Below, one piece after another: positions 1 through 64,000 of a stretch of 64,000 nt of DNA; position 1 is the stretch's first letter, and every line of letters starts with the position of its first letter. Source of the DNA: Plantactinospora soyae (GTDB lineage: Bacteria > Actinomycetota > Actinomycetes > Mycobacteriales > Micromonosporaceae); contig NZ_JADBEB010000001.1 in NCBI RefSeq assembly GCF_014874095.1, positions 5,084,001-5,148,000 of the forward strand. Direction: 5' to 3'. Under the pieces are notes generated by a model that ran no database searches, had not been told where the DNA came from, and saw only the letters and a list, made by a program, of their open reading frames with translations. The position numbers were made by a program, and so were the translations under genes.

Positions 1-2298
1 GGCGGGCAGACTGAACGCCGTCACCAGCAGTACGACGGCACCGGCGATGCCGGACATCCCGGCGATGCCGGACCAGTCGAGTCGTAGTGGCTCGCCGACC
101 ATCACCAGCAGGGTGGCGCCGAGCGCCGTACCGATGACGAGCGCCAGCGCCAGCCCGAGCAGCACCGGCACCGCCGTCTGCCAGAGCACCGACCAGCTCA
201 GTGTGCTGCGCCGGGTGCCGAACGCGACCAGTACGGCGAGCACCCGGCGCCGCTCCCGCAACTGCTCCAGGCTGCCGACCAGCAGGCTGGCGCCGAGCAG
301 CAGCAGCGTCGCCAGTACGCCGATGAACAGGCCCCGCCGGATCTCGGCGAACCGGTCGACCCGGTAGGTGGCGTCCAGGGTCTGCACCGCCATTCCGGGG
401 CCCAGCGGCGTCACCACGTTGCGGATCAGTTCGATGGTCTCCGGTCGGCTCCGGTCCACGGCGACGTAGATGAAGGCGTCCAGGCCGGCGAGCGCGCCCG
501 GTTCCACGGCGCCCGGGGTGGCCAGGATGCCGGTGACCTCCCTGCCGATGGGGTCCGGCCGGGGCTCGGCCGGACGCATGGTGGCCGGTACCGTCCAGCC
601 GGTGCCGGCCCGGTCACCGAGTTCCATCCGCTGCCCGGCGCTGGGCAGGGGCGGCAGGCTCGAACTCGCCTCCCGGTCGTCGGCGAGCGCGAAGACGTCG
701 CCGTCGGTGCAGCTGTCCAGCGTGGCCAGCTCCCGCAGCGCCTGACAGTCCCCGATCCGCAGCGGATTGGCCGGTCGGTAGCCGTCCTGCTCGCGCGGGG
801 TACCGACCGCCGCGACGTTGGTGTCGAGGGTGCCGAACACCTGACGGACGCCGGGGACCGCCCGGAGTTGTTCGCGCAGCGGTCCGACGTCCGCCCCGTT
901 CACGACGCCGTTGCCACTGACCACCACCTGGGCCCGGTCGACGTCGTGCCCGGAGGAGAGCACATAGTTGTGCTGGATGCCGGCGAAGAGCATCTGCAAC
1001 GCGATTCCACCCGCGACCGCCACCGCGACCCCGCTGACCAGCCGGGCCGAGGTCTCGCTGTCGAGTTGGAGCCGGCGGATGGCGAGCTGCCAGGAGACGG
1101 GGCCGCCGTGCAGCCGGCGTACCGCCGCCTCGACCAGCCAGGGCAGCAGCGCGGCGACGCCGACGAGCAGCAGTACGACGCCGGTGACCACCTGCGCCTC
1201 GTTGAAGGCGCCACCGGTCTGGTCGATGCCATCCAGCAGCGGCAGGAGCAGCGCCAGTCCGCCGATCGGCAGGGTCAGCCGCCACCAGAGCCGGCGGCGT
1301 CGGCCGGCCGAGCGGCGGACCACGCCGAGTGGTTCGATGACGACCCGGCGCAGCGCGAGTTGGGCGACCACGATCGCCGTACCCGGCACCACCAGGGCGA
1401 TCAGGGCGGCGAGCGCCGGGCTCGGCCGGACGTCTCCGGCGTACACGCTGATCTCCCGGAGCGTGATTCCCTCGACGAGTTGCCGGCCGATCAGGAAGAA
1501 GACGCCGCCGAAGGCGAGGCCGAGCACGGCGCCGAGCAGCGCCTCGCCGGCCGCGATCCGTCGGGTCATCACCCCGTCCGCGCCGACCAGCCGCAGTGCG
1601 GCCAGCCGCCGGTCCCGGTTCTCGCCGCCGAACCGCGCCGCGGCGGCGATGAAGACCGCGATCGGCAGCAGCAGCACCACGAGAATGATCAGGACCAGCA
1701 GCAGGAGCACCGGATCGAGGCCCTCGCCGGCCGAGTCGCTGCCGAAGTGGTCGATCCGGACGCCGGTCACGCCGGGCTGGAGCTGGTCGGTACCGAGGTA
1801 GAAGGCGTACTCGCCGGGCCCGGAGAGGCCCTCGGCACCGATGGTGCCGGCCACCGGCTGCGCCAACCGGGGCTTGAGCAGCGCACCCTCTCCGGCCGCG
1901 AGCAGTCGGCCCAGCGCGGGAGAGACGAAGAGTTCGCCCGGCCGGGGAAGTGCGGTCAGGCCCGGCGGCACCGGCGCTCGTGTTCCCTCCGGTTGCAGCA
2001 TCCGGCCCCGGATCGCCTGTTCGCGGTACTCGGTGTCGACGTTCGCGACCAGCAGGGTCCGGTCGCCCGGTGCCGGCTCGGGGACGCCGAAGAACTGGTC
2101 GTCGCGGGCGGCGGTCCGGTCGTCGCGGGCGCCCAGCATCGTCGAGATCGAGGTGCCACCGAGCAGCAGCGCCACCCCGAGGCCGACCCCGACCGCGGCC
2201 ATGAGCGTCCGGGCCAACCCGTTCCGGCCGCCGGCGAAGACCATTCGGGCCCCGAGCGCCAGGTCGGCGAGCCAGCCCGTGCGCGTACGCTGCCTCAT
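1..2298 (-). CDS. FtsX/MacB-type ABC transporter permease, partial at left edge
   Basis: Reading from ATG 2298 gives about 766 residues without a stop before the window edge. The protein begins MRQRTRTGWLADLALGARMV, has a membrane segment near residues 35-50, a large extracytoplasmic region, then a cluster of membrane helices near 215-245 and again further on. This is the double-FtsX layout of MacB-like permeases, which usually act in lipid, peptide or drug export rather than uptake. The start overlaps the stop of the ATPase gene by ATGA, so the two are translationally coupled. The extreme C-terminus is missing. The substrate cannot be told from the sequence. Confidence 0.88.
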   Translation of the reverse strand, partial: MRQRTRTGWLADLALGARMVFAGGRNGLARTLMAAVGVGLGVALLLGGTSISTMLGARDDRTAARDDQFFGVPEPAPGDRTLLVANVDTEYREQAIRGRMLQPEGTRAPVPPGLTALPRPGELFVSPALGRLLAAGEGALLKPRLAQPVAGTIGAEGLSGPGEYAFYLGTDQLQPGVTGVRIDHFGSDSAGEGLDPVLLLLVLIILVVLLLPIAVFIAAAARFGGENRDRRLAALRLVGADGVMTRRIAAGEALLGAVLGLAFGGVFFLIGRQLVEGITLREISVYAGDVRPSPALAALIALVVPGTAIVVAQLALRRVVIEPLGVVRRSAGRRRRLWWRLTLPIGGLALLLPLLDGIDQTGGAFNEAQVVTGVVLLLVGVAALLPWLVEAAVRRLHGGPVSWQLAIRRLQLDSETSARLVSGVAVAVAGGIALQMLFAGIQHNYVLSSGHDVDRAQVVVSGNGVVNGADVGPLREQLRAVPGVRQVFGTLDTNVAAVGTPREQDGYRPANPLRIGDCQALRELATLDSCTDGDVFALADDREASSSLPPLPSAGQRMELGDRAGTGWTVPATMRPAEPRPDPIGREVTGILATPGAVEPGALAGLDAFIYVAVDRSRPETIELIRNVVTPLGPGMAVQTLDATYRVDRFAEIRRGLFIGVLATLLLLGASLLVGSLEQLRERRRVLAVLVAFGTRRSTLSWSVLWQTAVPVLLGLALALVIGTALGATLLVMVGEPLRLDWSGIAGMSGIAGAVVLLVTAFSLPA

Positions 2299-2993
2299 CG
2301 CGGCGCCAGCATGGTCTCGCGGGTACGGCCGTCGCGCACCACGATCTCCCGATCGGCGTACGCGGCGACGCGTGGCTCGTGGGTCACCAGTACCACCGCC
2401 GCACCGGCCTGCCGAGCGGTCTCGGTGAGCAGCCGCATCACCTGTTCACCGTTGAGCGAGTCCAACGCTCCGGTCGGCTCGTCGGCGAAGACCACCCGGG
2501 GGGCGGTGACCAGCGCCCGGGCCACCGCGACCCGTTGCCCCTGCCCGCCGGAGACCTCGCCGGGGCGCTGCCCGGCCACGTCGGCGACCTCCAGCCGGGC
2601 CAGCCACTCGGCCGCCCGGCGTTCGGCCTCGCGCCGCCGTACCCGGTCCAGGCGTAGCGGCAGGGCGACGTTCTCCAGGCAGGTCAGCTCGGGTACCAGC
2701 TGACCGAACTGGAACACGAAGCCAAACTCGCTCCGGCGCAGCGCGCTGCGCTCGGTGTCGGACATCGCGGAGAGTTCCCGGTCCCGGTAGCGGACCTCGC
2801 CCGCGTCCGTCCGGACGATGCCGGCCAGGCAGTGCAGCAGGGTCGACTTGCCGGAGCCGGACGCCCCCATCACGGCGACGATCTCGCCGGCCGAGACCCG
2901 GAGGGTCGCCCCGTCGAGTGCCGGCGTCGCGCCGTACGCCTTGTGCAGCGCGATTCCGGCCAGCAGCGGTTGGTCCTCGCTTTGCTCGGTCAC
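2295..2993 (-). CDS. ABC transporter ATP-binding protein (MacB/LolD type)
   Basis: A 232-residue ATPase with Walker A GASGSGKST, Q-loop, signature SGGQGQR, Walker B VVFADEP and switch His in VTHEP. It powers the adjacent permease. I chose the GTG at 2993 (VTEQSEDQPLLAG) because GGAG precedes it and because the longer reading from 3101 runs back through a tandem repeat and encodes only low-complexity Arg/Ala. The GTG overlaps the stop of the preceding micro-ORF (GTGA), so translation may be passed from PadR through the micro-ORFs into this gene. LolD/MacB-type ATPases pair with FtsX permeases, as here. Confidence 0.87.
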   Translation of the reverse strand: MTEQSEDQPLLAGIALHKAYGATPALDGATLRVSAGEIVAVMGASGSGKSTLLHCLAGIVRTDAGEVRYRDRELSAMSDTERSALRRSEFGFVFQFGQLVPELTCLENVALPLRLDRVRRREAERRAAEWLARLEVADVAGQRPGEVSGGQGQRVAVARALVTAPRVVFADEPTGALDSLNGEQVMRLLTETARQAGAAVVLVTHEPRVAAYADREIVVRDGRTRETMLAPR

Positions 2994-3070
2994 GTCGTCT
3001 CCTCGCTGCGCTCGTCGTCGCCATGACCTGGTCGACTGGGCTGGCCGATGCCCTCGCTTTGCTCGGTCAT
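2990..3070 (-). CDS. micro-ORF B, 26 aa, in tandem repeat
   Basis: The second copy of the 26-codon frame (starts MTEQSEGIGQ, ends ERSEETT), starting at ATG 3070 with the same ribosome-binding site and ending in TGA that overlaps the ABC ATPase GTG at 2993. Differs from copy A by one residue (Gln for Arg at position 4). Its likely job, if any, is to pass ribosomes to the ATPase gene. Confidence 0.35.
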   Translation of the reverse strand: MTEQSEGIGQPSRPGHGDDERSEETT

Positions 3071-3147
3071 GTCGTCTCCTCGCTGCGCTCGTCGTCGCCA
3101 TGACCTGGTCGACTGGGCTGGCCGATGCCCTCGCTTCGCTCGGTCAT
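3067..3147 (-). CDS. micro-ORF A, 26 aa, in tandem repeat
   Basis: ATG at 3147 overlaps the PadR-type stop (ATGA) and follows GAGGAGACGAC. The peptide starts MTERSEGIGQPSRPG and ends DDERSEETT, the same C-terminal SEETT as the PadR-type protein, showing the repeat arose by duplication across that gene's end. It may be a translational relay rather than a functional peptide. Expression is not demonstrated. Confidence 0.35.
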   Translation of the reverse strand: MTERSEGIGQPSRPGHGDDERSEETT

Positions 3148-3719
3148 GTCGTCTCCTCGCTGCTGAGCTGGGCCGGTACATGCTGCGGCGCGGCTCTGTC
3201 GTGCAGGGTGGCCGCCAGGTTGTCCAGCCGGGCGGTGGTCAGTTCCAGCCAGCGCAGGTCAGCCTCGAGGTGGAACAGCGCGAAGTCGCAGATGAGCTGG
3301 TCGGCGAGGTCCCCGGCGGCCTTGCGTCGGGTCAGGTCGCGCATCAGCCGCAGGTGCTCGGCACGCTGGATGTCGAGGATGTCGGCGGCGTCCCGGCCGG
3401 TCAGCAGCCCGAGCACCACCTTCGCGTAGAGCGTGTTCTGCAGGTAGATGTCGGGCTTCTCCGGCTGCGCCAACCAGCGCTGTACGTCGGTCACTCCGGC
3501 GGTGGTGATCGCGTAGCGCTTGCGCTCCGGCCCGGCGCCGGGCTCCACCCCGTCGACCTCGACGAGCCCGCTCTTGAGCAGCCGGGCCAGGGTCGAGTAG
3601 ACCTGCCCGTAGTGCAGCGGGCGGCCCTGGCCGAACCGTTCGTCGTAGAGCCGTTTCAGCTCGTAGCCGTGCCGGGGGTTGGCCTCCAGCAGGCCCAGGA
3701 AGGTCTGTCCGATTGACAT
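3144..3719 (-). CDS. PadR family transcriptional regulator
   Basis: 191 residues. The N-terminal winged helix has the PadR pattern ILGLLxxxPxHGYELK (here FLGLLEANPRHGYELKRLYD), and YGQVYSTLARLLKSGLV is the recognition helix and wing. A helical C-terminal region about 95 residues long matches the PadR dimerisation arm. PadR repressors commonly control neighbouring export genes, and this gene heads the operon containing the micro-ORFs, ATPase and permease. A candidate operator with inverted ACACCCT/AGGGTGT arms lies just upstream. ATG 3719 is the only sensible start. Confidence 0.88.
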   Translation of the reverse strand: MSIGQTFLGLLEANPRHGYELKRLYDERFGQGRPLHYGQVYSTLARLLKSGLVEVDGVEPGAGPERKRYAITTAGVTDVQRWLAQPEKPDIYLQNTLYAKVVLGLLTGRDAADILDIQRAEHLRLMRDLTRRKAAGDLADQLICDFALFHLEADLRWLELTTARLDNLAATLHDRAAPQHVPAQLSSEETT

Positions 3720-3744
3720 GGGCGGGACTCTACACCACGCGTAT

Positions 3745-3768
3745 ACACCCTATGTATAGCCAGGGTGT
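3745..3768. promoter_or_regulatory. inverted repeat upstream of padR-like gene, candidate operator
   Basis: ACACCCT (3745-3751) and AGGGTGT (3762-3768) face each other across 10 bp that contain TATGTATA. On the minus strand TATACA inside this element is a plausible -10 for the PadR-type gene. The position fits autorepression. No protein-binding data are available here. Confidence 0.4.
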
Positions 3769-3902
3769 GTACCCAGCTCGATCCAATACGGGTTGTGAGT
3801 TTCCGTTAACGCGTTGGACATCGATGCACTCAGATTCATGAAATCCTTCATTCCTACGGTTCGTGGCACCAGGCAGCAGCCCTCGGTGAAAGGGGTAGGC
3901 GG

Positions 3903-5126
3903 ATGCCACGAGGCGTGCGGAACCGGCTGGTCATGCTGGCCGCGACAGCGGTGTTACTGGCCGCTGGCGGATGTGCCGAGGACCCGACGTTGGCGTCGGG
4001 AACGGGCGGCGGGAACACCATCAAGGTGGGCATTCTGCACTCGTTGAGCGGCACGATGGCGATCAGCGAGGTGACCGTACGGGATGCCGAACTGCTCGCC
4101 ATCGAGGAGATCAACGCGGCGGGCGGACTGCTCGGCAAGCAGATCGAGCCGGTGGTCGAGGACGGCGCGTCGGACTGGCCGACCTTTGCCGAGAAGGCGC
4201 AGAAACTGATCTCGCAGGACAAGGTCGCCACCGTCTTCGGCGGCTGGACCTCGGCCAGTCGCAAGGCGATGCTGCCGGTCTTCGAGCGGAACAAGGCGCT
4301 GCTCTGGTATCCGGTGCAGTACGAGGGGCTGGAGAGCTCGCCGTACATCTTCTACACCGGGGCGACCACCAACCAGCAGATCGTGCCGGGGCTTGAGTAC
4401 CTGAAGGAACAGGGCAAGAAGAGCATTTTCCTGGTCGGCAGCGACTACGTCTTCCCGCGTACGGCCAACAAGATCATCAAGGCGTACGCGGCGGCGAACG
4501 GGATGACGGTGCTCGGCGAGGAGTACACCCCGCTCGGTCACACCGAGTACAGCACGGTGGTGAACAAGCTCCAGCAGGCCAAGCCCGACGCCGTGTTCAA
4601 CACCCTCAACGGGGACAGCAACGTCGCCTTCTTCAAGCAGCTGCGCAGCGCCGGCATCACCGCCGCCGCGATGCCGACCGTCTCGGTCAGCGTGGCCGAG
4701 GAGGAGGTGGTCGGGATCGGCGCCGACAACGTCGCCGGGCACCTGGTCGCGTGGAACTACTACCAGACCACCAGCGGCGCGCGGAACGACACCTTCGTCA
4801 AGGCGTTCAAGGCCAAGTACGGCACCGCCAAGGTCACCTCCGATCCGATGGAGGCCGGCTACAACGCGGTGTACCTCTGGGCCGAGTCGGTGAAGAAGGC
4901 GAACAGCGTGGCGGTCGAGGCGGTCAAGAAGGCCTCCGGCGGCATCTCGCTGGAGACCCCCGAGGGCACCGTCACGATCGACGGCGAGAACCAGCACGTC
5001 TTCAAGACGGCCAGGATCGGGCTGGTGCAGCCGGACGGCCAGATCAAGGAGGTCTGGAACTCCGGCAAGCCGATCAAGCCCGACCCGTACCTGAAGGGCT
5101 ACCCGTGGGCGACCGGCCTGTCCTGA
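3903..5126 (+). CDS. urtA: urea ABC transporter substrate-binding lipoprotein UrtA
   Basis: 407 residues with a lipoprotein signal peptide ending in a lipobox (LLAAGGC), so the mature protein is anchored outside the membrane. The core is a type-I periplasmic-binding fold starting [17 protein letters not shown], then [21 protein letters not shown] and [17 protein letters not shown], typical of the UrtA/AmiC group rather than LivJ. It is first in a five-gene urtABCDE operon that imports urea. ATG 3903 follows gaaaggggtag. About 180 bp of non-coding DNA upstream separates it from the divergent PadR-type gene and must hold its promoter. Confidence 0.95.
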
Positions 5127-5183
5127 ACAGCCGGTACGGACCCTGACCGACGGCCAGCGACCCGGGACGGAGGCGCGCCAGGC

Positions 5184-6065
5184 ATGGCGACACTCAACCA
5201 ACTGGTGATCGGGGCGAGCATCGGAGCGGTGCTGCTCCTGATCGCCCTCGGCCTGACCTTCACGTTCGGCCAGATGGGCGTGATCAACATGGCCCACGGC
5301 GAGTTCATCATGGCGGGCGCCTATACCGCGTACCTGCTCCAACCGCTGGTCGGTACGCAGTCGGTGCTGGTCGCCCTGCCGGTGGCGTTCGGCGTCGCCG
5401 GGGTGCTGGGGCTGATCCTCGAACGGCTGGCCATCCGGCACTTCTACGGCCGGCCGCTCGACACCCTGCTACTCACCTGGGGGATCAGCCTCATCCTGCA
5501 ACAGGTCGCCCGGGACATCTTCGGCGCGCCGAACGTGCAGGTACGCGCACCGGGCTGGCTCACCGGCGGACTCGACCTCGGCGGCGTACGACTGCCGTAC
5601 AACCGGGTCTTCATCATGATTCTCGCCGCCGGCTGCGTGGTGGCGATCTGGCTCTACCTGACCCGGCTCAAGCACGGCCGGCGGATGCGGGCGGTGATGC
5701 AGAACCGGCAGCTCGCGGCGGTCAGCGGGGTGGCCACCGAGCGGGTCGACCAGCTCACCTTCTTCATCGGCTCCGGCCTGGCCGGGGTGGCCGGGGTCGC
5801 GCTCACCCTGATCGGGCCGGTCGGCCCGACGTTGGGCACCAACTACATCGTCGACGCCTTCCTGGTGGTCGTGGCCGGCGGCCTCGGGCAACTACGGGGC
5901 GCGGTCATCGCCGCCTTCGCCCTCGGCATCCTGAACAGTTTCGTGGAGTTCTGGGTCGACAACGGAGCCAGTTTCGCCAAGGTGGTGGTGTTCGCCGTGA
6001 TCATCGGATTCCTCCAGGTACGTCCGCAGGGCATGTTCGTCGTCCGTACCCGGGCGTTGTCGTGA
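5184..6065 (+). CDS. urtB: urea ABC transporter permease UrtB
   Basis: 293 residues and about eight membrane helices. It contains GLTFTFGQMGVINMAHGEF, the N-x-A-H-G-E-x2-M-x-G region of LivH/UrtB permeases, and a second conserved stretch around GGLGQLRGAVIAAFALGILN. One half of the membrane channel for urea. It begins 57 bp after urtA with ggacggagg upstream of ATG 5184, and its stop overlaps the GTG of urtC. Confidence 0.95.
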   Translation: MATLNQLVIGASIGAVLLLIALGLTFTFGQMGVINMAHGEFIMAGAYTAYLLQPLVGTQSVLVALPVAFGVAGVLGLILERLAIRHFYGRPLDTLLLTWGISLILQQVARDIFGAPNVQVRAPGWLTGGLDLGGVRLPYNRVFIMILAAGCVVAIWLYLTRLKHGRRMRAVMQNRQLAAVSGVATERVDQLTFFIGSGLAGVAGVALTLIGPVGPTLGTNYIVDAFLVVVAGGLGQLRGAVIAAFALGILNSFVEFWVDNGASFAKVVVFAVIIGFLQVRPQGMFVVRTRALS

Positions 6066-7393
6066 GCGGGCCGGTGGCGACCGGGCCGGCCGGGCTGGCC
6101 GACCCGGCGTCCCGGGACCGGCGGCGGCTGACCGGACCGGCGCTGTTCGTCGCGGTCGGGTTGCTGCTGATGGTGGTCGCACCGGTGGTGCTGTCGCCGT
6201 TCCGGCTGGACCTGCTCGGCAAGTACCTCTGCTTCGCCATCGTCGCGGTCGGAATCGGCCTGGCCTGGGGCCGGGGCGGCATGCTCACCCTCGGCCAGGG
6301 CGTGTTCTTCGGCATCGGCGGCTACGCGATGGGCATGCACCTCAAGCTCCGGGAGGCCGGTCCGGGCGGACTGCCGGACTTCATGGTCTGGAGCGGGGTG
6401 GAGAGCCTGCCGGCGCTCTGGCGGCCGTTCGCCAACCCGATCTTCGCGATCGCCATGGTGGTGCTGTTGCCGATGGCGGTGGCCGTACTGCTCGGCCTGC
6501 TGGTGTTCCGGCAGCGGGTCCGGGGGGCGTACTTCGCCGTCCTCTCCCAGGCGCTGGCCGCGGCCTTCGTCATCCTGCTGGTCGGCCAGCAGGGCCTGAC
6601 CGGCGGCACCAACGGGCTGACCAACTTCCAGATGTTCTTCGGGCTGGACCTCTACCAGCCCGCCGACAAGCGGATCCTCTACCTGGTCGTGGTGCTGGTG
6701 CTCGGGGCGATGTTCCTGGTCGCCTGGCAACTCGCGCGGAGTCGCTTCGGCCAACTCCTGGTCGCCGTCCGGGACGGCGAGGACCGGGTGCGGTTCCTCG
6801 GGTACGAGCCGGCGGTCGTGAAGACCATCGCGTTCGCCGTCTCCGCCGCGATGGCCGGGATCGCCGGTGCGCTCTTCGTCCCGATGGTCGGGCTGCTCAG
6901 CCCGGCCAACCTGGGCATCGTCGCCTCGTTGGAACTGCTGATCGGGGTGGCGATCGGTGGCCGGTTCTCGCTGGCCGGCGCGGTCGGCGGGGCGCTGCTG
7001 GTCAACTATGCCAAGACCATCTTCAGTGAGGAGTCGGCGGACAACTGGATCTACCTCCAGGGCGCCATGTTCGTCGTGGTGATGATCTGGGCGCCACGTG
7101 GTCTCGCCGGGCTGGCCACCGATGCCCGGGCCGCCGTCGCGGCCCGCCGCCGGACCCGGCCCGGCGCCGTTCCGGCATCGGCCGGAAGAAAACCGACGAA
7201 CCCACCGGGTACGGCCGAGCCGAACGCGGCGGTTGGCGGACCCGAGCCGAACGCGGCGGTTGGCGCACCCGAGCCGAACGGGGCGGTTGGCGGACCCGAG
7301 CGGGAGCGGGTGGGCGAAGCGCCGGACCACCCGGAGCGGATCGCGCCCGGTGTGCCGGCGGTGGCCGGCGAGCGTAACGAGGTGGGACCGTGA
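6062..7393 (+). CDS. urtC: urea ABC transporter permease UrtC
   Basis: 443 residues starting at GTG 6062 (GTGA overlap with urtB). LivM/UrtC core with about ten membrane segments, including GRGGMLTLGQGVFFGIGGYA and GTNGLTNFQMFFGLDLY. After the conserved core ends near residue 360 (IWAPRGLAGL) there is an extra hydrophilic tail with three 9-residue repeats (EPNAAVGGP type), which most UrtC proteins lack. The tail is probably cytoplasmic and dispensable; that is inference. Confidence 0.94.
   Translation: MSGPVATGPAGLADPASRDRRRLTGPALFVAVGLLLMVVAPVVLSPFRLDLLGKYLCFAIVAVGIGLAWGRGGMLTLGQGVFFGIGGYAMGMHLKLREAGPGGLPDFMVWSGVESLPALWRPFANPIFAIAMVVLLPMAVAVLLGLLVFRQRVRGAYFAVLSQALAAAFVILLVGQQGLTGGTNGLTNFQMFFGLDLYQPADKRILYLVVVLVLGAMFLVAWQLARSRFGQLLVAVRDGEDRVRFLGYEPAVVKTIAFAVSAAMAGIAGALFVPMVGLLSPANLGIVASLELLIGVAIGGRFSLAGAVGGALLVNYAKTIFSEESADNWIYLQGAMFVVVMIWAPRGLAGLATDARAAVAARRRTRPGAVPASAGRKPTNPPGTAEPNAAVGGPEPNAAVGAPEPNGAVGGPERERVGEAPDHPERIAPGVPAVAGERNEVGP
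7217..7297 (+). repeat. 27-bp in-frame minisatellite, three copies, in urtC tail
   Basis: Three 27-bp units (7217, 7244, 7271) encode EPNAAVGGP, EPNAAVGAP and EPNGAVGGP. The unit is in frame, so copy-number change would lengthen or shorten the UrtC tail without a frameshift. Confidence 0.9.
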
Positions 7394-8157
7394 GCGACCT
7401 GTTGCAGGTCCGGGGACTGAACGTCGTCTTCTCCGGATTCCGGGCCATCACCGACCTCGACTTCACCGTCAACTCCGGCGAGCTGCGGTTCCTGATCGGA
7501 CCCAACGGGGCCGGCAAGACCACGCTGATCGACGTGATCACCGGTCTGACCAGGCCGGCGTCCGGCTCGGTGCGGTTCGCCGGGAACGAACTGCGCGGCC
7601 GGCGCGAGCACCAGATCGTCCGGCTCGGGATCGGCCGTACCTTCCAGACGTCGGTTGTCTTCGAGCAGTTGACCGTGCTGGAGAACCTGGACCTCGCCGC
7701 GACCTTCCGGCGCCCGCTCGGCACGCTGCTGCGCCGACGGCGGGGAGTTGCCGACCTGGTCGCATCGGCCCTGGACACCACCGGCCTGGCGGCCCTGGCG
7801 AACCGTCCCGCCGGGGTGCTGTCGCACGGCCAGCGGCAGTGGCTGGAGATCGGGATGCTGCTGGCGCAGTCTCCCCGGCTGTTGCTGCTGGACGAGCCGG
7901 TGGCCGGGATGAGCCGGGACGAGCGGGCCCGTACCGGCGAGTTGCTGCGGGAGGTGGCCCGGGACCACACCGTCATCGTGGTCGAACACGACATGGACTT
8001 CCTGCGCCGGTTCGCCAGCACGGTGACGGTGCTGCACGAGGGCCGGCTGCTCTGCGAGGGGACGGTCGCCCAGGTGCAGGCCGACCCCCGGGTGCAGGAG
8101 GTGTACCTCGGCCGGACCCGCAAGGAGAGTGCCGAACTGGTCAAGGAGGTCTCGTAG
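7390..8157 (+). CDS. urtD: urea ABC transporter ATP-binding protein UrtD
   Basis: 255 residues from GTG 7390 (GTGA overlap with urtC). Walker A GPNGAGKTT, signature LSHGQRQ (the LivG/UrtD variant of LSGGQ), Walker B LLLLDEP and switch His in VVEHDMDFL. The BCA-type C-terminal end VQEVYLGR is the usual LivG-family tail. One of two ATPases that drive urea import. Confidence 0.94.
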   Translation: MSDLLQVRGLNVVFSGFRAITDLDFTVNSGELRFLIGPNGAGKTTLIDVITGLTRPASGSVRFAGNELRGRREHQIVRLGIGRTFQTSVVFEQLTVLENLDLAATFRRPLGTLLRRRRGVADLVASALDTTGLAALANRPAGVLSHGQRQWLEIGMLLAQSPRLLLLDEPVAGMSRDERARTGELLREVARDHTVIVVEHDMDFLRRFASTVTVLHEGRLLCEGTVAQVQADPRVQEVYLGRTRKESAELVKEVS

Positions 8158-8853
8158 ATGCTGACGGTGCAGGGGCTGGACGTCGCGTACGGCCGGGCAC
8201 AGGTGCTCTTCGGCGTGGACCTGGAGGCACCGGCCGGTGGCCTGGTCTGCGTGATGGGCCGGAACGGGGTGGGCAAGACGACCCTGCTCAAGGCGATCAT
8301 GGGTGTGCTGCCGGTCCGGGCCGGCCGGGTCGTCTTCGCCGGGGAGGAGATCACCGGCCTGCGGACCCACGAACGGGTACGCCGGGGGCTCGGTTACGTT
8401 CCGCCGGGTCACGAGACCTTTCCGCAGCTGACCGTCGCGGAGAACCTCCAGGTCGCGGCGGAGGCGGCGGGGGAGGTCAGCCGGGGTGCGGTGGACGAGG
8501 CCCTCGACCTCTTCCCGGCGCTGCCGGCGCTGCTGCGCCGACGGGCCGGTTTCCTCTCCGGCGGACAACAGCAGCAGCTCGCCATCGCCCGCGCACTGGT
8601 CAGCCGGCCCAGGATGCTGTTGCTGGACGAGCCGACCGAGGGCATCCAGCCGTCCATCATCCTGGAGATCGAGGAGGCGGTACAGCGACTGCACTCCGAA
8701 CTCGGCCTGGCGATCCTGCTGGTCGAGCAGTATCTGGACCTCGCGCTCCGGGTGGCCGACCGGTTCGTGATCCTGGATGCCGGCGAGGTGGTCCGGTCCG
8801 GCGACCGGGACGACCTCCGGGATCCGTCGGTGCACGGGTTGCTCTCGGTCTAG
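8158..8853 (+). CDS. urtE: urea ABC transporter ATP-binding protein UrtE
   Basis: 231 residues, LivF/UrtE type. Walker A GRNGVGKTT, GLGYVPPGHETFPQLTVAENL after the Q-loop, signature LSGGQQQQ, Walker B MLLLDEPTEGIQPSII; TEGIQPSI is characteristic of UrtE. ATG 8158 directly abuts the urtD stop. Last gene of the operon; a strong hairpin follows at 8891. Confidence 0.95.
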   Translation: MLTVQGLDVAYGRAQVLFGVDLEAPAGGLVCVMGRNGVGKTTLLKAIMGVLPVRAGRVVFAGEEITGLRTHERVRRGLGYVPPGHETFPQLTVAENLQVAAEAAGEVSRGAVDEALDLFPALPALLRRRAGFLSGGQQQQLAIARALVSRPRMLLLDEPTEGIQPSIILEIEEAVQRLHSELGLAILLVEQYLDLALRVADRFVILDAGEVVRSGDRDDLRDPSVHGLLSV

Positions 8854-8890
8854 CACTGGGATCTGTCGGTTGTGCCGGTCGAATCGGCTA

Positions 8891-8935
8891 TGTCGGGCCT
8901 GCCGGCGATGCCGGTCCTTGCCGACAGGCCCGACA
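8891..8935 (+). terminator. hairpin after urtE
   Basis: Perfect 11-bp arms TGTCGGGCCTG (8891-8901) and CAGGCCCGACA (8925-8935) with a 23-base loop, 38 bp after urtE. No T-run follows, as is common in actinobacteria. The remaining non-coding DNA to 9020 shows nothing else clear. Confidence 0.6.
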
Positions 8936-9020
8936 CGGCGCCATCCGGACTAAACTGCCGAACCATGCTCGTCGATGCGACGCTGCTCGATGATCGCGCT
9001 CCCGCCCCCGCTTCCCCCCG

Positions 9021-11144
9021 ATGACCGGCGGGAGGACCTGGACCACGGCCGGCGACCCCGGAGGGCGGACCGCCGACGGATCCGGTCGGTCCTGGCAGCC
9101 GGGCTGGACCTGGGGGCCCGACGGTCGCCGTCCCCGCCCCGGGCCGGCCCGCCCCGGGCCGTACCAGCCGGTGCCGGCGTGGGTCACCCAACTGGTCGGC
9201 TACACCGACGACCGGACCGGCCGACCGCACGCGCTGGTCACCAGCTACGCCGGCGCCCGGGTCGTCCTCGACCTCCTGGACGGGCGACCGGTCGGCGCGG
9301 TGGACGAGCGGGCCCACGCGAGCATCTGTGCGACCGCGCGGATCGCCGGCGAGCTGATGATCGTCTCCGGGGCAGGCTCGGGCTATCTCCAGGTGAGTGA
9401 CCTCGACAGCGGGCGCTCCCGGTGGCGGCGGTGGTGCGGCGATGTCCGTTCCCTGGGCACCGTCATCCTGGCCGGTCGCCCGCATGCCGTGTTGACCGGC
9501 GGGTCGCCGAACCTACAGGTCTGGTCGCTGGCGGCCGAGGGCGGCGAACGGGTCGGCACGCTGCGGGTCGGCGCGGAGCGGATCGCCGTACTGGCCACCA
9601 CGGAGACCGGCGACGACGCCATGGTGGCGGTCGGCACCGGTACCGGCCGGGTCTCGCTCTGGCGCCTGGTCACCGATCCGGGCGACGGGGACGGCGTACG
9701 CGGGGAACCGCTCGGCGAGTACGCCTTCGAGGTGCCGGGCCTGGTGAACGTGCTGCGGTTCGCCGACTGGCGGGAACAGCGGGTCCTGCTCGGTGCCGCC
9801 GGACGACTCGCCCGGGTCTGGACGGTGGCCGGCGGAACGCCGCTCGGACCGGTCTTCTCCGCGCACACCGGTCAGGTCAACTCGGTCGTAGCGGGGCGGC
9901 TGGGGGACCGGCCGGTGCTGTGGAGCGGGGACGACTCCACCGTACGGGCCTGGCTGCCCGAGTCCGGTACGCAGGTCGGCGAGGCGTACCGCTATCCGTA
10001 CGAGGCGGCACCGACCTGCACCATCGCGGTCGAGATCACCCGTCGGTCGATGCTGGTCACCGGTGACGCCGCCGGCCTGGTGTGGGTGTGGGATCCGGAC
10101 CGGCCCTACCCGTTCCGCCGCGAGGCGCCGACCGGAGGCGGTGCTGTCGAGGAGCCCGACGGCGTTCCGGAACCGACCCGGCTCGCGATCACCGAGGTCG
10201 CCGGCCGGCCGGTCGTGCTCGCCGGGTTCGCCGGCCAGCCCGTCCGGGGCCTCGATCCGGTGCGTGGCGCGGAGGTCGAGGTGCCGGTCGACGGCTCGCC
10301 GGCCGTGCCGGTGCTGCTCGTGCCCGGACATCCGCCGCTGTTGGCCCGGCTGGGAACGGACACGATCGAGGTGTGGGACCCGGGCTCGGGCGCCCGGATC
10401 GGCGCACCCGTGCCCTGTCCGCCCGGCGTCGTGGGTCCGGACGGTGCGGTGGGCCCGTGCGAGTCGGGACTGGTGGACGGCCGACGGGTACTGCTGCTGG
10501 CCGCCGGGGCGGAGCTGTGCCGGCTCGACGTCGAGTCCGGTCGGATCACCGGACCGCTGACCGGGCACTCCGGCCGGGTCCGGGCAATCGCGTTCGGGGA
10601 GCTGGCCGGCGTACCCGTGGTGCTCACCGCCGCCGAGGACGACACCGTACGGCTGTGGGACGCCCGGTCCGGGCGGAGTGTACGGACGGTGCTGGACGGT
10701 CACGGCGGTGCCGCGTACGCGGTGGTGGTCGCGACGGTCGACGGCCGTCGCCTGGTCTTCAGCGCGGGACGCAACGGCCAGGTCCGCAGTCTCGACCTGA
10801 CCGACCTGGTCCGGACCGAGCCGGACGGGGTCGGGTCGAGCCGGGCGGACCTGGCCGGGACCGAACCGGCGGGGGAGTACGTCGAGCCCGCCCTGCCCGA
10901 ACCGACGGTGCTGATGACCGCCACCGGTCCGGTGCGCTCGCTGGCGGTGACCCGGGCCGACGGAGTCGTCTGGCTGGTCGCCGCGGACGGTGCCGTGTTG
11001 CGCTGGCACCCCGTCGGGGCGGCCACCCCGCCCGGGCAGACGATCGAACTCGGTGCCACGGTGACCGATCTCGTGGCCCGGTCCGACCTGCTCGTGGTGG
11101 CGGCCACCGACGGTCTGATCGGTTACCGGCCGTCGCCGGTCTGA
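9021..11144 (+). CDS. WD40 repeat (beta-propeller) protein
   Basis: 707 residues. After a Gly/Pro/Arg-rich N-terminus of about 55 residues the rest is divergent WD40 repeats about 42-50 residues apart. The clearest is LTGHSGRVRAIAFGE followed by AAEDDTVRLWDARSG near residues 513-550; GDDSTVRAWLPESG near 305 is another. No signal peptide, membrane helix or enzymatic domain is visible, so a cytoplasmic scaffold is likely. The blades are degenerate, unlike the near-identical repeats of the NACHT protein at 26851. ATG 9021 lacks a good ribosome-binding site, so the start is uncertain. Confidence 0.8.
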   Translation: MTGGRTWTTAGDPGGRTADGSGRSWQPGWTWGPDGRRPRPGPARPGPYQPVPAWVTQLVGYTDDRTGRPHALVTSYAGARVVLDLLDGRPVGAVDERAHASICATARIAGELMIVSGAGSGYLQVSDLDSGRSRWRRWCGDVRSLGTVILAGRPHAVLTGGSPNLQVWSLAAEGGERVGTLRVGAERIAVLATTETGDDAMVAVGTGTGRVSLWRLVTDPGDGDGVRGEPLGEYAFEVPGLVNVLRFADWREQRVLLGAAGRLARVWTVAGGTPLGPVFSAHTGQVNSVVAGRLGDRPVLWSGDDSTVRAWLPESGTQVGEAYRYPYEAAPTCTIAVEITRRSMLVTGDAAGLVWVWDPDRPYPFRREAPTGGGAVEEPDGVPEPTRLAITEVAGRPVVLAGFAGQPVRGLDPVRGAEVEVPVDGSPAVPVLLVPGHPPLLARLGTDTIEVWDPGSGARIGAPVPCPPGVVGPDGAVGPCESGLVDGRRVLLLAAGAELCRLDVESGRITGPLTGHSGRVRAIAFGELAGVPVVLTAAEDDTVRLWDARSGRSVRTVLDGHGGAAYAVVVATVDGRRLVFSAGRNGQVRSLDLTDLVRTEPDGVGSSRADLAGTEPAGEYVEPALPEPTVLMTATGPVRSLAVTRADGVVWLVAADGAVLRWHPVGAATPPGQTIELGATVTDLVARSDLLVVAATDGLIGYRPSPV

Positions 11145-11162
11145 CCGGTCACCGGCCGTCCT

Positions 11163-11216
11163 GTTAGGAAGGGCCCCCGCTACAACAGAAAACGATAGGA
11201 AGGGGCCCTTCCTAAC
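11163..11216. repeat. GGGCCC hairpin element, copy 1 (terminator-like, REP-like)
   Basis: Perfect 15-bp arms GTTAGGAAGGGCCCC (11163-11177) and its complement (11202-11216). The 24-base loop contains CAGAAAACGATA. It lies between the convergent WD40 and thioesterase genes and so can stop transcription both ways. A second copy with the same stem and loop words, inverted, is at 26113. Confidence 0.85.
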
Positions 11217-11219
11217 ACC

Positions 11220-11741
11220 TCAGGCGCCGGGCGCCGTCGGGGCCTCGAAGAGCAGGCACGACGAGGTGGCGTGGGCGACCAGCTTGCCGCGTCCGTCGGT
11301 CAGTCGCGCCTCGGCCAGCGCGGTCCGGCGGCCTCGCTGCAGGACCGTGCCCTCGCAGCGCAGCAGGCCGCTGTCCACGGTCACCGGGCGGAGGAACTTG
11401 ACGTTGAGATCCAGCGAGGTGTAGCCCATCCCGGCCGGCAGGGTGCTGTGTACGGCGCAGCCGGCGGCCGTGTCCAGCAGGATCGACAGCACGCCGCCGT
11501 GCACCGTACCGAGCGGGTTGTAGTGGAACTCCTGCGGCGTCAACTCGACCGACACCCGGCCCTCGTCGGCGGTCATCCGGCCCATCGCGATCAGTTGGCT
11601 GACCGGCGGGGTGGGCACCTCGCCGGCGATCATCGCGCGCAGCAGTTCGAGCCCGCCGCGCCGGCCGAGCTGGGCGATGCCCTCCGCCGGATCGGCCCAG
11701 GAGAAGCTGCGGTTACGGGTGTCGAGCTGAGTCTCGGTCAT
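11220..11741 (-). CDS. PaaI-family hotdog thioesterase
   Basis: 173 residues. The hotdog-fold signature FHYNPLGTVHGGVLSILLDTAAG (key residues N, G-x-V-H-G-G and D) matches PaaI/YdiI-type acyl-CoA thioesterases; VHGG plus the downstream acidic residue are the catalytic neighbourhood. A roughly 50-residue N-terminal region precedes the fold, as in other actinobacterial members. It is divergent from an HxlR-type regulator with 54 bp between starts, suggesting joint regulation. Substrate unknown. Confidence 0.85.
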   Translation of the reverse strand: MTETQLDTRNRSFSWADPAEGIAQLGRRGGLELLRAMIAGEVPTPPVSQLIAMGRMTADEGRVSVELTPQEFHYNPLGTVHGGVLSILLDTAAGCAVHSTLPAGMGYTSLDLNVKFLRPVTVDSGLLRCEGTVLQRGRRTALAEARLTDGRGKLVAHATSSCLLFEAPTAPGA

Positions 11742-11753
11742 GGACGCAGCTTG

Positions 11754-11767
11754 TCAGCAGTTGCTGA
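11754..11767. promoter_or_regulatory. 14-bp palindrome between thioesterase and hxlR-like gene
   Basis: TCAGCA (11754-11759) and TGCTGA (11762-11767) around GT form a perfect inverted repeat in the 54-bp divergent gap. Its central position suits an HxlR-type operator covering both promoters. Inference from position and symmetry only. Confidence 0.4.
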
Positions 11768-11795
11768 GTCTGTCAATAAGACCTAGCCTGACGGC

Positions 11796-12272
11796 ATGTC
11801 GGCACCCGAAGCGCTGAACTGGTCGGTCGAGAACTGCACGATCGCGCGTGCCATGGAGATCCTCGGCGAGCGGTGGACCATCGTGGTGCTCCGCGAGGTG
11901 TTCAGCGGAGTCCGGCGCTTCGACGACATGCGCAGGCGTACGCAGATTCCCCGTCAGGTGCTCACCGACCGGCTGGCGATGCTGGTCGAGCGGGGGGTGC
12001 TGCGCCGCGAGCCGTACCGGGAGCCCGGTGCCCGGCTCCGGCACGAGTACCGGCTCACCACGAAGGGGCTCGACCTGTGGCCCGTACTGGTGGCGGTGCT
12101 GGAATGGGGCGACCGCTACCTCGCCGATCCGGCGGGATCACCGCTGAGCACGGTGCACCGGGGCTGCGAGGCGGAGATGCGGGTGGTGCTGCGGTGTACG
12201 GCCGGCCACGAGGTGGCCTCCCCGCGCGACGTGGTGCCACGTCCCGGCCCGGGGGCGCGTACCCACACCTGA
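11796..12272 (+). CDS. HxlR family transcriptional regulator
   Basis: 158 residues. MarR-like winged helix with the HxlR hallmarks: an N-terminal Cys (SVENCTIARAMEILGERWT), RRFDDMRRRTQIPRQVLTDRL as recognition region and HEYRLTTKGLDLWPVL as wing. HxlR proteins act as dimers sensing aldehydes, quinones or redox state through that Cys. The protein extends about 40 residues past the core. ATG 11796 gives the standard HxlR N-terminus. Likely controls the divergent thioesterase gene. Confidence 0.87.
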   Translation: MSAPEALNWSVENCTIARAMEILGERWTIVVLREVFSGVRRFDDMRRRTQIPRQVLTDRLAMLVERGVLRREPYREPGARLRHEYRLTTKGLDLWPVLVAVLEWGDRYLADPAGSPLSTVHRGCEAEMRVVLRCTAGHEVASPRDVVPRPGPGARTHT

Positions 12273-12342
12273 GCCGGTCCGTCCGGCGAAGGTGCCCGGA
12301 CGACGCCACCGGGAACGGCCCCGGCGGCGTCGGGTCCGTGGA

Positions 12343-13185
12343 CTACCAGCGGAAGCCGGCGCCGTAGGAGATGTCGGCGAGCGCCTGCTGCCCGGACGCG
12401 TTCGGGTGGAAGTAGTCCCAGCTGGACAACTGGCCGAGGGCGAACGGGAAGTTGAACACCGCGTTGCCGTCGAAGGCGCAGTTGGACCCGTACGCGGCGC
12501 AGGCCTCGGCGAGCTGTGTGTTGAATTCGACCACCCGCTGGCGTACCCGGTTGCGGCGGTCGACGTCGGCCTGGGCGTTCGAGGTCGGGTTGGCCAGCAT
12601 CGACTGGCAGATGCCAAAGAGTGACCAGGCCGAACGGGCGGCGAGACTGCCCCGGCCGACCGACCAGAGCCGCTGGATGTCGGGCACGCTGATCACGAAC
12701 ACCCGGGCGTCGGGCAGGCCGGACCTGAGCTGGCCCAGTGCCGCGTCGATGTTGCTCCGGAACGTACCGACCGAGGTCATGCCCGCCTCGGAACTGGTGC
12801 AGGCGTCGTTCGCGCCGATCAGCATCGTCACGTAGTCGACGTCCTGCGAGACGGCGGTGCCGGCCTGGCCGGCCATGTCCGCGGACTTCGCGCCGGACCG
12901 CCCGTCGTTGTGGTTGCGGCCGTTGATCGCTGGGTTCACGGCACGGATGCGCAGGTAGTGGCTGTTCACCGACGCGTCGTCGCCGGTGCTGAACGATCGG
13001 GACGGGCAGTCGGCGTACCAGCCGCAGGCGTTGAAGCCGCGGGTGATCGAGTCACCCAGGCTTGCCATCGAGCTGGGCGGTGGACCGGGATCGGCGGCTG
13101 CCGGACCGCTCCCGACGGAGGTCACGAGTACGGCGGTGACGAGGAGCGTGGACAGCAGGGTGCCGGTACGGCGTACGGCGGACAT
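12343..13185 (-). CDS. secreted SGNH/GDSL hydrolase
   Basis: 280 residues from ATG 13185, chosen because GGAGG precedes it and a Sec signal peptide then starts at once (MSAVRRTGTLLSTLLVTAVL, cleavage near PAAA-DPG). Block I SLGDSITRGFNACGWYADC carries the catalytic Ser, IGANDAC is the oxyanion Asn block, and DYFHPNASG near the end holds the catalytic Asp and His. Cys pairs fit an extracellular fold. This resembles Streptomyces-type GDSL lipases/esterases. A longer reading from 13260 adds 25 residues without signal-peptide character. Confidence 0.88.
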   Translation of the reverse strand: MSAVRRTGTLLSTLLVTAVLVTSVGSGPAAADPGPPPSSMASLGDSITRGFNACGWYADCPSRSFSTGDDASVNSHYLRIRAVNPAINGRNHNDGRSGAKSADMAGQAGTAVSQDVDYVTMLIGANDACTSSEAGMTSVGTFRSNIDAALGQLRSGLPDARVFVISVPDIQRLWSVGRGSLAARSAWSLFGICQSMLANPTSNAQADVDRRNRVRQRVVEFNTQLAEACAAYGSNCAFDGNAVFNFPFALGQLSSWDYFHPNASGQQALADISYGAGFRW

Positions 13186-13398
13186 GGGCGGCCTCCGGAT
13201 CACGGTTTCCTTGGCCAGCTGCGGTGCGCAGATCATATAGACCTGTCTCAGTTGCCACAACGCGTTGAACCATAAGGCATCCGTCCTCTACCAGCCGATA
13301 TGCTAAGAGTCTTGTTCATGATCTTAGATATCTGAATACTCGTTAAGGATGTGCCATCTCGGCGCAGAAACCTCCAAACCCCCCATGGGAGGCTCCAT

Positions 13399-14442
13399 AT
13401 GCGACCCACAAGGTCCCCGATCCGCGTCGCCGCGATAACGTTCGCGGCCGGATCCCTCGTCGCCGGACTGCTGGTGTCCGTACCCGCGCAGGCCGCACCG
13501 GCCCCGGCCTCGCCGGAGGCCGCGACGGCGCTCTCGGAGCGGCTCGGTGCCCGTTCCGCCGGCACGTACCTGGACGCCGGCGGCAAGATGGTCGTCACGG
13601 TGACCGACGAGTCCGCGGCCCGCGAGGTCCGGGCCTCCGGCGCGACCGCCAAGGTCGTCGCCCGAGGATCCGCCGAACTCGCGGGCGTGACCGACGAGCT
13701 GTACCGGTCGGCCCGGATCCCGGGCACCGCCTGGTACGTCGACCCGGTCAGCAACCAGGTCGTCGTCGACGTGGACAGCACCGTCACCGGCGCCAAGCTC
13801 GCCAAGGTCAACGCGGTGGCGGCCCGGTTCGGTGGCGCGGTACGGGTCCAGTCGGTCCCCGGCACGTTCAGCACCACCATCTCCGGCGGCCAGGCGATCT
13901 ACACCAGCGGCAGCCGGTGCTCGCTGGGCTTCAACGTCCGCAGCGGCAGCACCTACTACTTCCTCACCGCCGGGCACTGCACCGCCGGTGGGGCGAACTG
14001 GTCGGGCAGCTCCGGCGGTTCGGTGATCGGCACCCGGACCGGCAGCAGCTTCCCGGGCAACGACTACGGCATCGTCCGGTACAACAGCACCGCGCAGCAG
14101 CCCGGCGACGTCTGGCTGTACAGCGGCACCCGGGACATCACCGGTGCGGCCAACGCGACCGTCAACCAGTCGGTGCAGCGCAGCGGCAGCACCACCGGGC
14201 TGCGCAGCGGCCGGGTGACCGCGCTCAACGCCACCGTCACCTACCAGGGCAGCGGCACGGTCTCCGGCCTGATCCGGACCACCGTCTGCGCCCAGCCCGG
14301 CGACAGCGGCGGCCCGCTCTTCGCCGGCAGCACCGCGCTGGGTCTGACCTCGGGCGGCAGCGGCAACTGCACCAGCGGCGGCACGACGTTCTTCCAGCCG
14401 GTGGTCGAGGCGCTCAACGCGTACGGCGTCAGCATCTACTGA
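13399..14442 (+). CDS. secreted S1 (streptogrisin-like) serine protease with prodomain
   Basis: 347 residues. Signal peptide to about [10 protein letters not shown], then a prodomain (about 35-160) of the alpha-lytic/streptogrisin type, then the mature protease starting near [11 protein letters not shown]. The triad is visible: His193 in LTAGHC, Asp222 in GNDYGIV, Ser303 in GDSGGP. The family folds through its prodomain and cleaves it autocatalytically after export. ATG 13399 follows GGGAGG; the in-frame 13351 alternative would put charged residues before the signal. A large inverted repeat follows the stop. Confidence 0.92.
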
Positions 14443-14456
14443 GCTGGCCGATCCTC

Positions 14457-14532
14457 ATGATCGGCGTGATCGGGTTTTCCTCGGTCGGTCGTCGGCGGTC
14501 GCCGGCACCACCTCCCCGATCACGCCGATCAT
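14457..14532 (+). terminator. long-arm inverted repeat after S1 protease
   Basis: Perfect 18-bp arms (14457-14474, ATGATCGGCGTGATCGGG, and its complement 14515-14532) with a 40-base loop, starting 15 bp after the protease stop. Placed between convergent genes, it can act as a bidirectional terminator. Confidence 0.65.
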
Positions 14533-14569
14533 GGCGGTCCGGGGCGGGCCTGGTACGCCGTCCGGTCGG

Positions 14570-15229
14570 TCAGCCGGCCGCCTGCCGCTCGGGCGGGTGG
14601 CGGCGGGTCCAGTGGACCAGGGTCAGCACCACGGCCAGCGGCCAGAGGACCTCGGCGCCGGCGGTCATCCGCTCGGCGAGGCCCGCCGTGCCGCCGTCGG
14701 GAAGTTGCAGGGCCAGCCACAGCCCGAGGGCGAGCATGGTCCCGCTGGCCGCGAACCCGACCGTCGGGCGCAGCGCCCAGGGCAGGTCCCGGCCGCCTGG
14801 ACCCGGAGCCGGACGCCGTGGGCGGCTGCGGCGGATGACGGCGAGTGCCGCCAGCCCCGGCCAGGCCGCGAGCGCGACGAAGGCGACGACGGCGGCGATC
14901 CCGTGCGCTGGAGGCGTCCTGGCCCCGTCGAGCTTGGGCACCGCCGCCACCAGTACGGTCGCCGCGCCGCCACAGCCGTAGAGCACCCGGGCGGCGAGCG
15001 GGACCGGGCGCAGCCCGATCGCGGTCACCAGGTGCGCCACGCCGAGCCCGGCGAGGCAGCTGATCAGGATCAGCCGGTCCATCATCCCGTACGACGAGAG
15101 CGAGCTGATGGTGTCCCCGATCGGGTCGTACCCGGGTGGCTGGCGCAGGGCCGCGATGGTCCATCCGATGGTCAGCAGCACCGGGGCCGCCACGGACGAG
15201 AAGACCGCCCACCAGGGCACCGCAGGCAT
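14570..15229 (-). CDS. DUF998-family membrane protein
   Basis: 219 residues, about six membrane helices. The N-terminal helix plus YDPIGDTISSLSSYGMMDRLI is the DUF998 pattern (short acidic/Ser-rich loop after helix 1). Function of the family is unknown. It stands alone between a convergent protease and the dual-HTH regulator. ATG 15229. Confidence 0.78.
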   Translation of the reverse strand: MPAVPWWAVFSSVAAPVLLTIGWTIAALRQPPGYDPIGDTISSLSSYGMMDRLILISCLAGLGVAHLVTAIGLRPVPLAARVLYGCGGAATVLVAAVPKLDGARTPPAHGIAAVVAFVALAAWPGLAALAVIRRSRPRRPAPGPGGRDLPWALRPTVGFAASGTMLALGLWLALQLPDGGTAGLAERMTAGAEVLWPLAVVLTLVHWTRRHPPERQAAG

Positions 15230-15294
15230 GCCGTCACCCTACGTGACGATATGCCCGGGTACAGGTCGATACAGCGGTCCGGGCCCGGGAGGAG

Positions 15295-16218
15295 TCAGGT
15301 CGGACCGGGATCCGCCACCTGGTCGAGCAGGCCGAGGGCGTACGCGGCGACGATCGCGCCGGCCCGGTTGCGGGTACCGAGTTTGAGGAACAGCCGCCCC
15401 TGGGTGTTCTCCACCGTCTTCTCCGCGATGTCGAGCAGCCGTGCGGTCTGCCGTACGGTGTGGCCCATCGCGATGGACCGGAGGATGTCCGCCTCGCGCG
15501 AACTGAGCTGTGGCAACCGGCCCTCGGGACGATGGGTCGACAGGCCGGGCCGGAGCCCGGCGGCGGCGTCCGCCGGGGCACCCGAGCCGGCACCGGCCGG
15601 TACGACCAGCCCGAGGGCCGCGGCCCGGGCCACCGCCTGGCTCTGGCTCGCCACCCCGAGCTTGTGGTAGATCCGCCGTTTGCTGTTCTCCACCGCGCAG
15701 GGCGTGCTGGCGATCAGGTCGGCGATGCGCTGCACGGTGTGCCCCGCGCCGATCAGGGTGATGATCTCCCGTTCCTGATCGGTCAGGGACTCGCCGCTGA
15801 CCGGTGCGGCGCCGGGCCGGGTGTGCAGCGACTCCGCCTCCCGCCGGAGCACCATCAGCAGCGCCGGCAGGCCGTGCGAACTCGGCACCAGGGTGTCCAC
15901 GCCGATCTGCCGGGCGGCGGTCAACTCGGTCGGGGAGAGGTGGTCGTACATCACCACGATCCGGACCCGTGCACACCGCTCGCGCAGCAGGGCGAGGGTG
16001 GGTAGTGCGCCGTACATCGCGGGTCCGACGTCGAAGAGCACCATGTCGGGTCGAAGCAGCGCGCAGAGTTGCAGCAGGTCGTCGTCCGTGGCGACGTGGC
16101 CGACGATGGAGAACTCCGGCTGGCCACTCAGCCAACTCGCCAGCGCATCGCGGAAGAGACGGCGCCCGGAGCGGAGCGCCACCCCGATCGAACTTCCCCG
16201 CGCTGCCTCGGTGTGCAC
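15295..16218 (-). CDS. atypical response regulator with two LuxR-type HTH domains
   Basis: 307 residues. Residues about 10-128 have a receiver-like fold with Asp63 in MVLFDVG, but the acidic pair normally after beta-1 is Arg-Ser (IGVALRSGRR) and the usual Lys near the end of the domain is absent, so ordinary phosphorylation is doubtful. Two separate LuxR helix-turn-helix domains follow: LTDQEREIITLIGAGHTVQR about 144-200, and LSSREADILRSIAMGHTVRQ about 238-295. Normal NarL-type regulators have one. No histidine kinase is adjacent. An IS element sits 37 bp upstream of its ATG, on the same strand. Confidence 0.82.
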   Translation of the reverse strand: MHTEAARGSSIGVALRSGRRLFRDALASWLSGQPEFSIVGHVATDDDLLQLCALLRPDMVLFDVGPAMYGALPTLALLRERCARVRIVVMYDHLSPTELTAARQIGVDTLVPSSHGLPALLMVLRREAESLHTRPGAAPVSGESLTDQEREIITLIGAGHTVQRIADLIASTPCAVENSKRRIYHKLGVASQSQAVARAAALGLVVPAGAGSGAPADAAAGLRPGLSTHRPEGRLPQLSSREADILRSIAMGHTVRQTARLLDIAEKTVENTQGRLFLKLGTRNRAGAIVAAYALGLLDQVADPGPT

Positions 16219-16255
16219 GGCATCCTCCCCGCCGCCGATGCGTACGCCTCCCTAG

Positions 16256-17166
16256 AGAGTGTCTTCAAAGGGGTTTGATCCATTGCATCAGGGCGGCGAT
16301 GGTCACGGTTGCCTGGTAGGACTCGATGGTCTTGTCGTAGCGGGTGGCCAGGCCGCGGGCCTGTTTGAGGTGGTTGAAGCAGCGTTCGACGAGGTTGCGG
16401 CGCTTGTACAACTGTCTGTCGAAGGCTGGTGGGCGGCCACCTCGGCTGCCGCGTCGGCGGCGGTTGGCGATCTGGTCGGATCGTTCGGGGATGGTGTGGC
16501 CGATGCCCCGTCGTCGCAGGTAGGAGCGGATCGCTTTCGAGCTGTAGCCCTTGTCTGCGAGGACATGCTCGGGGCGGTTACGCGGCCGGCTCCCCGCGGG
16601 GCGGCCGACGCGGATCCCGGCCAGGACGTCGGTGAAGCGGGTGCAGTCGTTGACGTTGCCGCCGGTCAGGACGAACGCCAAGACGCGACCCTTGCCGTCA
16701 CAGGCCAGGTGGATTTTGGTCGTCAGTCCACCTCGGGACCGTCCGAGGGCGTGATCTTGTGTTTCGTCCGTTTCTCGTCGCCCCCTTTAGCCCCGGCGGC
16801 ATGCTGATGCGCCCGCACGATGGTGGAGTCGACCGACACCAGCCAGTCGATATCCCCCGCAGCGTCGGCGTCGGCCTGGACCCCGGCGAGCATGCGGGTG
16901 AACGTGCCGTCCAAAGCCCATCTACGGAAACGGGTGTAGACCGACTGCCAGGATCCGTACCGGGCGGGCAGGTCACGCCACGCCGCCCCGGCGCGGACCT
17001 TCCAGACGATCCCGTTGAGTACCCGCCGGTCATCAGCACGAGGACGACCACCCGTCACCACCGACGGCAGGTACGGGACCAGCCTCTCCCACTCAAGATC
17101 GGACAACTCGTAACGACGAATCACGCGCTACATCATCCGACACCCAAGATCCTTTGAAGACACTCC
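16256..17166 (-). mobile_element. IS5-family (IS427-like) insertion sequence, 911 bp, intact ends
   Basis: Ends are near-perfect inverted repeats: AGAGTGTCTTCAAAGG on the left, and GGAGTGTCTTCAAAGG when the right end is read inward (one difference, at the outermost base). Both ends are flanked by CTAG (16252-16255 and 17167-17170), read as a 4-bp target duplication. The element carries one transposase in two overlapping frames, the arrangement of the IS427 group. The intact ends, target duplication and complete DDE residues suggest a fairly recent insertion. Confidence 0.9.
16265..17124 (-). CDS. IS5-family transposase in two frames (programmed frameshift)
   Basis: OrfA starts at ATG 17124 (MIRRYELSDLEWERLVPYLP, DUF4096-type N-terminus) and ends at 16723 after KITPSDGPEVD. 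The second frame reads RGGLTTKIHLACDGKGRVLA and continues to 16265. Joining them needs a -1 shift near 16733-16742, around GGTCCCGAGG. The fused protein has the DDE residues: Asp in SVDST, Asp in LADKGYS and Glu in NLVERCFNHLK. -1 frameshifting is usual in this IS group, so this is likely functional rather than broken. Confidence 0.85.
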
Positions 17167-17386
17167 CTAGCCGTGAGCCGTTGCGTGGGCTGGGTCCGGG
17201 CCACCGGTCCGGGCGGGGTAACGCGGCGACTGTGTGAGCCAGACCACAGGATGAGTGTGCCGGCTACACCGGCCCTGCGCATCGGCCCCAGGGGGAAATT
17301 CCATCGACGATCATCGACGTCTTTGGGATCGGTCCGGGGCCGGTGGGACACCACGATCCACCGCTGGAGCGATAGGGTGGCGAATC

Positions 17387-18604
17387 GTGGTGTATCCCTC
17401 CGGCCCTGGTCCACTCGATTTCCTGTCCCAGCGCTACACCCAACTGCGCCTGCTCGGCCAGAACGGGGTGGCCGAACTGTACGGCGGTGTCGACCACGCC
17501 GGCACCCCGGTGAGCGTGGTGGTGCTGACCGGCCCGGCAGCGGCCGACCAGCAGCTGCGCGGCGCGTTCGGCGCGGCGGTCGGCAACAGCAGCTACGCCC
17601 CGTACGCCGGGGATCTGCTGGTCCACGCGGCCGACCTGTCCGGGCCCCGGCCCTGGGCGGCGACCCACCAACTGCCCGGTCAGCCCGGCGCGGAGCGGCT
17701 ACTGACGGGGCTTCCCGGCGGCCCGATCACCGCCGCGCCGCCCGGTGCGCCCTTCACGGCGACGCCGCCCGGCATGCCCCCCACCGCGACGCTGCCGGGC
17801 GCACCCCTTCCGCCGGCCCCGCCGGGCGCCGTTCCCGGCTGGCCGCCGCCTCCCGGCTACCCCGCCGGGCCCCCGCCGCCCGCCGGGATGTCGACCGGGC
17901 TGAAGACGACACTGATCGCCGGAGGGGTCGTCCTGCTCCTGGTGGTCGGGCTGGGGGTGTTCGCCGTCGCCAAATTCCTTCCCGATTCGAATCCGGTCGC
18001 CAGGTCGACCGCGGGCCCGTCGACGCAGGACACGCCGGACCCGTCTGCGGTCCCCGAGCCGAGCGGCTCCGACCCGTCCGGCACGTCCACGCCCCGGCCG
18101 GGAGAGCCGACGCTCCGCACGGCGACGCCGGTGACCGTACTCGGGCCGTCCTACGCCGACGGTGACAAGACGTACACGATGGCGTTCTCCGGCTGGCCGA
18201 TCGCCTTCCGTACCCCGGAAACCTGGGGCTGTATGGGCGGGCGGCCGAAGATCCCGGACAGCAAATCGTGGGTCTGCATCGACGAGGGCAACCCCGGCAG
18301 CCGGCAGCGGGCCCATGTGCTGCTGCGGCCGTGCGCGACCACCTGCACCGCCGCCGAGCAGAAGGCGATGAACGAGGCGTGGCTGGACGAGCCGGAGAAG
18401 GCCAAGGTCGTCCGGCAACGCACCTACTACGTGGAGACCAGCAGCAACGACAAGGGCCTCTACGCGGTGGACGCGAGCCACTTCTTCAAGGATCCGCAGG
18501 ACGGGACGAGGCACTGGCAGATCGGCGTCTACGTGGAGTCGCCGCCGGACACCCGTAACCAGGTGCTGAAGATCCTCAACGACGTCGTCAGCCAGGCCGG
18601 ATGA
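17387..18604 (+). CDS. proline-rich membrane protein with kinase-N-lobe-like remnant
   Basis: 405 residues from GTG 17387 (AGGGTGG upstream). Residues about 10-60 read LSQRYTQLRLLGQNGVAELYG and then TPVSVVVLTGPAAADQQLR, close in pattern to the start of actinobacterial PknB-like kinases (RY-x-L-x3-LG-x-GG, VAVKVL), but the glycine loop is altered and the ATP-binding Lys is missing. No HRD or DFG motif follows. Instead there is a Pro/Gly-rich stretch, a membrane helix near 170-190 (TLIAGGVVLLLVVGLGVFAV), a Ser/Pro/Thr linker and a C-terminal extracellular domain of about 150 residues with four or more Cys. Function unknown. Confidence 0.7.
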   Translation: MVYPSGPGPLDFLSQRYTQLRLLGQNGVAELYGGVDHAGTPVSVVVLTGPAAADQQLRGAFGAAVGNSSYAPYAGDLLVHAADLSGPRPWAATHQLPGQPGAERLLTGLPGGPITAAPPGAPFTATPPGMPPTATLPGAPLPPAPPGAVPGWPPPPGYPAGPPPPAGMSTGLKTTLIAGGVVLLLVVGLGVFAVAKFLPDSNPVARSTAGPSTQDTPDPSAVPEPSGSDPSGTSTPRPGEPTLRTATPVTVLGPSYADGDKTYTMAFSGWPIAFRTPETWGCMGGRPKIPDSKSWVCIDEGNPGSRQRAHVLLRPCATTCTAAEQKAMNEAWLDEPEKAKVVRQRTYYVETSSNDKGLYAVDASHFFKDPQDGTRHWQIGVYVESPPDTRNQVLKILNDVVSQAG

Positions 18605-18638
18605 GGCGTCCGCGCCGGTCCGGCCCGCGACGCCGGAG

Positions 18639-19505
18639 CTAACCCCCGGGCCCGGCCCGGCCCGGGGTCACCGGCTCCGGCGCGGCCCCGACGGGCGACA
18701 ACCGGTCGAGGTGTGCGCGCACGCTACGCGGGTCGGACCCGACCGCACTGACCAGCGCCGCCGGGCCGCCGGCCAACGGCAGCACGGCCGCCGCCGAGCG
18801 GGCCGCCGTGACGTCGCGGGCCCCGGCGCGGGCGCCGTCCGGCCGGGCCGCCGAGTCGTACGGGGCCGGGCCGGACGAGGTGAACTCGGACCAGGCGGCC
18901 CCGGACCAGGCGGGCTCGACCAGCAGGACCGAGCCCACCGCGCGGGCGCCGTCGAGCACCGCCGCACCGGACCAGCCGGACGCGCGCGGCCCGACCGAGA
19001 GATCGTTGCGGAGCAGGGTACGGCCGCCGTACCGCAAAGTCGTCTCGATCCGTACGTCGCCGACCGGCTCGGCGTACCGGCCGCAGACCAGTTCCTCGCG
19101 CCAGAGCAGGGCGGCCCCCTCGGCGAGCGCGATGCTGGTGACCGTGCGATGGTCACAACCGGCCGCCCCGATCAACGGCTCGGGAAGCCAGCGCAGGCGA
19201 CCGCCGGCCGCCACCCGGGCGGTGATGTGCAGCCGGGACCCGCCTCCCGTCGGACCGGGCAGCGCCAGCGAGGCGGCGACACTCCGTACGCAGAGCCGGG
19301 CGCCCGGACCGACCTCGATCTCGATCCGGAGGTCGTCGCCACCGAGTGGTCCGGCGGCCCCACCGACCAGATGCAGCTGCACCTCACCGTTCGAGTCCGA
19401 CGGCGAGGTGCGTCGCGGCAGCAGCGGCGGTTCGCCGCGCAGCGCCGCCAGCCGGGTACCCCGGACCGGGTCGGCCACGGCCACGATCCGGGCCCGCGCC
19501 CGCAT
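18639..19505 (-). CDS. ureD: urease accessory protein UreD (UreH)
   Basis: 288 residues. The beta-rich UreD fold is recognisable from EVQLHLVGGAAGPLGGDDL (the GG-x-GGD turn), GARLCVRSVAASLALPG and RTLLRNDLSVG. UreD scaffolds UreF and UreG on apo-urease during nickel insertion. The start at 19505 overlaps the ureG stop by one base. It is the last gene of ureABCFGD. Confidence 0.9.
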   Translation of the reverse strand: MRARARIVAVADPVRGTRLAALRGEPPLLPRRTSPSDSNGEVQLHLVGGAAGPLGGDDLRIEIEVGPGARLCVRSVAASLALPGPTGGGSRLHITARVAAGGRLRWLPEPLIGAAGCDHRTVTSIALAEGAALLWREELVCGRYAEPVGDVRIETTLRYGGRTLLRNDLSVGPRASGWSGAAVLDGARAVGSVLLVEPAWSGAAWSEFTSSGPAPYDSAARPDGARAGARDVTAARSAAAVLPLAGGPAALVSAVGSDPRSVRAHLDRLSPVGAAPEPVTPGRAGPGG

Positions 19506-20296
19506 CAGGGCACGAGTTCCGCGGATCCGTCCGGCCGATCGGTCCGGACCGGCAGCAGTCCCCGGACCCAGTCCGCGACCTTCTTCGCCGACGGGTCCTC
19601 GACCAGGGAGAGGAAGACGGTGGGGAGGTCGCCCCGGCGGGCGCTGGCATCCCGGGCCATCACCGACAGGTCGGCGCCGACCAGTGGAGCCAGATCGGTC
19701 TTGTTGATCACCAGTAGGTCGGCGGAGGTGACGCCCGGGCCGCCCTTGCGCGGGACCTTGTCCCCGCCGGCCACGTCGACCACGAAGACCTGGTGGTCCA
19801 CCAGTCCCCGGCTGAAGGTGGCGGTCAGGTTGTCGCCACCGCTCTCCACCAGGACGAGGTCGAGCGGACCGAGGCTCACCTCCAGGTCCTCCACCGCGTC
19901 CAGATTGGCCGAGATGTCGTCCCGGATCGCGGTGTGCGGGCAGCAGCCCGTCTCCACCGCCCGGATCCGGTCGGCCGGCAGTACGCCGTTGCGGAGCAGG
20001 AAGTCCGCGTCCTCGGTGGTGTAGATGTCGTTGGTGACCACGGCCAGCGCAAGCTCGTCGGCCAGCGCCCGGCAGAGCGCCGCGACCAGCGCGGTCTTGC
20101 CCGAGCCGACCGGGCCGCCGATGCCGAGCCGGACCGGCCGGGCCGTACCGGGGGCCGGGGCGGCCAGCGGCGCGTGCGGGTCGACGCCGGGTTCGGGATG
20201 CGTGTGCGGCACCTCGTCGCCAGGATGCTGGTGTGCAGCGGTTCCGTGCCCGGGCTGCCCGGTTCCGGTCTGCCGCACCTGCGGATCAGGATGCAA
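19505..20296 (-). CDS. ureG: urease accessory GTPase UreG, histidine-rich N-terminus
   Basis: 263 residues. SIMIBI GTPase with P-loop GGPVGSGKT, the nickel-binding CPH in [20 protein letters not shown] and the G4 motif NKTDL. The first 45 residues contain seven His (for example [12 protein letters not shown]), as in metal-storing UreG variants. I chose TTG 20296: GGGAGG lies 8-9 bases upstream, inside ureF, and the gene then overlaps ureF by 11 bp. GTG 20278 is the alternative. Readings reaching back to 20707 run through ureF in another frame and are not real. Confidence 0.9.
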
Positions 20297-20951
20297 AGAG
20301 ACGCACCTCCCAGTTCGCGTGTACTTCGGCACCGATCTCCAGCAGCGGGGCGGAGTCGGCGGGGAGCAGGTCGACCGGGTCACCGGCCCGCGCGGCGGCG
20401 GTGGCGGCGAGCCGGTCGCACTCGTCGGCCAGCTCGGCGAGCAGGGCGTGCACGCCGTACGGGTCGAGGCCGAGCAGCCGTACGGCCGCGCTGGCCGGTC
20501 CGCTGACCGTCCCGTACGCCCCGGCGACCGCCGCCTGCACCGGGGGCAGTCCGGCCGCCGCCGCCACGATGCCGAGTGCCACCGGATGGTGCCGGTCCCG
20601 CTGTGCCGGATCGGCCGACCAGATCGCCCGGCCGGCGCGGAGCAGGGCACGGCCCTGTACCCGGGACGCCCGGCGCAGTGCCGGGGACGGGATGCGGGCG
20701 TCGACACCCTCGTCCAGCGCGTCGAGCCGGTGCCGGTCGACGTCCTCGTGCCCGGCGGCGCAGGCGGCGGCGGTGAACGCGGCGGTGACCCGACCGGAGG
20801 TGGCGAGCCGACCCCGGAGGAACCGGGACAGCCCGGTGAGGTCCCGGAGCCGGCCGCTGCTCACCGCCGCCTCCAGGCCGCCGGAGTGGGCGTGCCCGCC
20901 CGCCGGCAGTCGCCCGTCGGCGAGTACCAGCAGGGTGGCGAGTCCGGTCAC
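20286..20951 (-). CDS. ureF: urease accessory protein UreF
   Basis: 221 residues, all-helical UreF family: [22 protein letters not shown] is the conserved start (usual L-x-D-x2-x-P-x-G-x-[FHY]-x-HS-x-G-x-E). UreF acts as a GTPase-linked fidelity factor in the UreDFG complex. GTG 20951 is preceded by GCAGCGAGGAGACGTC, the same start cassette seen in the micro-ORF repeat at 2976-3163. The C-terminus overlaps ureG. Confidence 0.88.
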
Positions 20952-20982
20952 GACGTCTCCTCGCTGCAACCGGGCCTGGCGA

Positions 20983-22692
20983 TCAGAAGAGGAAGTAGCG
21001 CTGGGCCATCGGCAACTCGACCGCCGGCTCCGGCTCCACGACCGCACCGTCGATGCGTACCGTGAAGGTGTCCGGTTCGACCTCGATGCGGGGCAGCGCG
21101 TCGTTCAGCGGCAGGTCGGCCTTGCCCCGGGAGCGGGTGTCGACCACCGGAGCCAGGGTGCGCCGGATACCGATCCGGTCGGCGAGCAGCGCGTCGATGG
21201 CGGCCGGTGCCACGAAGGCGAGGCTGGTCGCGGCCGGCACCACGCCGTACGCGCCGAACATCGGCCGGGGCAGCATCGGCTGCGGCGTCGGGATCGAGGC
21301 GTTGGCGTCACCCATCTGGCCGAGCGCGATCATGCCGCCCTTGACCACCAGGTGCGGCCGTACCCCGAAGAACGCCGGGTCCCAGAGCACCAGGTCGGCG
21401 AGCTTGCCCGGCTCGACCGAGCCGACCTCGCCGTCGATGCCGTGCGCGACCGCCGGGCAGATGGTGTACTTCGCCACGTAGCGGCGGGCCCGCAGGTTGT
21501 CCGCCGCGCCGTCGCCGGGCAGCGCACCCCGCCGGGCCTTCATCACGTGTGCGGTCTGCCAGGTACGCAGCACGACCTCGCCGACCCGGCCCATCGCCTG
21601 CGAGTCCGACCCGATCATCGAGATCGCGCCGAGGTCGTGCAGGACGTCCTCGGCGGCCATCGTGCTCGGCCGGATCCGGCTCTCCGCGAACGCCAGGTCC
21701 TCCGGCACCGTCGGGTTGAGGTGATGGCAGACCATCAGCATGTCCAGGTGCTCGTCCAGGGTGTTCCGGGTGTACGGCCGGGTCGGGTTGGTCGACGAGG
21801 GCAGCACGTTCGGCTCCCCGGCCACCGTGATGATGTCCGGTGCGTGCCCGCCGCCCGCCCCCTCGGTGTGGTACGCGTGGATCGACCGGCCGGCGATGGC
21901 CCGCAGGGTGTCCTCGACGAACCCGGCCTCGTTCAGCGTGTCGGTGTGGATCGCGACCTGCACCCCGGACGCGTCCGCGACCCGCAGGCAGGCGTCGATC
22001 GCGGCGGGGGTGGTGCCCCAGTCCTCGTGCAGCTTGAAGCCGCCGGCGCCGCCCCGCAACTGCTCCCACATCGACTCTTCGCTGACCGTGTTGCCCTTGC
22101 CGAGCAGCAGCACGTTTATCGGCCAGGGGTCGAGCGCCTCCAGCATCCGCCCCAGGTACCAGGGATTCGGCGTCACCGTGGTCGCCTTGGTCCCCTCGGC
22201 CGGGCCGGTGCCGCCGCCGATGATCGTGGTGATTCCGCTGGCCAGCGCGGTCTCCAGGATCTGCGGGCAGATCAGGTGTACGTGGCTGTCGATCGCCCCG
22301 GCGGTCAGGATCTTTCCGTTGCCGGCGATGATCTCGGTGCCGGGCCCGATCACCAGTTCGGGGTGGACCCCGTCCATGGTGTCCGGGTTGCCGGCCTTGC
22401 CGAGCGCCACGATCCGGCCGTCCCGGATCCCGACGTCGGCCTTGACCACGCCCCAGTGGTCGAGCACCAGCGCGCCGGTGATCACCGTGTCGGGAGCGCC
22501 GTCCGCGCGGGTCACCAGGGACTGGCCCATGGACTCGCGGATCACCTTGCCGCCGCCGAACACCGCCTCGTCGCCGTACCCGCAGTGGTCCTGTTCCACC
22601 TCGATCAGCAGGTTGGTGTCGGCGAGCCGGATCCGGTCGCCGACGGTGGGGCCGTACAGCGCGGCGTACCGGCGCCGGTCCATCGTGGTCAC
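20983..22692 (-). CDS. ureC: urease alpha subunit UreC
   Basis: 569 residues; hydrolyses urea to ammonia and carbamate. All active-site parts are present: nickel ligands in SHVHLICPQ, carbamylated Lys in [10 protein letters not shown], His ligands in [12 protein letters not shown] and [12 protein letters not shown], flap His in VCHHLNPT, and the Asp ligand in [10 protein letters not shown] take GTG 22692 (GTGA overlap with ureB) because it gives the family-typical nine residues before the conserved Tyr-Ala; ATG 22683 is possible. Confidence 0.95.
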
Positions 22693-23054
22693 CTGTCCTC
22701 CCCGGCGGAGCCCTCGTCGGTCTCGGCGGCCGGGCCCGGGGCGGGCCGGTCCAGCGGTCCGGCGCACTCGCCGCGCAGTCCGGGTACGACCCGGGCGCCG
22801 CCGAGGGGAACCAGGTCGACGTCCCGGTCGATGCCCGGCTCGAACCGCACCGACGTGCCGGCCGGGATCGCCAGCCGATGGCCCCAGGCGGCCGGGCGGT
22901 CGAACTCCAGCGCCGGGTTCGCCTCGGCGAAGTGGTAGTGCGAACCGACCTGGACCGGCCGGTCAGCGGTGTTGACGACGGCCAGGGTCCGGACGGGCCG
23001 GCCGGGGTTGAGCGTTACGTCGCCCGTTCCGGGGAGCAGTTCGCCGGGGATCAT
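22689..23054 (-). CDS. ureB: urease beta subunit UreB
   Basis: 121 residues. Starts [20 protein letters not shown], the canonical UreB opening, with [18 protein letters not shown] and [11 protein letters not shown] downstream. Structural subunit of urease. It begins 10 bp after ureA and its stop overlaps the ureC GTG. A short acidic tail extends past the usual family end. Confidence 0.95.
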
Positions 23055-23064
23055 GCCCGCCCCG

Positions 23065-23367
23065 TCACGAAATCGGCTCGTGTACGGTCACCAGTTTCGT
23101 GCCGTCCGGGAAGGTCGCCTCCACCTGCACCTCCGCGATCATCTCCGGAACACCGTCGAGTACGTCGTCGCGGCTGAGCACGTTGCGCCCGGTCTCCATC
23201 AGCTCGGAGACGGTACGTCCGTCCCGGGCGCTCTCCAGCAGGAACGCCGTGATCACGGCGACCGCCTCCGGATGGTTGAGCCGCAGTCCGCGCTCGCGCC
23301 GACGCCAGGCGAGATCGGCCGCGACATGGACCATCAGCCGTTCTTGCTCGTGACGGGTGAGGAACAT
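23065..23367 (-). CDS. ureA: urease gamma subunit UreA
   Basis: 100 residues. [18 protein letters not shown] is the UreA signature and the C-terminus [19 protein letters not shown] is standard. ATG 23367 follows GGAGG by 6 bases; a TTG immediately before it is less likely. First gene of the urease operon; its upstream region carries a GlnR-box-like site. Confidence 0.95.
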
Positions 23368-23401
23368 CAACTACCTCCGCAGCGGCGACTCAGCGGATCG
23401 T

Positions 23402-23428
23402 GTCAGTCAGAGATTTCGATGAGGTTAC
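23402..23428 (-). promoter_or_regulatory. GlnR-box-like site upstream of ureA
   Basis: On the minus strand, 34-61 bp before the ureA start, the DNA reads GTAAC-n6-GAAAT-n6-CTGAC. The actinobacterial GlnR box is GTnAC-n6-GAAAC repeated, so the first half matches fully, the second has one mismatch and the third has one. GlnR is a known regulator of urease and urea uptake in this phylum. Binding here is inferred. Confidence 0.5.
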
Positions 23429-23528
23429 AGGTCGCGTGGCGGCGCGACCGGCGGCCGGGGCACCGGCCGGAGGATCGCCGGAGCGGCGGGCGCGACGCGA
23501 ATTCTTGACGAAATCCATACACTTTCAA

Positions 23529-23550
23529 GTTTTCACAAGTTTGTGAAAAC
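23529..23550. promoter_or_regulatory. 22-bp palindrome, candidate operator for the ABC exporter
   Basis: GTTTTCACAA (23529-23538) and TTGTGAAAAC (23541-23550) flank a 2-bp centre and lie just before the exporter ATPase start at 23568. The half TTCACAA recurs upstream of the regulator gene at 26235. A GbsR/MarR-type dimer is the obvious candidate ligand. Confidence 0.55.
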
Positions 23551-23567
23551 GCCATACCATCGGGTTC

Positions 23568-24479
23568 ATGACTACTGCGATCTCGGTCTCCGGCGTAGTG
23601 AAGTCCTTCGGCCGGAGCCGTGCACTGGACGGGCTGGACCTGCGCGTCGACGTCGGCGAGGTCCACGGGTTCCTGGGCCCGAACGGCGCCGGGAAGTCGA
23701 CGACGATCCGGGTACTGCTGGGGCTGCTGCGCGCCGACGCCGGCCAGGTCAGCCTGCTCGGCGGGCATCCGTGGCGGGACGCCGTGGCGCTGCACCGCCG
23801 GCTGGCGTACGTGCCCGGCGACGTCAACCTGTGGCCGAACCTCACCGGCGGCGAGGCGATCGACCTCTTCGGGGCGCTCCGTGGCGGCCTGGACAAGCGG
23901 CGCCGGGACGACCTCCTGGAGCGGTTCCAGCTCGACCCGACCAAGAAGGCGCGGACGTACTCGAAGGGGAACCGGCAGAAGGTCGCCGTCGTCGCCGCGT
24001 TCGCCTCCGACGTCGAGCTGTACATCCTCGACGAGCCGACCTCCGGGCTGGACCCGCTGATGGAGGCGGTCTTCCAGGAGTGCGTACGCGAGGTCAAACG
24101 GGACGGCCGGACGGTACTGCTCTCCAGCCACATCTTCTCCGAGGTGGAGGCGCTCTGCGACCGGGTGAGCATCATCCGGCAGGGCCGGACGGTCGAGTCC
24201 GGCACCCTCTCGCAGTTGCGCCACCTGACCCGTACGGCGATCTCGGTGGAGACCGCCCGGCCGATCACCGGCCTGGTCGAACTGCCCGGCGTGCACGACG
24301 CCCAGGTGGACGGTGCGCACGCGACGTTCGACGTCGACGCCGGGGAACTGGACCGGGTGCTCCAGCACCTGCACCGGTTCGAGCTGCGTGCGCTGACCAG
24401 TTCCCCGCCGACGCTGGAGGAACTGTTCATGCGGCACTACGGCAACCAGGAACCCCGCGCGGAACTGGCCGGCGTGTGA
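23568..24479 (+). CDS. ABC exporter ATP-binding protein
   Basis: 303 residues, ABC-2/DrrA type. Walker [23 protein letters not shown] after the Q-loop, signature YSKGNRQKV (variant of LSGGQ), Walker [15 protein letters not shown], switch SSHIFSEVE, and a C-terminal regulatory domain of about 80 residues. It drives the neighbouring two-domain permease. ATG 23568 lies 17 bp after the 22-bp palindrome, so the operator overlaps the likely transcript start or leader. Confidence 0.92.
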
Positions 24480-26107
24480 TGGGCGGCACCCTCACCGGCA
24501 CCGCCCGGCTCGCCCGGCTCGCGTTGCGCCGCGACCGCGTACAACTGCCACTCTGGATCCTCGGTACGACGGTGCTGCTCTCCGGCACGTACGCCGCCGC
24601 ACAGGAGCAGTTCCCGACCGAGGCTGACCGGCTCACTGTGCTGCGTACCGCCGTCGAGACCCCGGCGATCCTGATGCTGCGCAACGTCCCCACCGGGACC
24701 AGCAACGGCGAGATGATCGCGTTCCAGATCTTCCCCTTCCTGGTCGTGACGGCCGGCTTCATGAGCACCCTCGCCGTGGTCCGGCACACCCGCCAGAACG
24801 AGGAGACCGGCCGTACCGAGATGGTCAGCTCGATGGTGGTCGGCCGGCACGCCAGCCTGGCGGCGGCGATGATCGTCACGGCCGGCGCCAACCTGGTGCT
24901 GGCCGGACTGCTCGCGCTCACCCTGCTGGGCAACGGCGAGCCGACCGCCGGCTCCCTCACGCTCGGCCTGGCGGTCGGCGCCGGTGGCCTGGCCTTCGCC
25001 GCGATCGCGGCGGTCGCCGCCCAGGTCAGCCAGACCGCGCGGGCGGCCAACGGGATCGCCGCCGCCGCGATCGGCGCCGCCTACCTGGTACGCGGACTCG
25101 GCGACGCGCTCGGCGAGATCCAGCCGAGCGGGTACACCATGACCACGGCCTGGCCGAGCTGGCTGTCCCCGATCGGCTGGACGACCCTGACCCAGCCGTT
25201 CGCCGGAAACCGCTGGTGGGTGCTCGGGCTGCCGCTGGCGCTCGCCGCCGCCGGAACCTGGCTGGCCTTCGCGTTGACGAACCGCCGGGACATCGGGATG
25301 GGCATGATCGCCGCCCGGCCCGGACCGGCGAAGGCCGTCCCCGGACTGCTCAGCCCGCTCGGCCTGGCCTGGCGGTTGCAGCGCGGCACGCTGCTGGGCT
25401 GGGCCATCGCGATCGGCCTGTTCGGGGTGACCATCGGCTCCCTGTCCGGCGCGGTCGAGGCGGCGTTCGACGGCAACGAGGGCGCGACCCGGACCATCCG
25501 GGAACTCGGCGGCGACGGCAGTCTGATCGACTCGTTCTACTCCGCGATGCTGGCCATCATCGGCGCGATGGTCGCCGGCTACGTGGTCCAGGCGCTGCTC
25601 CGGGTCCGCGCCGAGGAGGTCGGTGGCCGGGCGGAACCCACCCTCGCGACCGGCGTCGGCCGACTGCGCTGGCTGGGCAGCCACCTGGTCGTCACGGTGT
25701 TCGGCGCGGTGCTGCTACTGGCGATCGCCGGGATCTCCGCCGGCCTGGTGGCCGGAGTCAGCGCGGGGAACACCGGCGACCGGCTGGCCGACCTGACCAT
25801 CGCCGCCCTGGCGCAGCTCGCGCCGGCACTGATCATGGTCGGGTTCGTCCTGGCGGTCTTCGGGCTGGTGCCCCGGCTGACCGTCGGGATCGGCTGGGCC
25901 GGGTTCGCGATCGCCCTGATCTTCGGCCAGCTCGGCGAGCTGCTGAACCTGCCGCAGGCGGTCCGCGACATCTCCCCGTTCAGCCACGTCCCGGCGCTGC
26001 CGGCCGGCGAGGCCAGCGTAACGCCGCTGGTGCTGCTGGCCGTGGTGGCGGTGGCGCTGGGCGCGGCCGGAATGGCCCTGTTCCGCCGCCGCGACCTCGC
26101 CCTCTGA
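24479..26107 (+). CDS. ABC exporter permease, polyketide-antibiotic-exporter type
   Basis: 542 residues and about twelve membrane helices in two homologous halves. Residues such as VVRHTRQNEETGRTEMVSSM and LLRVRAEEVGGRAEPTLATG are the paired loops of the COG3559 (TnrB3-like) exporter family. The start overlaps the ATPase stop (TGATG). Such pairs export antibiotics or other amphiphiles; the substrate here is unknown and no biosynthetic cluster is adjacent. Confidence 0.88.
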   Translation: MGGTLTGTARLARLALRRDRVQLPLWILGTTVLLSGTYAAAQEQFPTEADRLTVLRTAVETPAILMLRNVPTGTSNGEMIAFQIFPFLVVTAGFMSTLAVVRHTRQNEETGRTEMVSSMVVGRHASLAAAMIVTAGANLVLAGLLALTLLGNGEPTAGSLTLGLAVGAGGLAFAAIAAVAAQVSQTARAANGIAAAAIGAAYLVRGLGDALGEIQPSGYTMTTAWPSWLSPIGWTTLTQPFAGNRWWVLGLPLALAAAGTWLAFALTNRRDIGMGMIAARPGPAKAVPGLLSPLGLAWRLQRGTLLGWAIAIGLFGVTIGSLSGAVEAAFDGNEGATRTIRELGGDGSLIDSFYSAMLAIIGAMVAGYVVQALLRVRAEEVGGRAEPTLATGVGRLRWLGSHLVVTVFGAVLLLAIAGISAGLVAGVSAGNTGDRLADLTIAALAQLAPALIMVGFVLAVFGLVPRLTVGIGWAGFAIALIFGQLGELLNLPQAVRDISPFSHVPALPAGEASVTPLVLLAVVAVALGAAGMALFRRRDLAL

Positions 26108-26112
26108 ATGTA

Positions 26113-26160
26113 AGGAAGGGGCCCTTCTTATCGTTTTCTGTAGAAGAAGGGCCCCTTCCT
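26113..26160. repeat. GGGCCC hairpin element, copy 2 (terminator-like, REP-like)
   Basis: Perfect 17-bp arms AGGAAGGGGCCCTTCTT (26113-26129) and its complement (26144-26160). The 14-base loop reads ATCGTTTTCTGTAG, the complement of the loop word CAGAAAACGAT in copy 1 (11163), so this copy is inserted in the opposite orientation. It follows the exporter permease stop by 5 bp and can serve as terminator. Confidence 0.85.
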
Positions 26161-26234
26161 AACACCCCGCTCCGCACATCGCTGCGGCGACGCGTTGGCT
26201 CGGTGACGCGTTGTTGAGGCAGAATTACCCGATC

Positions 26235-26249
26235 TTCACAAACTAAAGA
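26235..26249. promoter_or_regulatory. half-operator upstream of gbsR/marR-like gene
   Basis: TTCACAAACTAAAGAA spans this position. Its left half is identical to the half-site of the 22-bp palindrome at 23529; the right half keeps about four of seven bases. It sits immediately before the regulator's ribosome-binding site, which would suit weak autoregulation. Confidence 0.35.
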
Positions 26250-26258
26250 AGGATGATG

Positions 26259-26765
26259 ATGACCCGAACCGAGGGCCAGCGGGACGAGGAAGCGGTCCGT
26301 CGCTTCGTCGAGCAGTTCGCGCTGACCTTCAGCGATCTGGGCGTACCCCGGATGCCGGCCCGGGTGCTGGCCGCGCTGATGGTGACCGACCAGCCCGGAC
26401 TCACCGCCGGCGAGATCAGCGAGGGGCTCGGGGTCAGCCTGGCCGCCGTCTCCGGAGCGGTGCGCTATCTCCAGCACGTCGGCCTGGCGGTCCGCGAGCC
26501 GGTGCCCAACTCCCGGCGGGACCGCTACCGCGCCCTCGGCGACGCCTGGTACGCACAGAGCATCCGGGACGGGCTCTACCAGAAGCTCGCCGACATGATG
26601 CACCAGGGCGTACTGGCCGTCGGCGACGAGACCTCGCCGTCGGGCGAGCGACTGGCCGAGATGCGGGACTTCCTGCTCTTCGTCCAGGCGGAGATGGGCG
26701 TGCTCTTCGAGCGCTGGGACAAGCTCCGCCAGGCGAGACGGGAACAGCAGGCAGAACACTCCTGA
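26259..26765 (+). CDS. GbsR/MarR family transcriptional regulator
   Basis: 168 residues. Winged helix near residues 28-95, with LTAGEISEGLGVSLAAVSGA as the recognition helix and VREPVPNSRRDRYRAL as the wing, followed by a long C-terminal dimerisation helix. This is the GbsR-like branch of MarR proteins often found next to COG3559 exporters. Three ATGs are consecutive (26253, 26256, 26259); AGAAGG is best spaced for the third. Probable repressor of the exporter upstream. Confidence 0.86.
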   Translation: MTRTEGQRDEEAVRRFVEQFALTFSDLGVPRMPARVLAALMVTDQPGLTAGEISEGLGVSLAAVSGAVRYLQHVGLAVREPVPNSRRDRYRALGDAWYAQSIRDGLYQKLADMMHQGVLAVGDETSPSGERLAEMRDFLLFVQAEMGVLFERWDKLRQARREQQAEHS

Positions 26766-26850
26766 GCCCGACCCGCTCCGATCCACGCCGGCTCCGCCGC
26801 CCCGCCGCCCCGCCGCCGAGAGTCGGCACGTCCCTCCGGCGCCCCGCCGC

Positions 26851-29800
26851 TCAGCCGCCGAGGATCGACGCGTCCTGCGGTGCCGGACGCAGCCCCGGGA
26901 CGTACGGATCCAGCTCCCCCGGCTCGAACCGGCACAACTTGATGTTCCACCACAACACGTTGCCCGGATTGCCGTTGATCCGGTACGAGCCGTCGGGCAG
27001 CAGTACGGCGTACCCGTCGTCGGGCAGGGCGACCAGAACCGCGCACTCCTGGCCGGTGGTGGTGTTCCAGATCCGGACGGTGTTGTCGTAGGAGCCGGTG
27101 GCGAGTCGGGTGCCGTCGGGGGAGTAGGCGAGGGCTCTGATCTCGTTGATGTGGCCGGTGAGGATTGTGGTGGATTCGCCGGTGGTGGTGTTCCAGATCC
27201 GGACGGTGTTGTCGTTCGAGCCGGTGGCGAGTCGGGTGCCGTCGGGGGAGTAGGCGAGGGCTCTGATCTCGTTGATGTGGCCGGTGAGGATTGTGGTGGA
27301 TTCGCCGGTGGTGGTGTTCCAGATCCGGACGGTGTTGTCGTTCGAGCCGGTGGCGAGTCGGGTGCCGTCGGGGGAGTACGCCAGCGCTCGCACCCAGCTG
27401 GTGTGGCCGGTGAGGGTGAGGGTGGATTCGCCGGTGGTGGCGTCCCAGATGCGGGCCGTGTTGTCCCAGGAACTGGTGGCGAGCCGGGTGCCGTCCGGGG
27501 CCCAGGCCGCGACGGACGCGTCGTTGCTGTGGCCGGTGAGGGTGATGGATTCGCGGGTCGTCGGGTTCCAGATCCGCGCCGTGTCGTCGTCGGAGGCGGT
27601 GGCGAGGCGGGTGTCGTCGGGGGACCAGGCGACGGAGGCGACCGGCCCCTCGTGCCCGACCAGGGTGGTGGTGCGCTGCCCGGTCGCGGTGTCCCAGATC
27701 CGGGCGACGTTGTCCGAGGAGGCGGTGGCGAGGCGGGCGCCGTCGGAGGTGTAGGCGAGACCGGTGACCCACCTGCTGTGGCCGTAGACGGTATCGACGC
27801 GGCCGGTGGCGGTGTTCCAGATGCGGACGGTCCGGTCCCTGGAGGCGGTGGCGAGGCGGGTGCCGTCCGGGGACCAGACGACGCCGGTGATCGACGCCCG
27901 GTACCCGTCGAGGACACCGGTCAGCGCACCGGTGGCGGTCCAGATCCGGGCGCTGTTGTCGTACGAGGCGGTGGCGAGGTGGTTGCCGTCCGGGGAGTAG
28001 GCGACGTCGGTGACCCAGTTGAGGTGTCCGGTGAGGGTGGCGGTGGTCTGGCCGGTGCTGGTGTCCCAGATCCGGGCGGTCCGGTCCCTGGAGGTGGTGG
28101 CGAGGCGGGTGCCGTCGGGAGAGTAGGCGACGGACCTGACCAGGTCGCCGTGCCCGGTGAGCGTGGTGATGGGCTGGCCCGTGTCGAGGTCCCAGATCCG
28201 GACGGTGTTGTCGTAGGAGCCGGTGGCGAGGTGGTTGCCGTCGGGGGAGTAGGCGACGTCGGCGACCCAGTCGGTGTGTCCGGTCAGGGTGAGGATGGTC
28301 CGGCCCGTGTCGAGATCCCAGATCCGGACGGTGCTGTCGTAGGAGCCGGTGGCGAGGTGGGTGCCGTCGGGCGACCAGGCGACGGTGTTCGCGGCCCGGC
28401 GGTGCCCCCTGAGGGTGGCGGTGGTCTGCCCGGTGCCGGTGTCCCAGATCCGGGCGGTCCGGTCCCGGGAACCGGTGGCGAGGTGGGTGCCGTCGGGGGA
28501 CCAGGCGACGTCGGTGACCGAGTCGGTGTGACCGGCGAGGATGCTGGTGGCCTGGCCGGTGCCGATGTCCCAGATCCGGGCGGTCCGGTCCTTGGCGGCC
28601 GTGGCGAGGCGGCTGCCGTCCGGCGACCAGACGAGGCGGTCCACGTCGCCGGCGTGGCCGGTCAACAGCGCCAGGGTCCGGTGGTCGTTGCGGTCGACCA
28701 GTTCCACCACGTTGCCACGACTCAGCGCGATCAGCGGGCTGGTCGGCGAGAACGCCACACAGTGCAGCGGACCACCCGGCGCCACCGTCGCGGTGGCCCG
28801 GTCCCGGCCCGGTATCGACGCGGCCGCCAGGGCGGCCGAGGTCGTGGCGGAATCTGCCGGAAGTTCGGTGCCGAGCAGGGCCGCCCGACTCCACTGGCTG
28901 CCCTCGAGTGCCGCCTGCGCCAGTCTGCCGCCGAGCAGGCGGGCCGCCGTGAAGTCGGCAACCCGCAGGTCCGCACCGGTCAGGTCGAGGCCCTCCAGCC
29001 GCATGCCGCGTAGGTCGGCACCGCGTAGGTCGGCACCGCGCAGGTCCTGCCCGGCGAGGTCCTGCGACCGCAGGTCGACTCCGGCCAGGCTCTGCCGGGC
29101 CGGGCCGGCCGCCGTCGTCGGGCTCATCACGCCGACCCGCTCCCGGACGTCGAGGGCGTTCCGCTTGGCGATCGTCGAGGCGGCCGAGTCCGCCAGGACG
29201 GAGCTGGCCCAGGCGGCGGCGGGGCCGTGTCCGGCGAGGTCGCAGAAGAATCCGACCATCAGCGGCGAGAACCGGCGGGCCCCGAGCACCACGGACGGAT
29301 CACCGTCCGCCAGGGCCTGGGCGGCGGCGTCCGCCACCAGCCATTCCATGATCGACTGATGCACGAAGGCGAAGGCGTCGTCGTCGGCGCGTACCAGCAG
29401 ACTGCCCGAGGCGACCGAGTGGGCCGCCTGGTCGGCGTCGTAGCCGCGCTCGGCCAGCCGGGTCAGCGTCGCGCCCACCTCGGCCGAGAGGGTGTTGAGC
29501 GGAATGGAGGCCTCCGTCGAGGCCCACAGCCGGAGCGCCAGCGCGGTACAGGCGGTGAGTCGTTCCCGGTCGTCCAGCGAGGGCTTGCCACGCCGGTGCT
29601 GCTGCCGGTTGGCCTCACCGACCAGCCAGAAGTCCACCAGCTCCCGGTACAGCTCGGCGGCGCTGATCCGCCCCTGGCGACGCTGCACCTCCCGCAGCCG
29701 TTCCTCGTCGAGTCCGGCGATGAAGGCGAGCATCCGTGGATTGCGGGCCAGCCCGAGCAGGTCGTCGATCTCGGTGAGCAGACCGTACCGAGCCCGTGCC

Positions 29801-32724
29801 GCGGCGGCGTCCCCGTCGTAGAGGTTGGTGAGGAACTGCATGATCTGCTCGGGCGTGAAGTCCTCCAGGACCACGACACGGCTCGCGGTCAGCCCGGCGA
29901 CCCGGTCGCCGAGGGCGGTACGCACCTGGGTGGTCGACCGGAAGTGTTGGGTCCGGCTGGTCAGCACCACCTTGGCCCGATCGGTGACCGATTCCAGCAG
30001 GGTCCGCAGATAGTCGGTCGCGTTGTCGTAGCCGAGCCGCAGTTCCAGTTCGTCGAAGCCGTCGAAGAGCAGAGCCAACCGACCGCTGCGGATCATGTAG
30101 CGGAGCTTGGCCGGATTGATGTCCTCGACCTGGTGCCGGATCAGATGCTGGGCCAGCAGTTCGTCCAGGGACGGGGCCTTCTCCAGGCTGCGCAACTCCA
30201 CCAGCACCGGCTGGAGATCCGGCAGCGAGTCCGACAGGGTGTACGCGAGATGGCGGAGCAGGGCGGTCTTGCCCCGGCCGAAGTCGCCGAGCACCATGAC
30301 CAGGCGGGCGGTGTCGTCGCCGAGCCAGCGGACGACGCGCTGGTCCAGTCCCTCGTGCACCTCGTCGTCGGCGTACGCGTCGATCAGGCGGTACCGCTGC
30401 GGCAGGTACATCGCGGGCGGATAGACCTTGTCGCCGACCAGCCGGGCCGCCTGCCGGTCCAGCAGCGGCCCGAGGTCCAGCAGACCCTGGTACGCCACGA
30501 AGTTACGCAGGTGGACGCCCTGCCGCCGGGCCAGCCCGACCAGTTCCTTCGGGGCGGGCGGGCCGGGGTGGACGAGTTCGGAACGGGCCTTGAGATCGGC
30601 GGCGGCGAAGGTGGCGTGCACCGTACCGGCGAAGTGTGCGATCACCTCGGCGGTGGGTGGCCCGTCGAGCACGCCCACCGCCCACTGCTCGACGCCGTCG
30701 CCGTCCGGCAGCGGATTCGAGACCCGGAGGTAGTTGGCCCCGGGGCGGGCGACCACCGTTGCCCGGGGCAGCCGGACCCGGGTGGCCTCCAGCACCCGGC
30801 CGAGGAAGTCGTCGTCGGAACGGCCCGGGTCGTAACCGTGGAGATCCGCCGAGACGGCGACGTCGCCGAGTTCCACCCCACGGGGTCCCGACTCCGGCTG
30901 ATCCTCCACCGATCCTCCGGCCGGGAGGCTGGCGTCCACGTTGGTCAGCTCGTACGGCTGATGCTGGCGCCAGTCCGAACCCGTACGGCTGATCCGGGTG
31001 TCGCCGATCCAGCGGCGCTGCCCCACGGCGTACTGCCGGGCGTACCGGGTGAAGCCGGTCCGGCCGATGGTGACCAGCTGGTACTGGTTCGGCACCTCGG
31101 CCGGTCGGGCGTCGGCGTCGACCGCCGCGCTGCCGGTGGAGAGGGCGACCAGCCCGGACGGCAGCCGGTGCAGCCGCCCGTCGTGGGTGTGCCCGTGCAG
31201 CAGCAGGTTGACCAGTCCCGGTTCGCCGAGGATCCGGTCAAGGTCGTCGGCGTCGCGCAGGTTCTCCTCGTCGTCGACCGCCCCGCGTACGACGTTGTGA
31301 TGCACCGCCGCGAGCCGCAGCCAGCCCCGCGACCGGTAGTCGGCCAGCCGGTCGGCGAACCAGCGCAGTTGCGTCTCGCCGACCCAGCCGTAGTGATCGG
31401 CGTCGCGATGGCTCTCCGCCATCGTGGAGTTCAGCCCGGCGACCACCACCGCCAGGCCGGGTACCTCGAACAGGGTCCACGGCTCGTCCGGGGTGAAGCT
31501 CACCCCCGGTACGTCGGCGTAGAAGTCCTCGAACGCCGCGGTGAACTGCTTCCACTTGGGGAAGTACGGCGGAACCGGTACCCGCTCCTCGCCCTCCTCG
31601 CTGATGAAGTAGCCCTCGCAGGACTTCCGGTTGACGTCGTGGTTGCCGGGAACGATCACCACTCTGTCCCGGGGCAGCTCGGCCGCCTCGGACAGCGCCG
31701 CAAGGAACTCCGTGACCTGGACGAACTCGCTGCCCAGCCCCCACTCCGCGAGGTCGCCGGTGACCAGCAGCAGGTCCGGCAGCAGGCCATGCTGCTCGGC
31801 CAGTCCGGTCAGGTCCTGGTGCAGTCGGGTGTGCAGGGTGTCGTACGTCTGGTCGGCCGGGGTCTGGCCGTTGCCGCCGAACAGGTGGTGCCGGCCGAAC
31901 TGCGGATCGGAGACGTGCAGCACCGTCAGTCGCTCGTCGCCGTTGCGGCTCTGCGTACCGGCCGGCCGAGGGTCGCCCGACCTGCTCGCCGCCCCGCTCC
32001 GGCTCCGCTGCCGGACCACGGTCCGGGGATCGAGGACCTCCGGCCAGGTCAACCGGAGCCGGTCGGCCGCGATCGCGTAGCTGTCCCGGTCGCCGGAGTG
32101 GGCCGGCGCGGCGAGGGCGAGCATGCCGACCACCCGGCCGGACGTGTCGTCGTACACCGGGCTTCCGCTGTAGCCGGGTTGGACCCGCAGCGCCGCGTCG
32201 GCGCCGGAGTCGAGCTGGATCCGGCCGCCGCCGACCAGGCCGCGCAACACGGTCGGTACCCACGCCCCGGACCGCCGTGGCGGGGTGCCCGGATAGCCGA
32301 AGACGGAGAGGGCGTGGCCGGCCCGGGGCAGGTTCACCGCCAGCCGGGCCGGGTGGGCGCCGGCCGGTGCGTGCCCCTCCAACAGCACCAGTCCGGCGGT
32401 GTCGTCGCCGGGGCTCCGCTCGCCGGGTGGGGGTGTCCAACGCTCGACCCGAGCCTGCCGACCCGGTCCGTCGTCCTCGCCGGGTAGCAGCGGGAACTGC
32501 ACGAGAACGGGTGAGTCGGGCAGCGGCTGGGACCGCAGCGGCAGGCCGAGGGCGACGTTGACCACGTGCGCGCAGGTCAGGATCTCCCGGGGCCCGACCA
32601 GCGTGCCGACGCCGACCGGTTCACCGGCCGGGCCGAGGATCCGGACGACGAACGGCTCCGGTCGGGGTACGGCGCCCGGGAGCGGCGTGTCGGCCCGACT
32701 CAGCCTGGCGTCACCGCCGAGCAT
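26851..32724 (-). CDS. multidomain trypsin-phosphoesterase-NACHT-pentapeptide-WD40 protein
   Basis: 1957 residues. In order: trypsin-like protease, about 25-240 (His53 in TCAHVV, Asp108 in DDTAGLVLL, Ser186 in PGYSGSP); calcineurin-like phosphoesterase, about 263-560 (SDPQFG, TGDLAEWG, GNHDVN, HHN, GHTHDG; the usual first DxH is DxQ); an uncharacterised stretch, about 590-800; NACHT ATPase with Walker A GDFGRGKT (813-820) and Walker B LALLFDGFDELEL (about 882); helical region; pentapeptide repeats (about 1211-1275); 14 WD40 blades, about 1311-1950. STAND ATPases with such sensors and effectors act in biological conflict. ATG 32724 overlaps the Trypco1 gene by 14 bp; TTG 32754 is an alternative start. 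Confidence 0.85.
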   Translation of the reverse strand: MLGGDARLSRADTPLPGAVPRPEPFVVRILGPAGEPVGVGTLVGPREILTCAHVVNVALGLPLRSQPLPDSPVLVQFPLLPGEDDGPGRQARVERWTPPPGERSPGDDTAGLVLLEGHAPAGAHPARLAVNLPRAGHALSVFGYPGTPPRRSGAWVPTVLRGLVGGGRIQLDSGADAALRVQPGYSGSPVYDDTSGRVVGMLALAAPAHSGDRDSYAIAADRLRLTWPEVLDPRTVVRQRSRSGAASRSGDPRPAGTQSRNGDERLTVLHVSDPQFGRHHLFGGNGQTPADQTYDTLHTRLHQDLTGLAEQHGLLPDLLLVTGDLAEWGLGSEFVQVTEFLAALSEAAELPRDRVVIVPGNHDVNRKSCEGYFISEEGEERVPVPPYFPKWKQFTAAFEDFYADVPGVSFTPDEPWTLFEVPGLAVVVAGLNSTMAESHRDADHYGWVGETQLRWFADRLADYRSRGWLRLAAVHHNVVRGAVDDEENLRDADDLDRILGEPGLVNLLLHGHTHDGRLHRLPSGLVALSTGSAAVDADARPAEVPNQYQLVTIGRTGFTRYARQYAVGQRRWIGDTRISRTGSDWRQHQPYELTNVDASLPAGGSVEDQPESGPRGVELGDVAVSADLHGYDPGRSDDDFLGRVLEATRVRLPRATVVARPGANYLRVSNPLPDGDGVEQWAVGVLDGPPTAEVIAHFAGTVHATFAAADLKARSELVHPGPPAPKELVGLARRQGVHLRNFVAYQGLLDLGPLLDRQAARLVGDKVYPPAMYLPQRYRLIDAYADDEVHEGLDQRVVRWLGDDTARLVMVLGDFGRGKTALLRHLAYTLSDSLPDLQPVLVELRSLEKAPSLDELLAQHLIRHQVEDINPAKLRYMIRSGRLALLFDGFDELELRLGYDNATDYLRTLLESVTDRAKVVLTSRTQHFRSTTQVRTALGDRVAGLTASRVVVLEDFTPEQIMQFLTNLYDGDAAAARARYGLLTEIDDLLGLARNPRMLAFIAGLDEERLREVQRRQGRISAAELYRELVDFWLVGEANRQQHRRGKPSLDDRERLTACTALALRLWASTEASIPLNTLSAEVGATLTRLAERGYDADQAAHSVASGSLLVRADDDAFAFVHQSIMEWLVADAAAQALADGDPSVVLGARRFSPLMVGFFCDLAGHGPAAAWASSVLADSAASTIAKRNALDVRERVGVMSPTTAAGPARQSLAGVDLRSQDLAGQDLRGADLRGADLRGMRLEGLDLTGADLRVADFTAARLLGGRLAQAALEGSQWSRAALLGTELPADSATTSAALAAASIPGRDRATATVAPGGPLHCVAFSPTSPLIALSRGNVVELVDRNDHRTLALLTGHAGDVDRLVWSPDGSRLATAAKDRTARIWDIGTGQATSILAGHTDSVTDVAWSPDGTHLATGSRDRTARIWDTGTGQTTATLRGHRRAANTVAWSPDGTHLATGSYDSTVRIWDLDTGRTILTLTGHTDWVADVAYSPDGNHLATGSYDNTVRIWDLDTGQPITTLTGHGDLVRSVAYSPDGTRLATTSRDRTARIWDTSTGQTTATLTGHLNWVTDVAYSPDGNHLATASYDNSARIWTATGALTGVLDGYRASITGVVWSPDGTRLATASRDRTVRIWNTATGRVDTVYGHSRWVTGLAYTSDGARLATASSDNVARIWDTATGQRTTTLVGHEGPVASVAWSPDDTRLATASDDDTARIWNPTTRESITLTGHSNDASVAAWAPDGTRLATSSWDNTARIWDATTGESTLTLTGHTSWVRALAYSPDGTRLATGSNDNTVRIWNTTTGESTTILTGHINEIRALAYSPDGTRLATGSNDNTVRIWNTTTGESTTILTGHINEIRALAYSPDGTRLATGSYDNTVRIWNTTTGQECAVLVALPDDGYAVLLPDGSYRINGNPGNVLWWNIKLCRFEPGELDPYVPGLRPAPQDASILGG
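27061..27312 (-). repeat. two near-identical 126-bp WD40 repeat units
   Basis: Units 27061-27186 and 27187-27312 differ at only two of 126 positions. A third unit from 27313 shares roughly the first half and then diverges. Each encodes one 42-residue blade with INEIRALAYSPDGTRLATGS. Neighbouring blades further along are much less alike, so this is a recent duplication. Confidence 0.9.
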
Positions 32725-33121
32725 GGTCGTCCGACACCGCAGGGGCGCCCGCAACCGCCGATTCCGCCGGTCCGGCCGCTGAGGTGGTATCGGGGGCCGG
32801 CGGATCGGGGCGCTTCCAGCACAGCGTCACCGTGAAGTGCACCTCCGTGCTGCCCTTGGCCACCACGATGCCGGTCTCCGCCCCGAGCTTGATGCCGAAC
32901 TCGACCGTCACCTCGTCCGGGGCCATCGCCGCGAGTCCGTTCCGTACCGCCTGAACCGCCGGCCGGAGCTGGTCCAGGGCCTGTTCGAGGGTCTGTCCGG
33001 CCCGGGCGAGCACCTCACCGGGACGGGCGGCGAGGACCAGGTCGGCCGGCAGGTCCACCTCGGTCGCCTCGACCAGCAGTTGCCCGCCGCCCTCCACCGG
33101 TACGTCGATCAGGTACGTCAT
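32711..33121 (-). CDS. Trypco1-domain protein (CU044_2847 family)
   Basis: 136 residues. The core, about residues 1-105, matches the trypsin-co-occurring domain 1: L-x-V-E-A near the start, GQTLEQALDQLRPAVQAV, DEVTVEFGIKLGAETGIVVA and HFTVTLCWKRP. This domain was defined by its repeated neighbourhood with trypsin-like proteases in predicted conflict systems. It overlaps the trypsin-NACHT gene by 14 bp and is transcribed with it, so it is very likely a partner, perhaps substrate or regulator, of that protease. A Pro/Ala-rich tail of about 30 residues follows. ATG 33121 is preferred over GTG 33133, which abuts the ribosome-binding site. Confidence 0.82.
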   Translation of the reverse strand: MTYLIDVPVEGGGQLLVEATEVDLPADLVLAARPGEVLARAGQTLEQALDQLRPAVQAVRNGLAAMAPDEVTVEFGIKLGAETGIVVAKGSTEVHFTVTLCWKRPDPPAPDTTSAAGPAESAVAGAPAVSDDHARR

Positions 33122-33281
33122 GCGTCCGGTCACCTTCCGCTGTGGTCACTGGCCGGCATCACCCTAATCGGCGGGTGCGATCACCAGGAGTCGACGTGAC
33201 GGTGACGGGTAGACCGAACGCCGATCCGGCCCTGGCAGGACGACGTCCATCAGGGAGGACGGTTCCCGCCCGGGCGGGCGC

Positions 33282-33935
33282 TCAGGCGACGCCGACGGGT
33301 CGGAACTGCACGCTGACCCGGGGGCCGACCGGTCGGGACGTCTTCGGGATGGCGTGTTCCCAGGTCCGTTGGCAGGAACCGCCCATCACGACCAGGTCGC
33401 CGTGGCCGAGCGGGAACCGCAGGCTCGTCCCGCCGCCGCGCGGACGCAGCAGCAGGGGGCGGGGCGAGCCGAAGGAGACGATCGCCACCATCGTGTCCTC
33501 GCGGGCCGAGCGACCGGTGGTGTCACCGTGCCAGGCGACGCTGTCCCGCCCGGTGCGGTAGAGACACATCCCGGCGGTGACGAACGGCTCGCCCAACTCG
33601 GCGGCGTAGTGCCGGGTCAGGGTGCGCCGGGCCGCGGTGAGCACCGCGTGCGGTAGCGGCTCGTCCCCGGCGTACCAGCGGAGCAGGCGCGGGACGTCGA
33701 CCACCCCGTCGTACATCCGGCGGCGTTCCGCCTGCCAGTCGACGTCGGTCAGCAGCGTGTGCAGTACCGCGTCGGATCCGTGGACCCAGCCGGGCAGGTG
33801 GTCGACCCAGGCGCCCCGGGTCAGCACGTGCCGGCGGATCCGTCCGGCGAGTGGGCCGAGTCCGGCGCCGTCGCCGACGATGCCGTCATCCGTGGCGAGG
33901 TCCAGCATCGAGGGCTGGTAGGCGCCGGCTGTCAT
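33282..33935 (-). CDS. AlkB-like Fe(II)/2-oxoglutarate dioxygenase
   Basis: 217 residues from ATG 33935. The iron triad is visible as VAWHGDTT (His, Asp) and TWEHAIPK (His), followed by the 2-oxoglutarate-binding Arg in GPRVSVQFRP. AlkB enzymes reverse alkyl lesions in nucleic acids. It lies 160 bp upstream of the Trypco1 gene on the same strand; the gap is long enough for a separate promoter. Much longer readings up to 34481 on this strand run antisense into aspS and are not real. Confidence 0.85.
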   Translation of the reverse strand: MTAGAYQPSMLDLATDDGIVGDGAGLGPLAGRIRRHVLTRGAWVDHLPGWVHGSDAVLHTLLTDVDWQAERRRMYDGVVDVPRLLRWYAGDEPLPHAVLTAARRTLTRHYAAELGEPFVTAGMCLYRTGRDSVAWHGDTTGRSAREDTMVAIVSFGSPRPLLLRPRGGGTSLRFPLGHGDLVVMGGSCQRTWEHAIPKTSRPVGPRVSVQFRPVGVA

Positions 33936-33980
33936 CCGGCCATGGTAATCCTGCTCGAACGCCAGTACGAAGAGGTGGCG

Positions 33981-34109
33981 ATGTGTCGAGTAACCAGCTG
34001 TCCACGGGCCCGGCCGCTCCTCGTGGTGGCCGTTCCGTCGGTCATCGGCGCCCTGCTCGCCGGCATCCTCGTCCGGAGCAGGCCAGCACCGGTCCACCGG
34101 ACGAGTTGA
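33981..34109 (+). CDS. small single-pass membrane protein, 42 aa, hypothetical
   Basis: ATG 33981 is preceded by agaggtggcg. The 42 residues include one hydrophobic segment, [19 protein letters not shown], with basic residues on both sides. It sits in the 265-bp gap between the divergent AlkB-like gene and aspS. No family recognised; it may be a chance frame. Confidence 0.35.
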
Positions 34110-34200
34110 CCGGGTGGGACGCCGGGTGGTTCGGGCCGCCCTGACAGAATGTCGGGGCAGCAGTCCGGACCGCCCGGTTACTTGTGAGGAGACAGTTGTC

Positions 34201-36027
34201 GTGATCCGTACCCATGACGCCGGCACCCTGCGTGCGGCGCACGCCGGCACCACGGTGACCCTCGCCGGTTGGGTGGCCCGTCGACGGGACCACGGCGGCG
34301 TCATCTTCGTCGACCTGCGGGACGGCTCCGGCGTGGTGCAGGTGGTGTTCCGCGAAGGCATGGACTCGGCCCACGCGCTGCGCAACGAGTTCTGCATCAA
34401 GGTCACCGGCGAGGTGACCCGCCGCCCCGAGGGCAACGACAACCCCGAGCTGCCCACCGGCGAGATCGAGGTCACGGTCAACCGACTGGAGATCCTCTCC
34501 GAGGCGGCGCCGCTGCCGCTGCCGGTGGACGACCAGGTGGAGGCCGGCGACGACGTACGGCTCAGGTACCGCTACCTCGACCTGCGCCGGAGCGGTCCGG
34601 CCCGGGCGATGCGGCTGCGGTCCCGGGCCAGCCACCTCGCCCGGGGTGTGCTGCACGACCGCGACTTCCTGGAGATCGAGACCCCGACCCTGACCCGCTC
34701 GACGCCGGAGGGCGCGCGCGACTTCCTGGTCCCGGTACGCCTCCAGCCCGGAACCTGGTTCGCCCTGCCGCAGTCGCCGCAGTTGTTCAAGCAGCTGCTG
34801 ATGGTCGGCGGGATGGAGCGCTACTACCAGATCGCCCGCTGCTACCGGGACGAGGACTTCCGGGCCGACCGGCAGCCGGAGTTCACCCAGCTCGACATCG
34901 AGATGTCGTTTGTCACTCAGGACGACGTGATCGAGCTCGGCGAGGAGATCGTCAGCACGCTCTGGCGGGAGCTGGCCGGACACGAGATCAGCCAGCCGAT
35001 TCCACGGATCACCTGGCACGACGCGATGGACCGGTACGGCTCGGACAAGCCGGACCTCCGGTACGGCGTCGAGTTGACCGAGCTGACCGACTACCTGCGC
35101 GGCACCGAGTTCCGGGTGTTCGCCGGGGCGATCAACGCCGGTGGGTACGTCGGGGCGGTGGTGATGCCGGGCGGCGCCGGGCAGACCCGCAAGGAGCTGG
35201 ACGGCTGGCAGGACTGGGCCAAGGCGCGCGGTGCCCGTGGCCTGGCGTACGTGGTGCTGGACGCCGAGTCCGGCGAGGCCCGGGGACCGGTGGCCAAGAA
35301 CCTCTCCGCGGACCACCTCGGCGGGCTGGCCGACGCCGTCGGCGCCAAGCCGGGTGACGCGGTCTTCTTCGCCGCGAGTACCCAGCGACGGGAGGCTCAG
35401 GAACTGCTCGGCGCGGCCCGGATCGAGATCGCCAAGCGGGCGGGACTGATCGACGAGAGCGCCTGGGCGTTCTGCTGGGTGGTCGACGCGCCGATGTTCG
35501 AGCAGGTCTCCGACGCCGAGAACGGCAGGGCGGGCGGCTGGACCGCCGTCCACCACCCGTTCACCTCGCCGAACACCGACTGGCTGGACCGGTTCGAGGA
35601 GGCTCCCGACCGGGCGCTGGCGTACGCGTACGACATCGTCTGCAACGGCAACGAGATCGGCGGCGGCTCGATCCGTATCCACCGGGCCGACGTACAGCGT
35701 CGGGTCTTCGACCTGCTCGGGATCAGCCCGGACGAGGCGACCGACAAGTTCGGGTTCCTCCTGGAGGCGTTCAAGTACGGCCCGCCGCCGCACGGCGGCA
35801 TCGCGTTCGGCTGGGACCGGGTCTGCATGCTGCTGGCCGGCGCGGAGTCGATCCGCGAGGTGATCGCGTTCCCGAAGACCCGGGGCGGGTTCGACCCGTT
35901 GACCAGCGCACCCACCCCGATCACCGCGCAGCAGCGGGCGGAGGCGGGCATCGACGCCAAGCCGAAGGCGGCTGCCGCGCCGACCGGCGGAACCGCCGGG
36001 GTCGCGGCTCCGGTCGAGCCCTCCTGA
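34201..36027 (+). CDS. aspS: aspartyl-tRNA synthetase
   Basis: 608 residues, bacterial-type class IIb synthetase: N-terminal OB-fold ([19 protein letters not shown]), motif 2 around [20 protein letters not shown], a GAD insertion domain about 280-420 and motif 3 [13 protein letters not shown]. His in RRRDHGG is the residue linked to non-discriminating AspRS, which also charges tRNA-Asn. GTG 34201 follows GAGGAG by about 9 bases. About 30 Ala/Pro-rich residues extend past the usual C-terminus. Confidence 0.95.
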
Positions 36028-36115
36028 CCGACTCGTGCCGGCTCGTCCCCGGCCGACATCTTCTCGGCCGGGGGTGGGCGGCAAAAGACTTGCCTCGGAT
36101 GCTCATACTCGGACC

Positions 36116-37774
36116 ATGGCGCCCAACCCTGATCTGATTATCGACATAGACCCGAGCGAGGCCGGGTCGGAAATTGTCCGGACCGTTGTCCTGCCGTGGT
36201 CCGGACAGAGCATGCCGCTGCGGATCCCCGGCGGACTCAGCGACGGCACTGTCCTCCGACTGCCGGGCATCGGACCGGCGACGATGCCCGGGGGACCACC
36301 CCGGGACGCGTACGTCCAGGTCCGGATCGTGCCGGGCGGAGGCGGTGCGGTCCCACCACAGTTCGGTGGCGTGCCGTTCGGTGCGACTCCGCCGCCGACG
36401 TCGGCCCCGCCCACGACGCCTTTTGGCGCCACCCCGCCGCCCACGTCGGCCCCGCCCACGACTCCGTTCGGCGCGCCGCAGCCGAACCCGTACGGCGGGC
36501 CGCCCACGACGCCGTTCGGTGCGACTCCACCGCCGACGTCGGCCCCGCCCACGACGCCGTTCGGCGCGGGCCCGGTGCCGCCCATGTCGGGGCCGCCCAT
36601 GTCCGGGCCGCCCATGTCGGGCCCGCCCATGTCGGGCCCGCCCATGTCGGGGCCGCCCATGTCGGGGCCGCCCATGTCCGGGCCGCCCATGTCGCCGTAC
36701 GGTGCGGGTCCGTTGCCGCCGAACGCCCCGTTCGGTGGGCAACCGCCGCAGTTCGGTGGACCGCCCCAGTTCGGCGCCTTCCCGCCACCGCCCGCCAAGT
36801 CCGGCCGGGGCAAGATCCTCGCCATCGTTGGTGGTGCGGTCGCCCTGGTGCTGCTGATCGCGCTCGCCGTGCCGCTGCTGTTCTGGATGAACGGCCGGGA
36901 CTCGGACGGCCCCGGGAAGAACGCCTCGGGCTCCGGCGGTAACACCCCGGCCGCCGCCCAGCCGATCAGCGCGCAGGAATACCAGGCCCTGCTGGCCGAG
37001 GTCGACAAGTCGGTGACGCCGGCCTTCACCAAGCTCAGTGGAGCGAAGAACCCCAAGGCGGTCGGTTCGGCGGTGGACGGCATCGAGACCGCGCTGAACC
37101 AGCAGATCGAGGCGCTCTCCAAGGTGGTGCCGCCGGCGAACGCCGCCACGGCGCACGCCGACCTGCTCCGTGGGCTGGAGGGCCTGGGCGACTCGGTGGC
37201 CGAGACGGGTTCGGCCGCCGGTGCCGGGGAGGTCTGCCTCGGCTCGTCGGCGCTCGCGCGGCTCAGCCGGGAGGCGGCGAGCGACGACGTGCGGTCCGCG
37301 CAGCAGGCGCTCGCGTCGGCGGATCCCGCGCAGCCGTACCAGGTCGGCTCGTTCGTGCCGAAGAAGACCACGGACACCAACCGGCGGATCAAGAACGGTA
37401 CGTTCCTGAAGCGGGTCCGCAGCGGTCAGGGTCAGCTCAAGATCGAGAACGGTGGCAGCACCGACGCGGTGATCAACGTCGTCCTCGGTAGCGCCAAGAC
37501 CCCGACGGTGAGCGTGTACGTCCGGGCCAAGGGGAAGCTCACGGTCTCCAGCATCAAGGACGGCACGTACCGGATCTTCATGACCAGTGGTAAGGACTGG
37601 GATGCGAAGGCCAAGGCGTTCAGCCGCGACTGCGACTTCTCGCGTTTCGAGGACACCTTCAAGTTCACCACCACCTCCAGCCAGTACACGATCTGGACCA
37701 TCACGTTGACTCCGGTGGCGGGCGGCAACGCGCGTACCAGCGATGTCGACCCGGACGCCTTCCCGGGCGGCTGA
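36116..37774 (+). CDS. DnaJ_C-like, proline-rich membrane protein
   Basis: 552 residues from ATG 36116. The first 75 residues contain SMPLRIPGGLSDGTVLRLPG and then YVQVRIVPGG, the same pattern as DnaJ C-terminal substrate-binding domains (I-P-x-G-x-x-x-G-x-x-x-R-L), without a J domain or zinc finger. Then comes a long PPTTPFGA / PPMSG repeat region, one membrane helix near 235-260 (ILAIVGGAVALVLLIALAVP) and an extracellular domain of about 290 residues rich in Lys and Ser. It stands alone downstream of aspS. Role unknown. Confidence 0.7.
   Translation: MAPNPDLIIDIDPSEAGSEIVRTVVLPWSGQSMPLRIPGGLSDGTVLRLPGIGPATMPGGPPRDAYVQVRIVPGGGGAVPPQFGGVPFGATPPPTSAPPTTPFGATPPPTSAPPTTPFGAPQPNPYGGPPTTPFGATPPPTSAPPTTPFGAGPVPPMSGPPMSGPPMSGPPMSGPPMSGPPMSGPPMSGPPMSPYGAGPLPPNAPFGGQPPQFGGPPQFGAFPPPPAKSGRGKILAIVGGAVALVLLIALAVPLLFWMNGRDSDGPGKNASGSGGNTPAAAQPISAQEYQALLAEVDKSVTPAFTKLSGAKNPKAVGSAVDGIETALNQQIEALSKVVPPANAATAHADLLRGLEGLGDSVAETGSAAGAGEVCLGSSALARLSREAASDDVRSAQQALASADPAQPYQVGSFVPKKTTDTNRRIKNGTFLKRVRSGQGQLKIENGGSTDAVINVVLGSAKTPTVSVYVRAKGKLTVSSIKDGTYRIFMTSGKDWDAKAKAFSRDCDFSRFEDTFKFTTTSSQYTIWTITLTPVAGGNARTSDVDPDAFPGG
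36578..36697 (+). repeat. 15-bp tandem repeat, eight units (PPMSG)
   Basis: Eight consecutive 15-bp units encode PPMSG, the last PPMSP. Units differ only at wobble bases (tcgggg, tccggg, tcgggc). In frame, so unit number can vary without breaking the protein. Confidence 0.92.
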
Positions 37775-37889
37775 GCGGTACCGGGGTCGCCGGTCGCGAC
37801 GAGATGAGTACGGCGCCTGCTGACGGTGTGCCGGTCGGGTCCACGGACCCGGCCGGCACGTCCGTGCGGTGCCGGCGGAGGTCGGGCCG

Positions 37890-38714
37890 GTGACGTTGCT
37901 CGTGGTCGGGGCCAGCGGCCACCTCGGCGGCGAGGTGTGCCGCCGGGCGCTGGCCGGCGGGTGGCCGGTGGTCGGGACGTACCACCGGGCGGCCGGCGTC
38001 GTCGACGGTGTGGACTGGCGCCGGCTGGACGTCCGGGACTCCCGCGCGGTGCGGGCGCTGGTTCACCGGGTCCGGCCCCGCGCGGTGGTCAGCGCCAGTT
38101 ACCTGTACGGGGACTGGGCGGTCACCGCCGACGGTGCCGCGTACGTGGCGATGGCCGCCGCCGACGTGGGAGCCCGGCTGGTGCACCTGTCCAGTGACGC
38201 GCTGCACGGCGGGCGCCCGGAGCCGTACCTGGACGACGAGCCGCCGACCCCGGTCTACCCGTACGGTGCGGCGAAGGCGGCGGCGGAGACGGCGGTCCGG
38301 CTGGTCCATCCGGCGGCGGCGGTGCTGCGCTGCTCGTTGATCGTCGGCGACGCGCAGAGCAAGCAGGTTCGGCTCTGTCTCGACGCCCTCGCCGGGGTGC
38401 CCGGGGTGGCGGTCTTCCGTGACCTGGTCCGGTGCCCGGTGTCGGTGGTGGACCTCGCCGAGGCGGTGATCGAACTGCTCGACTCCGACGTTGCCGGCCC
38501 GCTGAACCTGGGCGGCCCGGAGGCGGTCGACCGGGTCGAACTCGCCAGGCTGGTCGCCCGGCACCACCGCCTCGATCCCGGTGGACTCCAGATCTCCAGC
38601 ACCGCCCTGGCCGGGTCGCCCGTGCCGGCCGAGGTACGCCTCGACAGCACCCGGGCCGGGGACCTGCTCAAGACCCGGCTCCGCGGCGTCAGCGAACTGT
38701 TTCCGGCCGGCTGA
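37890..38714 (+). CDS. RmlD-like NAD(P)-dependent sugar-nucleotide reductase
   Basis: 274 residues from GTG 37890, preceded by GGAGG; GTG 37869 is an alternative. Extended-SDR fold: cofactor loop VGASGHLGGEV, catalytic Tyr and Lys in YPYGAAKAAAE, and Ser in LSSDALHGG; GGPEAVDRVELARLVA is typical of dTDP-4-dehydrorhamnose reductases. No other rhamnose genes are nearby, so the substrate may differ. Confidence 0.8.
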   Translation: MTLLVVGASGHLGGEVCRRALAGGWPVVGTYHRAAGVVDGVDWRRLDVRDSRAVRALVHRVRPRAVVSASYLYGDWAVTADGAAYVAMAAADVGARLVHLSSDALHGGRPEPYLDDEPPTPVYPYGAAKAAAETAVRLVHPAAAVLRCSLIVGDAQSKQVRLCLDALAGVPGVAVFRDLVRCPVSVVDLAEAVIELLDSDVAGPLNLGGPEAVDRVELARLVARHHRLDPGGLQISSTALAGSPVPAEVRLDSTRAGDLLKTRLRGVSELFPAG

Positions 38715-38776
38715 ACCCTCCGCACTCTCCGTTCGACAAGACTCCCGTGGGTCGGGGAGCTTCGCCGTGTGCGCCA

Positions 38777-38819
38777 TGCATAACTATTGTGCACAGAGCT
38801 TATGCACAAGTATTGTGCA
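38777..38819. promoter_or_regulatory. two tandem 17-bp operator palindromes before arsR-like gene
   Basis: Site 1 (38777-38793) is TGCATAA-cta-TTGTGCA; site 2 (38803-38819) is TGCACAA-gta-TTGTGCA, a perfect inverted repeat. Centres are 26 bp apart and the second ends 3 bp before the regulator's ATG. This is a textbook layout for autorepression by a winged-helix dimer. Confidence 0.7.
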
Positions 38820-38822
38820 AGC

Positions 38823-39488
38823 ATGTCGAGTTCATCATCGAGCCCCGAAGACAGCTCGTCCCAGGTCCGGCTGGGCGGCGCGCAGATCCGCGTCCTGGCC
38901 CATCCGCTCCGGGCCCGGCTGCTGGTCGCGCTACGTGCCGACGGCCCGGCCACCGCGACCGGACTGGCCCAGACGCTGGGGACGAACTCCGGGGCGACCA
39001 GCTACCACCTGCGTCAGCTCGCCGACGCCGGGCTCGTGGTGGAGGAGCCCGACCGGGGTGCCGGTCGGCAGCGTTGGTGGCGGGCGGCGCATCAGCTGAG
39101 CAGCTGGAGCGCGAGCGACTTCGACGACAATCCGGACGCCCGCGCGGCGGCGGACTGGCTCCACCGGTACGCGCTCCGGACCCACGCGGACCAGGCCGAG
39201 CGCTGGGTGGCCGGCCAGCACCGCTATCCCGCGCAGTGGCGGGACGCCGCCAGCCTCTCCGACTTCCTGCTCCGGCTGACTCCAGCGCAGCTCCGGCAGC
39301 TCAACGACGATTTGTACGCCGTGGTCGACCGCTACCGGCACACGTTCCCGGCGATCGACACCCCGGCCGAGGCCGATGACGGCACCGAACAGGTTCTCCT
39401 CTACTTCCACAGCTTTCCGGTCCGTGGCCCGATCGCGCTGGCCGGCTCCGACGACCTCGCCCGTTCCGACGAAGAGGAGCAGCCGTGA
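38823..39488 (+). CDS. ArsR-type helix-turn-helix regulator
   Basis: 221 residues from ATG 38823. Winged helix about 18-95: IRVLAHPLRARLLVALRADG, then TGLAQTLGTNSGATSYHLRQ as the ArsR recognition helix and VEEPDRGAGRQRWWR as wing. No Cys-rich metal site is visible, so it probably senses something other than metals. The C-terminal half is a family-specific helical domain. Its stop overlaps the MFS transporter GTG, so regulator and pump are co-translated. Start chosen because operators lie immediately before it. Confidence 0.87.
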   Translation: MSSSSSSPEDSSSQVRLGGAQIRVLAHPLRARLLVALRADGPATATGLAQTLGTNSGATSYHLRQLADAGLVVEEPDRGAGRQRWWRAAHQLSSWSASDFDDNPDARAAADWLHRYALRTHADQAERWVAGQHRYPAQWRDAASLSDFLLRLTPAQLRQLNDDLYAVVDRYRHTFPAIDTPAEADDGTEQVLLYFHSFPVRGPIALAGSDDLARSDEEEQP

Positions 39489-40807
39489 CCACACTGACCG
39501 GTCGTCAGGCCCGACGCCGCTACCTGGTACTGCTCGGACTCCGGTGGCTGCCGGTCGGATTCATGATTCCCGTCATGACCCTGCTGCTGCTGGAGCGAGG
39601 GCTCAGCCTGCCCGAGATCGGCCTCGTCGCCGCCGCGCAGGGCCTGGTGGTGCTGGCGCTGGAGCTGCCGACCGGCGGCCTCGCCGACGCACTGGGCCGC
39701 AAGCCGGTGCTGGTCGCCGCCGGGCTGATCAATCTCGGCTCGCTGGCCCTGTTCATGGTCGCCGACTCGTTCGGCCTGTTCGTCCTGACCTTCGTGCTGA
39801 TGGGGATCTTCCGGGCCCTGGACAGCGGCCCACTCGAGTCCTGGTACGTCGACGCCGCGCTGGCCGCCGATCCTGACACACCCATCGAGCAGGGGCTCAG
39901 CGGCGGGGGAGTGGTCCTCGGCGTCTCCATCGGCGCCGGGGCACTGGCCAGCGGCGGCCTGGTCGCGCTGGGCCCGATCGGCCCGGTCAGCGCGCTCACC
40001 CTGCCGCTGGTGGCCGCGATCGCCCTGGAGATCGTCTGCCTGGTCGCCCTGCTCCTGCTGCTGGTCGAGGTGCGCCCGGCCGGCGGGGTCGGCACACTGC
40101 GCAGTTCGCTGCGGGCGGTACCGGGCGTGATCGGGGGCGCGTTCGGGCTGCTGCGCCGGTCCCGGATCGTGCTCGCGCTGGTCGCCGTGGAGTTGTTCTG
40201 GGGCTTCGGCATGGTCACCTTCGAGGTGCTGCTCCCGGTACGCCTCTCCGAGGTGCTCGGTGATCCGGACCGGGCGGCGGCGCTGCTCGGTCCGACCGCC
40301 TCGGCGGCCTGGCTCGCCTCCGCGGGGGGCGCGGCGCTGATCGCGTACGCCAGTCGGTGGCTGGGGGTGCCGCTGAGCGCCGCACTGCTCCGGATCCTCC
40401 AGGGGGCGACCGTGGTCGGGATGGCCCTGCTGGCCGGTCCGGTCGGGATCATCGCCGCCTACCTCTTCTGTTACGCCGTGCACGGCGCGTCCAACCCGAT
40501 GCACATGGGACTGCTGCACCGGCAGGTCGACGGCCCGTACCGGAACAGCGTCGTCTCGCTCAACTCGATGGTGGCCCAGCCGGCCGGTGCGCTCGGCGGG
40601 GTGCTGCTGACCGCGCTGGCCGGTGCGACCACGGTCAGCACGGCGATGCTGGTCGGCGCCGTGGTGCTGGCCGCCGCCGCCCCGCTCTACCTGCCCGCCT
40701 GGTGGGCGGCCCGGCGCTCGCCCGCAGCCGCCGCACCGGACCTGGTCCGCCAGCGGGTCGCCGAGCCGGAGCACGGGGGTGAGTCGGTGAACCCGAGCCG
40801 CGGCTGA
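39485..40807 (+). CDS. MFS transporter
   Basis: 440 residues, about twelve membrane helices. The loop 2-3 motif is GGLADALGRKPVL (usual G-x3-D-x2-GRR/K). GTG 39485 overlaps the regulator stop. The pairing with an ArsR-type regulator and tandem operators suggests an inducible drug or metabolite pump. Substrate unknown. Confidence 0.88.
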   Translation: MTTLTGRQARRRYLVLLGLRWLPVGFMIPVMTLLLLERGLSLPEIGLVAAAQGLVVLALELPTGGLADALGRKPVLVAAGLINLGSLALFMVADSFGLFVLTFVLMGIFRALDSGPLESWYVDAALAADPDTPIEQGLSGGGVVLGVSIGAGALASGGLVALGPIGPVSALTLPLVAAIALEIVCLVALLLLLVEVRPAGGVGTLRSSLRAVPGVIGGAFGLLRRSRIVLALVAVELFWGFGMVTFEVLLPVRLSEVLGDPDRAAALLGPTASAAWLASAGGAALIAYASRWLGVPLSAALLRILQGATVVGMALLAGPVGIIAAYLFCYAVHGASNPMHMGLLHRQVDGPYRNSVVSLNSMVAQPAGALGGVLLTALAGATTVSTAMLVGAVVLAAAAPLYLPAWWAARRSPAAAAPDLVRQRVAEPEHGGESVNPSRG

Positions 40808-40942
40808 CGCCCCGGCCGGCGCGGGCTCGCCGGAGCGATTCCCGGAGATCCGTTCGGAATCTGGTCCCGCGGGGTGGATTGGCGGACCTCACCGTCGGGT
40901 ACATCCTGGCCGACCTACTGGAACCCCCGCCGGGAGGAATTC

Positions 40943-41155
40943 ATGCTCGCCTACATCGCCGCCGGCGTCTTCGCCTTCGCGCTGTTGCTGGATCTGTTCG
41001 ACGAGAACCTTGGTGCCCCTGACCTGTTCAACTTTCCCACTCTGGTGCTGATCGGTCTGCTCTGCCTCGCCCTCTACCTCGCCGGGGTGGGACGTGGCCC
41101 GGGCACCGCGGGTGGCGGCGGGCGGTGGCGGGGCCGCCGGCCAGGTCGGGGCTGA
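40943..41155 (+). CDS. small two-helix membrane protein
   Basis: 70 residues from ATG 40943, with GGGAGGAATTC just upstream. Two hydrophobic segments (IAAGVFAFALLLDLF and LVLIGLLCLALYLAGV) separated by ENLGAPDLFNF, then a Gly/Arg-rich tail. Small proteins with this layout occur widely in actinobacteria without known function. Longer in-frame reading to 40874 lacks a ribosome-binding site. Confidence 0.7.
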   Translation: MLAYIAAGVFAFALLLDLFDENLGAPDLFNFPTLVLIGLLCLALYLAGVGRGPGTAGGGGRWRGRRPGRG

Positions 41156-41230
41156 TTTGCGCCGGATCACGACCGGCCCGGGTATCGGTGCATTTCCGGC
41201 ACCGATAACCGGGCCGGTAATGTCTTCGTG

Positions 41231-42772
41231 ATGGAGTCCGACGGCCTATTCTCTCTCGTCGATCCCGCCGGCGGACGTACCGCGCCGGCCGGGAGCGGCG
41301 CCGACGGCTTCACCGTACCGTCCGCGGACTCACCGCTGCCGGTACGGATGCGTCCGACCAGCCTGGACGAGTTGATCGGGCAGGACCATCTGCTGGCGCC
41401 GGGCGCACCACTGCGCCAACTGGTGACCGGGACGTCGCCGATGTCGGTGATCCTGTGGGGCCCGCCGGGCAGCGGCAAGACCACCATCGCGCACCTGGTG
41501 GCGAGCGCCACCGAGCGGCGGTTCGTGGCGATGTCGGCGCTGTCGGCCGGGGTGAAGGACGTGCGGGCGGTGATCGAGACCGCTCGTCGCGAGCGCCGGG
41601 CCGGCGGCCGCCCCACCGTGCTCTTCATCGACGAGGTGCACCGGTTCAGCAAGACCCAGCAGGATTCGTTGCTGGCCGCGGTCGAGGACCGGACGGTGAC
41701 GCTGCTCGCGGCGACCACCGAGAATCCGTACTTCTCGGTCATCTCGCCACTGCTGTCCCGGTGCGTACTGCTCACCCTGCAGCCACTGGACGACGAGGCG
41801 GTACGCGGACTGCTGCGCCGCGCCGTCGTCGACGCGCGCGGGCTCGGCGGCACGTTGACCCTCGCCCCGGACGCCGAGGACCACCTGGTCCGGCTGGCCA
41901 GCGGAGACGTACGCAAGGCGCTCACCGCGCTCGAGGCGGCGGCCGGTTCGGCGCGGGCGTTGGGCGGGACCGTGATCGACCTCGCCACCGCCGAGCAGGC
42001 GGTCGACGTGGCGGCGGTCCGCTACGACCGTGACGGGGACGCGCACTACGACGTGGTCAGCGCGTTCATCAAGAGCATGCGGGGCTCCGATGTGGATGCC
42101 GCGCTGCACTGGCTGGCCCGGATGCTGGTGGCCGGCGAGGACGCCCGGTTCATCGCCCGCCGGATCGTCATCTTCGCCAGCGAGGACGTCGGGATGGCCG
42201 ATCCGGGTGCGCTGAGCGTGGCGACCGCCGCCGCGCACGCGGTGGAGTACGTGGGCCTGCCGGAGGTGCAGCTCAACCTCGCCCAGGCGGTGATCCACAT
42301 GGCCACCGCACCCAAGTCCAACTCGGCGACCACCGCGATCGGCGCTGCCATCGGGGACGTACGCGCCGGTCGGGGCGGCTCGGTGCCCAGGGCGCTGCGC
42401 GACGCCCACTACGCCGGATCGCGGGGACTGGGACACGGCACTGGGTACCGCTATCCGCACGACGACCACCGGGGCGTGGTGACCCAGCAGTACGCGCCGG
42501 ACGACCTGGTCGGGGTCGACTACTACCAGCCGGGCGCACACGGCGCGGAGCGGGCGGTCGGTACCCGGCTGCCGCTGCTGCGCCGGATAGTCCGGGGGCA
42601 GCCCACGCCGCCGCCCGACGACGGCGTACGCCCGGCGAACGGGGTACGTCCGGCGAGCGACGACGTACCGACCGGCGAGCAGGCCGGCGCGGGCAAGGTG
42701 ACGGAAGGGGCCGTGAACGGCACGGTGACGGCAGACGGCGGCGGGACATCCGCGGGGGAGGAACACCAGTGA
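41231..42772 (+). CDS. rarA: replication-associated recombination protein A (RarA/MgsA)
   Basis: 513 residues. AAA+ clamp-loader-like ATPase: [16 protein letters not shown], Walker [10 protein letters not shown], Walker [10 protein letters not shown], sensor 1 TTENPYF, sensor 2 GDVRKAL; then the RarA/WRNIP1 tetramerisation region around [10 protein letters not shown] and YRYPHDD. It acts at stalled replication forks. About 60 extra C-terminal residues are disordered. ATG 41231 was chosen; GTG 41228 directly before it is possible. Its stop overlaps the next gene (GTGA). Confidence 0.94.
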
Positions 42773-45700
42773 AGTCGCGCGGTTCGGAGCGGGGCGAGGA
42801 AGGCCACGACGAGCGGCGGGAACCACGGGGCAAGGGCCGCCGATGGGGTCGGGGAAAGCCGGAGGCGGCGGCGGCACCCGAGGAGCCGGAGGTAAGCGGC
42901 GAGGAGCTCGGTTGGATCGCCGACCTGCGTACCGCCAAGGAGCAGCAGGCCGACATCGGCCCGGCCGGCGGTACCTCCGCCGACCCACCCGTGCGGCCGC
43001 CGAGCGCCTACGACCTGTTGCCGGATCTCGGACCCGACGGCGACGGCCCGATGGCGCCGCCGGGGGCGGCTCCGGCGGTCGAGCCCGTCCGGGGCCGGGG
43101 TGCCGACCCGTCGCCGCCGCCCGGAGCACCGGCACCCGACCGGCGCGCGGCGGACTCCGCCGAGCCAGGTCTGCCCGCCCGGCCCGGCGAACCCCGGCCA
43201 TCGGCGGTGCCGCCCGGCCCGCCGGACCGGCCGTCGGTCGTGCCGGCCCCACCACTTGGCCGTCCCGGCCGGATGAACGATCCGGCGGCGACCGAGCCGG
43301 GCCGTCCGGGAGCCTGGCCCGGCCCGGCCCCGGACCGGCGTCCACCGGCCGAGCGCGTCGAGCCGACCAGCACCGGACCGGTTGCCGGGCCCTGGCCCGG
43401 TGAGCCGGGTGCTTCCCGGCCCGGTGCCACCCCCTGGCCGGGTGAGCCGGGCGGCAACGATCCGGGTGCTGCCCGACCCGGTGCCGCGCCCTGGCCGGGC
43501 CAGCCAGCCGGCAACGATCCGGCGGACACCGCCGCACACCGGCCCCGGCACGGGACCGCGCCGGTCGAACCGGCGGGACGGCGGGCGGCGCCACCGCCAC
43601 CTGCCACCGGGCCGGTCGGCGGTCGGCACGGACGTCCGCCGGTTTCCCCGGCCGGCGACTTCGGTCCGCCGGTCCCACCGGGCGGCGAACCGGGGCTGGG
43701 CAGCGGTTCCGCGTCCCCCGGGGGCCGGTTCGGAGTCCCCACCGGACCGGCGGCCGGCGACGTCGTCGTACCCGGTTCGGGAAATGCGCCACCGCTCCCG
43801 ACCGGACCGGCCACGTCCGGACGGCCGGACCACGACGACGCGGCGGCCCGCTCGGCCGGACCCACCGGAGGACATCCGGCCCGGCCGGCGGACTGGATCC
43901 GCAGGGCCGGTCGGGGCGGTTCCCGGTCGGCCACCCCGACTCCGACCGGCGGTTTCGAACCGCCCGTTCCGGGTTCCGGAGCCGGACCGACCGGATTTCC
44001 GCCGGCGTCCGGTGTTCCGGCCGGTCCCGGCCAGCCGGCCGGCCCCGGCAGGCCTCTCGACCGGCCCTCGGCCGGCCCGGACGCCGAGCGTCCCGGACGC
44101 GAGGGCGGTCGGCACGGGGCACCACCGAACGTCGATCCAGAGACCCTGGGCAGGGTTCCCCGGGGTCGACCGGCCGGCCCACTGTCGACGGACGACGGCC
44201 CGGGCGGCGGCCGGCACAGCGGGCCACCGCCGGTCGTACCCGGCCGGCACGGCGCCGTGTCACCGCCCGGCGGTACCGGCGCCCGGGCCGACATCCCGGC
44301 GCCCGGCGGTCCCGGGCGGTCGGTTCCGCCGGTTCCGGGCGGTCCCCGGGGCGGCGCCCCGGTGGGCGGTCCGGCCGCCGCCGGCGGCCTGCCGCGTGCC
44401 GGTGCCGACCCCCGGGCCGACGTGGCGCCGACGAGCGGCGCCGCGACGCCGCCGGGTGTCGCACCACCTCGTCGGTCCCCGATCGAGCCGGCCGGACGGG
44501 ATGCCCTGCGGGGTGCCCGCTCGCCGGTCGAGCCGGCCGGACGGGATGCTCTGCGCAGTGCCCGCCCTCCGGTCGACCCCGCCGACCGGGGTGCCGTCCG
44601 GCCCCCCGGACCGGGGCGCGTCGACGGCGGGCCCCCCGGCCGCGCGCCAGGCCCGGCCGGTGGTCCGGGCGAGGGTCCGGGCGGACCCGCCCGGGCGCCG
44701 GGTGGCCCCGGCGGACCCGCTGGTCCCGTCGGGTCGGGGCGGGCAGCCGCCCCCGTCCGACTTCCGGCGGCCCCGCCCCGGACCGGGCCGGTCTCGGCGC
44801 CGACCGGCGGGGCGTCCCCGGCCGGTCCGGGTGCGGCTCCCCGGCCCGCGATGGGCGAGGTCGGCCGCCCGGTGGCCGCCGCGGCCGCCGTCCGGCCCGC
44901 CCCGGGGGTACGCCCCGACGGTCTGCTCCGGCCCGACGGCCCAGTCCGACCCGACGGTCCGGGCGTACGCCCCGACGGTCCGGGCGTACGCCCCGACGGT
45001 CCGGGGGTACGACCGGACGGCCCAGCACGACCCGACGGCCCGGTACGACTCGACGGCCCGGCTCGCCCGGCGCTGCGGCCGGAGGGTCCGGGGCGGCCCG
45101 ACGGTCCAGGACGCCCCGAGGGTGCGATCCGGTCCGCTGGCATGCCCGCCCGTACCGAGTCGTCCGTCGGCGTGCTGCCGGACCGGCCGCCGGGCACCGA
45201 GGAGTCCGATCCGGCGTCGGCCGGTGTGGAGCCGGTGCGGGGTGCGCGGGCCGAGATCCGCCGTCAGCTCCGGGAGCAGCGGCGGTTGAAGGCCATCGCC
45301 CTGCTGCTGGCGAGCCTGCTGGTGCTGGGCGCGCTGCCGATGTACTTCGGTCTCCGGGCCGCCACCCGCGACCCCGTGTTCAACTCCCTCGACGCGTTGG
45401 CGGTGCCGTCCTGGGCGGCGACCGACCCCGTCGACGGGGTGAGCGGCAGCCGGTGGTGCTTCATCGAGTGCCGGTTCCGGGAGCGGACCGCGCAGTCTGA
45501 CCGGGCGTGGGAGGAGACGGCGGAGGTCTACCGGACCGCGCTGGGGCGTGAGGGTTGGCAGCCGTGGAAGGTGGCCTACTGCCCCGAGCAGGAGGTGCAG
45601 GGGCACTACACGTGCTGGCGCCGGGACGAGTTGACGCTCGACCTGTGGGTACGGCAGCCCGCCTGTCAGGCCGTCCCGGCGGGGCAGCCCGTTCCCGGTA

Positions 45701-45897
45701 CGACACCGGACGCGGCCGCCCCCGAGGCCGAGAACTGCGACGGATCGCAGGTATCGATCAAGGTCAGGAACGCGATCGCGGACGAGCGGTTCGGTCCCCA
45801 ACCGAGCACGGATCCGTCGCTCACCGGTGAGGACCCCGATTCGCTCCTCACCGGTGATCCGCTGGGTGGGCTGACGCCCACACCGACCCCGTCGTGA
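42769..45897 (+). CDS. very long proline/glycine-rich single-pass membrane protein
   Basis: 1042 residues from GTG 42769 (GGGGAGG upstream, overlapping rarA). The first 30 residues are basic. Residues about 80-830 are low-complexity Pro/Gly/Ala/Arg with local repeats (EPAGRDALR three times, RPDGP about seven times). A membrane helix lies near 845-865 ([18 protein letters not shown]), followed by an extracellular domain of about 170 residues with conserved Trp and five Cys ([21 protein letters not shown]). Only the C-terminal domain looks folded. No family recognised. Antisense frames here are artefacts of composition. Confidence 0.78.
44905..45123 (+). repeat. RPDGP-encoding degenerate tandem repeats
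   Basis: Units of 15-18 bp encoding RPDGP or GVRPDGP recur about ten times, three of them at an 18-bp spacing and almost identical (cgccccgacggtccgggcgta type is the recurring word). They lie in the disordered part of the long membrane protein. Confidence 0.75.
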
Positions 45898-46031
45898 GGC
45901 CGGCGATCGTCACCGACGGTAGGGTTGGATATTGGTGCTCCGATGGACGCCCCGGGCCGGTCGCCGGCCGGCGGCGGGTGTCCGGGTGAGACGGTCGCGC
46001 GATTCGAGACGGTGCATAGAGGAGGACACGG

Positions 46032-46502
46032 GTGGACGCTGGAGAGATCGGCCAGATCGCCGCGCTCGTCGCGGCCGGGGCATTCCTGATGCTGGTGTTG
46101 GTGCTGGCCAGGCCCATCTGGCGGCTGGGTAGCACCGTGGACGCGGCCACCCGGGCGATCAACGACATCAACGACCGCAGCGCCCCGCTGCTGGCCAACA
46201 TGAACGTCACCGTGGAGAACGTGAACACCGCACTGGGACAGGTGCACACCTCGCTGGACGGGGTGAACATCCAACTCGCCAAGATCGATACGATGACCGG
46301 CCACGCCCAGAACGTCACCGCCAACGTCGCCAACCTGGCCACCGTGGTCTCCGCCGCCGCGGCGAACCCGCTGGTCAAGGTCGCGGCGTTCGGCTACGGC
46401 GTCCGCAAGGCCGCCTCGGCGCGCCGGCACGCCGAGCAGGAGCGCGAGGTCCGTACCACCCTCAAGCAGCAGCGCCGGGCCAGCCGACGCGGCGAGCGCT
46501 GA
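46032..46502 (+). CDS. DUF948 family membrane protein
   Basis: 156 residues. One N-terminal membrane helix (ALVAAGAFLMLVLVLARPIW) then a long helical region with heptad-like repeats (NVTVENVNTALGQVHTSLDG), the DUF948 layout, and a basic C-terminus. GTG 46032 follows GAGGAGG. It is first of a small cluster with a DUF6167 protein and alaS, a conserved actinobacterial order. Confidence 0.86.
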   Translation: MDAGEIGQIAALVAAGAFLMLVLVLARPIWRLGSTVDAATRAINDINDRSAPLLANMNVTVENVNTALGQVHTSLDGVNIQLAKIDTMTGHAQNVTANVANLATVVSAAAANPLVKVAAFGYGVRKAASARRHAEQEREVRTTLKQQRRASRRGER

Positions 46503-46545
46503 ACCCGCCGCGCCCGGCACCGGGGGTACGAGGAAGGATGAGGCC

Positions 46546-46851
46546 ATGAAGCGACTGCTCTGGTTGGGCATCGGGCTCGCCGTCGGTGCGCTGGTCGTCC
46601 GCAAGGTGACCCGCACGGCGCAGGCGTACACCCCGGGTGGCATCGCCAGTTCGCTGTCGGAGTCCGCCGGCGGCCTGGTCCAGGCGCTGCGGGAGTTCGC
46701 CGACGATGTCCGCGACGGCATGGCCGAACGTGAGCAGCAGATCCACGAGGCGTTCGCCGAGGGCGTGGCGTTCGACGACCAGTTCGCCGAACTGCGCGAG
46801 GACCCCCGGATCGGCGACCGCGAGTTGTTTCCGGAGGAAGACACCAGATGA
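46546..46851 (+). CDS. DUF6167 family membrane protein
   Basis: 101 residues. N-terminal helix [20 protein letters not shown], then an amphipathic helix region ([20 protein letters not shown]) and an acidic tail. Always small and found between the DUF948 gene and alaS. ATG 46546. Its stop overlaps the alaS start (ATGA). Function unknown. Confidence 0.8.
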
Positions 46852-49529
46852 AAACGGCGGAAGTCAAGCGGCGGTACCTGGCGCACTTCGAGGCCAACGG
46901 GCACACCGTGGTCCCGTCCGCTCCGCTGCCGGCGATCGACGACCCGAACCTGCTCTTCGTCAACGCCGGCATGGTGCAGTTCGTGCCGTACTTCCTCGGT
47001 CAGCAGACACCGTCGTACCGGCGGGCGGTGTCGGTGCAGAAGTGCATCCGTACCCCGGACATCGACGAGGTGGGAAAGACCTCCCGGCACGGCACGTTCT
47101 TCCAGATGAACGGCAACTTCTCGTTCGGTGACTACTTCAAGGACGGCGCGATCTCGCTGGCCTGGGACCTGGTCACCAAGCCGCTGGCCGAGGGCGGGTT
47201 CGGGCTGGACCCGGAGCGGATCTGGCCGACCGTCTACCTCGACGACGACGAGGCCGAGGCGATCTGGCGGAAGATAGGGGTGCCGGCGGAGCGGATCGTC
47301 CGGCGGGGCAAGGCGGACAACTTCTGGTCGATGGGGATCCCGGGTCCGTGCGGGCCGTGTTCGGAGATCTATTACGACCGGGGCCCGGCGTACGGCGCCG
47401 AGGGCGGTCCGGCGGTCGACGAGGACCGGTACCTGGAGTTCTGGAACCTCGTCTTCATGCAGTTCGAGCGGGGTCCGGGCACGGACAAGGAGAACTTCCC
47501 GATCCTGGGCGACCTGCCGGCGAAGAACATCGACACCGGTATGGGCCTGGAGCGGATGGCGTCGATTCTGCAGGGCGTCGACAACCTGTACGAGATCGAC
47601 GAGGTGCGGCCGATCCTGGACCGGGCGGCCGAGCTGACCGGGAAGCGGTACGGGGCGCACTCCGGGCACGCGGCGAGCGAGTCGCATCCGGACGACGTAC
47701 GGCTGCGGGTGGTCGCCGACCACGTCCGGACCGCGCTGATGCTGATCGGTGACGGGGTGACTCCGGCCAACGATGGCCGGGGCTACGTGCTGCGCCGGAT
47801 CATGCGTCGGGCGATCCGGGCGGTACGGCTGCTGGGCTGGCAGGACCGGGTGCTTCCCGAGCTGCTGCCGGTGGCCCGGGACTGCATGTCCCCGTCGTAC
47901 CCGGAGTTGGCGACGGAGTTCGCGCGGATCTCGTCGTACGCGTACGCCGAGGAGGACGCCTTCCTCTCCACGCTGCGGGCCGGTACCACGATCCTGGATA
48001 CGGCGATCGCCGAGACCAGGTCGGCGGGGGGTGCCCGGCTCTCCGGGGACAAGGCGTTCCAGCTGCACGACACGTACGGCTTCCCGATCGACCTGACCCT
48101 GGAGATCGCGGCCGAGCAGGGCCTACAGGTCGACCAGGACGGGTTCCGCCGGTTGATGGCCGACCAGCGGAACCGGGCGAAGGCCGACGCGCAGGCCCGC
48201 AAGACCGGGCACGTGGACCTGTCCGCGTACCGGACGGTGCTGGATGCCGGCGGGCCGGTGCAGTTCACCGGGTACACCGAGGTGTCCCGGGAGTCGTCGG
48301 TGCGGGCGCTGCTCGGCGCCGGTGGCAGTCCGGTCGAGGTGGTCGGCGAGGGCGAGACCGTCGAACTGGTGCTGGACGTGACCCCGTTCTACGCCGAGGG
48401 CGGCGGTCAGCAGCCCGACGTCGGCCTGATCACGGTCGGTGGCGGCCAGCTCGAGGTGCTCGACGTCCAGCAGCCGGTGCCGGGCCTGATCGTGCACCGG
48501 GCCCGGGTGGTACGCGGCGAGGTACGCGCCGGCGAGGCCGGGCTGGCCGAGATCGACGTGACCCGGCGCCGGGCGATCTCCCGGTCGCACACCGCCACCC
48601 ACCTGGTGCACCAGACGATGCGGAACTTCCTCGGCGAGTCGGCGACCCAGGCCGGTTCACTGAACGCCCCGGGCCGGCTGCGGTTCGACTTCAACACCGC
48701 GACCGGGGTCTCGCCGAGCGTGTTGACCGACGTCGAGCAGCAGATCAACGAGGTGCTCCTCGCCGACCTGGAGGTGCACGCCTTCATCACCTCGCAGGAG
48801 GAGGCGCGTCGGATCGGCGCGATGGCGCTGTTCGGCGAGAAGTACGGCGAGGAGGTCCGGGTCGTCGAGGTGGGTGACTACGCCCGCGAGCTGTGCGGCG
48901 GTACCCACGTCGCCCGCTCGGCGCAGCTCGGCCTGGTCAAGATCCTCTCCGAGTCGTCGATCGGCTCCGGGGTACGCCGGGTCGAGGCACTGGTCGGCCT
49001 GGACGCTTTCCAGTTCCTGGCCAAGGAGCACCTGCTGGTGTCCCGGCTGGCCGAGCTGTACCGGGTGCCGGGCGACCAGGTCGCCGACCGGGTCGAGCAG
49101 ACCATCGCCCAGCTGCGGGACGCCGAGCGCGAGTTGGAGAAGCTGCGGGCGCAGATGGTGCTCGGTGGTGCGGCGGCGCTCGCCGCGGCGGCCCGGGATC
49201 TGAGGGGCGTCGCCTACGTCGGTACCGAGGCGCCGGAGGGCGCGGCGGGCAACGATGTCCGGACTCTCGCCCAGGAGATCCGTGGCAAGATCGACCCGGC
49301 CCGTCCGGCGGTGGTGGCGGTGGCCGCCCGCTCCGGCGGTAAGGCGTCGCTGGTGGTCGCGGTCAACGCCGCGGCGAAGAACCAGGGCGTGTCGGCGGCC
49401 GCCCTGGTCAAGGGGGCGCTCTCCGGTCGGGGCGGTGGCAACGCGGACCTGGCCCAGGGCGGTGGTCTGCCCGCTGGCGAGGCGCCGAGTCTGCTGGCCG
49501 CGGTCGAGAAGGCGCTCGCTGAGGCGTGA
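46848..49529 (+). CDS. alaS: alanyl-tRNA synthetase
   Basis: 893 residues, full length. Class II aminoacylation core at the N-terminus ([34 protein letters not shown]), editing domain with the zinc/editing motifs [14 protein letters not shown] (HxxxH) and ELCGGTHV (CxxxH), and a C-terminal C-Ala/DHHA1-like domain ending in [13 protein letters not shown]. It charges tRNA-Ala and clears Ser/Gly mischarging. Coupled to the DUF6167 gene. Confidence 0.96.
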
Positions 49530-49639
49530 CTTCCCGGTTCTGTTGCTCCCCGGCGGGCCGTTGTGATTGGATCTCCAGCCACGACGGCTCGCCGGTTCGG
49601 GCTGACCCTGGCCGTGACCCGGTGAAGCGGAGGATGTGA

Positions 49640-50101
49640 ATGACCGGACCTTCCCGTGGCGTACGGCTGGGCGTGGACGTCGGCCAGGTGCGGGTGGGCG
49701 TGGCGGTCTGCGATCCGGACGGGATCCTCGCCACCCCGCTGGTCACGCTGGCCCGAGACCTCAAGACCGGTATTGATGCGGTTCCTGCCGATATCTCGGA
49801 AATCGCGCGGCTCGTCGAACTGCACGAGGTGGTCACGGTCGTGGTGGGTCTGCCGGTGACACTCGCCGGTGGACACGGACCCGCGGCGAAGCACGCGACG
49901 GCGTACGCCCAGCGGGTCGCGGCGGCGGTAGCCCCGGTGCCGGTGGATCTGGTGGATGAGAGGATGTCGACGGTCGTGGCTTCTCGTAGGCTGGCCGAGC
50001 GGGGCGTCCGAGGAAGACGGCAACGGGCGGTGGTCGATCAGGCGGCCGCGGTGGAGATTCTGCAGAGCTGGCTAGACGGGCAGCGGAGGCGGACAGGATG
50101 A
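49640..50101 (+). CDS. ruvX: Holliday junction resolvase-like protein RuvX (YqgF)
   Basis: 153 residues. RNase H-like fold with LGVDVGQVRVGVAVCD at the start (catalytic Asp), VVGLPVTLAGG and VDERMSTVVA (Glu) and VDQAAAVEILQSWL (Asp). YqgF proteins are implicated in rRNA 5'-end processing or junction resolution. ATG 49640 follows GGAGGATGTGA. Its stop overlaps the mltG ATG (ATGA). Confidence 0.92.
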   Translation: MTGPSRGVRLGVDVGQVRVGVAVCDPDGILATPLVTLARDLKTGIDAVPADISEIARLVELHEVVTVVVGLPVTLAGGHGPAAKHATAYAQRVAAAVAPVPVDLVDERMSTVVASRRLAERGVRGRRQRAVVDQAAAVEILQSWLDGQRRRTG

Positions 50102-51324
50102 TCGACGACTTGGAGCTCGCGTTCGACGAGCGCGCGGAGAAGGGACGGCATCGACCCGGCGCGCGGCGCAAGCTGAACAAGAAGAAGAAAAAACGTGGTG
50201 GACGCGGGAGGACCATCACCGCGCTACTGATGGCGTTCGTGCTGCTCGGCGTGCTGGGCGGGGTCGGCTGGTACGGCTTCGACCGGGTGCAGGGCTACTT
50301 CGTCACCCCGGACTACGACGGCGGTGGTACCGGCGAGGCCCAGATCCAGATCCAGCAGGGGCAGAGCATCGCCGAGATCGCCAACACCCTGGTCGTGGCC
50401 GGTGTCGTGAAGAGCCCGAAGGCCTTCATCGAGGCGGCCCAGGCGAACTCGCGCAGCCAGAACATCCAGCCGGGCGTGTACAAGGTCCGCAAGGAGATGA
50501 ACGCCGAGGCGGCGCTGGGCCTGCTGCTGGACCTGAAGAACAAGCTCGTGAACGGCTTCCTCGTCAAGGAGGGCGCCACCTCCACGACGATCTTCAAGGC
50601 TCTGGCGAAGGAGACGAAGCTCCCGGTCAAGGACTTCCAGGACGCCGCGAAGGACCTGAAGGGGCTCGGCATCGCGGACTTCTGGTTCAACCGCAACGAC
50701 GGCCAGCCGGTCAAGAAGTCGATCGAGGGCTTCCTGTTCCCGGACACGTACGAACTCGCGCCGAACGCGACCGCGGAGGCCATCCTCAAGGAGATGGTGC
50801 AGCGGTTCATGTCGGTCGCCGAGGACATCGACTTCGTGAAGACGGTCGAGACCAAGCGGGGCGGAATCAGCCCGTACGAGGCGCTGATCGTGGCCTCGCT
50901 GGCCCAGGCCGAGGCGGGGAACGAGGTCGACCTCGGCAAGGTCGCCCGGGTGGCGTACAACCGGATCTACAGCGAGAACCACTACTGCAAGAACGGTAAC
51001 GGCCTGATGAACTGCCTCGAGTTCGACGTCGGGGTCAACTACTACTGGGAGTTGACCGGCAAGAAGACCAAGACCTCCGGGCAGATGACCAACGCCGATC
51101 TGTTCGACAAGAAGAACCCGTACCGGTTGCACGGCAAGAAGGGCCTGACGCCCACCCCGATCAACAATCCGGGCAAGAAGGCGTTGGAAGGGGCGATGAA
51201 CCCGCCGCCGGGCAAGTGGCTGTTCTTCGTCGCGGTCGACAAGGAGGGCCGCTCGGAGTTCGCGGAGACGAACGAGCAACACGAGCGGAACATCGCGAAG
51301 GCCAGAGAGAACGGCGTGCTCTGA
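50098..51324 (+). CDS. mltG: endolytic murein transglycosylase MltG
   Basis: 408 residues. Basic cytoplasmic N-terminus with KLNKKKKKRGG, one membrane helix near 43-60 (LLMAFVLLGVLGGVGWYGF), LysM-like segment (IQIQQGQSIAEIANTL), then the YceG/MltG catalytic domain with the Glu in ASLAQAEAG and SIEGFLFPDTYEL. It cuts nascent glycan strands outside the membrane. Conserved actinobacterial order ruvX-mltG-aroE. Confidence 0.94.
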   Translation: MIDDLELAFDERAEKGRHRPGARRKLNKKKKKRGGRGRTITALLMAFVLLGVLGGVGWYGFDRVQGYFVTPDYDGGGTGEAQIQIQQGQSIAEIANTLVVAGVVKSPKAFIEAAQANSRSQNIQPGVYKVRKEMNAEAALGLLLDLKNKLVNGFLVKEGATSTTIFKALAKETKLPVKDFQDAAKDLKGLGIADFWFNRNDGQPVKKSIEGFLFPDTYELAPNATAEAILKEMVQRFMSVAEDIDFVKTVETKRGGISPYEALIVASLAQAEAGNEVDLGKVARVAYNRIYSENHYCKNGNGLMNCLEFDVGVNYYWELTGKKTKTSGQMTNADLFDKKNPYRLHGKKGLTPTPINNPGKKALEGAMNPPPGKWLFFVAVDKEGRSEFAETNEQHERNIAKARENGVL

Positions 51325-51336
51325 GGTGACGACGAC

Positions 51337-52167
51337 GTGAGCGTGGAGCGCCGGGCGGCCGTGCTCGGAACGCCGATTGCCCACTCGCTCTCTCCGGTGA
51401 TCCACAACGCCGGCTACGCCGCGGCCGGGCTGACCGGCTGGTCGTACTCCGCGATCGAATGTGCCGAGGCCGAGCTGCCCGACCGGGTGGCCGGCCTCGG
51501 CCCGGAGTGGGCCGGGCTGTCCCTCACCATGCCGCTGAAGGAGGCGGCGCTCGCGGTGGCCACCGAGGTCTCCCCGGTCGCCGCCGCGATCGGCGCCGCC
51601 AACACTCTGGTACGTCGTCCGGACGGCACCTGGGCCGCCGACAACACCGACGTTCCCGGCATGGTCGACGTGCTGACCGGGGCCGGGGTGCCGGCCGGAG
51701 CCGAGGTGCTGCTGCTCGGCGCCGGTGGCACGGCGCGGGCCGCGCTGGCCGCCGCCCTCGAGTTGAAAGCCAGCGGGGTCACCTGCCTGGTCCGACGACG
51801 CGCGGCCGGCGAGGAACTGGCCCGGCTGGCCGATCGGCTCGGGGTGCCGTTCGAGATCAGGGACTGGGTCGACCCCGGTGACCCGGGCCGGGCGGAGCTG
51901 GTGATCTCCACCGTGCCGCGTGGCGCCGCCGACGGTTTCGCCGGGGCGGCCGGTTCCTGGCGTCCCGAGACCGTGGTCTTCGACGTCGTGTACGACCCGT
52001 GGCCCACCCCGCTCGCGGCGGGCGCGGCGGCGGCCGGTTGCCGGATCGTCTCCGGCCTCGACCTGCTGCTGGCCCAGGCGGTCGGGCAGTTCGAGCAGTT
52101 CACCGGCGTCGCTGCCCCGGTGCCGGCGATGCGTACCGCACTCGAGGCGGCCCGCGCGGCGCGCTGA
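51337..52167 (+). CDS. aroE: shikimate dehydrogenase
   Basis: 276 residues. Shikimate-binding SLSPVIHN, catalytic Lys in SLTMPLKE and Asp in ADNTDVPG, then the NADP loop LLLGAGGTARAAL. Converts 3-dehydroshikimate to shikimate. GTG 51337 lies 12 bp after mltG. Downstream aroC/aroK are separated from it by the MFS/MarR pair, an insertion into an otherwise aro-rich stretch. Confidence 0.94.
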   Translation: MSVERRAAVLGTPIAHSLSPVIHNAGYAAAGLTGWSYSAIECAEAELPDRVAGLGPEWAGLSLTMPLKEAALAVATEVSPVAAAIGAANTLVRRPDGTWAADNTDVPGMVDVLTGAGVPAGAEVLLLGAGGTARAALAAALELKASGVTCLVRRRAAGEELARLADRLGVPFEIRDWVDPGDPGRAELVISTVPRGAADGFAGAAGSWRPETVVFDVVYDPWPTPLAAGAAAAGCRIVSGLDLLLAQAVGQFEQFTGVAAPVPAMRTALEAARAAR

Positions 52168-52255
52168 GTCGTCGCCCGTCGGCGCGCGGCGGGTCACCTG
52201 TCGCCGCTGACCCGACGGTCCTGCCGTCGACCCCCTGGACCCGGCTCGCGTACGG

Positions 52256-53509
52256 CTATCCGGAGACGGTGGAGGCGGCCGGGCTCGGCCGGCGGTCCGG
52301 TTCCGGATCGGCCGCCGTACGCCCACGGGCGAGGGTGAAGACGACCAGCACCGACAACGCGGTGCTGCCGAGTACGACCATCGCCATCGGCGTCGCGCTG
52401 TCGTCGGGTCCGAGCCCGGTCAGCGGCGCGATGGCGGCGGCGATGGCCAGTTGGAGTGCGCCGAGTACCGCGGCGGCGGTGCCGGCGTGCCCGGGGTGGC
52501 GGTCGAGCGCCAGGGCCAGCCCGTTGGGCAGTGTCATGCCGACGCAGGCGACGAAGACGAAGAGCGCCGCCACCACCGCCGGCAGGTTGTCCGCGACCGC
52601 TCCGACGAGCAGGACGGCGCCGGCGACCAGGCTGGCCAGCAGGGCGGTGCCGAGTAGTCGGCGGGTGCTGAACCGGTCGAGCAGCCGGGCGTTGAGCTGG
52701 CCGACCGCGGTCATCGCGGCGGCGTTCACCGCGAAGATCAGGGTGAACACTCCGGCGGAGAGCGCGAACACGTTCTGGATCACGAACGACGATCCGGAGA
52801 TGTAGGCGAAGAGCGCGGCGAACGCCAGGCCCTGGGTGAGCACGTAGCCGAGGTAGATCCGGTCGGTGAGCAGCGCCCACATCGCGCGGACCGTACCGGG
52901 CAGGCCGGCGGTGTTGCGCCGCTGGGCGGGCAGCGTTTCCGGCAGCCACCAGGCGACCGCCGCGAGGAGCAGCGCGCCGATCACCGCCAGGGCGACGAAG
53001 GTGACCCGCCAGGAGCCGAACCGGAGTACCAGGTTGCCGAGGGCCGGCGCGGCGACCGGTGCGACCCCGAAGATCAGGATCAGCCGGGAGAAGTACTTCG
53101 CCGCCGCCACCCCCGAGTAGAGGTCCCGGACGATGGCCCGGGCGACGACGACGCCGGTGCCGCTGGCCACCCCCTGGGCCAGTCGGAGCGCGGCCAGCGA
53201 CTCGGGCGACGGCGCGAACGCACAGAGCAGACTGCACACCGTGTACGCGGCGACGCCGATCAGTACCGGCCAGCGGCGGCCCCACCGGTCACTGAGTGGT
53301 CCGGTGACCAGTTGCCCGAGGGCGAGGCCGAGCAGGAAGGTGGTGAGCGAGAGCTGCACCTCGGCCTGGGTGGCGGCGAGATCCTCGGTCATGTCGGGAA
53401 ATGCCGGCAGGTACATGTCCAGCGACAGTGGACCCACGGCGGTGAGGGTGCCGAGCAACAGCAGTAGCGGAACGCCTCCGGTCCGTGCTGCCGTGCGCGG
53501 TGTGCCCAC
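52256..53509 (-). CDS. Bcr/CflA-type multidrug MFS transporter
   Basis: 417 residues, twelve membrane helices. The opening GPLSLDMYLPAFPDMTEDLA with the D-x-Y-L-P-A-F/L-P motif, and then GQLVTGPLSDRWGRRWPVL (motif A), identify the Bcr/CflA subfamily (bicyclomycin, sulfonamide and other drug efflux). GTG 53509 follows AGGGGGAAC. Divergent from a MarR gene across a perfect 26-bp palindrome, so drug-inducible expression is likely. Confidence 0.91.
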   Translation of the reverse strand: MGTPRTAARTGGVPLLLLLGTLTAVGPLSLDMYLPAFPDMTEDLAATQAEVQLSLTTFLLGLALGQLVTGPLSDRWGRRWPVLIGVAAYTVCSLLCAFAPSPESLAALRLAQGVASGTGVVVARAIVRDLYSGVAAAKYFSRLILIFGVAPVAAPALGNLVLRFGSWRVTFVALAVIGALLLAAVAWWLPETLPAQRRNTAGLPGTVRAMWALLTDRIYLGYVLTQGLAFAALFAYISGSSFVIQNVFALSAGVFTLIFAVNAAAMTAVGQLNARLLDRFSTRRLLGTALLASLVAGAVLLVGAVADNLPAVVAALFVFVACVGMTLPNGLALALDRHPGHAGTAAAVLGALQLAIAAAIAPLTGLGPDDSATPMAMVVLGSTALSVLVVFTLARGRTAADPEPDRRPSPAASTVSG

Positions 53510-53539
53510 CAGTTCCCCCTAGTCTTGGGATAGACGACA

Positions 53540-53565
53540 CAATAGCTCTGTCGACAGAGCTATTG
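53540..53565. promoter_or_regulatory. perfect 26-bp palindrome, MarR-type operator candidate
   Basis: Half-site CAATAGCTCTGTC (53540-53552) followed directly by its exact complement (53553-53565). It begins 31 bp upstream of the MFS start codon and about 100 bp upstream of the MarR start. MarR dimers bind such near-perfect inverted repeats. Confidence 0.7.
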
Positions 53566-53668
53566 CGATGTGAAGTAGCTGACGCCGGCCCCCGACGCCG
53601 CGCGGCTGACCGTGGCGTGACGCGCCATGACGGCGCGTCAGCACAGGACGAGGCGGCGGGAGCCCGAG

Positions 53669-54178
53669 ATGACCGACGACGGTACGGCCGGAGCGGCGGC
53701 GGCGCTCGGCAGCGCCCTGGCCGACCTGAACCGGGTGCTGCGTCGCTCCACGAGTCGCCGTACCGGCCGGCCTCCGTTGTCCGACGCCCAGGTCGAGGTG
53801 CTGCGACTGGTGGAGCGGTGGCCGGAGATCAGTGTCAAGGAGACGGCCGAACGACTCCACACCGCCGCCAACACCGTCAGCACGCTGGTCGGCGATCTCA
53901 CCGGAGCCGGGCTGTTGGAGCGCGACCGGGATCCGGACAACCGCCGGGTGGTCCGGCTCCGGCTGACCCCGGCCGCGCGCGGCCGGATCGGCGAGTACGT
54001 CGCACACCGCCGCGACCTGCTGCTGGACGCGCTCGACCGGCTCGACGACCAGGCCCGGCGGGACATCCTCCGGGCCGCTCCGCACCTGCACCGGCTGGCC
54101 GGTGTGCTCGCCGACCAGGAGGGCGGCGAGCAGCAGCGCACCGATACCGCGCGCCGAGAACCGGAGCGCCGGCCCTGA
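53669..54178 (+). CDS. MarR family transcriptional regulator
   Basis: 169 residues from ATG 53669 (CGGGAG upstream); ATG 53627 is possible but lacks a site. Winged helix about 38-110: [40 protein letters not shown] as recognition helix, [20 protein letters not shown] as the MarR wing (DxRDxR-like). Probably represses the divergent drug efflux gene through the 26-bp palindrome. Confidence 0.88.
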
Positions 54179-54332
54179 ACCGTCGACGCCACGCGGCCGG
54201 CCCTCGGGAGCCTGCCGAAGCGACGTCGTCCGTAGAGCGGGACGGTCCGGGCGGTGCGCAGTGGCGGGCGCGCTCCGTGCCAAACTTGACCGGCGGACGG
54301 CCGGCCCGGCCGCGGCGAGGAGAGGGTTGGTC

Positions 54333-55511
54333 GTGTTGCGCTGGTTGACCGCAGGAGAGTCCCATGGCCCCGCCCTCGTCGCGCTGCTCGAAGGGCTGCC
54401 GGCCGGGGTCGAGGTGACCAGCGAGGAGATCGTCCGCGAGTTGGGCCGCCGACGGCTCGGCTACGGCCGGGGCGCCCGGATGGCCTTCGAGCGGGACGAG
54501 GTCGAGATCATCGGTGGTCTCCGGCACGGTGTCACCCTGGGCAGCCCGGTGGCGGTCCGGGTGGGCAACTCCGAGTGGCCGAAGTGGCGCACGGTGATGT
54601 CCGCCGATCCGGTGGATCCGGTGGAACTGGCCGGCCAGGCCCGCAACGCCCCGCTGACCCGCCCCCGCCCCGGGCACGCCGACCTGGCCGGCATGCAGAA
54701 GTACGGCCACACCGACGCCCGGCCGATCCTGGAACGCGCCAGCGCCCGGGAGACCGCGGCCCGGGTCGCGGTCGGCACCGTCGCCCGGGCCCTGCTCCGG
54801 CAGGCGTTCGGCATCGAGATCGTCTCGCACGTGGTGGAACTCGGTTCGGTGGCGGCCAAGCCGGGCCTCCAGCCCCGTCCGGAGGACGCCGAACGGCTCG
54901 ACGCCGACCCGCTGCGCTGCCTGGACCCGGAGGCCAGTGCCCGGATGGTCGCCGAGGTCGACGCGGCCAAGTCGGACGCCGACACGCTCGGCGGCATCGT
55001 CGAGGTCCTCGCCTACGGCGTACCGCCGGGCCTGGGCAGTCACGTCCAGTGGGACCGCAAGCTCGACGCCCGGCTCGCCGCCGCGCTGATGTCCATCCAG
55101 GCGATCAAGGGAGTGGAGATCGGCGACGCCTGGCAACAGGCCCGGTCCCGGGGCTCGATGGCGCACGACGAGATCGTTCCCACCGCCACCGGGGTACGCC
55201 GGGTCACCGACCGGGCCGGCGGTCTGGAGGGCGGAATCAGCACCGGCGAGCCGCTGCGGGTACGCGCCGCGATGAAGCCGATCTCCTCGCTGAACCGCGC
55301 GCTGTCCACCGTCGACGTCAGCACCGGAGAGCCGGCGACCGCGATCAACCAGCGTTCCGACGTCTGCGCGGTGCCCGCCGCCGCGGTGGTCGCCGAGACG
55401 ATGGTCGGGCTGGTGCTCGCCGAGGCGGCGATGGAGAAGTTCGGTGGCGACTCGGTCGCCGAGATCCGCCGCAACCTCGCCGGTTACCTGGACAACCTGG
55501 TGATCCGCTGA
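54333..55511 (+). CDS. aroC: chorismate synthase
   Basis: 392 residues from GTG 54333 ([15 protein letters not shown]). Signature regions include [39 protein letters not shown], the flavin site near [10 protein letters not shown] and [13 protein letters not shown]. Uses reduced FMN to make chorismate from EPSP. AGGAGAGGG precedes the start; readings starting at 54102 add unrelated sequence. Its stop overlaps the aroK ATG (TGATG). Confidence 0.95.
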
Positions 55512-56026
55512 TGGCGCCGGTGTGCGTACTGGTGGGCGTGATGGGCGCCGGCAAGACCAGCACCGGACTGCTGGTCGCCAGCGGCCTCGGGGTCGACTTC
55601 CGGGACACCGACAGCGACATCGAGGCGCGGGCCGGCAAGCCGATCCCGGAGATCTTCGTCGACGACGGCGAGGAGCACTTCCGTACCCTGGAACGGGACG
55701 CGGTGGCGACGGCGCTGGCGTCCTTCGACGGGGTGCTGGCGCTCGGCGGCGGCGCCATCCTGGCCGAGGAGAACCGGGCGGCGCTGGCCGGACACCGGGT
55801 CATCTACCTGTCGGTGGAGCTGACGGACGCGGTCAAGCGGGTCGGTCTGGGCACCGGCCGGCCACTGCTCGCGATCAACCCCCGCGCCACCCTGAAACAC
55901 CTGCTCGACCAGCGGCGCCCGCTCTACACCGAGGTGGCCAGCCAGACCGTGGTCACCGACGGCCGGACCCCGGAGCAGGTCGCCGAGGAGATCCTGGCGG
56001 GGCTCGCCAACGACCGCGTCGGCTGA
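55511..56026 (+). CDS. aroK: shikimate kinase
   Basis: 171 residues. Walker A GVMGAGKTSTG, shikimate-binding Asp and Arg in FRDTDSDIE and EEHFRTLE, GGG in LALGGGAIL, and lid RPLLAINPR. Phosphorylates shikimate at O-3. Overlaps aroC. In many actinobacteria aroB follows directly; here a divergent hydrolase/regulator pair intervenes. Confidence 0.94.
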   Translation: MAPVCVLVGVMGAGKTSTGLLVASGLGVDFRDTDSDIEARAGKPIPEIFVDDGEEHFRTLERDAVATALASFDGVLALGGGAILAEENRAALAGHRVIYLSVELTDAVKRVGLGTGRPLLAINPRATLKHLLDQRRPLYTEVASQTVVTDGRTPEQVAEEILAGLANDRVG

Positions 56027-56075
56027 CTGGCCGACCGCCCCGAGGGACGGCCGGCCAGCCAGCCGGGACCGGGCA

Positions 56076-56822
56076 CTACTCGGTGCCGACCGGGACCTTC
56101 CGCCCGATCCGGTCCAGCAGCTCGGTCAGACCCTTCGGCTCGCTGAACATCGGCCAGTGCCCGGTCGGCAGGCCGTAGAGGTCGGCACCGGTCAGCCCGG
56201 CGAAGAACGGGTTCCCCTGCTCGATCATGTCCCGCACCATCTCGACCGGAAAGGTGCAGGCGATCAGCGCGGTCGGCACCGTACCGTCGCCGGACAGTCG
56301 TACCGGGGCGGTGGCGGTACCCAGCGGTTGCCCGGTGGCCCGGCTCCGGAGCAGGTCCAGGATCTCGTCGTCCAGCCCAGCGAGGTTGGTCGGATCCTCG
56401 GCCGGATTCCAGGCCGGCGGCGGCACCAGCTGGCCATCGCCGATCAGCGCCCGGAGCCGCTCCTGCTCCTCCGGCGGGTTGGTGTCGAACTGCGCGACGC
56501 CGTCCGGCAGCGGCCCGCTGTCCAGGTAGACCACCCGGGCCAGCCGCTCGGGAATCCGGTCCGCCGCCTGCTCGACCGGCATCCCGCCGCCGGAGTGCCC
56601 GACCAGCACCACGTCGCGCAGGTCCTCCACCTCGATCAACCGGACGATGTCGGTGGTGTGGGTGTCGAGGTCGACGTCGGGGCCGGCGAGGTGGGCCCGC
56701 TCGGCCAGCCCGGTCAGGGTCAGCGGGTGGACGTCGTGCCCGGCCGCCCGCAGCCCGGCGGTCACCTCGCGCCAGGCCCACGCGCCGAGCCAGAAGCCGG
56801 GGACGAGAACGAACGTCGCCAT
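56076..56822 (-). CDS. alpha/beta-fold hydrolase
   Basis: 248 residues from ATG 56822 (GAAGGAGATACAG upstream, an excellent site). VLVPGFWLGAWAWREVT gives the oxyanion strand, nucleophile elbow GHSGGGM, and a His near the end in TGHWPMF. Resembles the salicylate-esterase/HNL-like group of small hydrolases. Divergent from a WYL regulator that likely controls it. Substrate unknown. Confidence 0.87.
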   Translation of the reverse strand: MATFVLVPGFWLGAWAWREVTAGLRAAGHDVHPLTLTGLAERAHLAGPDVDLDTHTTDIVRLIEVEDLRDVVLVGHSGGGMPVEQAADRIPERLARVVYLDSGPLPDGVAQFDTNPPEEQERLRALIGDGQLVPPPAWNPAEDPTNLAGLDDEILDLLRSRATGQPLGTATAPVRLSGDGTVPTALIACTFPVEMVRDMIEQGNPFFAGLTGADLYGLPTGHWPMFSEPKGLTELLDRIGRKVPVGTE

Positions 56823-56861
56823 CTGTATCTCCTTCGATCTGCCGTTGTGCCCTAACGGTAG

Positions 56862-59545
<2,684 letters not shown>

Positions 59546-59668
59546 GCGGCGTCACGGCCGAGGCGATGGCCCGGCGGGAACCCCGGCGAGAACCGAGACA
59601 AGATCAACTGGACTCTCCTTGTAGACTTGCCGGATCTCCGTCCGCCTAATTGAAGATCAAGGCAGGAA

Positions 59669-60226
59669 ATGGCCACCACCAACGACCTGAAGAACGGTCT
59701 GGTTCTCAACCTCGACGGCGAGCTGTGGGCCGTCGTGGAGTTCCAGCACGTCAAGCCCGGCAAGGGCGGTGCGTTCGTGCGCACCACGCTGAAGAACGTG
59801 CTGTCTGGCAAGTCCGTCGACAAGACGTTCAACGCGGGTACCAAGGTCGACACGGCCACCGTCGACAAGCGCACGATGCAGTATCTGTACGCCGACGGCG
59901 AGGACTACGTCTTCATGGATCTGGAGACGTACGACCAGATTCCGGTCCCCGGCGGCACGGTTGGCGAGGCGGCCAACTACCTGCTGCCCGAGGCGGAGGC
60001 GATCGTCGCCACCCACGAGGGCGTGCCGCTCTACCTCGAGCTGCCGACCAGCGTGGTGCTGGAGATCACCTACACCGAGCCGGGTCTGCAGGGTGACCGG
60101 TCGACCGGCGGCAACAAGCCGGCGACGGTCGAGACCGGCGCGACGGTCCAGGTGCCGCTCTTCATCACCACCGGTGAGAAGATCAAGGTCGACACCCGCG
60201 ACGGCCGCTATCTCGGCCGCGCCTGA
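59669..60226 (+). CDS. efp: elongation factor P
   Basis: 185 residues, three beta-barrel domains. ATG 59669. The loop that enters the peptidyl-transferase centre is [10 protein letters not shown] with Lys32. It relieves ribosome stalling at proline runs, of obvious use with the very proline-rich proteins encoded at 36116 and 42769. The 123-bp gap upstream of it may carry its promoter. Stop overlaps nusB ATG (TGATG). Confidence 0.96.
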
Positions 60227-60660
60227 TGGCGGAGGGCCCCAAACAGCAGATGCCGGCCCGCCGTAAGGCGCGGAAGCGGGCACTGGACGTGCTCTACGAG
60301 GCGGACATGCGGGCCCGCCCTCCGGTCGAGGTGCTGGCCGGCTATCTCCAGCGGTTGGAGCAGCCGCGCCCGGAACACCTCGGGTACGCGATCGGCCTGA
60401 TCGAGGGCGTGGCGGCGAACCAGGCGCGGATCGACGAGCTGATCGACAGTTACGCCGAGGGCTGGACCCTCGACCGGATGCCGGCGGTCGACCGTAACCT
60501 GGCCCGGATCGCCATCTACGAGCTGCTCTACGTCGACGAGATCGACGACGCGGTGGCGATCAGCGAGGCGGTCGAGTTGGCGCGGCAGATGTCGACCGAC
60601 GACTCGCCCCGGTTCCTCAACGGCATCCTCGGCCGGATCGCCGAGTACGCGACCCGGTAG
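60226..60660 (+). CDS. nusB: transcription antitermination factor NusB
   Basis: 144 residues, all-helical. ARRKARKRALDVLYEADM is the conserved start and DRNLARIAIYELLYVDEIDD the second conserved block. Part of the rRNA antitermination complex with NusE. Directly coupled to efp. Confidence 0.94.
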   Translation: MAEGPKQQMPARRKARKRALDVLYEADMRARPPVEVLAGYLQRLEQPRPEHLGYAIGLIEGVAANQARIDELIDSYAEGWTLDRMPAVDRNLARIAIYELLYVDEIDDAVAISEAVELARQMSTDDSPRFLNGILGRIAEYATR

Positions 60661-60946
60661 CTCGGGGCGCCCGTCGTTTCCGGCCCTGACGTCCGGTCTG
60701 CGGCCCTCCGTCCGTCCCGTCCCGTCTGTCCCCGTCCGGGTGGCTGGCGCGGCGTGGGCGCGGTGGCGGAGGGTCGCGGGCGAGCGGCGACGAGGCGTGC
60801 CGGAGTGATCTCCGAGCCGGGGCGTCCGGTGTCGGCGTTCTTCGGAACACGACGGGCGGCCTTCCCGGGCACGATCGTGCGACGTACCGGCCCGAAGCGC
60901 GCCGTACCGGTCCGAAGTGCGGCGCATCGCCCCGGAATGGCACAAC
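60661..60946. other. non-coding gap after nusB
   Basis: No convincing gene. It contains GC-rich simple runs (gtccgtcccgtcccgtct) and two imperfect copies of a ~19-bp word beginning TACCGG-yCCGAAG (about 60892-60925). No tRNA or regulatory site recognised. A hairpin at 60947-60975 closes it. Confidence 0.5.
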
Positions 60947-60975
60947 GGGGCCCGTGCCGGCTCGGCACGGACCCC
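60947..60975. terminator. bidirectional hairpin between nusB and bldD
   Basis: Thirteen-base arms GGGGCCCGTGCCG (60947-60959) and CGGCACGGACCCC (60963-60975), one mismatch, 3-base loop. Lies 12 bp past the bldD stop between convergent genes. Confidence 0.65.
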
Positions 60976-60987
60976 GACAGTGGGGGA

Positions 60988-61476
60988 TCAGGACGCGAAG
61001 AGCGCCCGGGGGTCGGCGACGAGGACGCCGTGTTCGGTGAGCCGCTCGATCAGCCCGGAGGGTGACGAGTCGTAGACGATGGCGAGCGCCCGAAGGTCGT
61101 CCGCGCGAATCGACAGCACCCGCCCGTTGTAGTCACCCCGCTGCTGCTGGATGGCTCGGGCATAGCGAGCGACGTACGCGAGGTCCTCGGACGCCTCGTC
61201 GTACAGCCGCTCAAGGTCGAGCACGATCTTGTTCGTCGGCTCGTGCCGGACACCGCTGCCGTCCGGCAGCAGTTCCGAGACGGGCACCCGGTAGAAGTCG
61301 GCGAGCTCGGCGAGACGCGACACCGTGACGGCGCGGTCCCCCCGCTCGTACGAGCCGACGACGACGGCTTTCCACCGCCCGTTTGACTTTTCCTCCACCC
61401 CCTGCAGGGACAAACCCTGCTGCTGACGGATAGAGCGCAGACGCGCGCCCAACGACTTGGCGTATTCAGAGGGCAT
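60988..61476 (-). CDS. bldD: developmental master regulator BldD
   Basis: 162 residues. XRE-type helix-turn-helix at the N-terminus (EYAKSLGARLRSIRQQQGLS, KAVVVGSYERGDRAVTV) is nearly that of Streptomyces BldD. The C-terminal domain keeps the cyclic-di-GMP signature RGD-x8-RxxD (RGDYNGRVLSIRADD). In the family, c-di-GMP glues two dimers together so that BldD represses sporulation genes. ATG 61476 follows GGGAG. Its promoter carries a BldD-box-like site, suggesting autoregulation. Confidence 0.94.
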   Translation of the reverse strand: MPSEYAKSLGARLRSIRQQQGLSLQGVEEKSNGRWKAVVVGSYERGDRAVTVSRLAELADFYRVPVSELLPDGSGVRHEPTNKIVLDLERLYDEASEDLAYVARYARAIQQQRGDYNGRVLSIRADDLRALAIVYDSSPSGLIERLTEHGVLVADPRALFAS

Positions 61477-61529
61477 TCGGCACTCCCAGTGCTGGTCGGG
61501 GATCTCCCCAGCGATCGCTACGGAGCGTG

Positions 61530-61558
61530 ACGGTACGGGGATTGCGACACGTGGTCAA
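61530..61558 (-). promoter_or_regulatory. bldD promoter with overlapping BldD-box-like site
   Basis: Minus strand: -35 TTGACC (61553-61558), 17-bp spacer, -10 TACCGT (61530-61535). TGAC-n5-GTCG (61545-61557) overlaps the -35 and matches the BldD consensus TnAC-n5-GTnA in all but the last base. The distance to ATG 61476 leaves a leader of about 45 bases. Confidence 0.55.
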
Positions 61559-61713
61559 GTGCTAGTTACCTACCTATTACAAAGATCGTGTTCTCAAGGG
61601 CGGTTTCGTCTCGCTGATCCGACGGTCAGTGACCCGCCACGGCCGGCCCTGTGGCCAGTGGTAACGTGGCTGGAGCCCCGGCCCGCGCCGTCCGCTGGTG
61701 AGCGCCGGAATCC

Positions 61714-61757
61714 GACGTCCTTTAACGACCCGTCCCGTGAGGCGGGGAAGGGGGTCC
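61714..61757 (+). promoter_or_regulatory. PyrR-binding RNA element in pyrR leader
   Basis: The leader reads GACGTCCTTTAAC, then a CCCGTCCC-GTGAGG-CGGGG hairpin, then AAGGGGG, matching the PyrR-site pattern (TCCTTTAA, GTGAGG-type loop, AAGG). The 3' part overlaps the pyrR ribosome-binding site, so PyrR-UMP binding should block translation, as proposed for mycobacteria, rather than terminate transcription. Confidence 0.7.
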
Positions 61758-61760
61758 GCC

Positions 61761-62342
61761 GTGGCGTACCCGCAGGCTGCTCTACCGCCGCCGGTCTCAC
61801 CACCGTCCGTGAAGGTCATCCTGACCAGCGCCGAACTGGCCCGGGTGGTGGACCGGATCGCACACCAGATTCTCGAGAAGACCCAGGGCGCCGCCGGCAC
61901 CGTGCTGCTCGGCATTCCCACCCGAGGGGCCCCGCTGGCCCACCGGCTGGCCGCCCGGATCAACGCCTTCGAGGACATCGACGTACCGGTGGGTGTGCTC
62001 GACATCACTCTCTACCGCGATGATCTCCGCCGCCACGCGGTCCGGGCGATCGGACCGACGGAGGTGCCCGCCGAGGGGATCGACGGCAAGCGGGTGATCC
62101 TGGTGGACGACGTCCTCTTCTCCGGCCGTACCGTGCGGGCCGCCCTCGATGCGCTCAGCGACATCGGGCGGCCGAGTTCGGTGCAGCTCGCCGTGCTGGT
62201 CGACCGGGGCCACCGCGAGCTGCCGATCCGGGCCGACTACGTGGGCAAGAACATCCCGACGGCGCTCGCCGAGAGCGTCAAGGTGACGCTCGCCGAGACT
62301 GACGGCGCCGACGAGGTCAAGTTGATCGGAGGCGCGGCGTAG
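61761..62342 (+). CDS. pyrR: bifunctional pyr operon regulator / uracil phosphoribosyltransferase PyrR
   Basis: 193 residues from GTG 61761 (GGAAGGGGG upstream, within the PyrR element). PRPP-binding loop [33 protein letters not shown], and basic RNA-binding patch LYRDDLRRH. It senses UMP/UTP and binds pyr mRNA; family members also make UMP from uracil. The next start overlaps its stop (TAGTG). Confidence 0.94.
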
Positions 62343-63268
62343 TGCTGAAACACCTGCTCAGCGGGGCGGATCTGGACGCCGCCACCGCCACGCTGATCCT
62401 GGACACGGCGGGTGAGATGGCCCGGCTGGCCGGCCGCGAGGTGAAGAAGCTCCCCGCGCTGCGTGGCCGTACCGTGGTCAACCTCTTCTACGAGGACTCC
62501 ACCCGGACCCGGATCTCCTTCGAGGCGGCGGCGAAGCGGCTCTCCGCCGACGTGATCAACTTCTCGGCCAAGGGCTCCAGCGTCTCCAAGGGCGAGAGCC
62601 TGAAGGACACCGCGTTGACCCTCCAGGCCATGGGCGCCGACGCGGTGGTGATCCGGCACCCGGCCTCCGGTGCGCCGCACACGCTGGCGAACTGGGTCGA
62701 CGGCTCGGTGCTCAACGCCGGGGACGGCACCCACGAGCACCCGACGCAGGCGCTGCTCGACGCGTACACCATGCGGTCCCGGCTGGGTCGGGTCGCCGGG
62801 CTGTCGGTCGCGGTGGTCGGCGACGTGCTGCACAGCCGGGTGGCCCGGTCGAACGTGCTGCTGCTGGCCACCCTCGGCGCCAAGGTGACCCTGGTCGGGC
62901 CGCCCACGCTGATTCCGGTCGACATCGGCACGGCGCTGGCCCCCGGCACCGAGGTGTCGTACGACCTCGACGCGGTGCTGCCCACCTCCGACGTGGTGAT
63001 GATGCTGCGGGTGCAACGGGAGCGGATGGCCGACTCCTACTTCCCCTCCGCCCGGGAGTACGCCCGGCGGTACGGGCTGGACGGGCCACGGATGCGACGA
63101 CTGCCGGACCACGCGATCGTCATGCATCCCGGCCCGATGAACCGGGGGATGGAGATCGCGCCCGAGGTGGCCGACTCACCCCGGTCCACGATCGTCGAAC
63201 AGGTCACCAACGGTGTTTCCGTCCGGATGGCCGTGCTGTACCTGCTGCTGGGGGGAATGAACCGATGA
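62342..63268 (+). CDS. pyrB: aspartate carbamoyltransferase catalytic subunit
   Basis: 308 residues. Carbamoyl-phosphate site [13 protein letters not shown], Lys84-type loop SSVSKGESL, aspartate site [10 protein letters not shown] and HPGPMNRG. First committed step of pyrimidine synthesis. GTG 62342 overlaps the pyrR stop; its own stop overlaps pyrC (ATGA). No regulatory subunit gene is visible. Confidence 0.96.
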
Positions 63269-64000
63269 GCGACTCAACTGCCGGCGGTGGCCGGTCCGCG
63301 TACCTGATCCGGGGGGCCAGGGTGGTCGGCGCCGAGCCGACCGACCTGCTGGTCACCGGCGGCGTGGTGACGCAGGTCGGGCGGGGGCTCGACGCCCGCG
63401 GCGCGACGGTCGTCGACGCGGACGGGCTGGTCGCGCTGCCCGGCCTGGTCGACCTGCACACCCACCTGCGCGAACCGGGCCGGGAGGACGCCGAGACGGT
63501 CGAGTCGGGCTCCCGGGCGGCGGCGCTGGGCGGCTACACCGCGGTGTGCGCGATGGCCAACACGTCACCGGTCGCCGACACGGCGGGCGTGGTCGAGCAG
63601 GTCTGGCGGCTCGGCCGCGAGGCGGGCCTGGTCGACGTGCAGCCGATCGGCGCGGTCACCGTCGGGTTGGCCGGCGAGCGCCTGGCCGAGCTGGGCGCGA
63701 TGGCCGACTCCGCCGCCCGGGTCCGGATCTTCTCCGACGACGGGCACTGCGTGGCGGACCCGCGGCTGATGCGCCGGGCGCTGGAGTACGTCAAGGCGTT
63801 CGACGGGGTGATCGCCCAGCACGCCGAGGAGCCCCGGCTGACCGAGGGCGCCCAGATGCACGAGGGCGAGGTGTCGACCCGGCTGGGTCTGACCGGCTGG
63901 CCGGCGGTGGCCGAGGAGGCGATCATCGCCCGGGACGTGCTCCTCGCCGAGCACGTCGGCAGCCGGCTGCACGTCTGCCACCTCTCCACCGCCGGCAGCG
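63265..64000 (+). CDS. pyrC: dihydroorotase, partial at right edge
   Basis: About 245 residues of an amidohydrolase from ATG 63265. Metal-binding [11 protein letters not shown] and [14 protein letters not shown] near residues 70-100, IFSDDGHCV and AQHAEEP (His ligand) further on, [10 protein letters not shown] at the edge. Type I/IIb dihydroorotase. The rest lies outside the window. Confidence 0.95.

Follow-up and report, generated by a model that had tools for sequence, protein, structure and literature searches.

Gene pair and insertion site

What kind of system do two overlapping genes encode when they occupy a site that is otherwise conserved between species, and do the protease and the phosphoesterase joined in the larger product both work? 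We analysed a stretch of 64,000 nucleotides from Plantactinospora soyae (hereafter the window), in which a preliminary description had predicted a conflict system made of a Trypco1 gene and one very large gene. Reading of the ORFs bore out the coordinates, the strand and the overlap of 14 bp (32711-32724) that had been given for the two genes (Table 1). The start of the Trypco1 gene was picked by alignment with the related locus L031 and by the presence of GGAAGG upstream; an alternative GTG start at 33133 is possible. A longer version of the large ORF, from TTG 32754, is also listed.

Table 1. Features of the inserted segment, in window coordinates
Feature	Coordinates	Strand	Evidence or remarks
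Putative inserted accessory segment, containing only the two genes	26777..33281	.	Breaks in flank homology; empty site
Trypco1 (CU044_2847 family) gene	32711..33121	-	136 aa from ATG 33121; PF19493, NF041216
Trypsin-MPP-NA-iREase3-NACHT-pentapeptide-WD40 gene, 1957 aa	26851..32724	-	ORF and domain profiles
Trypsin-like (V8/Esp-like) protease domain, triad H53-D108-S186	32122..32613	-	PF13365, E 5e-12
Calcineurin-like phosphoesterase (MPP)	30955..31923	-	PF00149 (Metallophos), E 1e-13
NA-iREase3, NACHT-associated inactive restriction endonuclease domain	30472..30813	-	PF22739, E 1e-35
NACHT NTPase	29815..30303	-	PF05729, E 1e-12; Walker A GDFGRGKT (K819), Walker B LLFDGFDE (D888)
Pentapeptide repeats	28777..29049	-	PF00805, E 6e-11
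14 WD40 blades, putative sensor	27004..28773	-	Repeat analysis; two 7-bladed propellers would fit
WD40 blades 12 and 13	27130..27381	-	DNA 99% identical

Homology of the flanks stops at about position 26776 and resumes at about 33281. A 279-bp empty site stands in place of the gene pair in one congener (G003), and the insert is missing from all four congeners whose site was read. To judge from these boundaries, the pair is an accessory insert, probably acquired horizontally, in an otherwise conserved site. It lies between a gene for a MarR-type regulator and a 2OG-Fe(II) oxygenase (AlkB-like) gene, the latter adjoining aspS. The preliminary description had called for a survey of this gene pair near defence islands. 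The ten ORFs scanned around the pair are housekeeping-like or unknown; PADLOC matches were confined to two of them and to their generic portions, an ABC-ATPase and a 2OG-oxygenase. There is thus no evident defence island at this locus. A search for a plasmid copy of the insert gave one partial match (4%), and phage records searched with the N-terminal 800 residues of the large protein gave none.

Domain architecture of the two proteins

Profile searches of separate segments, as the preliminary description had advised, gave matches for the trypsin (Trypsin_2), MPP, NACHT and pentapeptide parts of the large protein, with the protease triad, the GNHD and GHTH motifs of the phosphoesterase and the Walker residues Lys819 and Asp888 where they had been placed. 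The Trypco1 assignment was equally upheld, by Pfam (PF19493, E 1.5e-27) and by the NCBIfam model CU044_2847_fam (NF041216), above its cut-off. The NA-iREase3 domain (residues 638-751) had been overlooked in the first reading. A NACHT domain with both Walker motifs lies between N-terminal enzymes and C-terminal repeats, a domain order that agrees with the proposed STAND-type assignment. Relatives that share this domain order and are of comparable length were found repeatedly, which, together with the profile scores, excludes chance or a misreading of the domains.

The solved sequences nearest to the trypsin domain are glutamyl endopeptidases (E 1e-3), and Foldseek matched Esp, V8 and DegS at E about 1e-9. 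The triad columns are invariant in alignments of seven rows and of four rows. The structure model of Trypco1 is middling (pLDDT 70) and matched no solved fold at E <= 0.001.

A widespread scaffold with several N-termini

The large protein belongs to a widespread family in which an N-terminal slot, usually occupied by TIR, is followed by MPP, NA-iREase3, NACHT, pentapeptide repeats and WD40 blades; the N-terminus of this scaffold carries TIR, trypsin or MPP. The arrangement had initially been thought undescribed. This holds in part: what is unusual, in comparison with the family, is that trypsin and Trypco1 take the place normally filled by TIR and that the MPP metal site is retained, but MPP, pentapeptide repeats and WD40 blades are the standing scaffold. 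A literature search, with subscription journals mostly beyond its reach, found no description of the combined architecture.

The window protein forms one trypsin clade with those of L031, L097 (from a metagenome-assembled genome) and L098, and a Trypco1 gene also lies beside the trypsin-type gene in these three. Nine further genes encoding a related trypsin were scanned; each of them encodes nSTAND1, and eight have Trypco1 immediately upstream. This recurrent order, with the small gene first and directly upstream or overlapping in 4/4 clade members and 8/9 nSTAND1 relatives, is also what would be expected of a toxin-antitoxin-like pair, in which Trypco1 would be a labile protease inhibitor and not an adaptor. 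We regard such a pair as unlikely, as no Trypco1 was detected next to the two trypsin-type genes of L032, the three of L033 or that of L264; it is therefore not obligatory. Nor does Trypco1 occur only with an intact MPP, an idea ruled out by L265 and L266, where Trypco1 adjoins and the MPP has no GNHD or GH[TA]H.

On the trypsin tree, a single origin of trypsin in the family fails the AU test (p 0.0028 for the full nine rows; 0.0036 with L223 added); the NACHT tree allows it (AU p 0.318). Trypsin seems to have entered the family on two or more occasions.

Retention and loss of the MPP metal site

The best NCBIfam match of the window MPP is NF053862, the antiphage phosphoesterase DS9_1 (E 2.5e-31 over residues 263-525, below cut-off), and the domain resembles Rv0805 in sequence (E 7e-7) and fold (TMt 0.77). 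The canonical metal set of calcineurin-like enzymes is D, H, D, N, H, H, H, with D-x-H usual. The window MPP has D, D, N-H, H and H-x-H, with Gln275 at the D-x-H position, where L098 has Arg. Its eight metal-site residues (D273, Q275, D324, N361, H362, H475, H512 and H514) served as our yardstick, which is thus taken from the window's own MPP. By this measure, 12 family members match all eight residues, L031 and L097 among them, and L098 matches seven.

The MPP is absent, degenerate or cut off in 106 of the 121 members compared. Among TIR-type members, an MPP was detected in 87, of which 3 have all eight residues, and the domain is degenerate or undetected in five of the nine trypsin-bearing members. 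Judged by these counts, the family as a whole does not require an active MPP. In the clade of the window, L031, L097 and L098, the active sites look complete, and protease and MPP are probably both used.

As the metal site is missing in most members, 'effector' may be the wrong label for the MPP. The domain might instead be regulatory, gating the NACHT or the N-terminal effector by binding or removing a nucleotide, and have turned into a pseudoenzyme that only binds in most relatives, with trypsin or TIR as the sole weapon. This would agree with the degenerate MPP, which retains its fold match and the GLNST Asn wherever an MPP was detected but has lost metal residues in most members, and with the 12 members of a less biased set in which no MPP was detected. 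We consider a purely regulatory MPP possible though doubtful, because the MPP is the first domain in six complete-site members, 12-57 residues from the open-frame start and hence in the usual effector position, and because a catalytic MPP is reported, in the accessible part of the source, to be essential in DS-8 and DS-9 (PMC13092281).

Differences between MPP-core and NACHT identity amount to +3.9 points in the window's clade (6 pairs), -4.7 in TIR pairs and -17 in trypsin pairs with a degenerate MPP. However, complete-site MPP-first pairs (6 pairs) resemble the degenerate TIR pairs in having an MPP less conserved than NACHT, at -5.1 points, which weakens the argument; conservation alone is therefore no proof of catalysis. 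The correlation between N-terminal gain and MPP decay had no statistical power (2-3 independent pairs; 5 MPP-state changes).

Turnover of the WD40 blades

The 14 WD40 blades of the preliminary description were all counted, each of 41-42 residues, with blade 1 diverged. The near-identity of blades 12 and 13 is, at the DNA level, the signature of a recent blade duplication. Mean blade identity is 0.53 in the window and 0.87 in L031, and whole-blade pN/pS is 1.16 and 0.88, respectively, values that do not prove positive selection. Codons 7, 9, 25 and 27 selected in HET-E correspond to blade positions 38, 40, 14 and 16 here. Diversity is enriched at these four positions in the window (p 0.0023), L031 (0.0002), L098 (0.0040) and L097 (0.0115; all uncorrected), so that 4/4 members of the clade reach p<0.05 versus 10/96 overall. 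Neither of the two L032/L033 rows with enough blades shows the enrichment, and HET-E-like variability in all trypsin types is ruled out by L264 (p 0.068), L265 (0.52) and L266 (0.085). Blade orthology between species is little or none in the window's clade, and one-to-one blades were found in 12/12 chosen TIR pairs. These patterns suggest that the WD40 sensor of the clade changes fast by blade turnover, perhaps under positive selection.

The host family is filamentous, and the pair might serve kin or self/non-self recognition between mycelia, like fungal HET-D/HET-E, instead of phage defence. Such a role would account for the blade turnover and for a NACHT protein with about 14 WD40 blades that appear to vary at the positions reported as positively selected in HET-E (PMC1805685, in part). 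We nevertheless find it rather improbable, since antiphage roles are reported for NACHT proteins of bacteria and for antiviral STAND proteins (PMC10907252, in part) and since other STAND proteins of bacteria also carry highly repetitive propellers (WRAP; PMC9218822, in part).

Still less probable is a developmental or metabolic regulator outside conflict. The housekeeping-like flanking genes would suit it, and early work on STAND proteins of bacteria dealt mainly with transcription regulators (PMC7159879, in part), but the absence of the insert from the four congeners, the turnover of the sensor and the homology of the MPP to antiphage enzymes all argue against it.

Proposed mechanism and significance

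On balance, we lean towards a horizontally inserted conflict receptor of STAND/NLR type, probably antiphage and possibly acting in kin recognition. Homology of the MPP to DS9_1 and the MPP-NACHT precedent of DS-8 count in its favour. The double propeller of 14 WD40 blades would bind a foreign or altered protein via variable residues of its face, and binding would free the NACHT ATPase to oligomerise on the pentapeptide/NA-iREase3 scaffold. Clustering would activate the trypsin at the N-terminus, and Trypco1 would be the partner of this protease, whether as adaptor, as inhibitor or as first substrate. Simultaneously, the MPP, similar to class III cyclic-nucleotide phosphodiesterases, would hydrolyse a nucleotide, either as a second effector or as a gate on the first, and the outcome would be growth arrest or cell death. 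The chain may thus carry two effectors, as initially proposed.

More tentatively, the protein may be an NLR with two working enzymes of different chemistry, a protease and a nucleotide phosphodiesterase, in which a mobile Trypco1-trypsin cassette was set before an older MPP-NACHT receptor, the WD40 double propeller diversifies by blade turnover at the face positions that vary in fungal allorecognition receptors and the second enzyme has decayed in most sampled relatives. If the two-enzyme reading is true, this decay makes the family a natural experiment in effector replacement. One scaffold with TIR, trypsin or MPP N-termini gives a comparative handle on weapon change in NLR-type receptors, the MPP metal site being kept in few members and decayed in many, with the window's clade as a case where two enzymes would persist. 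The blade data would place NACHT proteins of bacteria beside HET-E in the way their sensors evolve, and fixed versus shuffling sensors within one family make sensor diversification in bacterial immunity directly testable.

Comparison with known systems

No antiphage NCBIfam model matched the pair above its cut-off. PADLOC hits fell on the WD40 repeats (HEAT-ARM_XIII, E 3.6e-45) and on short segments of the MPP or the NACHT (PDC-S60, 8e-8; 'Effector', 7e-7; mad8, 7e-4). DS-8 (NF053861), from DefensePredictor, is a tested antiphage protein with MPP and NACHT in a single chain, in which MPP or NACHT residue mutants lose defence (PMC13092281). Its MPP is homologous to that of the window, which however matches the model over 51 residues only, scoring 32 bits where the cut-off is 790, and the accessible part of its description mentions no trypsin, Trypco1, NA-iREase3, pentapeptides or WD40 (PMC13092281). 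DS-9A (NF053862) is the best match of the window MPP, at 109 bits against a cut-off of 420; unlike the fused MPP of the window, DS-9 consists of a separate MPP gene and a HAD phosphatase gene (PMC13092281, in part).

Kaur et al. 2020 described Trypco1-trypsin systems (VMAP ternary) in which Trypco1 adjoins a trypsin-like peptidase, and in trypsin-nSTAND1 proteins, the trypsin is N-terminal on an NTPase protein, both as in the window. In contrast, the NTPase of the window is a NACHT, not VMAP/MoxR-vWA or nSTAND1, with MPP and NA-iREase3 in between. No VMAP, MoxR AAA+ or vWA family was found in the pair (for the large gene, among the best 25 of 66 families and in its segments) or in the ten neighbours.

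TIR-type relatives, such as the paralogue L014 in the same genome, share the whole scaffold from MPP to WD40 but have TIR for trypsin, a lost MPP metal site, one-to-one blades and no detected Trypco1. Fungal HET-D/HET-E (HNWD) NLRs and cyanobacterial WRAP proteins likewise combine NACHT or STAND with about 14 internally similar WD40 blades, and the window protein appears to vary at the same blade positions as HET-E. They differ in their effectors and in that positive selection is reported there and only suggested for the window. Fungal HNWD blades are 80-100% identical, above the mean of the window protein, and L031 comes within their range.

Domain composition of the two genes

The two-gene system described here is real, recurrent and accessory. 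Its small protein is a Trypco1 protein (PF19493, E 1.5e-27; the CU044_2847 family model also exceeds its cut-off). The large one begins with a Trypsin_2 domain (E 5e-12), followed by a calcineurin-like phosphoesterase (MPP; PF00149, E 1e-13), NA-iREase3 (PF22739, E 1e-35) and NACHT (E 1e-12) domains, pentapeptides (E 6e-11) and, lastly, WD40 repeats. Profile searches and coordinates agree with the preliminary description on every domain that it named and on the overlap of the genes; it had overlooked NA-iREase3. The trypsin active-site residues are H53 (within TCAHVV), D108 and S186, the MPP metal-site residues are D273, Q275, D324, N361, H362, H475, H512 and H514, and the Walker residues of the NACHT domain are Lys819 and Asp888.

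Coordinates of the two genes in the window
Gene	Position	Strand	Codons	Remark
Trypco1 gene	32711-33121	minus	136	start ATG 33121
Large gene	26851-32724	minus	1957	14-bp overlap with the Trypco1 gene

Structure prediction, which the same description had suggested, gave both N-terminal folds. In Foldseek searches with an AlphaFold2 model of residues 1-760 of the large protein (mean pLDDT 82, 45-row alignment), the MPP domain resembles Rv0805 (TMt 0.77), Lmo2642 and GpdQ, and the protease resembles Esp/V8 and DegS. The best matches of PDB sequence searches were Rv0805 for the former (E 7e-7) and glutamyl endopeptidases for the latter (E 1e-3).

Genomic site

The genome is a single contig of 9.7 Mb. 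A MarR-type gene flanks the pair on one side, and genes for a 2OG-Fe(II) oxygenase and a class II tRNA synthetase, which we read as AlkB-like and aspS, respectively, flank it on the other. The MarR-type protein is present in five of the seven genus genomes searched, this one included, and the other four have the same neighbours and no pair. Between the MarR-type and oxygenase genes lie 6.5 kb in the window genome but 279 bp in G003; in G002, G006 and G001 this gap measures 1.7-2.1 kb and contains other open frames. As congeners have the same neighbours without the pair, and the homology of the flanks ends at ~26776 and ~33281, the pair is an accessory insert containing these two genes alone. 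No VMAP, MoxR or vWA families were found in the 10 neighbouring ORFs scanned; PADLOC matched parts of two of them (the ABC ATPase: mad3, AriA; the oxygenase: CARF_2OG) and no others.

Survey of the family

NA-iREase3 was detected in 7 of 61 relatives and, across the class, in 24 of 296 genomes. The first search listed 10 places outside the window genome and the second 42; the surrounding sequence was retrieved for all of the former and for 35 of the latter. The N-terminal parts of 10 relatives were scanned, revealing TIR_2 in nine and HTH in one. An MPP-NACHT alignment scan of genome contigs (84,980 species) yielded at least 385 relatives, of which 80 were kept; these are mainly from Actinomycetota, but also from Planctomycetota, among them a Brocadiaceae MAG, and from the myxobacterium Paraliomyxa. 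This set is biased by MPP sequence, because the scan relied on two peptide patterns, [VI]PGNHDVN and PPY[WF][PS]KW[KRE]. After removal of seven duplicates, 121 members were analysed, 47 from the NA-iREase3 searches, a count that includes the window protein, and 74 from the contig scan. The window genome itself codes for a second member, of the TIR-MPP-NA-iREase3-NACHT type (L014:5635-11919, contig C1, ~6.58 Mb), whose MPP site is fully degenerate and whose NACHT domain is 98% identical in the congener G002.

Trypsin and Trypco1

In a NACHT-only tree of 61 members, with degenerate TIR types subsampled, the window protein and those of loci L031, L097 and L098 form a single clade (SH-aLRT 100), hereafter the window's clade, and the five trypsin genes of L032 and L033 form a separate one (SH-aLRT 100). 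A single trypsin group uniting both was rejected on a 60-row trypsin tree (AU p 0.0028), although the NACHT tree is compatible with it (AU p 0.318). Since the trypsin tree refuses this joining, the family apparently captured trypsin at least twice. The L032 and L033 genes lie in tandem arrays, two genes at L032 (6080-17037, G032) and three at L033 (5074-20000, G013); all are of the trypsin-MPP-NACHT type, their MPP is degenerate, and Trypco1 was not detected.

Among the trypsin matches listed in the family and class genome searches, we read 13 regions: nine have nSTAND1, one is again the Catellatospora gene (L098) and three are further trypsin-MPP genes. Trypco1 is directly upstream in eight of the nine trypsin-nSTAND1 genes. 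As for the trypsin-MPP genes, 12 in total were read; Trypco1 is upstream in the window, L031, L097, L098 and L266 and adjoins the gene in divergent orientation in L265, and none was detected at those of L264, L032 and L033. As Trypco1 and trypsin are also found together at nSTAND1 genes, they behave as a cassette.

One trypsin-nSTAND1 protein adjoined by Trypco1 (L254:2730-6926, G665) runs on into HisKA, HATPase and response-regulator domains, not WD40. The trypsin-MPP-WD40 protein of L264 (2726-7435, G395), possibly an inactive member, matches NACHT weakly, and neither a Walker A nor a GNHD pattern was found in it. Elsewhere in the window genome (L015:5391-9794, C1, ~9.54 Mb), another Trypco1 gene lies directly ahead of a 1352-aa gene that matches NACHT and, weakly, trypsin.

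Trypsin and Trypco1 together with a complete MPP site seem to be a rare combination, because among 354 genomes of the taxonomic family (eight candidates per genome scored) the window genome, G026 and G437 alone matched the profile below 1e-100, all being profile members, with the next at 4e-56. Among 394 class genomes (seven candidates per genome scored), the window genome alone matched.

State of the MPP metal site

We scored eight metal-site columns, taking the residues of the window protein as the yardstick. In the less biased set, all eight are present in 6 of 35 MPP-bearing members (TIR 3/24, trypsin 2/7, neither 1/4), and a further 12 members have no detected MPP. The contig-scan set, biased by MPP sequence, has all eight in 6/74 (TIR 0/63, trypsin 1/2, neither 5/9). 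Over the 121 members, 12 have eight residues, two (L098, L134) seven and one five; the other 106, some of them cut by contig ends, have at most three or no MPP. Six members with all eight residues have the MPP as their first domain, which begins 12-57 residues into the open frame; neither TIR nor trypsin was detected in them. Changes on the tree (five of MPP state, four of N-terminal type) are too few for a correlation test.

The difference between MPP-core and NACHT identity, computed per pair with motif columns excluded, is +3.9 points in the window's clade (6 pairs; those with L098 approximately -3, -3 and +4) and +5.8 in TIR proteins with complete MPP (2 pairs). It is -4.7 in degenerate TIR proteins (2913 non-independent pairs), -13 in degenerate proteins with neither TIR nor trypsin (7 pairs) and -17 in degenerate trypsin proteins (10 pairs). 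These differences indicate that the MPP domain is under strong constraint in the window's clade, which fits retained catalysis. By itself the difference is no proof of catalysis, since the MPP-first control with a complete site gives -5.1 (6 pairs). Next to the trypsin-type gene of Catellatospora vulcania (L098:1-5700) lie another MPP-NACHT gene, facing the other way and with a partly degenerate MPP, and a further MPP-like stretch.

The putative WD40 sensor

The window protein has 14 WD40 blades, the DNA of blades 12 and 13 being 99% identical. The blades of L031 have a mean identity of 0.87; in the 12 compared, changes cluster at positions 7, 10, 14, 16, 37 and 38, and silent change is confined to codons 8 and 13. 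In the fungal receptor HET-E, the codons described as selected are 7, 9, 25 and 27, either side of the conserved 8 and 26 (PMC1805685). Aligned on the conserved Asp, they correspond by our mapping to positions 38, 40, 14 and 16 here; position 37 of L031 falls outside the HET-E set. With this set fixed beforehand, diversity is enriched at its positions (p<0.05, uncorrected) in 10 of the 96 members that have five or more blades free of gaps (25/121 dropped): 4/4 in the window's clade, which are relatives and so not independent, 2/2 MPP-first, 4/84 TIR with degenerate or no MPP and 0/6 others. Three later trypsin types gave 0/3.

The best-on-diagonal score of blade correspondence is 0-0.31 in the window's clade (6 pairs, NACHT identity 56-73%), in contrast to 0.54-1.0 for 12 chosen TIR pairs (67-98%), five of which, at 67-73%, gave 0.54-0.86. 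Because the clade's blades hardly pair one-to-one, unlike those of the chosen TIR pairs, blade shuffling is well supported by these comparisons. Blade pN/pS is 1.16 for the window and 0.88 for L031; positive selection on the blades is not proven.

Comparison with known systems

Most likely, the pair is a conflict receptor of the NLR-like type, equipped with a protease and a predicted phosphodiesterase that is probably active. Regarding its putative sensor, HET-D/E are described as likely double propellers (PMC12222747), and a STAND protein carrying 14 near-identical WD40 blades has been described from Nostoc (WRAP; PMC9218822). DS-8 is reported as an antiphage MPP-NACHT protein requiring both domains for defence, and DS-9A as a related antiphage MPP (PMC13092281). 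DS-9A is the best match of the window MPP, yet under the DS-9A cut-off, and the match to DS-8 is weak; from these scores, the window MPP is a relative of both, not a member. Trypco1 was named by Kaur et al. 2020 from genes adjoining trypsin in VMAP systems (PMC7159879), and Kaur et al. 2021 describe TIR, calcineurin, caspase and trypsin as N-terminal alternatives within one STAND set with NACHT or nSTAND1 (PMC8195603). The preliminary description had considered the arrangement undescribed, and literature searches for the combined architecture gave no description of it. As far as these searches show, what is new is that two alternative N-terminal domains, trypsin and MPP, occur together, both with complete-looking sites.
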